Below, piece by piece: positions 1 to 34,324 of a DNA stretch of 34,324 bases. Under the pieces are notes generated by a model, which saw only the letters and a list, made by a program, of their open reading frames with translations, was not told where the DNA came from and did not search any database. The position numbers and the translations under genes were made by a program. Every line of letters begins with the position of its first letter. The stretch's first letter is position 1. The DNA lies in the NCBI GenBank assembly GCA_016842085.1, contig JAEVEX010000080.1, positions 1-34,324 on the forward strand. The letters are read 5' to 3'. Origin of the DNA: Candidatus Thermoflexus tengchongensis (GTDB lineage: Bacteria > Chloroflexota > Anaerolineae > Thermoflexales > Thermoflexaceae).

Positions 1-1
1 G

Positions 2-631
2 GACCCCTTCCTGGGCAGCGGCACAACGGTGAAGGCCGCTCTGGATCTGGAGCGCAGGGCCATCGGATATGAGATCCAGCCGGCCTTCGAGCCGATCATT
101 CGTCAGAAGCTGGGCCTTCAGCCCTCGCCGCTGTTCGCCCCTCCCGTGCGGATCCTCCGGCGGGAGCAGGAGCTGCCACCGGTCGATCCGCCCCCAGATT
201 ATCAGCCCCGGGTGAAGGACGCTCAGCCGCTGGTGGATCCGGGGCTTTTGCGCTTCGACGAGGAGGTCACCTTCCGGGTGGTGTCCGTTCTGGATGAGCA
301 CACCCTCCAGCTCCAGAACGGGCTGGTAGTGCGACTGCTGGGGATCCGCGTGCCCCCGGAGCGTCGGGAGGCCGCCATCGCTTACCTGAGGAAATTCGTG
401 CTGGGCAAATCCGTGCGTCTGCGCTTCGACCAGCCCCCCGAAGAGAAAGGAGCCCCCCTTCCGGTCTATCTCTATCTGACGAACATGCTCTTTGTTAATC
501 GCAAAATGATTGAGATGGGACTGGCGGACGCGGATCGCTCCATCTCTCACCGGCATCGGGAGCGGTTCATCACAGCGGAGGAACGACGCCATGACCCGGG
601 CTCAGGAGTGGGTGCTGAACATCGCCTTTAA
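2..631 (+). CDS. Site-specific DNA methyltransferase, C-terminal part, with SNase-like tail (partial)
   Basis: The gene begins before the window; 209 residues are visible, open from base 2. The first residues, DPFLGSGTT, are the AdoMet-binding motif I (FxGxG) of amino-methyltransferases that modify N4-cytosine or N6-adenine. The catalytic (S/D)PP(Y/W) motif would lie upstream, as in beta-class enzymes, and is not visible. After a proline-rich linker, about residues 85-175 resemble a staphylococcal-nuclease OB fold (VVSVLDEHTLQL, then VRLLGI). The usual DGDT acidic site reads DEHT and the second conserved arginine is not apparent, so the tail is probably not catalytic and may bind DNA. The last 41 bases overlap the endonuclease that follows, which supports a restriction-modification pair. 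The target may be CTAG if the partner really is MjaI-like. The methyltransferase call is firm; specificity is inferred. Confidence 0.85.
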   Translation, partial: DPFLGSGTTVKAALDLERRAIGYEIQPAFEPIIRQKLGLQPSPLFAPPVRILRREQELPPVDPPPDYQPRVKDAQPLVDPGLLRFDEEVTFRVVSVLDEHTLQLQNGLVVRLLGIRVPPERREAAIAYLRKFVLGKSVRLRFDQPPEEKGAPLPVYLYLTNMLFVNRKMIEMGLADADRSISHRHRERFITAEERRHDPGSGVGAEHRL

Positions 632-1268
632 CCGGTGGCAGTTCAATCGGCCTCGCTATGTTGGCCGGCTGGCAGAATCAATCCGGGCATGTGCCCCTCG
701 CACCCTCGAGGAGTGGGAACATTATTACTTCGAGAACGTTCGCCCGGAAGGCCCCCTGCTGGGCCGTGATATGCGGGAGCACCTCGAGGAGGTCGCCCGA
801 AGGCTCTATGTGAAAATCAGCGAGCAGCTTCGGGCTGAGATCGAGGCGATCACTGAGGAGGACTGCCGTTCCTACATTTATGATGTGGTAATCCGACGGA
901 CCTTTGAAGGATATATCACTGAGAAGAAAACAATCTACGAGCAGCTACAGGAACGGCTGGGCGTGCAGATCCTTCCCGCGCCGGATGAATGGGATCGCCG
1001 CTACAACGTCGATTTCTACATCCCTATGGGAAGCCGGGCCGTTGGGCTTCAGATTAAGCCCATTACCTATCAGCAGGCCCCTGAAGCCTACAGATGGTAT
1101 GAGTGGATGCATGAATCCCACAAACGCTTCCAGCACGAGCAAGGTGGAAAGGTCTTCGTGGTGTTCTCGATCACGGAGAAGGGTGGCCAGAAACGCATCT
1201 GGAACGAGGAAGTGATCGGGGAAATTCAAGAGGAGCTCCGGCGGCTTCGCCTGGAGGCGGGCGTTTAA
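591..1268 (+). CDS. Probable MjaI-family type II restriction endonuclease
   Basis: A 225-residue protein that would cleave unmethylated DNA as partner of the upstream methyltransferase. I chose ATG 591 because GGAGG lies at 577-581, nine bases before it; the reading frame is open further upstream to 510, but only inside the methyltransferase gene. The pattern YNVDFYI followed about 15 residues later by GLQIKPI fits a PD-(D/E)xK-type nuclease core (D then QxK). The segment DVVIRRTFEGYITEK is like what I remember of the MjaI family, whose founder recognises CTAG. The protein is soluble, with no signal peptide. The gene ends three bases from the convergent prmA stop. Restriction endonuclease is likely from context and motif; the MjaI assignment is from memory and less certain. 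Confidence 0.7.
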   Translation: MTRAQEWVLNIAFNRWQFNRPRYVGRLAESIRACAPRTLEEWEHYYFENVRPEGPLLGRDMREHLEEVARRLYVKISEQLRAEIEAITEEDCRSYIYDVVIRRTFEGYITEKKTIYEQLQERLGVQILPAPDEWDRRYNVDFYIPMGSRAVGLQIKPITYQQAPEAYRWYEWMHESHKRFQHEQGGKVFVVFSITEKGGQKRIWNEEVIGEIQEELRRLRLEAGV

Positions 1269-1271
1269 TCC

Positions 1272-2189
1272 TCAGAAGAGCCTCCGTCGCGCTCCCAGAG
1301 CGACCCAGCTTTCCTCGATCCAGCGGCGCGTCACCGTGAGGCCGGCAGCCTCCAGAGCGCGGCGGACGGTTTCCTCCTGTTCCCCATGGAAGAACCCGGA
1401 GACCACGAGCCAGCCCCCCGGCCGCAGCAGCGCCGCGATCCCCTGCTCGCAGAAGCCGCAGATCACCGGGGCCACAATATTCGCCAGGATCCCGTCGAAG
1501 TGTTCTCCCAGGGCACGGGCCTCCTCCAGGGAACCCTGCATCACCGCCACACGATCCGCCACCCCATTGCGGATCAGGTTCTCCCGGGCCACCTGCACCG
1601 CCACCGGATCGATGTCCAGGGCCCAGACCCGGGCGGCGCCTCGCCGGGCCGCCGCGATCGCCAGGATCCCGGAGCCTGTGCCCAGATCCAGGATCCGGTC
1701 CCCAGGCTGCACCCACTCCGCAACGGCCTGAAGGCACATCCGCGTGGTAGGATGGGTGCCCGTCCCGAAGGCCATCCCGGGATCCAGCTCGATCAGCAAA
1801 TCCCCGGGCTCCAGCCGCGCGGTCCGCCAGCTGGGCCGGATCACAAAGGGGCCCACCCGCAGGACATCATAATGGGCCTTCCACGCTTCCTCCCAGAGGA
1901 CCTCATCCAGCTCCCGGAACTGCGGCGGGGGGAAGGGGAGGATCTGGCGCAGATGCCAGAGCCCTTCCTCAATGCGCTGCCGCGCCGTCTCCCAGTCCCC
2001 GGTCATCGGCAGGTAGACCCGCAGGGTGAGGATCGGTGGGGGCAGGCGGGGGCGCTCCCAGTCGGTGTCATCGGTTTCGATGGGACCATAATCGTAGGCG
2101 ATGCCATGAGGGGCATAACGGGAGAGCACCTCCGCGATATTGTCCGCCAGCTCCGTGGGCACCCGCACCGAGATCTCCAGCCAGCGCAT
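1272..2189 (-). CDS. prmA: Ribosomal protein L11 methyltransferase
   Basis: A 305-residue AdoMet-dependent enzyme that trimethylates ribosomal protein L11. An N-terminal substrate-recognition domain (MRWLEISVRVP at the start) is followed by a Rossmann methyltransferase domain. This domain shows the PrmA signature FGTGTHPTT, then motif I LDLGTGSG near residue 170, the acidic strand end ALDIDP, and the active-site stretch LANIVAPVI. Length is normal for the family. ATG 2189 has GGAGG nine bases upstream. It follows dnaJ by 49 bases on the same strand, so it is probably the last gene of the grpE-dnaJ-prmA unit, an arrangement seen in other bacteria. Its stop faces the restriction gene almost end to end. 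Confidence 0.95.
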   Translation of the reverse strand: MRWLEISVRVPTELADNIAEVLSRYAPHGIAYDYGPIETDDTDWERPRLPPPILTLRVYLPMTGDWETARQRIEEGLWHLRQILPFPPPQFRELDEVLWEEAWKAHYDVLRVGPFVIRPSWRTARLEPGDLLIELDPGMAFGTGTHPTTRMCLQAVAEWVQPGDRILDLGTGSGILAIAAARRGAARVWALDIDPVAVQVARENLIRNGVADRVAVMQGSLEEARALGEHFDGILANIVAPVICGFCEQGIAALLRPGGWLVVSGFFHGEQEETVRRALEAAGLTVTRRWIEESWVALGARRRLF

Positions 2190-2238
2190 CGAACAGATCC
2201 TCCGCCGGTCTCCGCCGATCCCGCAGAGCGCGGAATCG

Positions 2239-3363
2239 TTACCCGCCCAGAAGCTCCCGCAAACGCTCCAGGAACCCTTTCTCCGGTTTCTGCACGCCGC
2301 CCTCCGGCAGGGTGCGGGCCAGCTCCTGGAAGAGCTTCCGTTGCTCCGGCGTCAGGCGCGTGGGGATCTCCACCTGGACCACCACCAGCAGATCCCCTCG
2401 CCCGTTGCGGCGCAGGTGGGGGATGCCCCGGCCTCGCAGGCGGATCACATGGCCCGGCTGGGTGCCCGGCGGGATCTCCACGGTCTCCTCGCCGTCCAGC
2501 GTAGGCACCCGGATTCGACCCCCCAGCGCGGCCTGGGCGACGTTCACGGTGACCTGGACGATCAGGTCATCCCCCCGGCGGCGGAAATACGGGTGAGGCT
2601 GGACTTTCACCTGAACATAGAGGTTGCCCGGCGGCCCGCCGTTTTCCCCGGGCTCTCCCTCGCCCGGCAGACGGATCTGCATCCCATCGTCCACCCCCGC
2701 CGGGATCCGCACCGCGATCCGACGGCGAGTGAGCACCCGGCCCTCCCCGCCGCACTCCCGGCATGGCGAGGAAATCACCTCCCCCATCCCCCGACAGGTC
2801 GGGCATGTGGTGACCTGGACGAAGGAGCCCAGGAAAGACTGGCTCACCCGCCGGACTTCTCCCAGCCCGCCACAGGTGGGGCAGCGCGTGGACCCTGTCC
2901 CGGGCTCCGCACCGGATCCCCGGCAGCGAGGGCAGGGCTCGTTGCGCATCACCTCGATATCCTTCTCCGCCCCCAGCGCCGCCTCTTCGAAGGTCAGGGT
3001 GACCTCGGTCTGAAGGTCCGCCCCACGCCGGGGAGCCCGACGCGTCCGAACTCGCGGCCCGAAGCCGAAGAGGTCCTCAAACAGATCGGCGAACAAATCC
3101 GTGAAATCCGCCGGCTCCGGGCGGAACCCCCGGCTCTCCAGGCCGGCGTGGCCATACATGTCGTAGATCCGTCGCTTCTCCTCGTCGGAGAGGACGGCGT
3201 AGGCTTCATTGATCTCCTTGAACTTCTCCTCGGCGTCCGGAGACTTGTTCACATCCGGATGGTATTGGCGGGCCAGACGGCGATACGCCTGCTTGATCTC
3301 TTCCAGCGTGGCATTGCGCGGGACGCCGAGGATCTCATAATAGTCTTTGCGGGATGCGCTCAT
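2239..3363 (-). CDS. dnaJ: Chaperone DnaJ (Hsp40)
   Basis: A 374-residue co-chaperone that delivers unfolded protein to DnaK and stimulates its ATPase. The J domain is at residues 1-70 with the HPD motif in [10 protein letters not shown] short Gly/Phe-type linker with the acidic repeat [14 protein letters not shown] follows. Four CxxCxGxG zinc repeats lie at about 145-215 ([32 protein letters not shown]), so this is a type I DnaJ. The beta-sandwich C-terminal domains and a dimerisation tail complete it. ATG 3363 has GAGG four bases upstream. It is preceded by grpE across a 46-base gap filled by a palindromic repeat (3380-3407). No dnaK or hrcA, and no CIRCE operator, is visible in the window. 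Confidence 0.97.
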
Positions 3364-3379
3364 GGAGCCTCACTCTTAT

Positions 3380-3407
3380 GTAGGACAACTGCAAGCAGTT
3401 GTCCTAC
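3380..3407. repeat. Perfect palindromic repeat between grpE and dnaJ
   Basis: Two 13-base arms, GTAGGACAACTGC and GCAGTTGTCCTAC, are separated by AA. The element ends two bases from the grpE stop codon. A degenerate relative is at 5091-5125. It has no T-run, so it is not a plain terminator. It could be a REP-like or miniature mobile palindrome, or a stem that separates grpE and dnaJ expression. Confidence 0.8.
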
Positions 3408-3409
3408 TT

Positions 3410-4015
3410 TTATGATTCGTCCCCGGGGACCTCGGGCGCGGCCTCGACCTTGCGGGCTACCTTCACCAGGGTGGGACGGAGCACCCGATCCCCCAGCTTA
3501 TAGCCTTTCTGCAGCTCTTCCACAATCTGACCATCCTCGAAGCCCGGCGCGGGCTCGTAAAGCACCGCTTCATGCAACATGGGATCGAAGGGATCTCCCG
3601 GTTTCACCTCGATGGGCTGCACCCCTTCGGACTCCAGGGCCAGCTGGAGCTTGCGGTAAATCAGGGCGACCCCTTCCACCCAGGTCAGATGACGCAGGTT
3701 GTCCGGAAGGGTCTGCAGGGCCCGCTCGAAGTCATCCATAATCGGCAGGAGCTTGCGGATGAACAGCGCTGTCGCCTCAGCGGCGAACTGCGCCCGCTCG
3801 GCCTCCACCCGCTTGCGATAGTTGGCGAAGGCGGCCCGCTCCCGCTGCCAGCCCTCCAGGTATTCCTGGGCCTGCGCCCGTGCCGCCTCCAGTTCCTTTT
3901 TCAATGCCTCCAGCTGCTCCGCCAGAGAGACCTCAGCTTCCGCCACCGCCGCCTCCTGAGGCGCCGGCGAAGCCTGTCCCTCTTCCGGCTGCTGCACCAC
4001 CTCATGCTCCTCCAC
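3410..4015 (-). CDS. grpE: Nucleotide exchange factor GrpE
   Basis: GrpE releases ADP from DnaK. From GTG 4015 the protein has 201 residues. The acidic, Gln/Glu-rich N-terminus leads into a long coiled coil (LAEQLEALKKELEAARAQAQEYL), the helical core with AFANYRKRVEAER, and the C-terminal beta domain with the family signature near VEEL-KGYKLGDRVLRPTLVKV. I chose GTG 4015 because GGAGG sits seven bases before it. An in-frame GTG at 4060 has AGGAG only two bases away, which is too close. An AT-rich block (TAAAAT at 4072-4077) just upstream could be a promoter -10 box, but no good -35 is visible. The gene follows pyrD by 79 bases, so it may be read through from the pyr operon. Confidence 0.93.
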   Translation of the reverse strand: MEEHEVVQQPEEGQASPAPQEAAVAEAEVSLAEQLEALKKELEAARAQAQEYLEGWQRERAAFANYRKRVEAERAQFAAEATALFIRKLLPIMDDFERALQTLPDNLRHLTWVEGVALIYRKLQLALESEGVQPIEVKPGDPFDPMLHEAVLYEPAPGFEDGQIVEELQKGYKLGDRVLRPTLVKVARKVEAAPEVPGDES

Positions 4016-4094
4016 GGTTCCACCTCCATCCTTCGGGCTATCCAGCACTGCAGGCGGCACAACTCCTAATTATTTTATCCCGGATCCGGCTCGC

Positions 4095-5051
4095 TTATTC
4101 CCGGTGCGCCCGGCCGCGGATCTCCTGCAGGCACCGGACGCCGTGGGCCTTCATCCATTCCTCCATTTCCCTCCGGATCGCCTGGAAGGCTCCCAGCCCG
4201 CGATAGGCCACCGCCGAGCCCACGCCCACCGCCGTCGCGCCCGCCATGAGCATCTCGATGGCATCCTCTCCGGTGAGGACCCCGCCGGTCCCGATGATGG
4301 GGATGCGCACCACCCGGGCGATCTCGTAGACACACCGGACGGCGATGGGCTTGAGCGCCGGCCCCGAGAGGCCGCCTTCGCGGTTGGTGAGAACGGGCCG
4401 CCCGGCCTCGATGTCGATCACCATGCCGGGCATGGTGTTGACAGCGGTGATGGCGTCGGCGCCCGCCTCCTCCGCCGCGCGGGCGATGCGAGCGATATCC
4501 GGCACGTTAGGGGCCAGCTTGGCGATCACCGGGCAGGGGACCGCCGCTTTCACCGCGGCGACGGCCTCCGCCGTGGCCTTCGGGCTGGCGGCGAAGATCT
4601 CGCCGTATTCCGCGGCCACGTTGGGGCATGAGAGGTTCAGCTCGATCATATCCGGCGCGGCCGCCGTTAGGATCCGCGCGACCTCCACGAACTCCTCCAC
4701 GCTGGCGGCGAAGACGCTGGCAATTAGGGGAACGCCCATAGCGGCCAGCTCCGCCCGGGCCTCCCGGAGGATCGCCGCCATCCCCTCGGCCCCCGGGTTG
4801 GTCAGGCCCACCGCGTTGATCAGCCCGTGTCCCCAATCGAAGAGAATGGGGCTGGGATGGCCAGCCCGGGGGAGCCGGGTGGCCGACTTGGCCGTGATGG
4901 CCCCGGCCCCCAGGCGGGCCAGGCGGACCATCAGCGAAGCGCTGGTGCCCAGGATCCCCGAGGCGAGCACCAGCGGGTTCGTCAAACGCACCCCGGCGAT
5001 CTCGCAGGAGAGATCCAGGGGGAACGCCGATTCTATCGGATGATCCCTCAT
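4095..5051 (-). CDS. pyrD: Dihydroorotate dehydrogenase, class 1
   Basis: A 318-residue FMN enzyme that oxidises dihydroorotate to orotate in UMP synthesis. It is a TIM barrel showing NPLVLASGILG near the N-terminus, the INAVGLTNPG substrate loop, and ELNLSCPN, whose cysteine is the catalytic base of class 1 enzymes (class 2 uses serine). KLAPNVPDI, AVNTMPGM and the FMN-phosphate site IIGTGGV follow. The sequence looks most like class 1B (catalytic subunit normally paired with PyrK), but no pyrK is in the window. ATG 5051 has GGAGG seven bases upstream. It is the last pyr gene of the run, 85 bases after pyrFE; a degenerate palindromic repeat lies in that gap. Confidence 0.94.
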   Translation of the reverse strand: MRDHPIESAFPLDLSCEIAGVRLTNPLVLASGILGTSASLMVRLARLGAGAITAKSATRLPRAGHPSPILFDWGHGLINAVGLTNPGAEGMAAILREARAELAAMGVPLIASVFAASVEEFVEVARILTAAAPDMIELNLSCPNVAAEYGEIFAASPKATAEAVAAVKAAVPCPVIAKLAPNVPDIARIARAAEEAGADAITAVNTMPGMVIDIEAGRPVLTNREGGLSGPALKPIAVRCVYEIARVVRIPIIGTGGVLTGEDAIEMLMAGATAVGVGSAVAYRGLGAFQAIRREMEEWMKAHGVRCLQEIRGRAHRE

Positions 5052-5090
5052 CCAGGGTCCTCCACATGGGGGATTCCTCGCAACCCACCT

Positions 5091-5125
5091 GGTAAGGCGA
5101 CGGCAAACAGTTGTCCTGCCTTACC
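5091..5125. repeat. Degenerate copy of the palindromic repeat
   Basis: Outer arms GGTAAGGC and GCCTTACC flank an inner part that contains CAGTTGTCCT, shared with the perfect palindrome at 3380-3407. It lies in the pyrFE-pyrD gap. The second arm is intact relative to the other copy; the first arm has lost bases, so the fold is imperfect. Confidence 0.55.
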
Positions 5126-5136
5126 GGTCACGTTCC

Positions 5137-6531
5137 TCACCCGGGGGCCGAAGGAGAGGTCTCCTGCCTCAGGGCCTGTCGGATCCGATCCTTCTCGGCC
5201 GGGCTGATCTTCCCCTCCATCACCAGCGCTTCCAGCAACTCCGTCAGCGTGATCATCGCATGGACCTGATAGCCCGCGGCCTCCAGCTCCTGCCGCCCGC
5301 CCTGCTCCCGATCCACCAGGACCACGATATCGGTGACCCGCAAGCCAGCCTCCTCCAGCGCCCGGATCGCCTCCTGCTTGCTGGCCCCTGTGGTCAGCAC
5401 GTCATCCAGGACCACCACGGTCTCCCCGGGCCGGAAGTCCCCCTCGATCTGCCGGGCGGTCCCATACGTCTTCACCTCCTTCCGGGGATACAGAAGAGGA
5501 CGTCCGGTCCGAAGAGCGACCGCGGTCCCGATGGGCAGCGCAGCGTAGGGAATGGCCGCCAGGCGATCGAACGTCAGGCGATCCAGCAGGGCCGCATACA
5601 TCCCCGCAACCCTCTCCAGCAGCGCAGGGAAGGCCACGAGCCGCCGCAAATCCAGATAGATCGGCGAGCGCTGACCTGACTTGAGGACGAACTCCCCGAA
5701 ACGGATGCAGCCGGTTTCATACAGCCACCGGGCCAGGGTGCGGGCGACAGCGGAAGGGGAAGACATCCCCTGCAGACGCTCAACGAGGGATCGGGCCGCT
5801 GCGCCCGGGTCCGACGCCTCCAGGATCTCCCGCGAGGCCGCGATCAGCGCCGGGGGGCCGGCGAGAATCCGCACCGTTTCCGGATCCCCCCCTTGAGGCC
5901 CCACCCCCGGGATCAGGAACCAGCGATCGGGGGCTAAGCGGCGCAGGGCGGCCAGGGCCCCCGGAGCCGTCGCCCCCACCACAAAGCCGATCCGCTCGCT
6001 CCCAGGCCAGCTCTGGACCTGACGGGCCAGGGCCTGATAGAAAGGCTCCCCGCGAACCGACAGCTCCTGCACCGCCTCCGCGCCGGGGTTCGAGGTCCGG
6101 ATCAGGAGGAAGATCCCCCGACCTTCCCGGCTCAGGAACGGGCGTAACGCCTCCGAACCCAGGAAGGGGTTCAGTGTCACCGCATCCGCCCGCACGAGGT
6201 CGAAGGCGAACTGCGCATACGCCTCAGCTGTCCATCCAATGTCTCCGAACTTCCCATCCAGGATCACCGGGATCTCCGGCGGGATCGCCGCCCGAACCGC
6301 CCGCAGGGTCTCCAGGCCGGAGGGGCCCAACGCCAGGTAGAAGGCCAGGTTGGGCTTATAAGCCGCGGCGACCTCCGCCGTGGCCTCGATCACCCAGCGC
6401 AGGAAGGCCAGGACCGGATCCGGATGCCAGCGCGCCCATTGCGGGAGGCGCGCCGGCGTCGGATCCAGCCCCACGCACAGGCCCAGCCGGGCCGGTCCGG
6501 TTCGCTCGTGCAATCGGGCGAAGAATGCCAT
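5137..6531 (-). CDS. pyrFE: Bifunctional orotidine-5'-phosphate decarboxylase / orotate phosphoribosyltransferase
   Basis: A 464-residue fusion carrying out the last two steps of UMP synthesis. Residues 1-255 are OMP decarboxylase of the longer bacterial type 2 (LCVGLDPTP, AAYKPNLAFY, then the catalytic ILDGKFGDIGWT with Lys and Asp). Residues 256-464 are orotate phosphoribosyltransferase (IRFGEFVLKSGQRSPIYLDLR, then the PRPP-binding motif VVVLDDVLTTGAS). The decarboxylase comes first and the transferase second, the reverse of the animal UMP synthase order. The frame is open to 6600, but ATG 6531 has GGAGG eight bases upstream and starts the conserved sequence, so the earlier start inside pyrB is rejected. 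Both halves keep their active-site residues, so both are probably functional. It lies 16 bases after pyrB. Confidence 0.94.
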   Translation of the reverse strand: MAFFARLHERTGPARLGLCVGLDPTPARLPQWARWHPDPVLAFLRWVIEATAEVAAAYKPNLAFYLALGPSGLETLRAVRAAIPPEIPVILDGKFGDIGWTAEAYAQFAFDLVRADAVTLNPFLGSEALRPFLSREGRGIFLLIRTSNPGAEAVQELSVRGEPFYQALARQVQSWPGSERIGFVVGATAPGALAALRRLAPDRWFLIPGVGPQGGDPETVRILAGPPALIAASREILEASDPGAAARSLVERLQGMSSPSAVARTLARWLYETGCIRFGEFVLKSGQRSPIYLDLRRLVAFPALLERVAGMYAALLDRLTFDRLAAIPYAALPIGTAVALRTGRPLLYPRKEVKTYGTARQIEGDFRPGETVVVLDDVLTTGASKQEAIRALEEAGLRVTDIVVLVDREQGGRQELEAAGYQVHAMITLTELLEALVMEGKISPAEKDRIRQALRQETSPSAPG

Positions 6532-6547
6532 GGCCCTATCCTCCGGC

Positions 6548-7543
6548 TCAGGCCTTGCCCAGCACGGCGGCCAGCAGGGCCATCCGGATGTAGAGCCCAT
6601 TGGCCACCTGGCGGAAGTAAGCCGCCCGCGGATCCCGATCCACCGCCGGGTCGATCTCCCCCACCCGGGGGAGCGGATGCATCACGATCATCCGTTCCTT
6701 GGCCCGCTTCATCAACTCCGGCGTGATCACATAGTAGTTCTTCACCTGCTCATAGGCGTTGAGGTCGGTGAAGCGCTCCTTCTGCACCCGGGTCACATAG
6801 AGCACATCCACATCCTCGATCACATCGGCCACATCGTAGGTCTCATACACCGGGATCCCCTTCGCCCGGACTTCGTTCATCAGGTCCAGCGGCAGCCGTA
6901 GGATCTCCGGCGACACGAAGGACAGCCGCACGTCATACATGGTGAGCAGCTTGGTCAGGGAATGCACCGTGCGCCCGAAGCGGAGATCCCCCACCATGGC
7001 GATGTGCAGGCCGTCGATGCGGCCCAGCTCCTCCTGGATGGTGAAGAGATCCAGCAGGGCCTGGGTGGGATGCTCCCCGATGCCGTCGCCGGCGTTGATC
7101 ACCGGGACCTCGGCCACATCGGCGGCGATCTTCGCCGCGCCCACCTCCGGATGGCGCAGGACGATCACATCGGAATACTGTTCCAGGGTCTTGATGGTGT
7201 CGGGGAGGGATTCCCCTTTCGCCACAGAGGAGAACTGAACGCCCTGGGTGATGGGGATGACGGCCCCGCCCAGGCGCTCCATCGCCGCGATGAAGGAGGA
7301 GCTGGTGCGTGTGCTGGGCTCGTAGAAGACACAGGCCATCACATAACCTTTGAGGAGATCACAGGCGCCCACGCGGCGGACCAGCTCCCGCATCTCCTCG
7401 GCGATATCGAAGAGGTAGGCCAGGTTCTCCCGGTTGAACTGGGAGACCGAAAGGATATCCTGCATGTAAAAGCCGTTGTTCGGGTTCACCGGCTCTCGCG
7501 AAGCGGCGCCATCAAACTGGAACAGACGCGGTCGGGTCACCAT
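6548..7543 (-). CDS. pyrB: Aspartate carbamoyltransferase catalytic chain
   Basis: A 331-residue enzyme that joins carbamoyl phosphate and aspartate. It has the carbamoyl-phosphate motif STRTS at residues 77-81 within [11 protein letters not shown], the [14 protein letters not shown] signature of the aspartate domain, and the HPLPRVGEI loop near the C-terminus. An extension of about 25 residues precedes the usual family start. ATG 7543 has a strong GGAGGAGGTG site. No regulatory chain gene (pyrI) is present in the run. The 69-base gap after pyrC holds a small hairpin (7581-7596, arms GCGGCGA/TCGCCGC, no T-run), which is unlikely to be a terminator. Confidence 0.96.
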
Positions 7544-7612
7544 CGTTCACCTCCTCCTTATGGATTTACAGATCGTTTGCGCGGCGACATCGCCGCCGCG
7601 GGGTAAACCGGT

Positions 7613-8683
7613 TCAACGGGATGGATCGGCAAACAGCACCCGCCCTGAGCCGGGAGGCGCGCGGACCTCTCCGTCCTCGAAGGCCACGCGTCCTTCCAGG
7701 ACGGTGCGACGCACCCGGGCCCGGACCGTCATCCCCTCAAAGGGGGTCCACCCGCATCGGGTGAAAAGGCCCTCCCGGGAGATCGTCCAGGGACCGCCCC
7801 ATTCGATCTCCACCCACGTCTCCGGCGGCTCCAGCAGGCCGTAGACCCGCCGCGGGCCGGTCGCCATGAGCCGGACGGCTTCCTCCAGGGACAGACGGCC
7901 CTCGGCGACGGCGGTAAGCATCAACGGCAGCATGGTCTCCAGACCCGGCACCCCGGGCGGAGGATGGGGGCTCTGTTTTTCCTCCACGGTATGGGGGGCG
8001 TGGTCGGTCGCCACCGCATCGATCACCGGCAGGTTGGCCCAGAGCGCCTCCTGATCGGCCCGCGTGGCCAGCGGCGGTCGCATATGGCCGAACGGGCCGA
8101 GGCGGGGCAGATCTTCCTCCGTCAGGAACAGGTGGTGCGGCGTGACCTCACAGGTGACCGGAAGGCCCCGCTCCTTCGCCCGGCGGATGAGGAGGATCTC
8201 CTCCCGGCGGCTGACGTGGCAGAAATGGACCGGCTGACGGAACAGGGCGGCCAGCCCCAGCACCATCGCCACGGTTCGCCCCTCCGCATGGACGGCGATC
8301 GGGCGGTGGCCAGGCCAGGCCTGGAAATGGCGCAGGACGGCGGCAAGGCTTTCCAGCCGAAGAGGGCCGTAGGTCGCATCCAGATAGAGCTTCAACCCGA
8401 CGGCCTGGGGAGCCAGGGCTGCGGCGATCTCCGGGTTCTCCGACGTGCCCCCGATGAAGAGGCCCACCTCGCAGCGCGCCTTCGCCTGAGCGCGCCGCAC
8501 GGCCTCCTGGAAGGCCGCGGGATCCGTAAGGGGCGGACGGGTATTGGGCATGGCCAGCACCGTGACCACCCCGCCCGCCAGCGCTGCCGCCGTCCCGCTG
8601 GCGAAATCCTCTTTATGGGTCTCTCCAGGGTCCCGCAGGTGCACGTGGATGTCCGCTGCTCCAGGCAGACGAATGGTGGTCAT
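7613..8683 (-). CDS. pyrC: Dihydroorotase
   Basis: A 356-residue zinc amidohydrolase that closes carbamoyl aspartate to dihydroorotate. Metal and active-site motifs are complete: DIHVHLRDPG with the HxH pair at residues 13 and 15, the lysine (about 98) in GLKLYLDATYG that is carboxylated, HAEG, HFCHVS, and the ATDHAPHT aspartate. The LKLYL-ATYG pattern and modest length recall the dihydroorotase domain of animal CAD rather than the E. coli type. An open frame continues upstream to 9565, but ATG 8683 has GGGAGG about nine bases before it and is where similarity starts. It is the first gene of the pyr operon and sits behind a leader with a terminator (8723-8759). Confidence 0.95.
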   Translation of the reverse strand: MTTIRLPGAADIHVHLRDPGETHKEDFASGTAAALAGGVVTVLAMPNTRPPLTDPAAFQEAVRRAQAKARCEVGLFIGGTSENPEIAAALAPQAVGLKLYLDATYGPLRLESLAAVLRHFQAWPGHRPIAVHAEGRTVAMVLGLAALFRQPVHFCHVSRREEILLIRRAKERGLPVTCEVTPHHLFLTEEDLPRLGPFGHMRPPLATRADQEALWANLPVIDAVATDHAPHTVEEKQSPHPPPGVPGLETMLPLMLTAVAEGRLSLEEAVRLMATGPRRVYGLLEPPETWVEIEWGGPWTISREGLFTRCGWTPFEGMTVRARVRRTVLEGRVAFEDGEVRAPPGSGRVLFADPSR

Positions 8684-8853
8684 TCCAGGGGGCCTCCCGG
8701 AGGGGGATAAGCCATGCCGGGTAAAAAAAGCACCGGGGGCGAGATCGCCATCCCGGTGCCTGAAAAGCGCAATCTGCGCTCCACCGATGAGAACGCCGGC
8801 GGAGCGCCCGAGCTCGTGTATTGGAGGAAGTATCGAACAGGTTCCCGGCCCAT
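8680..8853 (-). other. Possible leader ORF of the pyr operon
   Basis: An ATG at 8853 opens a 57-codon frame that runs straight through the leader terminator and ends in TGA overlapping the pyrC ATG (bases ATGA). This resembles the geometry of the E. coli pyrBI leader peptide, which also spans its attenuator. No Shine-Dalgarno sequence precedes the ATG, and the predicted transcript start is only a few bases upstream. It may be a chance open frame in G+C-rich DNA. Confidence 0.3.
8723..8759 (-). terminator. Rho-independent terminator in the pyr leader (attenuator)
   Basis: Arms GCACCGGG (8730-8737) and CCCGGTGC (8752-8759) enclose an inner stem GGCGA/TCGCC. On the minus strand the hairpin is followed directly by seven T. 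It lies 39 bases before the pyrC start codon and downstream of the only candidate promoter, with no gene in between. It would therefore stop transcription before the operon rather than end another gene. A second small hairpin followed by TTTT (GCGCA-GAT-TGCGC, just upstream) could be a pause site. Confidence 0.8.
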
Positions 8854-8864
8854 GCCGGGGTTCT

Positions 8865-8893
8865 ATGTTGCCACAAGCGGGAGAATTTGTCAA
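8865..8893 (-). promoter_or_regulatory. Candidate promoter of the pyr operon
   Basis: On the minus strand a perfect -35 TTGACA (8888-8893) is followed after 17 bases by CAACAT (8865-8870), a weak -10 that keeps the key second A and last T. Transcription would start near 8858 and give a leader of about 175 bases before pyrC. Confidence 0.5.
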
Positions 8894-8981
8894 ACTGATC
8901 AGGAGAGCTTTCCCAATTTCCCGGGCCTGAAAGGCGGTGGGGGTGGGAAAGGACCCGAAGACGGAAAGTCCGGAGGCGACG

Positions 8982-10083
8982 ATGTCACACCCACGCTGGC
9001 TGCGCTTGCGAGAGGAAATGAAGGGAGGGGATCGAGCTCCTGGCCCTGATCCCCGGCGCCAATCTGTTCTACGTGACCGGCCTCTCCTTCCATCGGATGG
9101 AGCGCCCCATCGTGGCGCTGTTTCCCCTGGATGGCGATCCCGTATTGATCCTGCCGGCCTTCGAGGTCGAGAAGGCCCGGCAGGCGCCGATCCCATGGCG
9201 CCTGTTTCCTTATACCGACGAGGAAGGGCCCGCACGGGCTTTCCAGGCGGCGGCGGAAGCCATCGGCAGGCGCGGACGTCCGATCGCCGTGGAAACCCTG
9301 GGGATGCGCGTGCTGGAATGGTCCCTGCTCGCCCACGTCTTTTCCCTCCCGGAGCCGATCGCAGCGGAGCCGCTGCTGGCCCGGCTGCGGATGGTGAAGG
9401 GCCCGGACGAGATCGCCGCGATGCGACGGGCCGCCGCGGTGGCGGAGGAGGCGCTGCGGATATGGCTGTCTCAGGTTCGAATGGGGATGACAGAACAGGA
9501 GGCGACCCGGCGGCTGATCCAGGCATGTTTCGCGGCCGGGGCGGACGCTCTGGCCTTCGAGCCAATCGTGGTGGCCGGGCCGAACACCGCCCTCCCCCAC
9601 GCCACCCCGACGGACCGTCCCATCGGGGCCGGGGAGCTCCTGCTGGTGGATTTCGGGGTGATGGTGGAAGGATATGTCTCCGATCTCACGCGAACCTTCG
9701 CCGTGGGCGAGCTGGATCCCGAGCTGCAGCAGATCCACGAGCGGGTTCAGGAGGCCAACGCCGCCGGCCGCGCCGCCGTGCGGCCCGGGATCCCGGCGGA
9801 GGCCGTGGACCGGGCGGCCCGGTCGGTCATTGAAGCTGCCGGCTACGGCCCCTATTTCCCCCACCGCACGGGCCACGGGCTCGGGCTGGAGGTCCATGAG
9901 CCGCCCTATATTGTGGCCGGGAACACCGAGCTCCTTCAGCCCGGCATGACCTTCACCATCGAGCCCGGGATTTACCTGCCGGGGAAGGGCGGCGTCCGCA
10001 TCGAGGACGATGTGGTGGTGACGGAATCCGGAGCCGAATCCCTCACCACGTTCCCCCGCGAACTGATGCGCCTGGGGGAATGA
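8982..10083 (+). CDS. M24-family Xaa-Pro dipeptidase/aminopeptidase, with apparent N-terminal frameshift
   Basis: A metallopeptidase of the creatinase/aminopeptidase P fold. The metal ligands are present: the aspartates in VDFGVMVEGYVSDLTRTF, His in TGHGLGLEVHEPP, and Glu in TFTIEPGIY and VRIEDDVVV. The main frame has a GTG start at 9073 (336 residues), which is too late: the family N-terminus is missing. An ATG at 8982 with GGAGG five bases before it begins MSHPRWLRLREEMKGG in another frame. The frame then switches at the GGGG run 9027-9030; losing one G, or gaining two, joins it to IELLALIPGANLFYVTGLS, which is the expected family sequence. It is either an assembly error, a genuine mutation, or a gene expressed from GTG 9073. 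The catalytic domain is intact. Confidence 0.85.
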
Positions 10084-10106
10084 GCTCTCCCGCAGAGTGC
10101 TGGAAT

Positions 10107-10135
10107 TTGACAGCGTCCTCTCTCAACGCTAAAAT
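10107..10135 (+). promoter_or_regulatory. Promoter of the thiamine-controlled cytX unit
   Basis: Perfect -35 TTGACA (10107-10112), a 17-base spacer, and -10 TAAAAT (10130-10135). Transcription would begin near 10142, a few bases before the first paired bases of the TPP riboswitch. Confidence 0.8.
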
Positions 10136-10146
10136 CGCTTTTCGAA

Positions 10147-10262
<116 letters not shown>

Positions 10263-10280
10263 GACGGCTTCGATCTCCTC

Positions 10281-10304
10281 GCCCGCCCGTCGGCGGGCTT
10301 TTTT
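10281..10304 (+). terminator. Riboswitch expression-platform terminator
   Basis: Stem GCCCGCC / GGCGGGC with loop CGTC, followed by six T and then GTTT. It lies between the TPP riboswitch and the cytX start and is the natural off-switch of the element. Confidence 0.92.
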
Positions 10305-10351
10305 GTTTCCCCCACGCCGCTTCATTTCCATTCCTCTCAGGGAGGTTCGCC

Positions 10352-11674
10352 ATGACGCTCCTCAAAGCGTGGGCTCGTGTTTTCCCACGGATCCAGGCAC
10401 CCCCCGAATGGGGCATCGAGCCAGTGCCGGTGGAAGCACGGCGCCTGGGATTCCTCGATTACGCGGTCCTGTGGGGGGATCTCGGCGTGGGGCTGCTGGT
10501 GATGGCCGCCGGCGCCCTGCTGGTGCCCGGCCTGGGGCTTCCGCAGGCTCTGCTGGCCATCCTGATCGGGACGCTGCTGGGCAACCTGCTGCTGGCCGCC
10601 ACGGGATACATCGGCAGCCGGACGGGCGCGCCCACGATGGTGCTGCTCCGGCCTTCCCTTGGACGTCTGGGGTCGTTCCTGCCCACCGCCCTCAACGTGC
10701 TCCAGCTGATCGGCTGGGGCGCTTTCGAGATCATCATTATGGCTCAGGCGGCGGATTTCATCAGCGCCCGCTTCCTCGGCTTCTCCAGCTATCCCTTCTG
10801 GGCGATCCTCTTCGCCCTGTGGTGCACCCTGATGGCCATCGGTGGGCCCCTGGTGGTGGTGCGCCAGTGGCTGGAGAAATTTGCGGTCTGGGTGGTGTTG
10901 CTGACCACCATCTGGCTGACGATTTATATCGCCCTCACGTATGACCTGGGAGCCGTGTGGCGGCGACCGGGGACCGGGGAGATGCCCTTCTGGCTGGCGG
11001 TGGATCTGGTGGCCGCGATGCCGATCTCATGGATGCCCCTGGTGGCCGATTACAACCGGTTCGCCCGGCGGGCGGGGCCCGCCTTCTGGGGGACTTATGT
11101 CGGCTATTTCATCGCGAACGTGTGGTTCTACGGGCTGGGCGCCCTGCTGCTCCTCACCGCCCGGACCGGCCAGCTGGTGGAAGCCATCGGCGCGCTGGCC
11201 ATCGGGTGGATCGTGCTGCCGATCATCCTGGTGGATGAGACCGATAACGCCTTCGCCGATATTTACTCAGCAGCCATCTCCCTGCAAAACATCTGGCCCG
11301 GGGTCCGCCAGGCGCTCTTCGCCGGAGCGATCGGGGCGATCTGCCTCCTGCTGGCCCTCACGGTTCCCATCGCCCAGTATGAGAACTTCCTGCTGCTGAT
11401 CGGCACCGCTTTCGTCCCTCTGTTTGGCGTGCTGGCGGCGGATTATTTCGTGGTCCGCCGGACTTATACGGAGGCGGACCTGTACCGGCCGGCCGCCATC
11501 CGGTGGGAGGGCCTGGTCGCCTGGGCAGCCGGGGTGGCAACCTATCAGGCCCTGACCCGCCTGGCTCCCTCGGTGGGGGCCACTTTCCCAACCTTCATCG
11601 TGTCCTTCGCGATCTACTGGATCATCACCATGGCTCGAGGGTGGATCGCCCGGGCCCGGGCGGTTACACCGTGA
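10352..11674 (+). CDS. cytX: NCS1-family permease, probable hydroxymethylpyrimidine transporter CytX
   Basis: A 440-residue integral membrane protein of the nucleobase:cation symporter-1 family with about 12 hydrophobic segments. The first begins near residue 30 (LDYAVLWGDLGVGLLVMAAGALLVPGLGL). Family landmarks include the G-rich TLLGNLLLAATGYIGSRTGAPTMVL stretch and the MPLVADYNRFAR motif. The substrate is inferred from regulation: a TPP riboswitch directly upstream is the classic mark of the CytX group, thought to import the thiamine precursor HMP. No thi biosynthesis gene is nearby. ATG 10352 has GGAGG six bases upstream; the frame is open earlier but only across the riboswitch. It stands alone between its promoter and the convergent paaD. 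Confidence 0.92.
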   Translation: MTLLKAWARVFPRIQAPPEWGIEPVPVEARRLGFLDYAVLWGDLGVGLLVMAAGALLVPGLGLPQALLAILIGTLLGNLLLAATGYIGSRTGAPTMVLLRPSLGRLGSFLPTALNVLQLIGWGAFEIIIMAQAADFISARFLGFSSYPFWAILFALWCTLMAIGGPLVVVRQWLEKFAVWVVLLTTIWLTIYIALTYDLGAVWRRPGTGEMPFWLAVDLVAAMPISWMPLVADYNRFARRAGPAFWGTYVGYFIANVWFYGLGALLLLTARTGQLVEAIGALAIGWIVLPIILVDETDNAFADIYSAAISLQNIWPGVRQALFAGAIGAICLLLALTVPIAQYENFLLLIGTAFVPLFGVLAADYFVVRRTYTEADLYRPAAIRWEGLVAWAAGVATYQALTRLAPSVGATFPTFIVSFAIYWIITMARGWIARARAVTP

Positions 11675-11716
11675 ACGGGATGGGTGCCGCACGATCGACT
11701 TTCTCGGGGGATTTCA

Positions 11717-11754
11717 GGGTTGGGCTGGCCACCGCAAGGCGGCCGGCCCGACCC
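11717..11754. terminator. Strong hairpin between convergent cytX and paaD
   Basis: Fourteen-base arms (GGGTTGGGCTGGCC and GGCCGGCCCGACCC, two G-T pairs on the plus strand) with a 10-base loop lie in the 111-base gap between two converging genes. There is no T-run on either side, so intrinsic termination is uncertain. Its position suggests a shared end-of-transcript structure. Confidence 0.55.
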
Positions 11755-11785
11755 TGGAGAGGAGAGAACGGGGGCCGCTTCGGCC

Positions 11786-12283
11786 TCACAGGGGCTTGAA
11801 GGCCTCAAAGGGCTGCTGGCATGTGTTGCAGTAGAACAGCGCCCGACAGGAAGTCGGGCCGAACAGGTTCTCCATCCGGGTATCGGTGGATCCACAGAAG
11901 GGGCATGGCAACTTCTCGAACGCGGCCAGCGTGATCTCCGCCGGGACGGGCCGGGGCGGCGCGATCCCCAGCTCGCGCAGCGCCTGCCGGGCGCGTTCGT
12001 TCATCCGATCTGCCGTCCACGGGGGCCGATATACCCGCCGCACCTGAACGCGGCGCGCCCCCAGGGCCTGGATCCGCTCGACGATCTCTCGTTCCATCAC
12101 GTGCAGGGCCGGGCATCCCACGAAGGTGGGGGCGAAATCCACCTCCACCTCGTCCCCTTTCACCCGGACCTCGTAGATCAGCCCCAGGTCAACCACCGAG
12201 ACCGTAGGGATCTCCGGGTCTTTCACCGCCTCCAGAGCGGTCAGGACTGCCTCACGGGTCAGCGCCGCGCCGTCGCTCACCAT
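11786..12283 (-). CDS. paaD: Phenylacetyl-CoA epoxidase assembly protein PaaD
   Basis: 165 residues. The N-terminal MIP18/DUF59 domain shows VKDPEIPTVSVVDLGLIYEV and FAPTFVGCPALHVM. The C-terminal zinc-ribbon has CPFC, a central Cys in GPTSC, and CNTC before FEAFKPL. PaaD is thought to help mature metal centres of the phenylacetyl-CoA epoxidase. ATG 12283 lies inside the end of paaC (7-base overlap), indicating translational coupling. The longer open frame to 12754 runs across paaC and is rejected. It is the last gene of the paa run; no paaE reductase follows. Confidence 0.93.
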   Translation of the reverse strand: MVSDGAALTREAVLTALEAVKDPEIPTVSVVDLGLIYEVRVKGDEVEVDFAPTFVGCPALHVMEREIVERIQALGARRVQVRRVYRPPWTADRMNERARQALRELGIAPPRPVPAEITLAAFEKLPCPFCGSTDTRMENLFGPTSCRALFYCNTCQQPFEAFKPL

Positions 12284-13071
12284 GTTTCCCCCAACCCCGA
12301 GCGGGCCACCATCTGGAAGTCCGCGAGCAGCGCATCCAGGTGCTCGGTATGCCGCCCGTGCCGTCCGCCGTAAACCGGCTCCGCCTCCGGGATCCTCAGG
12401 GAAGCTGCTTCCAGGATCGGGCGGACCTCCGCCTCCCAGCGGGCCCGGAGCTCGGCCTCCGGCGGCTGGATCCCGGCTTCCACCCGCAGGATTTCGCCGG
12501 GTGCCGGCTCGAAGAGCCCCAGGGCATGTGGCCACGCCTGCTCCAGAGCCGCCTGCATCCGGCGGTGGCTCTCCTCCGTCGCATCCCCCAGCCGCAGCAC
12601 CCAGGCCCGGCTGTGCATCAGATGATACGTCTCCTCCCGCCGCACCTTGGCCGCCGCCTCCGCCAGCGGCGTCCAGGCGCTGGCCATCAGGGCCTCCAGC
12701 CGGACCTTTTCCGCGAAATCGAAAAGGAACTGGCGGACGATGGTGAAGGCCCAATCCCCCTTAGGCAGCTCCACCAGCGTCGCGTTGCGGAACTCCGGGG
12801 GATCCCGGAAGTAGGCCATGCGGTCGGGATCCGGCCACCCCAGCTCCTGCAGCAGCGAATACCAGAGGACCGCATGCCCGATCTCGTCCTGCGCGATGCT
12901 GGCCATGGCGATATCCGCCTCCAGGATCGGCGCGTGGCCTACCCACTCGGAATCCCGGTGGCCCAGCAGGACCTCATCATCGGCCATCGCCAGAAGCAGC
13001 TGGCCCACCGCCTCCCGGAGGGGATCCGGGAGCGCAACGGTCTCATTCGGCTTCGGGGAGGGACTGGCCAT
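12277..13071 (-). CDS. paaC: Phenylacetyl-CoA 1,2-epoxidase subunit PaaC
   Basis: A 264-residue ferritin-like structural subunit that pairs with PaaA in the epoxidase complex. It shows LGHRDSEWVGHAPILEADIAMASIAQDEIGHA, a decayed di-iron-like helix pattern, plus REETYHLMHSRAWV and a C-terminal GRHGRHTEHL-ALLADFQMVAR typical of PaaC. Length matches the family. Its ATG at 13071 lies 29 bases inside the end of paaB, and its end overlaps paaD, so the four genes form a tight translationally coupled block. It is cytoplasmic, with no signal sequence. Confidence 0.95.
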   Translation of the reverse strand: MASPSPKPNETVALPDPLREAVGQLLLAMADDEVLLGHRDSEWVGHAPILEADIAMASIAQDEIGHAVLWYSLLQELGWPDPDRMAYFRDPPEFRNATLVELPKGDWAFTIVRQFLFDFAEKVRLEALMASAWTPLAEAAAKVRREETYHLMHSRAWVLRLGDATEESHRRMQAALEQAWPHALGLFEPAPGEILRVEAGIQPPEAELRARWEAEVRPILEAASLRIPEAEPVYGGRHGRHTEHLDALLADFQMVARSGLGETW

Positions 13072-13366
13072 GGCGCTCCATCCACCTCCGCACGCGCTCG
13101 GTCACCCGGAAACCCCGGGGCTCCCGATATTCCTTCTCCAGGGCGGAGGCGAAAAGCTCCTCCGCCTCCTCGGCCCGCGAGGCGTAGATCGCCTCCGCGG
13201 GAACCACCCACAGGCTGATGCAGCGGCCCCGCCGGACGAACTGCTCCTTGGCCAGAAGAAGGGCCATCTCGGGGTCAGGGGCGTGGACCGCGCCCACATG
13301 CACATGGGGATCACCCCGTTTCTCCTGGAGGAAGACCTCATAAACCGGCCACTGCGTATCGCCCAT
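13043..13366 (-). CDS. paaB: Phenylacetyl-CoA 1,2-epoxidase subunit PaaB
   Basis: A 107-residue small subunit that bridges the PaaA-PaaC heterodimers. It shows [41 protein letters not shown] and [10 protein letters not shown], the core of the family. ATG 13366 has GGAGG five bases upstream. The open frame extends to 13480 but only inside paaA. It overlaps the end of paaA by 29 bases and the start of paaC by 29 bases. Confidence 0.95.
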
Positions 13367-14369
13367 TGCCCCCTCCGTTCGTCCGCTGCGCGGCCTTCGC
13401 CGCCAGGGCCTCCCGCACCCAGCGGCCCTCCTCATGGGCCCGGCGCCGGGCCGCCATTCGCTCCGCGTTGCACGGGCCATCGCCCCGGATCACCCGCCAG
13501 AACTCCTCCCAATCCGGCTCGCTGAACTGCCAGTGCCCGGTCTCCGGGTTGTAGCGCAGGTTCGGATCGGGGATCGTCAGACCCAGGCGCAGCACCATCG
13601 GCGCGTATTGATCCACGAACTCCTGGCGCAGCTCATCGTTGGTCTTCGTCTTGATCCGCCAGCGCAACAGGGTGGGCGTGTGCACCGAATCCCGGTCCGG
13701 CGGGCCGAAGAGCATCAGGGCCGGATACCACCAGCGGTTCACCGCCTCCTGCATCATCTGCCGCTGGGCAGGGGTGCCGGTGGCCAGGGCCACAAAGGCA
13801 TCGTAGCCCTGCTTGATATGGAAGGACTCCTCATAGCAGATCCGTTTCATCGCCCGGGCGTAGGGGCCGTAGGAGCCCTGGGCCAGCATCAGCTGGTTGA
13901 CCACCGCCGCGCCATCGATCAGCAGACCGATGGCCGCTACGTCCGCCCAGGTTGGCGTGGGGTAATTGAACACCACCGAGTATTTCGCCTTCCCGGCCAG
14001 CAGGGCCTCGATCATCTCCTCCCGGGTGATCCCGAGGGTCTCCGCCGCCCGATACAGCAGCTGGCCGTGGCCACCCTCGTCCTGCACCTTGGCGATGAGG
14101 ATCAGCTTGCGCCGGAGGGTGGGCGCATGGGGGATCCACTTCCCCTCGGGGAGCATGCCCACGATCTCGCTGTGGGCGTGCTGGGAGATCATACGGATCA
14201 GCTGCCGCCGGTATTCCTCCGGCATCCAGTCCGTGGGCTCGATCTTCTCCCCCCGGGCGATCCGCGCCTCAAACTCCGCCAGGCGGGCCTCATACTCCGG
14301 GCCCTCCTGGGGCGGCGGCGCCTGCTCCGGAACCGGAACCGCCTGACCGTGAATGCGATACATGAGCAT
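13338..14369 (-). CDS. paaA: Phenylacetyl-CoA 1,2-epoxidase catalytic subunit PaaA
   Basis: A 343-residue di-iron oxygenase that epoxidises the ring of phenylacetyl-CoA, the first committed step of aerobic phenylacetate breakdown. Iron-ligand helices are visible in [20 protein letters not shown] and [19 protein letters not shown]. The C-terminal third carries the conserved [23 protein letters not shown] 14369 has GGAGG six bases upstream and starts the conserved region; an upstream ATG at 14453 lacks a site and overlaps the tetR stop. The gene begins 80 bases after the TetR gene on the same strand, so both are probably transcribed from the promoter at 15083-15111. Confidence 0.96.
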
Positions 14370-14449
14370 CGTGCCCCTCCTTTCCCAGCAGAACCTGGGC
14401 GGCTGGACCTGGATCGGGAAAGCGGGATATCTCTCCCTTTCCAGCAACA

Positions 14450-15058
14450 TCATCCGGATGTTTCCGGAGGCTCACACCTTCGCAGCCCTCGCATCACCCA
14501 GTCGGTGAAGGCTTCCGCGATCTGCTCCGGCGAGAGAGGGCCCTTCGGGCGATACCAGACGGCGACGCCGTTCAGCGCCGTCAGGATGAACCGGGTGATC
14601 AATGGCACATTCAGGTCCGCCCGGAACACCCCTGCCTCGATCCCTTCCTGCAGGATCTCCCGAAACAACGCCTCATAAGCATCCCGACGGGCCAGGATGT
14701 CCGCGCGGCGCCGAGGGCTGAGGGCTTTCCATTCGTGATTGAACACCACCGCCGCATCCTGGCGCTCCGTCACCACCCACAGGTGCGCGGCCACCGCGAG
14801 CCGGAGCTTCTCCACCGGGGAACGCCCGGAGCGGACGATGGGCTCCAGGCTGGATAGAAACGCCTGGGCGGCTTCATCCACAATCTCCCAGAGCAGCTCC
14901 TCCTTCGAGGCGATGTGGGCATACAGGCTCCCTCCTTGCAGGCGGATCGCCGCCGCGATGTCCCGGATGGAGGTGCCGTAATAGCCCCGCTGGCTGAAAA
15001 GCCGCCCGGCTACCCGCAGGATGGTTTTCCGTCGATCCCCATGAGTTCGTCGCGCCAT
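14450..15058 (-). CDS. paaR: TetR-family repressor, probable PaaR-type regulator of the paa genes
   Basis: A 202-residue regulator. The N-terminal TetR helix-turn-helix domain (residues 1-50: [47 protein letters not shown]) is typical. The C-terminal ligand domain resembles acyl-CoA-responsive members of the family. It lies directly upstream of paaABCD on the same strand. Just before its ATG is a perfect match to the operator I recall for Thermus thermophilus PaaR, which releases DNA on binding phenylacetyl-CoA. It would thus repress itself and the paa operon until substrate appears. The ATG lacks a clear Shine-Dalgarno site; with the predicted transcript start the leader is only about 18 bases. 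The PaaR name is inferred from context and operator. Confidence 0.85.
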
Positions 15059-15063
15059 TTTTG

Positions 15064-15077
15064 CTAACGAACGTTTG
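15064..15077. promoter_or_regulatory. PaaR-type operator
   Basis: The bases CTAACGAACGTTTG match the consensus CNAACGNNCGTTNG, remembered for Thermus PaaR, at every fixed position. The site covers the expected transcription start of the promoter at 15083-15111, so a bound repressor would block initiation. I saw no second copy in the window by eye. Confidence 0.8.
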
Positions 15078-15082
15078 CTTAA

Positions 15083-15111
15083 ATTATATGGGGTTGATTT
15101 ATGCCTGTCAA
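15083..15111 (-). promoter_or_regulatory. Consensus sigma-70-type promoter of the paa operon
   Basis: On the minus strand, TTGACA (15106-15111) and TATAAT (15083-15088) are separated by exactly 17 bases, a perfect match to the housekeeping consensus. Transcription would start near 15076, inside the operator, and lead into the TetR gene. Confidence 0.92.
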
Positions 15112-15217
15112 GATAGGGCTCCGCCGGCCCGGATCCGATGAGGGCTGGGCCAGGCGCCGGCAGCGCCCACCCTCCGGTCCCCGCCCCGAAGGAGGTCCAC
15201 CGCGCAACGCCGGTCGA

Positions 15218-16183
15218 TCAGCGCTGCCAGCGGAGCTCCCCCTGTCCGACCAGGAACCGATAAGCGAGGGCGGCCGCCAGAGCGACCGTGCGGCCCTCCG
15301 GATCCAGCGGCGGAGCGGTTTCCATCAGCTCCATCCCCAGACATGCCGGATGGGCGGCCAGCCGGCGCACCATCGCCAGCCCCTGAAAGGCGGTCAGCCC
15401 GCCCGGGCTTGGCGCGGAGACCCCCGGGGCGTAAGCCGGGTCGAACACATCCATATCCAGACTGATCCAGAATCCCGCGGTCCCGGTGGTCACGTGCGCC
15501 AGCGCGGTTTGCGCAATGGACTCCGGATCCGATGCGTGAACCCGGGCTGCCGGGATCATATGGACGCCGTGTTGTCGGGCGACCTCGTGGTAAGCACGGC
15601 TGTTCCGTCCCCCGATGAGCCCGATCTGCACCAGCCGGGGGCCCTGCAGGAGGCCCTCCTCCAGCAGGCGCCGGAACGGCGTCCCGCTGGTGATCTCCCC
15701 TTCCAGGAGCGCTCGCAGATCATGATGAGCGTCGAACTGGATCACACCGATGGGCTTCCCTCCCAGGCCCTCCCGCACGCCCCGGATGGTGGCGTAAGAG
15801 AGCCCGTGATCCCCCCCCAGAACCAGAAGGCGCAACCCCCACCGGACCGCTTCGGCGATGACGGCCGTGACGCGCCGGTGGGTTTCGTGAACATCCGTGT
15901 GGACCACGGCGACATCCCCGAGATCAGCCAGGCGCAGGATCCTGACGAGATCCACCCCGCTCTCCAGGTCGAACGCCGTCATCCGGTAAAGGGCGCGCCG
16001 GATCGCCGCGGGAGCCTCGCGGGCACCCCGCCGGCCGATCACCGTGGTGTCGAAGGGGATGCCGACCAGCGCTACATGGGCCCCCGCGGGATCCGCCTGG
16101 ATCAGGTCGGCGATCCGCACGTCGTGGGGATCCGGGGGAACGGGGGATTGATCCGGCGGGCGAAGCCAGGTGAACGGGCTCAT
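15218..16183 (-). CDS. Ureohydrolase family protein (agmatinase/formimidoylglutamase type)
   Basis: A 321-residue dimanganese hydrolase of the arginase superfamily. The metal motifs are complete: GGDHG, DAHHD in place of the usual DAHxD, and SLDMDVFDPAYAPG. IGRRGAREAPAAIR near residue 50 is the family start signature. Substrate cannot be read from sequence: agmatine, formimidoylglutamate and guanidine-type substrates are all used by relatives. No hut or polyamine genes are adjacent. ATG 16183 lies 25 bases after acpS on the same strand. The next 106 bases before the paa promoter hold nothing I recognise. Confidence 0.85.
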   Translation of the reverse strand: MSPFTWLRPPDQSPVPPDPHDVRIADLIQADPAGAHVALVGIPFDTTVIGRRGAREAPAAIRRALYRMTAFDLESGVDLVRILRLADLGDVAVVHTDVHETHRRVTAVIAEAVRWGLRLLVLGGDHGLSYATIRGVREGLGGKPIGVIQFDAHHDLRALLEGEITSGTPFRRLLEEGLLQGPRLVQIGLIGGRNSRAYHEVARQHGVHMIPAARVHASDPESIAQTALAHVTTGTAGFWISLDMDVFDPAYAPGVSAPSPGGLTAFQGLAMVRRLAAHPACLGMELMETAPPLDPEGRTVALAAALAYRFLVGQGELRWQR

Positions 16184-16208
16184 GGAGTGTTCCCCGGAGG
16201 CGTGAGGA

Positions 16209-16589
16209 TCACGCGCTGGTTGAGACCACCACCGCGATGGCGAAGCCGCCGTCGTGGGTCATGCTCACCGCCCATTGTTTCAAACCCAGCACCCGGGCGC
16301 GCTCCGCCGCCCATCCGTGAAGGTGCACGTGGGGCTGCCCCCGGTGGTCAGGCAGGATCTCCACGTCGTGAAACCCGATGCCTTCGCGGGCCATGATCCG
16401 CAGGCCGACCCCCAGCGCCTTCGCCGTCGCCTCTTTCGCGGCGAACCGTGCGGCGTATTCGAACACCTTCCCCCGACAGGCGCGGCGCTCCGCTGGCGTG
16501 AACACCCGCTGGAGAAAGCGTTCGCCGAACCGGGCCACCACATGTTCCACCCGCCGGATCTCGATGATATCGATCCCGATCGCCACCAT
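16209..16589 (-). CDS. acpS: Holo-[acyl-carrier-protein] synthase
   Basis: A 126-residue enzyme that transfers phosphopantetheine from coenzyme A to acyl carrier protein, needed for fatty acid synthesis. It has the two family motifs: GIDIIEIRRVE near the N-terminus, with the Mg-binding aspartate, and FAAKEATAKALG in the middle. The C-terminal SMTHDGGFAIAVV is the usual SxSH-type strand with Thr in place of Ser. ATG 16589 has GAGG seven bases upstream. It sits between an alpha/beta hydrolase and the ureohydrolase with no functional link that I can see. Confidence 0.95.
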   Translation of the reverse strand: MVAIGIDIIEIRRVEHVVARFGERFLQRVFTPAERRACRGKVFEYAARFAAKEATAKALGVGLRIMAREGIGFHDVEILPDHRGQPHVHLHGWAAERARVLGLKQWAVSMTHDGGFAIAVVVSTSA

Positions 16590-16752
16590 CTGCAGGCCTC
16601 TCGCGGATTCAAAGGGGATCCCTCGGGAGGGCGAGCCCAGGTTTGTGCATGCTCCCAGGGCCTCCGTCGCCCGGCTCCCATCCGGGAGGCCCTATGGTCC
16701 CTCTCCTTCCTGGAACGGCGCGGGGCACCAGGAGTTCCGCCCTCCAGAACCC

Positions 16753-17520
16753 TTAGAAATCGATGCGATCCAGGAACGATCGCACTGCTTCCGCCACCGC
16801 CTCCGGCTGCTCCAGCATCACCATATGGCCTGCTCCATCGATCCGCACCAGCTCGGCCTTCGGGATGTGAGCGGCCAGATATTCCGCATACTTGATCGGC
16901 GTCATCCGGTCCGCCGTGCCGCCGATGACCAGGGTGGGCACCCGGATCTCTCCCAGGCGATCCATGACATCGAAAGCATCACACGCCCGATAATCTCCCT
17001 CAACAATCGCCGGATCCATGGCGAGCAGCATGCGGCGCCCTTCCTCGACCAGCCGGGCCGGTGGGTTTGTTCCCCAGCTCCATTCCACGATGAGATCCAC
17101 GGTTCGAGGGAAATCCGTGCGCAGTCCCTCCAGGATCGAAGGGCTAACCCGGAGTCGAGCGCCCGTGGCCACCAGGACAAGGGCCGCGACACGCTCTGGA
17201 TGATGGAGGGCCGCCCATTGGGCAATGGCACCACCCATGGAGTGCCCCACCCAGACGGCGCGGGAAAGCCCTACCTTCTCCATCCAGTTTACAATCAGAT
17301 CCGTGTATTCAGCGATGGAGGATCGTCCGCGCCCGCGGGAGCGGCCATGGCCCGGAAGATCCAGGGCATAAACGGTGGCCCCGGGCAGGTTCCGCAGCGC
17401 CCCCGGCCACACCAGATGGGATTCCCCCGCCCCGTGAATCAGAATCAGGGTGTGATGCGCCTCCGGAGCCTGATGGACCGCATAATAGATCACATCCTCA
17501 CCGATGGTTTGTTCGGGCAT
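16753..17520 (-). CDS. Alpha/beta-fold hydrolase
   Basis: A 255-residue soluble hydrolase. The oxyanion segment LILIHGAGESHLVW, nucleophile elbow GHSMGG, acid in IGGTADRMTP and catalytic His in IDGAGHMVMLEQPE are all in place, so it is probably active. A cap region lies between about residues 125 and 185. The substrate is unknown; relatives include esterases, thioesterases and lactonases. I chose ATG 17520 because AGGAG is eight bases before it and the conserved sequence begins there. ATG 17550 (GGAG six bases before) would add ten residues and is the alternative. The gap of 162 bases to acpS holds nothing I can name. Confidence 0.87.
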   Translation of the reverse strand: MPEQTIGEDVIYYAVHQAPEAHHTLILIHGAGESHLVWPGALRNLPGATVYALDLPGHGRSRGRGRSSIAEYTDLIVNWMEKVGLSRAVWVGHSMGGAIAQWAALHHPERVAALVLVATGARLRVSPSILEGLRTDFPRTVDLIVEWSWGTNPPARLVEEGRRMLLAMDPAIVEGDYRACDAFDVMDRLGEIRVPTLVIGGTADRMTPIKYAEYLAAHIPKAELVRIDGAGHMVMLEQPEAVAEAVRSFLDRIDF

Positions 17521-17634
17521 TTTCCCCGCTCCTGAGGAGATCTGGAGCATGGCAGGCTCCACAAAACATCTGGCTCATTTCCATGGGCAAAGCGGTCGCC
17601 CCATATTCATGAACTTCGGGCAGCGAACCGATGC

Positions 17635-19875
17635 TCAGCCCAGCAACCAGAGCAACAACTGGAGCGACCGCCAGTAGACGCGACGGAACGGCCAGGGCCA
17701 CTCCGGGCCGGGCAGCAGCGGCGGGAAGGCGCGGGCGCCGGGCTCCTGCCACAGATTGTCCCAGCCGCTCGCATCCCAGAGCAGATCAGCCCCCGGCAAC
17801 CCGGCCGCCCGCACCTTGGGATCCGGGTTCCAGCCATTGTTCGCCAGGATATTGCTGTGAATCCAGTTCCGCTCGGGGATGGCGCCGACATCGAAAACGG
17901 TCCCCTTCGGGAAAACCTGATATAGCCCGACCACGGCGATGCCCACGGAAGCGTTGTCGCGGATCTCATTGCCGGTCACTTCGGTCTCATCCGCGGCCAT
18001 GATCAGGATCCCGGTCCCTGAGGGCACGTTCCCCACAATCGCGCCCGGCTTGGCGAAGTTGGGCCCGTTGTTCCGGATGATGCGGTTGCCGACGATCCGG
18101 TTACGGGAGCCCACTTTGGATTCGAGGTTCGGGAGGACGAAGACCAGGATCCCCGCCGTGTTGTCATGGGCGTAATTGTTCTCCACGGTGATGGCCACCG
18201 AGTTCTCCACCTCGATCCCGCTGACGTTGCCATAGGCCTCGCTGTCGCGAATGATGCCGTTGCGGGATTGGCCGATGTAGATGCCGGTGTCCCATGCCCC
18301 GGTGGCCACCACCCGCTCGATGAGGATATCTTCGCTCCCTACGGGATACACGCCGTAGGCACCGGTGTTCTCCGTCACCACATCCCGGATCACGATCCCC
18401 CGCGCCCCTGGCACCACGATGCCGTTATTGGTGTAATTGCGCACGATCAGGTTCTCCACCGTGAAACCATCCCGGGTCGCGATGATGCCATCTCCCAGCA
18501 CGCCCCGGCCGTCCAGGACCGGCCGCTGGCCATCCCGGGAGATCCCCCGTATGGTGAGGTTCTCCGTCTCCACCACCAGGGCCTCATGGTAGACACCTGG
18601 CTCGATCAGGACGGTGTCGCCGGGCCCAGTCCGATCGAGCACCGCCTGGATAGATTCCCCGGGCCGGACGACCCAAGTCTGGGGAGCGCGGGGCGGCTCG
18701 GGGGCGCCCTGGGCGCCGACATTGTAGCGGGCCGCCAGCGCCCGGGCCGGGTTCTCCAGACGGGAGACCACGGGCAGGCCCGAGGGCACCGTTTCGGGAA
18801 CGGGTGGAAGAGCGGATTCATCGGTCAATGCGTAGAGGAAAGCCACCAGGTCCGCCCGCTCCTCCGGGCTTAAGCGGAAAGGCTGGATCTTCGCGTCGAG
18901 GTTGGGGAGATCCATCCCTCGCCCGCGGCCGCCGCCATCTTTGTAGAAATCGATCACTTCCTCGAGGGTCGCGAAGACCCCGTTATGCATATAGGGAGCG
19001 GTCAGGGCAACGTTGCGCAGGGTCGGCACCTTGAAGGCCCGCTCATCCCGGGGCGAGCCGGTGACCTCCGCCCGTCCCCGATCCGCCGGCATCCCGGGCA
19101 GATCCGGCACCCCGATCACCCGGAAGTCCGAGGAGCCGAACAGGGGAAGCGTGTGGCATTCAAAGCACCGGGTGCGTCCAGAGCGGAACAGATTCAAGCC
19201 GCGGCGCTGGGCCGGCGTGAGCGCCCTCTCATCGCCTGCCGCGAAACGGTCAAAGGGCGCATTCCGGCTGACCAGGGTGCGCTCGAAGGCGGCGATGGCC
19301 TTTGCAATATTCTCAAAGGTGACCGCCGAACCGTCTCGACCCCCAAAGGCCCGGTCGAACCGCTCCCGATACTCCGGGATCGCCCGGAGCTCCTGAACCA
19401 GTCGGTCCGGCTGTTCCGCCATCTCCTGGGGATCCGTCAGGGACATGCGGGCCGCCTCTTCCAGAGAGGAAGCCCGGCCATCCCAGAACAGACGTCGGAG
19501 ATAGCCGACATTCCACAGGGTGGGAGCGCCCCGGCGCATGGGCTGGCCGTCGGCACCGATCGAGCGTCCCTTCCCATCCGTGAACCCCAGATCCGGATGA
19601 TGGCAGGTTGCGCACGAGCGGGTGTTGTCTCCGGAGAGGATGGGATCATAGAACAGCAGGCGGCCCAGCTCCGCCTTCTCCGGGGTCTGGGGGTTATCCG
19701 GGGGAATCGGCATCGGGGGGAAGGGGCGCCGGAGCGCCCCGGTCGCGCCCGGCATCCCATCGGAGAGACCCCCCGGGGGCAGATCCGGGGGAACCGGCCA
19801 GAAGGCCGCGATGAGGAACAGCAGAACAAGAACCAGCAGCACCCCGCCACCCAGGTAAAGTCCGATGCGTTTCAT
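17635..19875 (-). CDS. Di-heme cytochrome c peroxidase fused to a parallel beta-helix domain
   Basis: A 746-residue exported or membrane-anchored protein. Residues 7-26 form a single hydrophobic anchor. Residues about 60-355 are a cytochrome c peroxidase/MauG-type module with two heme-c sites, C88-A-T-C-H92 and C237-F-E-C-H241, and a likely axial Met near 296 in APYMHNG. From about 400 to 680 come NosD/carbohydrate-esterase-like right-handed beta-helix repeats (many VIRDV, ILIERV, GIEVENS and EVTGNEI turns), starting with VRPGESIQAVLDRTGPGDTVLIEPGVYHEA. Separate proteins of these two kinds are often neighbours; here they are one chain. It would reduce peroxide or oxidise a substrate outside the membrane, with the helix binding a polymer or partner. 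ATG 19875 has GGAGG seven bases upstream. The family is sure, the role is not. Confidence 0.9.
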   Translation of the reverse strand: MKRIGLYLGGGVLLVLVLLFLIAAFWPVPPDLPPGGLSDGMPGATGALRRPFPPMPIPPDNPQTPEKAELGRLLFYDPILSGDNTRSCATCHHPDLGFTDGKGRSIGADGQPMRRGAPTLWNVGYLRRLFWDGRASSLEEAARMSLTDPQEMAEQPDRLVQELRAIPEYRERFDRAFGGRDGSAVTFENIAKAIAAFERTLVSRNAPFDRFAAGDERALTPAQRRGLNLFRSGRTRCFECHTLPLFGSSDFRVIGVPDLPGMPADRGRAEVTGSPRDERAFKVPTLRNVALTAPYMHNGVFATLEEVIDFYKDGGGRGRGMDLPNLDAKIQPFRLSPEERADLVAFLYALTDESALPPVPETVPSGLPVVSRLENPARALAARYNVGAQGAPEPPRAPQTWVVRPGESIQAVLDRTGPGDTVLIEPGVYHEALVVETENLTIRGISRDGQRPVLDGRGVLGDGIIATRDGFTVENLIVRNYTNNGIVVPGARGIVIRDVVTENTGAYGVYPVGSEDILIERVVATGAWDTGIYIGQSRNGIIRDSEAYGNVSGIEVENSVAITVENNYAHDNTAGILVFVLPNLESKVGSRNRIVGNRIIRNNGPNFAKPGAIVGNVPSGTGILIMAADETEVTGNEIRDNASVGIAVVGLYQVFPKGTVFDVGAIPERNWIHSNILANNGWNPDPKVRAAGLPGADLLWDASGWDNLWQEPGARAFPPLLPGPEWPWPFRRVYWRSLQLLLWLLG

Positions 19876-19951
19876 GGCGACCCCTCCTCTTTTATGAACT
19901 CAGGATCAGGGCTGCCCGGGTCCCTGAAGGGGCGGACGCCCCCCGGATCCC

Positions 19952-20017
19952 TCAGGGGTTGGGAGCCACCCCCGATGATCCCCAGCCCCTGAAATCCCCT
20001 GCGTGGATATCACGCAG
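19952..20017. other. Cluster of hairpins between the DUF951 gene and the peroxidase gene
   Basis: A 12-base stem (TCAGGGGTTGGG at 19952-19963 with CCCAGCCCCTGA at 19981-19992) is followed by a 7-base stem (CTGCGTG-GATAT-CACGCAG, 19999-20017). Neither has a T-run. They sit in the 155-base gap after the DUF951 stop and before the peroxidase start, so they may end the upstream transcript. Confidence 0.45.
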
Positions 20018-20030
20018 GCCCCGTATCTTT

Positions 20031-20261
20031 TCAGCGATCCGGGGAAGAGGGAGAGGACAACGTGGGAGGAGGGCGAGTGCAGCGGACGATCCGCCGCACC
20101 CGGCGTTCGAATTCCCGGCGCGGCAGCAACACCCGGCGGCCACAGGTTAAGCAACGGATCCCGATGTCCGCTCCCACCCGGACGACCTGCCACTCCGTCC
20201 CACCGCATGGATGAGGCTTGCGAAGCTGCACCACATCATCCAGATGGATCTCCAGCGGCAT
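20031..20261 (-). CDS. DUF951 family protein
   Basis: A 76-residue small protein. [38 protein letters not shown] contains the conserved KPHPCG and the CLTCG pair, a probable zinc-binding site, and matches the DUF951 family closely. The C-terminal [14 protein letters not shown] is also conserved; the last 15 residues are variable. Function is unknown in the family. Its ATG at 20261 lies within the end of the HAD gene (26-base overlap), so the two are translated together. Confidence 0.92.
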
Positions 20262-20886
20262 GACCCCTCGCCTCCATGGGACGCCATCCGTTCAACCATT
20301 CCTGCAGCTGTTGCAAGGTCTCCATCGTGTCGCGGAAATGGATCCCGTAAAGGCCCAGCTCGCGGGCGGCCTGCACATTCTCCGGCAGATCGTCCACAAA
20401 AGCCGCGGCTTCCGGTGGGACCCTCAGACGCTCCAGAGCCAGGTGGTAGATCCGGGGGTCCGGCTTGAGAAGCCCGACCTCGGCGGAGATCACCACCCCA
20501 TCGAAGAGGTCCAGCAGGCCCAGGCGCCTCAGGACCTCGCGCAATCCAGACCAGGCGTTGCTGATCAGGCCCAGGGCGACCTGGCCTTTCCACCGTCGCA
20601 GCGCTTCGACCAGCGGCTCATTCAGGCGATCCCCGGCGAAGAATCGCTGGCGTACCTGCTGGATCCTTTCCGGGGATCGGATCCCCAGCCGTTCCCCGAT
20701 CGCTTTCCAGAACTCCGGCTCCGGCAGCTCCCCCCGCTGGGCTCGCAGGGAGAGATCGCTGGCGAAGATCAGCCGCTCCAGATCCTCTACAGTCAGCCCC
20801 AGCTCCCGCGCCAGCGCCTCCCGGGGGGAGGGATCCTCGCTGCGCACCAGCACGCCTCCGAAGTCCACAATCACCGCACGATGCAT
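20236..20886 (-). CDS. HAD-superfamily (subfamily IA) hydrolase
   Basis: A 216-residue phosphatase-like protein. Motif I is VDFGGVLV near residue 7 (nucleophile Asp present; the usual second Asp two residues on is Gly, as in many FDFGGVL members). Motif II is LISNAW, Lys is in [10 protein letters not shown], and motif IV is [13 protein letters not shown] helical cap lies between motifs I and II. The missing second Asp may mean weak or unusual phosphatase activity. ATG 20886 has GGAGG ten bases upstream; the open frame to 21009 lacks family similarity. It overlaps the DUF951 gene and follows the anti-sigma gene. Confidence 0.85.
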
Positions 20887-21046
20887 CCGGGATGTGCCTC
20901 CATGGGAAGACTTTCGATGGCGGATATAAGCCCGATGAGGATCGCGCGCCTTTCCACCCTCGTTGAATGGACAGCGCGGGTTTGCGGTGGAGGGCGCAAA
21001 ACTCAGCATACTCCTTCTCGCCAGGAAGCGGCAACCAGGTTCCTGG

Positions 21047-21682
21047 CTAACGGAGCCGCCCGCTGCGCCATCGATCCAGCGCCAGCAACCCGATCGTCCC
21101 CAACAGGAGGAGGAACTCGAGGGCTCGCAATGGGGAAAGCGGGAGCGCCGGAGCCTGCGGCGGGACCTCTTCAGCCCCAGGCCGGCGCTCTACCGCTGCC
21201 TCTGTCGGAGCTGGCTGGGGAACGCTCAGACCGAACATCGGCGCCGGGGAGGGAGTGAGGGTATGATCTTTCAGAGCCCGCAGCGCCTGTTGCTCCGCCT
21301 CGGTCGCTGGGGCGCCAGCAGGCGCCATCGCCGGTGCGGGCCCTGCCGGCCCTCGCGACAGGATGAGATCCAGACCCAGAACCAGAATCAGCGTAGCGGC
21401 CATCGCCCAGGCCGCCCGCCGGAGCCAGCCACCCCGTTGAGACACGGAGGCGACCTGCTCCGGTCGGATCGCGAAGGAACGGGGCGCTCGCACAGGCGGC
21501 AGCGCCCGGATCGCCTGAACCGTCCAGCGGAGGGTCTCCCACGACCGAGCACATGTTTCACATCCGCGCAGATGCGCTTCCACCCGCGCCCGTTCTTCGG
21601 GTTCCAGGCGGTTATCCAGATACAGGGAAAGCCGATCCTGAACCCACCGATGTTCGTCCACTTTCAGACGGAAGAGCGGCAT
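21047..21682 (-). CDS. Zinc-finger (ZAS-type) anti-sigma factor, membrane protein
   Basis: About 211 residues from ATG 21682. The N-terminus carries the anti-sigma zinc-binding pattern HLRGCETC (HxxxCxxC) within RVEAHLRGCETCARSWETLR. A membrane segment follows (AAWAMAATLILVLGLDLIL), then a Pro/Ala-rich linker outside, and a second hydrophobic segment near the C-terminus (ALEFLLLLGTIGLLAL). It follows an ECF sigma gene on the same strand and would hold that sigma at the membrane until a signal arrives. No strong ribosome site precedes ATG 21682; an in-frame GTG at 21739 with a weak AGGA site would add 19 residues. Confidence 0.8.
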   Translation of the reverse strand: MPLFRLKVDEHRWVQDRLSLYLDNRLEPEERARVEAHLRGCETCARSWETLRWTVQAIRALPPVRAPRSFAIRPEQVASVSQRGGWLRRAAWAMAATLILVLGLDLILSRGPAGPAPAMAPAGAPATEAEQQALRALKDHTLTPSPAPMFGLSVPQPAPTEAAVERRPGAEEVPPQAPALPLSPLRALEFLLLLGTIGLLALDRWRSGRLR

Positions 21683-21795
21683 TCGGAACCACGCCGAGGA
21701 TTGAGGTGTTCTGGGAACAAGGCAAAGCACCTTCAGCACCCCACCTGATCCTGAGCCCCCATGTTTCCAGGAAAGTCAGAATCATGGCCGGCCCT

Positions 21796-22407
21796 TTAAG
21801 AGGGACGTATGGTTCCCGGTAAAAGTTCCCGGTGAGCCAGCAGGAAATCCCGGACCCGCGCGCGGGCCCGACTCAGGCGGGACTTAACGGTCCCCAGCGG
21901 CACCCGCAGGATCTCCGCGATCTCCTCGTAGGAATATCCCTCGATGTCAGAAAGCACCAGGACCACCCGCTGATCTTCCGGAAGGCTCTGGATGGCGCGA
22001 TGGATCCAGTCGGCCAGCTCCTGGCGCTCCGCGTAAAATTCCGGCCCTTCCACCGGGGGGAGGAGCATCTCCGCTTCCGGCCCCTGATCCACCACGAACA
22101 GCGCTTCCAGGGAGGACTGAGGCCGGCGGCGACGGCGGCGCAGCTCATCGTAACACGCGTTGGTGACGATGCGAGTGAGCCACGCCAGAAAGGAGCCGCC
22201 GCGGAACCCCCGGATCCCCCGAAAAGCGGCGATCAGCGCCTCCTGCATCGCATCGGCGGCCGAATCGTGATCGCCCATGATGCGATAGGCAACATGATAG
22301 AGGCGATCCTGGTAACGGCGGACCAGCTCATTGAACGCTTCCAGGTCGCCGGACCGGGCCGCCTCGATCAGTCGCAGCTCATCGGGAGCTGGAGCAGGTG
22401 GGCTCAT
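21796..22407 (-). CDS. ECF-family RNA polymerase sigma factor
   Basis: A 203-residue sigma factor of the RpoE/SigW kind. Region 2 spans about 25-95 (FNELVRRYQDRLYHVAYRIMGDHDSAADAMQEALIAAFRGIRGFRGGSFLAWLTRIVTNACYDELRRR). Region 4 spans about 135-185 (LPEDQRVVLVLSDIEGYSYEEIAEILRVPLGTVKSRLSRARARVR). Both DNA-contacting regions are intact, with a long linker between them. The ATG is three bases after the GT2 stop, with no good ribosome site of its own, so it is probably coupled to the glycosyltransferase gene. The anti-sigma gene follows on the same strand. Confidence 0.94.
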   Translation of the reverse strand: MSPPAPAPDELRLIEAARSGDLEAFNELVRRYQDRLYHVAYRIMGDHDSAADAMQEALIAAFRGIRGFRGGSFLAWLTRIVTNACYDELRRRRRRPQSSLEALFVVDQGPEAEMLLPPVEGPEFYAERQELADWIHRAIQSLPEDQRVVLVLSDIEGYSYEEIAEILRVPLGTVKSRLSRARARVRDFLLAHRELLPGTIRPS

Positions 22408-22410
22408 GGG

Positions 22411-23094
22411 TTAATCGACAAACCGATACTTGATGAGGGTCCACAGGGCCTTCAGGCCATCGCGGATGGGGCGGATTTTCTTCCCCTCCCGGAACTCCCG
22501 CCCGTAGTAAGAGATGGGCACCTCGAAGATCCGGTAGCCCCGCTTGAGGATCTTGGCCGTGATCTCGGGCTCGAACTCGAATCCCCGGGCATGCAGCGGG
22601 ATGCCCCGCACCACCTCCGCCCGGAACACTTTATAACCGGTCTCCATGTCGCTCAGGATCGCATCGTAAAGCAGGTTGGTGATCAGCGTAAGGAACTTGT
22701 TGCCGATCATGTGCCAGAAGAGCATAGCTTTGCGGGGACCCAGGAAACGGGAGCCGTAAACGACCGAGGCCCGCCCCTCCAGGATCGGTCGGATCAGATG
22801 AGGGTAATCCCGCGGATCGTATTCCAGGTCCGCATCCTGGATCAGGAGGATGTCCCCCGTGGCGTGGGCGATGCCGGTCCGCACGGCCGCCCCTTTCCCC
22901 ATGTTCCGCTCGTGGTAGATGACCCGGATGTCTCCGTTCCGGGCTTCTTCCTCCAGGATCTCCCGCGTCCCATCCGTCGAGCCATCATCCACCACAATGA
23001 TCTCATCCGCCAGGCCGACCGCCCGCACCTGTCTGAGGATCTCCCGGATCGTCGCCCGCTCGTTATATACTGGGATGATCACGGAAAGCCGCAT
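22411..23094 (-). CDS. GT2-family glycosyltransferase (dolichyl-phosphate-mannose synthase-like)
   Basis: A 227-residue inverting glycosyltransferase with a GT-A fold. LSVIIPVYNERATI opens the domain; EIIVVDDGSTDGT and the metal-binding DADLEYDP follow, then GYKVFRAEVV. It has no C-terminal transmembrane pair, so it is a soluble, membrane-associated enzyme that probably charges a polyprenyl phosphate with a sugar. Such donors feed GT39-type enzymes, and one is encoded close by on the other strand (24467-26653). ATG 23094 has no strong ribosome site. It is the first gene of the sigma/anti-sigma/HAD/DUF951 run. Confidence 0.92.
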   Translation of the reverse strand: MRLSVIIPVYNERATIREILRQVRAVGLADEIIVVDDGSTDGTREILEEEARNGDIRVIYHERNMGKGAAVRTGIAHATGDILLIQDADLEYDPRDYPHLIRPILEGRASVVYGSRFLGPRKAMLFWHMIGNKFLTLITNLLYDAILSDMETGYKVFRAEVVRGIPLHARGFEFEPEITAKILKRGYRIFEVPISYYGREFREGKKIRPIRDGLKALWTLIKYRFVD

Positions 23095-23216
23095 GGTCCT
23101 TTCGCCCCTCTGAACTCGTTCGGAGCTGCTCTCCTCCCGGGGGTTTTCGGCTCTTCCCCCTGAAGGATCGGAGCAGGGTGATGCGATGAAGCTCGAATCG
23201 GGAATTATGTAAGTCC

Positions 23217-23223
23217 TATTATA
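23217..23223. promoter_or_regulatory. AT-rich site with overlapping divergent -10-like boxes
   Basis: The 209-base gap between divergent GT2 and GT4 genes is G+C-rich except here. The minus strand reads TATAAT (23218-23223) and the plus strand TATTAT (23217-23222). No convincing -35 box lies at the right distance on either strand, so this is only a candidate promoter pair. Confidence 0.3.
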
Positions 23224-23303
23224 TCTGGGGTGAGAGGGCTTCGTATGCCCCGGTGGGGCTTTGAGCGCCTCAAGCGATCTTCTGGATTGGGAGGGATGGC
23301 CCT

Positions 23304-24470
23304 TTGCGGCTGGCCCTGATCACCGGCGAATATCCGCCTCTTCCTGGGGGCGTCGGCGATTACACGCGCGAGCTGGCCCGGGCCCTGCAGGCCCGGGGCC
23401 ATACCGTGGCCGTATGGACCGATCGCCGCGGCGAGGAGGATATGCCTTCCCCCTTCCCGGTCTTTCGGGTCGTTCAACGCTGGGATGCCCGGGCCTGGTT
23501 CACCCTGGGGCGCTCGCTGCGCGCCTGGCGGCCGGACGGCGTTCTGCTCCAGTATCAGGCGGCGGCCTATGGGCTGGGCGGGGCGATGAACCTCTGGCCG
23601 GCGATCGCGCGGCTCTGGCTGAGAGGGATCCCCATCGTGGTCACTTTCCACGATCTGCGCGTCCCCTACCTGTTCCCGAAAGCCGGCCCGCTGCGAGCGT
23701 GGAGCATCCGCTTCCTGGCCCGCCGGGCGGATGGGGTGATCGTCACCAATCATGAGGACGAAGCGACCCTGCGCGCTGCTGGGATCCACTCCCTCTGGCG
23801 CATTCCCATCGGGAGCAACATCCTGCCCCCATCGGACCTCCCACCCCCTCGAAGCGCCCGGGCCCGCCTGGGATTCCCGGAGGAACTCCCCCTGGTGGGC
23901 TTTTTCGGCTTCCTGCATCCATCGAAGGGTTTCGATGTTTTGCTGGAGGCCATCGCCATGCTTGCGCGAGAAGGGATGTCTGTCGGCCTGGTGCACATCG
24001 GCGCGACGGTGGCCCCCAGCGATCCCTCCCAGCGCGATTACGCGGCCTGGTGTCGTCAACGGATCCATGAGCTGGGATTGCGGGGGCGCGTCTGGGAGAC
24101 CAGTTACCGCCCGCCGGAGGAAATCTCCCTCGCCTTCGCGGCGGTGGATCTCTGCGCCCTGCCGTATCGCGATGGGGTTTCCTTCCGACGGGGAACGCTG
24201 ATGGCGGCCCTGGCCCATGGGCGGGCGGTGATCAGCACCTTCCCCCGCGTCCCGATCCCGGAACTCGAGACGGGAGATCCGATCCTTCTGATCCCCCCGG
24301 AAGATCCGCAAGCCCTTGCCCTTGCCATCCGGCGCGTCCTGAAAGATCCTGTATTGCGTGCTCAGCTGGAGCGCGGCGCGCGGACGCTGGCGGATCAGTT
24401 CTCCTGGGAACGAATCGCCGCTCAGGTGGAAGAGGTCTTCCAGTCGCTGGGCGTGAGGCCGCAGCGATGA
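23304..24470 (+). CDS. GT4-family glycosyltransferase
   Basis: A 388-residue retaining glycosyltransferase with a GT-B fold. The N-terminal domain opens with ALITGEYPPLPGGVGDYTRELARALQARGH, the glycine-rich loop of the family. The C-terminal nucleotide-sugar domain has VGFFGFLHPSKGFDVLLEA, ALPYRDGVSFRRGTLMAALAHGRAVIST and a late PILLIPPEDPQALALAI. The start is a TTG at 23304 with GGAGG about ten bases upstream; no in-frame ATG fits better. The end overlaps the next gene by the four bases ATGA, so both are translated together. It probably adds a sugar to a cell-surface glycan. Confidence 0.92.
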   Translation: MRLALITGEYPPLPGGVGDYTRELARALQARGHTVAVWTDRRGEEDMPSPFPVFRVVQRWDARAWFTLGRSLRAWRPDGVLLQYQAAAYGLGGAMNLWPAIARLWLRGIPIVVTFHDLRVPYLFPKAGPLRAWSIRFLARRADGVIVTNHEDEATLRAAGIHSLWRIPIGSNILPPSDLPPPRSARARLGFPEELPLVGFFGFLHPSKGFDVLLEAIAMLAREGMSVGLVHIGATVAPSDPSQRDYAAWCRQRIHELGLRGRVWETSYRPPEEISLAFAAVDLCALPYRDGVSFRRGTLMAALAHGRAVISTFPRVPIPELETGDPILLIPPEDPQALALAIRRVLKDPVLRAQLERGARTLADQFSWERIAAQVEEVFQSLGVRPQR

Positions 24471-26653
24471 AACGCTGGGGATGGACAGGCCTATCTCTGA
24501 CCCTGATCGGTCTGGCGTTCGGCCTGCGGGTTTACCGGCTGGGCGCCGCCAGCCTGTGGTATGACGAGGCGTTCAGCGTCGATCTGGCCCGCCATCAGAT
24601 CTGGCAACCGGTGGAGGCCCATCCTCCCCTTTTCTATCTAACGCTCCGGCTCTGGATGGCCCTCGCAGGCTCCTCCGAGTTCGCTGTTCGCTTTCCCTCA
24701 GTAGTGACCGGGACGCTGATGGTGGTGCTGTTCGCCGCCACCGCCGCGCGGATCGGACGTTCGCCGATGGCCCGGATCACCGCGCTGGGCCTGGCCGCCA
24801 CCCTTCCGTTCTGGGTCTGGGAATCCCGGGAAGCGCGGATGTATGCGACGCTGGGGTTCTGGGCCGCCCTGGTCCTTTACGGGATGGCCCGGGGCTCCAT
24901 GCATCTGACCCTGTTCGCCGCCCTGGCCGGGATCTACACGCATTATGCGATGCTCTGGATGGTCCCGGGGATCCTGCTTCTCGGGCTCCCATGGGGGTCT
25001 CCATGGATCCCCCGGGCGGTGGCCCTTCTCATCGGAGCGATCCCCGGCGCGGTCCACGCGCTGTGGGTGGGGCGGACGCAGGGGGCGTTCTGGCCCGGAA
25101 CCCTGGACCTGGGGCGAATCCTGATGGTCCTCTGGCAAGCCCAGGGCTTGCAGGCCCGGATGGCCGGATTCGTTCCGCCGGATGGATTCCCCTGGATCCC
25201 GGGTCTGATCGCGGGCGCGGGCATCGCCGGGATCGGGCTGATCTCCGGGCTTCGCTGGCGAGCGGCGCGTTCCATATTTCTGGCCCTCGGCCTTTTCCCC
25301 CTCACGGTGGGCCTGGGTCTTCTGTATGGAAGCCCCAAGTTCCACCCCCACTACTTCATCGGCGCCGCCATCGGGTTCTGGCTGCCCGTAGCGCTGGGCT
25401 GGGCGAATGGGTTCCAGCGCGGGCGGGGAGCTTTCCTGCCGGCCCTGGCGGCGTGGGGCCTCTTCGCCCTGCCGGCTTTGAGCTGGACCCTGGGCCATGC
25501 GGAGCAGGTCAAAGACGACTGGCGAGGCGCGGTCCGGACGGTGGAGGCCCGGAAGGGGCCGCAGGAGGCCGTGGTGCTGACCAGCGGATTCGCCCTCCCG
25601 GCTTATCAGGTTTACGCCTCCACCACCACGCCGATCCCATTGCCGGCGATCCCGGTGGCGGATGTGCGATACGTGCTGGATTACGAAGCGGTGGCGCCGA
25701 TTCTGAACCAGGCGCTTGCGGGAACGCGCGGGGCCTGGCTGGTGCAGTGGGGCGATGAGATCAACGATCCGGCCCAGGTCACCGCTGCCGCCCTCGACTG
25801 GATCGGCGACGAGCTGGAGACCTTCACGTTTGCGGGCGGGATCCGGGTCCGGCATTTCATATGGGGGGAATTTCACCCGCTGCCGGAGGACCCCCAGGCC
25901 CTTTTCGGCCACCCGGGCCAGCCGATTGGCCCCCACCTGATCTGGCTGGGTTATGGCCTTCCGGGAGGAGCACTACCGGCAGATCACCCCCTTTTCGTAA
26001 TCGCGGGATGGCAGACCACCGGGCCTCTTCCCTCCGGTCTGCGGGTCTCCCTCCGCCTGGAACAGGAAAACGGCACCCTCTGGGGACAATGGGATGGCGC
26101 GCTGGGAGGTGAGACGTGGGACACGGCCCGATGGCCGTGGCCCCGGGTTGTTCTCGCCCGTTACGCGGTCAGGGCGCAGACCGGTACTCCACCGGGTCGC
26201 TATCGGCCCCGCCTGGTGGTTTATCAGGGTGGTCAGGTGTGGCTGGCCGCGCAGCTGAATCCGGTGGATCTCTCGCCTCCTGAGAGGCCGTATACAGATT
26301 CCCGATGGGAAGGCTCTCCACGAGCGCAATGGCCTGGCCTGGCGCTGACCCATGTGGATCTCGAGGGGGAACCCCGGGCGTGCCAGCCCCTCACCCTGGC
26401 GCTGTGGTGGCGAGTGGACGGGCATCCCGCTTCGAATGAGGTGAGCCTTCGCATCGGAGAGGTTTCCATCACGGAACCGTGGAACCCCGCCCAGCCCGAC
26501 CGGGCCTGGGGCCCCGGGGAACGATGGCGTGTCCGCCATCGCATCCAGATGCCATGCGCGCCCGGCCGTTATGCGCTGGAGGTCGCGTTAGGGGGAGGAG
26601 AGGACCCCTCGTTGCGATGGCAATCCGTGATCACCATGGAGGTCGAACCGTGA
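24467..26653 (+). CDS. GT39/ArnT-like polytopic membrane glycosyltransferase
   Basis: 728 residues. The N-terminal half has about ten membrane segments and the GT-C landmarks: SLWYDEAFSVDLARH, with the acidic pair in the first outer loop, and HPPLFYLTLRLWMAL. These enzymes take sugars from polyprenyl-phosphate donors on the outside of the membrane. From about residue 360 the protein is soluble and beta-rich, with a long C-terminal part (about 480-728) of sandwich-like repeats (HPLFVIAGWQT, RVSLRLEQENGTLWGQWDG, then ALTHVDLEGEPRACQPLTLALWW) that is not part of the catalytic core. This tail may bind glycan or partner proteins. It overlaps the GT4 gene by four bases. The acceptor is unknown. Confidence 0.85.
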   Translation: MKRWGWTGLSLTLIGLAFGLRVYRLGAASLWYDEAFSVDLARHQIWQPVEAHPPLFYLTLRLWMALAGSSEFAVRFPSVVTGTLMVVLFAATAARIGRSPMARITALGLAATLPFWVWESREARMYATLGFWAALVLYGMARGSMHLTLFAALAGIYTHYAMLWMVPGILLLGLPWGSPWIPRAVALLIGAIPGAVHALWVGRTQGAFWPGTLDLGRILMVLWQAQGLQARMAGFVPPDGFPWIPGLIAGAGIAGIGLISGLRWRAARSIFLALGLFPLTVGLGLLYGSPKFHPHYFIGAAIGFWLPVALGWANGFQRGRGAFLPALAAWGLFALPALSWTLGHAEQVKDDWRGAVRTVEARKGPQEAVVLTSGFALPAYQVYASTTTPIPLPAIPVADVRYVLDYEAVAPILNQALAGTRGAWLVQWGDEINDPAQVTAAALDWIGDELETFTFAGGIRVRHFIWGEFHPLPEDPQALFGHPGQPIGPHLIWLGYGLPGGALPADHPLFVIAGWQTTGPLPSGLRVSLRLEQENGTLWGQWDGALGGETWDTARWPWPRVVLARYAVRAQTGTPPGRYRPRLVVYQGGQVWLAAQLNPVDLSPPERPYTDSRWEGSPRAQWPGLALTHVDLEGEPRACQPLTLALWWRVDGHPASNEVSLRIGEVSITEPWNPAQPDRAWGPGERWRVRHRIQMPCAPGRYALEVALGGGEDPSLRWQSVITMEVEP

Positions 26654-26719
26654 AGGATCCGCGGGCGACCCCTATCCTGAAGTCACAACCGGACAAAGCA
26701 CGACCCGCTTATTCAAACC

Positions 26720-27700
26720 TTATCCCCCGATCTGGCTCATCACCCGGGCCATCGGGATGACCCCTTCGGGAAGGCCGTGACCCCATGGCTTGCGCCAGAT
26801 GGCGGATCGGATCAGCGCTTTCAGCTCCTCATCGCTCGCGCCGCTGCGCAACGGTTCCCGCAGATCCACCTCGTCGTCCCGCAGCAGACACAGACGGAGC
26901 CGTCCCTCTGCCGTGAGACGAACCCGATTGCACTGGGCGCAGAACGGCTCGCTGACCGGGCTGATGAACCCCACCGATCCCATCGCACCCCGAATCCGAT
27001 AGACCCGCGCCTCGCCATCCAGGCGGCCATCGTTGACCGGCTCCAGGGGGCCGAATTCCCCTTCCAGGATCCGGATCATCTCCGCCGTGGGGACCACCAC
27101 CTGTTGGGCGAAGGGGGCCACATCGGCAAAAGGCATCACTTCGATGAAGCGGACCTGCCAGGGACGGGTGAGGGTCAGGGCGGCGAGATCCACCAGGTCC
27201 TGGTCATTATAGCCCCGCACCACCACAGCGTTCAGCTTAATGGGGGTGAGCCCGGCAGCCTCGGCGGCGAGAATACCTTCCCAGACCTCCTCCAGCCGGC
27301 CCCATCGGGTGATCCGTCGGAACTTCTCCGGGTCCAGGGTGTCCAGGCTGACATTCACCCGCTTCAGGCCCGCCCGGGCCAGGGGCTCCGCGAGGGCCTT
27401 CAGCCGCAGGCCATTGGTGGTCATGGAGATCTCGCGTATCCCGGGGAGGGCGGCCATCCGGGCGACCAGCTCCACGAGATTCGGGCGAACCGTCGGTTCG
27501 CCACCGGTCAGGCGGATCTTGTCGAAACCCAGTTCGGCGAAGAGGCGGGTCAATCGGATCAGTTCCTCATCCGTGAGGAGCTCCTCGCGGGGGAGAAAGA
27601 CCATCTTCTCTGGCATACAGTAGACGCAGCGGAGATTGCAGCGGTCCGTCAGGGAGATCCGCAGGTAGCGGATATGTCGTCCGAATTGGTCGACCACCAT
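26720..27700 (-). CDS. moaA: GTP 3',8-cyclase MoaA (molybdenum cofactor synthesis)
   Basis: A 326-residue radical-SAM enzyme that starts molybdopterin synthesis from GTP. The N-terminal cluster motif is CNLRCVYC (CxxxCxxC) after DQFGRHIRYLRISLTDR. The SAM-binding GGEPTVR follows, and the C-terminal second cluster is CAQCNRVRLTAEGRLRLC. The last residues usually include a GG pair and here end in GG, as in MoaA proteins. I chose ATG 27700 (GAAGGGGG five bases before) because it begins the conserved region; the frame stays open to 28039 without similarity, and ATG 27766 has no ribosome site. No other moa gene is in the window. Confidence 0.95.
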   Translation of the reverse strand: MVVDQFGRHIRYLRISLTDRCNLRCVYCMPEKMVFLPREELLTDEELIRLTRLFAELGFDKIRLTGGEPTVRPNLVELVARMAALPGIREISMTTNGLRLKALAEPLARAGLKRVNVSLDTLDPEKFRRITRWGRLEEVWEGILAAEAAGLTPIKLNAVVVRGYNDQDLVDLAALTLTRPWQVRFIEVMPFADVAPFAQQVVVPTAEMIRILEGEFGPLEPVNDGRLDGEARVYRIRGAMGSVGFISPVSEPFCAQCNRVRLTAEGRLRLCLLRDDEVDLREPLRSGASDEELKALIRSAIWRKPWGHGLPEGVIPMARVMSQIGG

Positions 27701-27782
27701 CCGGGCCCCCTTCGCCAGGGTCCAGGGATCTCTCCAAAACCCACCAGCCTGGGATTCTGAGGCCATTTTACTGCAGCTGCCC

Positions 27783-27865
27783 GGGGCGCGTCCACTTCTG
27801 GACGCGCCCCACCTCGCTTTTCCAGCGGAAGCCGGGCCGGGGACCTTCGATGCCCGGCCCGGCTT
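27783..27865. terminator. Two strong hairpins between the MFS and moaA genes
   Basis: The first has perfect 12-base arms (GGGGCGCGTCCA, loop CTTC, TGGACGCGCCCC; 27783-27810). The second has perfect 13-base arms (AAGCCGGGCCGGG and CCCGGCCCGGCTT; 27829-27865) with an 11-base loop. They fill the gap between the MFS stop and the moaA start. Neither is followed by a clear T-run on the minus strand, so they are probable but unproven transcript ends. Confidence 0.6.
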
Positions 27866-27899
27866 TCCCCTGAGGGAAGACCCGCCACGCAACTCCGGC

Positions 27900-29141
27900 T
27901 CAATATGAAACCTGCCGCCGGACGGCCTGCTGGGGATAAGCGACCCCCACCCGATCATGGGCAGCGAAGGCCAGATACTGGTAGGCCGTTCCCAGACCGT
28001 AGAACACCGCAGTGGCCAGGAGCATCGGAGCCAGCCCATATTGTTGCTGGAGGAAGCCGGAGAGGGCCGCCCCGACCATCCATCCCGCTTCCCAGGTCAG
28101 GTTTAGAACCCCACTCACGGCGGCCCGCCCGGTCGCCGGGACCTGCTCCATACAGAACTCCACATAGAGAGGAGAAGCCATGTTCATCAATGCGCCCCGC
28201 AACACCATGGCCAGCGCGGCCAGGGCGGCCTGATCCGTCAGGGCCATGCCGATCAGGAACCCGATGGAGAGCCCCTGGGTCAGGGCCACGGTAGCGATCC
28301 GGCCGATCCATCGAGCGATCGCCGGGGCGAGGAGTGTGGTAAACCCGGTGAACGCTGAGGTCAGCGCGAACAAAATGCCGAGGGTCGAATCATCCAGCTG
28401 ATAACGTTCATGGAAATAAACATTCAGAAACGGAATGCTCAGCGCAGCGCCTATCCCCAGCAGGAAGTTCGGAATGGCCATGCGAGCCACAGGACCCCGC
28501 AGGGCCTGCTTCGGCCATCCAGCTGTCGGATTGCTATGGGAGGCACGCGGGACCTCCCGGATCCCCAGAAGAGGAAGCACAGCCAGGAGGTCCAGAAGGG
28601 CGGTGAACAGGATCGGCCCGGCGTAGATCGTGGGGCCCAGCGGCGCGAAGGCCCGGAAAAGATCGGGCAGCGCGCCGCCGATCCCCTCGCCCAGGAAACC
28701 TGTCCAGAACAGAATGGCGGAGGAAAGGGCAAACAAGCGGGTGCGCTCCGCCCCCGATGCGTTTTCGGTCAGAAACGGCGCATAAACGATGAAGAACAGG
28801 TTGTATCCGGCCCCGATGAGGCCAACCCCCAGCCCCACCCACACCGGAGAGATCCCCAGGCCTACCCCTACGGTCCCGATCGCCATCATCAGGCCTCCGA
28901 TGATCAGCATCGGCCGGCGGCCGATGCGATCCGCCCACCATCCGGCTGGCAGGCCGATCCCCAGGGCGATGGCGGAAGGCAGGGCATTCAACACGCCCAT
29001 GACCCCCCGGGGATACCCCAGATCCAGCAGGTGCAGATTGAACCAGAGCCCATAAATGGCGCTGCTCAACCCGTGCAGCGCCAGGGCAACGAGGAAGAGC
29101 TGGACATTCCGCGTGTAGTGGGATCGTTGTAACGTCCGCAT
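27900..29141 (-). CDS. MFS transporter
   Basis: A 413-residue membrane protein with about 12 hydrophobic segments. The conserved loop between segments 2 and 3 reads GWWADRIGRRPMLIIGG, the classic MFS motif A. The two halves each have six segments, joined by a loop near residues 190-215 (PRASHSNPTAGWPKQALRG). GLWFNLHLLDLGY near the N-terminus and NVYFHERYQL are found in uncharacterised sugar or drug exporters; the substrate is unknown. ATG 29141 has GGGAGG with GGAG close by; the longer frame to 29183 has weaker support. It is followed by the double hairpin and moaA. Confidence 0.9.
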   Translation of the reverse strand: MRTLQRSHYTRNVQLFLVALALHGLSSAIYGLWFNLHLLDLGYPRGVMGVLNALPSAIALGIGLPAGWWADRIGRRPMLIIGGLMMAIGTVGVGLGISPVWVGLGVGLIGAGYNLFFIVYAPFLTENASGAERTRLFALSSAILFWTGFLGEGIGGALPDLFRAFAPLGPTIYAGPILFTALLDLLAVLPLLGIREVPRASHSNPTAGWPKQALRGPVARMAIPNFLLGIGAALSIPFLNVYFHERYQLDDSTLGILFALTSAFTGFTTLLAPAIARWIGRIATVALTQGLSIGFLIGMALTDQAALAALAMVLRGALMNMASPLYVEFCMEQVPATGRAAVSGVLNLTWEAGWMVGAALSGFLQQQYGLAPMLLATAVFYGLGTAYQYLAFAAHDRVGVAYPQQAVRRQVSY

Positions 29142-29778
29142 CGCTCTCCCCCTCCCACGGACAGGTTCGGAAAGGCGGCACAAGCCACCCTCCTGAAAAG
29201 GGCAGATGGAGCATGGTGCGCTGTCCGGTTATGGGTTGAGGAAACCGGAGATCGACGGGATCTCCGGGATCTACCTCGGATCCTTCCACCGGGGCGGAGT
29301 CCCATCGGCCAGGGAGCAACCATCCGGGGCGCAACTCACCCAGGGCGCGGCGGCGGGTGCTGTGTTCCCCGGGCATTGACTTCAGACAGCGATCCCTCGG
29401 AGGCCATCCATGGATCCTACAGGGGCCCTATAAGAACTGCGTAAGCGGAGCCCGCTATTTCATGGTGTGAAGGGGAACACTTGCTGAGATATAATTTTTT
29501 AATGCCAGTTTTCCACCTCTGTCCAAGGCCGAATCGCGCGAAGTTCGCCATCCTTCAGGCACCGTGAGGCGGACGGCGAACCCACCCCATAGACCCAGCC
29601 CGCAGCCGGCCAGGGGGGATCCGCCGTGCGGCTGTGGGCGGCGCCAGGTGTCTCCCCCAGCCCCCGAATCCCCCTGGAGGGGACCAGCTGCGTAATTCCT
29701 GGGGATGTCGTGGGGGTTCCGTGCGCAGGAGAAAGCTGCGTTATCATGAACAGGCATCTTGATCCGGAGGAAGGGAGC
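29142..29778. other. 637-base intergenic region with structured stretches
   Basis: No gene found between the divergent MFS and secG genes. It holds several strong stems: CCGGAGATC/GATCTCCGG (29245-29267), an 11-base stem GCCCGCAGCCG/CGGCTGTGGGC (29598-29639), and CCCCT/AGGGG (29671-29682). The only AT-rich part is near 29487-29502 with TATAAT on the plus strand, but no -35 box fits. No riboswitch consensus (T-box, SAM, cobalamin) was recognised. Confidence 0.5.
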
Positions 29779-30015
29779 GTGATCACCGCCCTGAATATCG
29801 CTCAGATCTTGCTGGCGATCGCATTGATCGCCATCATTCTGCTTCAGGCTGGATCTTCCCAGCTGGGAGGGGTTTTTGGATTGGGCGATGTGGGGGTGCC
29901 CCGTAAGCGCCGGGGGCTGGAACGCACCGTCTTCAATCTCACGATCTTCCTGGCCGTTCTCTTTCTGGCCCTGGCGGTGGTCAATGTGATCGTGACCGGG
30001 ACCCCTGCGGGCTAA
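29779..30015 (+). CDS. secG: Preprotein translocase subunit SecG
   Basis: 78 residues with two membrane helices (NIAQILLAIALIAIILLQA and FNLTIFLAVLFLALAVVNVIV) separated by the conserved loop SSQLGGVFGLGDVGVPRKRRGLER. SecG assists SecYE in protein export. I chose GTG 29779: GGAGG lies eight bases before it, and the resulting length is typical of the family. An upstream ATG at 29746 would add an unusual hydrophilic extension and has a poorly placed site. The gene heads a run with the solute-binding protein and the thioredoxin-like protein, all plus strand. Confidence 0.93.
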   Translation: MITALNIAQILLAIALIAIILLQAGSSQLGGVFGLGDVGVPRKRRGLERTVFNLTIFLAVLFLALAVVNVIVTGTPAG

Positions 30016-30149
30016 GGTCTCTTTTCTCTTCCCTCGCCGCGCTGCTTCGCGGCATAAAGGAGGGGAGATCAGGAGCTTGGGGGGCTGGGGCAGGCGCCGA
30101 AGCGGCTCGTTCCAGCACCCTGGAATCCCAGCTTGCAAGAGATCCCGCT

Positions 30150-31826
30150 ATGGCTTCACGTCCCCGATATCCTACTCTGGCCCGTGGGCTATATCTTCCA
30201 CTGGTTCTTGTTTTGTTTATGGCGCTCAGCCTGGGCGTGCTGATGGCCTCCCTGGCCCTCCGGGCCGGCGTGGAAACGGTCCCGGCGCGGGGAGGGCATT
30301 ATGTGGAGGCGATCGTGGGCCCGATCACCACCCTGAACCCGCTTCAAATTCAACCCGGAGATTCGGAAGCCGACATCGCCCGCCTCATCTTCAACAGCCT
30401 GGTGCGGCTGGATGCGCAGGGGTTGCCGGAAGGGGATCTGGCCCAGCGCTGGGAGGTCTCGGAGGACGGGCTGCGATATACCTTCTACCTGCGTCCAAAC
30501 GTCCGCTGGCACGATGGGGCCCCGCTGACGGCTGATGATGTCCTGTTCACCGTGCGCCTGTTGCAATCGCCGGAGCTCCCCGGGCCCCCGGAGCGCGCAC
30601 GCCTCTGGCAATCCATCGAAGTGGTTCCGGTGAACAGCCTGACCGTGCAGTTCCGGCTGCCGGAGCCGCTGGCGCTTTTCCCGGATCTCCTGACGTTTGG
30701 GATCCTGCCCGCTCACATCCTGCGCGATGTGCCGCCCGCCCAGATCCCCACGCATCCCTTCAACCTGAATCCCATCGGCACCGGCCCCTATCGGGTGGCC
30801 TCCGTGCATGTGGAAGAAGGTCGGATCCAGCGAGTGGTCCTTTCCGCCAACTCCTCCTACTTCCGCGGCCCACCCCTGCTGGAGCAGGTGGAGTTCCGGA
30901 TCTTCCCGGATACCCGCACCGCCCTCCTGGCCTATCGTGCGGGGGAAGTTCAGGGCATCGCCCGCATTGCCCCTTCGGATCTGGATCAGATCCGCGCGCT
31001 GCCCTCGCTGAATCTGTTCTCGGCGCTCCTCTCGAGCTACCAGGCGATCCTGTTGAATCATGCGTCCCCCTTGTTCCGGGAGCGGGAGGTGCGAGAGGCC
31101 CTCTGGCTGGCCCTGGATCGCCAGCGCCTGATCGATCAGTTCCTGGCTGGCCAGGGAGTGGTGGCCAGCAGCCCCATCCCCCCCGGCCACTGGGCCTTCC
31201 ATCCCCGGCTTCCGCCGGTCCCCTACGATCCGGAAAAAGCGCGGGCTCTGCTGGAAGCGCGGGGCTGGGTGATCCCGGAAGGGGGAACCGTGCGGCAGAA
31301 GGGGGATCTGACGCTGCGCTTCCGTCTCGCCGCAAGCGCGGACGGCTTTCATGACCTCATCGCTCAGGAGATCGCCCGACAGTGGCGGGCGATCGGGATC
31401 GCGGTCGATGTGGATCCCATCCCGGGGGATCTGGTGGAACAGATCCTTGTCCCTCATCGCTTTGATGCCGCACTGGTCGAGCTGATGATCCCGGGAGATC
31501 CCGACCCCTATCCTTTCTGGCATGAAACCCAGGTGGATGCCGGGCAGAACTACGGCGGGTTTCGGGATCGCGACATCAGCGAGGTGATCGAGGAAGCCCG
31601 TCGAACATCGGACATTGTCCGTCGCCGGGAGCTTTACTGGCGCTTCCAGGAGCTGTTTCAGGAGAAGGTTCCCGCCCTCCTGCTCTTCTATCCGGTTTAC
31701 ACCTTTGCCGTGGATGAGCGGATCTCCGGGATCCAGGTGGGGGCGCTGCTCAACTCGCCGGCGGATCGTTTCGAGGGGATCACCGGGTGGTATACGCTGG
31801 TCCGCCGTCGGATCATCGTGCGATAG
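30150..31826 (+). CDS. ABC transporter substrate-binding protein, family 5 (peptide/nickel type)
   Basis: A 558-residue extracytoplasmic protein. One N-terminal membrane helix (residues about 14-37) anchors it; no lipobox cysteine is seen. The binding domain is the SBP_bac_5 kind: LNPLQIQPGDSEADIARLIFNSLVRLD, LAQRWEVSEDGLRYTFYLRPNVRWHDGAPLTADDV, and NPIGTGPYRV are its signature segments. REVREALWLALDRQRLIDQFL and a late PDPYPFWH follow. Peptides are the usual cargo, but nickel, sugars and others occur. No permease or ATPase gene is adjacent, so its transporter partner is elsewhere or it has another role. ATG 30150 has only a weak AAGAGA site. Confidence 0.9.
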   Translation: MASRPRYPTLARGLYLPLVLVLFMALSLGVLMASLALRAGVETVPARGGHYVEAIVGPITTLNPLQIQPGDSEADIARLIFNSLVRLDAQGLPEGDLAQRWEVSEDGLRYTFYLRPNVRWHDGAPLTADDVLFTVRLLQSPELPGPPERARLWQSIEVVPVNSLTVQFRLPEPLALFPDLLTFGILPAHILRDVPPAQIPTHPFNLNPIGTGPYRVASVHVEEGRIQRVVLSANSSYFRGPPLLEQVEFRIFPDTRTALLAYRAGEVQGIARIAPSDLDQIRALPSLNLFSALLSSYQAILLNHASPLFREREVREALWLALDRQRLIDQFLAGQGVVASSPIPPGHWAFHPRLPPVPYDPEKARALLEARGWVIPEGGTVRQKGDLTLRFRLAASADGFHDLIAQEIARQWRAIGIAVDVDPIPGDLVEQILVPHRFDAALVELMIPGDPDPYPFWHETQVDAGQNYGGFRDRDISEVIEEARRTSDIVRRRELYWRFQELFQEKVPALLLFYPVYTFAVDERISGIQVGALLNSPADRFEGITGWYTLVRRRIIVR

Positions 31827-31874
31827 CGCAGCTGGCTTTCCTCCGGAACGGAACGATGGGAGGTAGAGGCCCCT

Positions 31875-32369
31875 ATGGAGTTCCTGAATCGCCATTCGTT
31901 TCTGATATTTGGCGGTCTGGTGCTGCTGGGGCTGGGCGCCTTTTTATGGCTGCGACGAGCCGGATGGATCGGATGGGGGCTCTGGGCCCTTATCCTGATG
32001 GGCCTGGTGGTTTTCTGGCTCTCCATGCGGACGAGCCCGACCCAGCCTTTCGCCTCGCAGGCGGAGATTGAGGCGGCCCTTCGATCCGGGAGGCCCGTGC
32101 TGGTCTACTGGTTCTCCAATTACTGACTGGGCTGTCTCTCTCTTCATCCTGCCGTGCGCAGGATCGAGCGGGAATGGCGTCAGGGGCGTGTGCTCTATGT
32201 GGAGGCCCTCAGCCCGGCCGGGCGATCCTTTGGAAAGACCTATGGGTTGCGCCTTACACCATCCTTTGCGTTATTCGATGGGCAGGGTCGTCTGATCCGC
32301 ACCTGGACCGGAACTGCAGGGGCTCCGACGCGGGCCGAGCTGGAGAAGAGCCTTCGAGGAGAGCCCTGA
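31875..32369 (+). CDS. Membrane-anchored thioredoxin-like selenoprotein with a U-x-x-C site (TGA read as Sec)
   Basis: One reading frame runs from ATG 31875 (GAGG five bases before) to TGA 32367-32369, broken only by TGA at 32124-32126. Reading that TGA as selenocysteine gives 164 residues. Two membrane segments lie at about 9-26 and 31-51, then a thioredoxin-fold domain: VLVYWFSNY, Sec84-L-G-C87, the helix HPAVRRIEREW, and the cis-proline loop LTPSFALFDGQGRLIRTW (Pro129). The TGA stands exactly at the first cysteine of the expected CxxC. A SECIS-like hairpin follows at 32142-32168. Both halves keep coherent thioredoxin sequence on either side of the TGA. It would be a membrane-bound thiol oxidoreductase facing one side of the membrane. 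The alternative is a nonsense mutation or sequencing error. It follows the solute-binding protein by 48 bases. Confidence 0.82.
32142..32168 (+). promoter_or_regulatory. Bacterial SECIS-like hairpin
   Basis: ATCCTGC (32146-32152) and GCAGGAT (32158-32164) form a perfect seven-base stem with loop CGTGC. A lower part CTT/GAG extends it across one C-C mismatch. The loop begins 26 bases after the TGA and has G at its second position, which agrees with the bacterial SECIS rules I know (loop 16-37 bases downstream, G in the first two loop bases). It would recruit SelB for insertion of selenocysteine. Confidence 0.75.
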
Positions 32370-32406
32370 GCAGGGCCGCTTCGCGAGGGATCCCGCCCGC
32401 TCCAGG

Positions 32407-33048
32407 TTACGCATCCCGGTGGGGAGGAAGCAAAGACCATCCCCGCCGCCCCAGCCAGCGAGTCAGCTCGGTCGCCACCAGCCAGGCGCTGGCCTCAAAG
32501 AAGGCATAGGTCCGGCGCACGGAATCCGGGGGAGCCTCTTCCAGATCCGCGTTCTCGGCCACCCAGACCACGTGCTCCATCTCCTCGATTCGGTCCAGCA
32601 CCTCTCCCGGTGTGCCCGGTACCGGGATATCCGCATAGCTCGGACGACGCTGATGGGGGAAGGTCACCGCGTAATCCGGCAGGCGAGGCAGGATCCCCAT
32701 CGCAATATAGGCATGATGGAAAAAGAAGATCTGATCCCCCGGGCGGGCCAGCTCCAGAGCCGGCATAAACCGGAACCCCGCGGCTTCCCAGGCGGACCAG
32801 TCCACCATGACGCGTTCGACAAGGGCGCGCAATTCGGCCAGCGAGGGGACCGCGGAAGTGCGCAGGGTGAGGATAAATCCCTCCCGGACCTCCGAGAGGT
32901 GATCGAGGGCGTTATGAAGGGTCGCCTGGGCCTTCTCGGGCAACGGCTCCCCCTGGATCCGGCGGGCGAGAGCTGTCCGGGTCTGCTCCGCGAGTTGCCC
33001 GAGCGCCTCCAACGCCTGAAGACCGGCGCGCAGATCCCACAACGGCAT
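32407..33048 (-). CDS. Protein of unknown function
   Basis: 213 residues from ATG 33048; an in-frame GTG at 33057 is the alternative start, but its ribosome-like bases are too close. I do not recognise the family. It is mostly helical by composition, soluble, with no signal peptide. Notable stretches are the acidic/aromatic VMVDWSAWEAAGFRFMPALELARPGDQIFFFHHAYIAMGILP and a later histidine in RIEEMEHVVWVAEN. The several His and acidic residues in helices would suit a metal-binding helical bundle, but this is only a guess. It converges with the selenoprotein gene, 37 bases apart. The gap to the LLM gene (about 65 bases) has a GGCAGCTGCC palindrome. Confidence 0.75.
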   Translation of the reverse strand: MPLWDLRAGLQALEALGQLAEQTRTALARRIQGEPLPEKAQATLHNALDHLSEVREGFILTLRTSAVPSLAELRALVERVMVDWSAWEAAGFRFMPALELARPGDQIFFFHHAYIAMGILPRLPDYAVTFPHQRRPSYADIPVPGTPGEVLDRIEEMEHVVWVAENADLEEAPPDSVRRTYAFFEASAWLVATELTRWLGRRGWSLLPPHRDA

Positions 33049-33113
33049 CCACCTCACCCCTTTCCCTCAGGCTTGTAAGGCGGCAGCTGCCAGCCCCAAT
33101 CTCATATATGATC

Positions 33114-34031
33114 TTAGCGCTCCAGCACCGCTCGTGCCAGATGCTCCAGGCCCTCCAGATCGTCCAGATCCAGCCATTGCAGCATCAGGCGTTCCACGCC
33201 GGCCTCCCCCAGACGTTCGATCTGATCGCGGATCTCCGATGGGGTTCCGATCAGGATCCCCCGGGCCCGCAGGGCTTCCTCCGAACGTCCTGCCAGCTTG
33301 CGGCGGACCTCCGCCGTATCCCGGCCGAACACCAGTCCGGTCATGAGGGAGCGGCGGACCTGCTCGGGCGATCGACCCTCCCGGGCCAGATATTCGTTCA
33401 GCCGCGCGTTCAACGCCCGGAAACGGTCAGGAGGGACCAGAACGGCGTTCCATTCATCGGCGTAACGAGCCGCGATCGCCAGGGTTTGACGAATCCCATT
33501 ACCGCCGATCAACAGCGGCGGGCCGCCCGGGCGTTGCGGGCGGGGCCGTAATGTGGCCCCCTTCAATCGAAAAAACCGTCCCTGGAAATCCACAGGTTCC
33601 GCGCTGCGTAACAGGCGATAGATCACCTCCACTCCTTCCCGGAAGCGAATAAATCGCTCGCGGAGCGGAAGCAAATCGAACCCGAACATCTCGTGCTCCC
33701 GAACCTGCCACCCCGCTCCCAGGCCGAGGATCAGGCGTCCGCCGGAGAGGTCGTCCACCGCCGCCGCCATCCATGCCGTGAGGACCGGGTGGCGAAAAGA
33801 AAGCGGTGTAACCAGGGGGCCGAAGATCAGACGCCGGGTGTGGCTGGCCAGCCAGGTCAGGGAGACCCACAGCTCCAGCGCATCCCGATCGGGCGGATCC
33901 GGGTTTGTGAAATGATCCGAACGGAAGAGTCCAGAGAACCCCAGATCTTCAGCGACCCGGGCGATCCTTTGCCATCGAGGCCAGTTCAGGCCGTTCTGGC
34001 CCTCCACCATGAGAGCGATTTCGGGCTTCAT
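33114..34031 (-). CDS. LLM-class (luciferase-like) flavin or F420-dependent oxidoreductase
   Basis: A 305-residue TIM-barrel enzyme of the bacterial luciferase superfamily. RVAEDLGFSGLFRSDHF, LIFGPLVTPLSFRHPVLTAWMAAAVDDLSGGRLILGLGAGW and PLLIGGNGIRQTLAIAARYADEWN are the family's core segments. The LGLGAGW and GGNG motifs hold the flavin or F420 phosphate. Cofactor choice and substrate cannot be read here. ATG 34031 has AAGGAG six bases upstream; the frame stays open to 34118 without similarity. The 217 bases before the next gene hold a hairpin (34135-34159) and the promoter at 34191-34219. Confidence 0.92.
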   Translation of the reverse strand: MKPEIALMVEGQNGLNWPRWQRIARVAEDLGFSGLFRSDHFTNPDPPDRDALELWVSLTWLASHTRRLIFGPLVTPLSFRHPVLTAWMAAAVDDLSGGRLILGLGAGWQVREHEMFGFDLLPLRERFIRFREGVEVIYRLLRSAEPVDFQGRFFRLKGATLRPRPQRPGGPPLLIGGNGIRQTLAIAARYADEWNAVLVPPDRFRALNARLNEYLAREGRSPEQVRRSLMTGLVFGRDTAEVRRKLAGRSEEALRARGILIGTPSEIRDQIERLGEAGVERLMLQWLDLDDLEGLEHLARAVLER

Positions 34032-34190
34032 AGCCCGCTCCTTGAGGATATCTGGCCAATTTCCTGAATACGAAACACCACACCCCAGCAGGCCACGACC
34101 GGCCGCTCTGCCGGACAACTCCCAGAAGACCGATCGGAGGGGCTTTCGCCCCGACTCCGGGGAAGTCTGCCTGCATCGACCTAATGAGTT

Positions 34191-34219
34191 TTGACAATCA
34201 AGATCGGTAAAGGCATACT
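34191..34219 (+). promoter_or_regulatory. Promoter in front of the IS630-like gene
   Basis: TTGACA (34191-34196), a 17-base spacer and CATACT (34214-34219). It is followed by AAAGGAG (34236-34242) and the ATG at 34249. Confidence 0.7.
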
Positions 34220-34248
34220 CGGGTCATCACGCATGAAAGGAGCGAAAG

Positions 34249-34324
34249 ATGGCCCGACGTAGAACAGTAACATTGACGGAAGAGGAACGCCAACAACTGA
34301 TTAACCATCGAGATCACGATCCTC
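34249..34324 (+). CDS. IS630-type transposase or helix-turn-helix protein, N-terminus (partial)
   Basis: Only 25 codons are in the window: MARRRTVTLTEEERQQLINH followed by RDHDP. The TLTEEER start and the RDHDP stretch are like the N-terminus of IS630-family transposases and related helix-turn-helix proteins as I remember them. AAAGGAG lies six bases before the ATG and a good promoter lies upstream. No terminal inverted repeat can be defined, since the other end is outside. The lower G+C content of this stretch (34180-34324) against its neighbours fits a mobile element. Confidence 0.6.
   Translation, partial: MARRRTVTLTEEERQQLINHRDHDP

Follow-up and report, generated by a model that had tools for sequence, protein, structure and literature searches.

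A Putative Membrane-Anchored Selenocysteine Thioredoxin Encoded in Thermoflexus and Other Chloroflexota

Gene Organization at the Locus

The DNA analyzed here, referred to as the window, is a stretch of 34,324 nucleotides from the hot-spring bacterium Candidatus Thermoflexus tengchongensis. Near its end, the forward strand carries a reading frame at 31875–32369 (+), which encodes 164 amino acids followed by a final TGA stop codon when one internal TGA is read as a residue. This sole internal TGA is codon 84, located at 32124–32126 in the context SNY-U-LGC, where U denotes selenocysteine (Sec); the first-pass annotation had described a single in-frame TGA in this frame, and both its coordinates and its description were right. 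A Shine-Dalgarno-like GGGAGG is read directly in the sequence at about 31858–31863 (+), 11 nt before the ATG.

Immediately upstream, separated by a gap of 48 nt, lies a gene for a family-5 extracellular solute-binding protein (30150–31826, +; PF00496, E = 4.2e-78), which is preceded by a SecG-containing ORF (29626–30015, +; PF03840, E = 1.2e-10). The three genes had been proposed to form one run. Their same-strand adjacency holds, whereas the functional link is weaker, as the synteny is seen only in Thermoflexus: the solute-binding protein gene is upstream in six of the seven other Thermoflexus loci and is not a neighbor in any other relative. This neighborhood was therefore dropped as a functional clue, being genus-specific.

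Three further features were observed elsewhere in the window. A TPP riboswitch at 10143–10273 (+) overlaps the start of an NCS1-type permease ORF (PF02133, 10223–11674), which is probably a thiamine-related transporter. A single ORF at 5137–6600 (−) seems to fuse two pyrimidine steps, as its orotidine-5'-phosphate decarboxylase domain precedes a phosphoribosyltransferase domain. Phenylacetate catabolic genes are present at 12277–14453 (−), where two PaaA/PaaC-family proteins are encoded with a further ORF between them.

Conservation of the In-Frame TGA

Standard ORF calling divides the gene into an 83-amino-acid ORF (31875–32126) and a GTG-started fragment of 71 amino acids (32154–32369), the latter without a proper start, as had been predicted. 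This is exactly the split that would be expected if the TGA were an ordinary stop codon, leaving an 83-residue membrane stub and a remainder that is a pseudogene or else a small ORF of its own. The comparison with related genomes makes such an explanation very improbable. The gene is found in eight of nine Thermoflexus genomes, and the TGA occurs at the same codon in all eight; the ninth genome, in which the gene was not found, is a draft of 76% completeness. The seven other Thermoflexus copies share 63–95% protein identity with the window protein. Its relatives include proteins of Candidatus Thermoflexus japonica (95%), Ca. Thermoflexus sinensis (86%) and a Chloroflexota MAG (86%). Among the Thermoflexus orthologues, the pairwise differences in the region 3' of the TGA amount to 363, 310 and 860 at codon positions 1, 2 and 3, respectively, which indicates that the frame continues to be translated after the TGA.

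When the 298 genomes of the class were searched with a profile, 93 gave a match. The TGA lies exactly at the active-site column in 73 of the 298 genomes, counted where this column was aligned, and 16 relatives of the class have Cys (TGC or TGT) at the Sec column and read straight through it. The alignment of homologues proposed for position 84 thus returned Sec or Cys, and no homologue was seen to stop at the position of the TGA. The second Cys is retained in all TGA members of the class, so that all are of the UxxC type; the TGA is the first position of the redox motif (U84-L-G-C87), as the first-pass annotation had placed it, and shares its column with the Cys codon of the relatives. TGA members also occur in other classes of Chloroflexota (22 TGA rows and 4 Cys rows). 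The fixed TGA column with coding constraint on both flanks, in the 73 class members and in the 22 TGA rows of other classes, the uninterrupted Cys relatives, and the sel genes and covarying SECIS hairpin described below all stand against an ordinary stop codon. On these sequence comparisons, a chance origin of the in-frame TGA is excluded.

No relative was present in the plasmid records searched. A scan of all genome contigs with the window protein as a single query, which reaches close relatives only, returned Thermoflexus alone. In the phylogenetic tree, the family groups as a single clade, separate from the canonical thioredoxins of WCGPC type that these genomes also encode (support 100). 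The Sec and Cys states on the family tree require nine changes, at least six of which are forced by strong branches, although the tree by itself is no proof of the direction of change; the Thermoflexus branch that includes the window protein is all Sec.

In other classes of Chloroflexota, UxxS members were also observed (L166, L172 and L173), where Ser replaces the resolving Cys but Sec is retained, as are four or more of the six hairpin pairs. At four loci (L167, L170, L171 and L174), a UxxS copy adjoins a UxxC copy in tandem.

SECIS Hairpin Downstream of the TGA

A hairpin with the sequence AUCCUGC-CGUGC-GCAGGAU is located at 32146–32164 (+), just after the TGA. Its covarying core stem pairs 32148–32152 with 32158–32162 (+), enclosing the loop at 32153–32157. 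When the T of the TGA is numbered 0, bases 24–29 of the family hairpin pair with bases 33–38, and the loop starts with GU. The hairpin alone has an MFE of −9.3 kcal/mol (z = −3.15). Plain folding of a 50-nt segment that starts shortly before the TGA (32121–32170) gives an unremarkable result (z = −0.5); the signal emerges only when covariation is considered and when the hairpin is taken by itself. The published bacterial SECIS model (PMC13188914) has an apical loop of 3–9 nt, a stem of 4–16 bp, a G among the first two nucleotides of the loop, 16–37 nt between the UGA and the loop, and an MFE of −7.5 kcal/mol or lower. The window hairpin agrees with every one of these constraints, having a loop of 5 nt (CGUGC, with G second and then U), a stem of 7 bp, and 26 nt between the UGA and the loop.

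The pairing is maintained throughout the family. At least five of the six stem pairs are formed in all 73 distinct TGA sequences, in which compensatory changes are evident: pair 26–36 is CG in 37, TA in 27 and GC in 8, and pair 27–35 is GC in 44, AT in 25 and CG in 2. The number of fully paired stems is 42, compared with 17.9 ± 2.5 (maximum 25 in 2000) in a codon-preserving null, which exchanges codons between sequences that share the amino acid at a position and leaves phylogenetic relatedness in place. When one sequence was taken from each of 28 families, 94% of the pairs were formed, in agreement with this result despite the caveat of relatedness. The mean stem pairing within the class is 93% in the TGA members compared to 48% in the Cys relatives, and the rows of other classes, which were held out from the discovery of the hairpin, give 89% for 22 TGA rows and 46% for 4 Cys rows. 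Across eight Thermoflexus species, the five hairpin codons for P-A-V-R-R (CCT GCC GTG CGC AGG) show zero synonymous change. The selD hairpin of the source genome has the same CGUGC loop. A search at the Rfam gathering threshold gave no RNA family at the hairpin site; its only match was the TPP riboswitch elsewhere in the window. Taken as a whole, the folding energy, the covariation, the codon-preserving null and the fit to the published model strongly support the assignment of this hairpin as a bacterial SECIS element.

Selenocysteine Machinery and Decoding of the UGA

The first-pass annotation had regarded the gene as a probable selenoprotein gene and held that a genome devoid of sel genes would refute this. 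All four genes are present in the source genome: selA (SelA, E = 1.7e-137), selB (327.7 bits, with the C-terminal part included), selC (tRNA-Sec, 80.8 bits, with the anticodon TCA determined by ARAGORN), and selD, a gene that has a Sec codon of its own, an in-frame TGA in the motif ASCAGUASK. Together with the Cys and Sec homologues at position 84, this bears out the earlier assignment. Within the class, SelA is found in 249 of 298 genomes; a SelA match occurs in 68 of the 73 genomes that have Sec members, compared with 9 of the 15 whose members are all Cys (Fisher p = 0.0026). The five genomes with Sec members and without a SelA match are all drafts of 73–92% completeness.

The UGA might instead be read as Cys or Trp through a variant code or a suppressor tRNA, with no involvement of selenium, and the Cys found at this position in the non-TGA relatives is what such a reading would lead one to expect. 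The same gene, however, ends in TGA, and the genome has a complete selABCD set with a tRNA-Sec carrying the TCA anticodon. Moreover, the hairpin is kept in the TGA members and decayed in the Cys members, which is explained by SelB-dependent decoding and not by a variant code or suppressor. We consider decoding as Cys or Trp hardly credible. The orthologues, the class relatives and the coding signal that flanks the TGA on either side are best explained as a whole if 31875–32369 is a selenoprotein gene, and the locus almost certainly encodes a membrane-anchored Sec-thioredoxin.

Predicted Structure and Membrane Topology

An AlphaFold2 model built on a 44-row family alignment has a mean pLDDT of 90.6 and consists of two helices followed by a thioredoxin fold. 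The predicted transmembrane helix 1 comprises residues 8–26 (31896–31952, +), where the relatives also have a hydrophobic stretch, and helix 2 comprises residues 31–51 (31965–32027, +), likewise hydrophobic. The thioredoxin-fold domain extends over about residues 56–160 (32040–32354, +). Aligned with thioredoxins by VIA-align, the model reached Z values as high as 15.1 across about 100 residues (residues 57–160 of the model), and the top Foldseek matches are thioredoxins. Residue 84 is situated at the start of the helix formed by residues 85–100, in the thioredoxin topology, and P129 (codon 32259–32261, +) occupies the cis-proline position in a TP motif and is invariant in the 44-row alignment. 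An active site at the start of the fold's helix 2 together with a cis-Pro loop is characteristic of the thioredoxin fold. The model and these structural matches agree with the membrane tether and thioredoxin fold that had been proposed from the sequence.

Two forms of the family were distinguished, a two-helix form, which includes the branch of the window protein, and a one-helix form. In the one-helix members, the number of K and R residues is 2.2 before the helix and 0.9 after it. In the two-helix members, it is 2.48 in the inter-helix loop, 2.08 after helix 2, and 0.44 in the N-termini. Because of this moderate positive-inside charge bias, a location of the thioredoxin domain outside the cytoplasmic membrane, as in extracytoplasmic thioredoxins of the TlpA/ResA-like kind, is favored, though not decisively, and is moderately likely.

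A selenoprotein whose thioredoxin domain faces the cytoplasm, where it would act as a membrane-bound partner of TrxA and TrxB and not on exported proteins, is less probable, though it deserves serious consideration. In 18 relatives, trxA directly precedes the family gene on the same strand (L053, L063, L064, L068, L073, L076, L082, L085, L090, L092, L099, L100, L102, L106, L108, L113, L114, and the Cys member L089), and in 10, trxB is no more than 4 kb away; a position next to a cytosolic-type TrxA would fit a cytoplasmic domain equally well, and the charge after helix 2 is not clearly below that of the inter-helix loop. On the other side, the positive residues of the one-helix members are concentrated before the single helix and those of the two-helix members in the short loop between the helices, compared with the near-neutral N-termini of the latter, and the source genome contains CcdA-type carriers, with two membrane genes of the CcdA/DsbD type (DsbD_TM). 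A CsoR-like regulator is also encoded nearby in 12 relatives. The earlier proposal that the protein reduces or isomerizes disulfides of exported proteins is accordingly one of the weaker parts of that annotation, as it hinges on an extracytoplasmic domain, for which the charge bias is moderate.

Relation to Known Selenoproteins

A Sec-containing thioredoxin (Trx, PF00085, UxxC) is already known (PMC13188914, PMC1794560). The present family is similar to it in the thioredoxin fold, in the replacement of the first Cys of CxxC by Sec, and in the bacterial SECIS after the UGA. It differs in having one or two N-terminal membrane helices, in lacking both the Trp before the active site and the GP inside it (SNYULGC compared to WCGPC), and in forming a clade, spread over the classes of Chloroflexota, that is distinct from the canonical Trx proteins of these genomes. 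With the thiol:disulfide interchange selenoproteins (PF13098, UxxC) and the TlpA/DsbD-like ones (cd02966; TsoB, NF045694), it has in common a membrane- or export-linked thioredoxin-like domain with UxxC. The family shows weak matches to the thioredoxin regions of DsbD and TsoB, with scores far below the cut-offs (at most 21.2 of 805 bits for TsoB), and, unlike those proteins, it has neither the DsbD membrane domain nor a rhodanese. The Cys-containing membrane thioredoxins of the family in the Anaerolineae have the same fold, helices and SN/SP motif and differ in having Cys for Sec, a decayed hairpin, and a genome from which SelA is more often missing.

Against the Pfam gathering scores, the window protein reaches 21.7 of 23.5 for PF00085 and 23.6 of 27 for PF13098, and all ten relatives scanned are above the PF00085 cut-off. 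The equivalog model of canonical TrxA (TIGR01068) gives 16.2 bits against a cut-off of 96.8, and WCGPC is absent from the window protein. Neither the window protein nor any of its 7 orthologues and of 10 relatives reaches the cut-off of a named selenoprotein model of NCBIfam (SaoT, HUIPC-type, TsoB and others). In a 2026 inventory, no named family matches a membrane-anchored Sec-thioredoxin, and Chloroflexi are not mentioned. The freely accessible literature searched on Sec in Thermoflexus, Anaerolinea(e) and Chloroflexi/Chloroflexota and on membrane thioredoxins gave no account of the family or of its distribution in the phylum, and an earlier report in subscription literature is possible. 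The membrane-anchored Sec-thioredoxin is a variant nearest to Sec-thioredoxin, for which we found no description.

Proposed Mechanism and Biological Role

The comparative sequence evidence shows that the UGA at codon 84 is recoded by the SelA/B/C/D system of the cell with the aid of the SECIS hairpin within the gene. The product is thus a protein of 164 residues in which two membrane helices at the N-terminus precede a thioredoxin domain, the active site of which is Sec-Leu-Gly-Cys. As the fold suggests, the selenolate of Sec84 would attack a substrate disulfide, or a sulfenic acid or similar group, forming a mixed selenenylsulfide that Cys87 would then resolve, and the resulting Se-S bond would be re-reduced by an upstream donor. 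It is moderately likely that the domain is located outside and receives its electrons through a carrier of the CcdA/DsbD type and, likewise, that the family protein works with the neighboring TrxA and TrxB in many relatives.

The use of Sec in the phylum Chloroflexota has been remarked on as odd, and Anaerolinea thermophila has a Sec elongation factor and no annotated Sec formate dehydrogenase (PMC4959059). A Sec formate dehydrogenase was considered as the reason for Sec retention in Thermoflexus and was rejected, since no in-frame TGA was found in the formate-dehydrogenase-like genes of the Thermoflexus genomes.

As a tentative and rather speculative extension, this phylum-wide family of membrane Sec-thioredoxins might be a main reason for the retention of the Sec system in Chloroflexota, with the active site outside and the reducing power of TrxA/TrxB or CcdA passed to extracytoplasmic thiols; in some other classes, the tandem UxxC and UxxS pairs may form a selenol relay. 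As gene callers cut this gene in two, its annotation is probably wrong in many genomes of the Chloroflexota. Thermoflexus keeps selABCD with no visible Sec formate dehydrogenase, and the conserved membrane Sec-thioredoxin predicted here would be a concrete user of this machinery, with a testable redox role.
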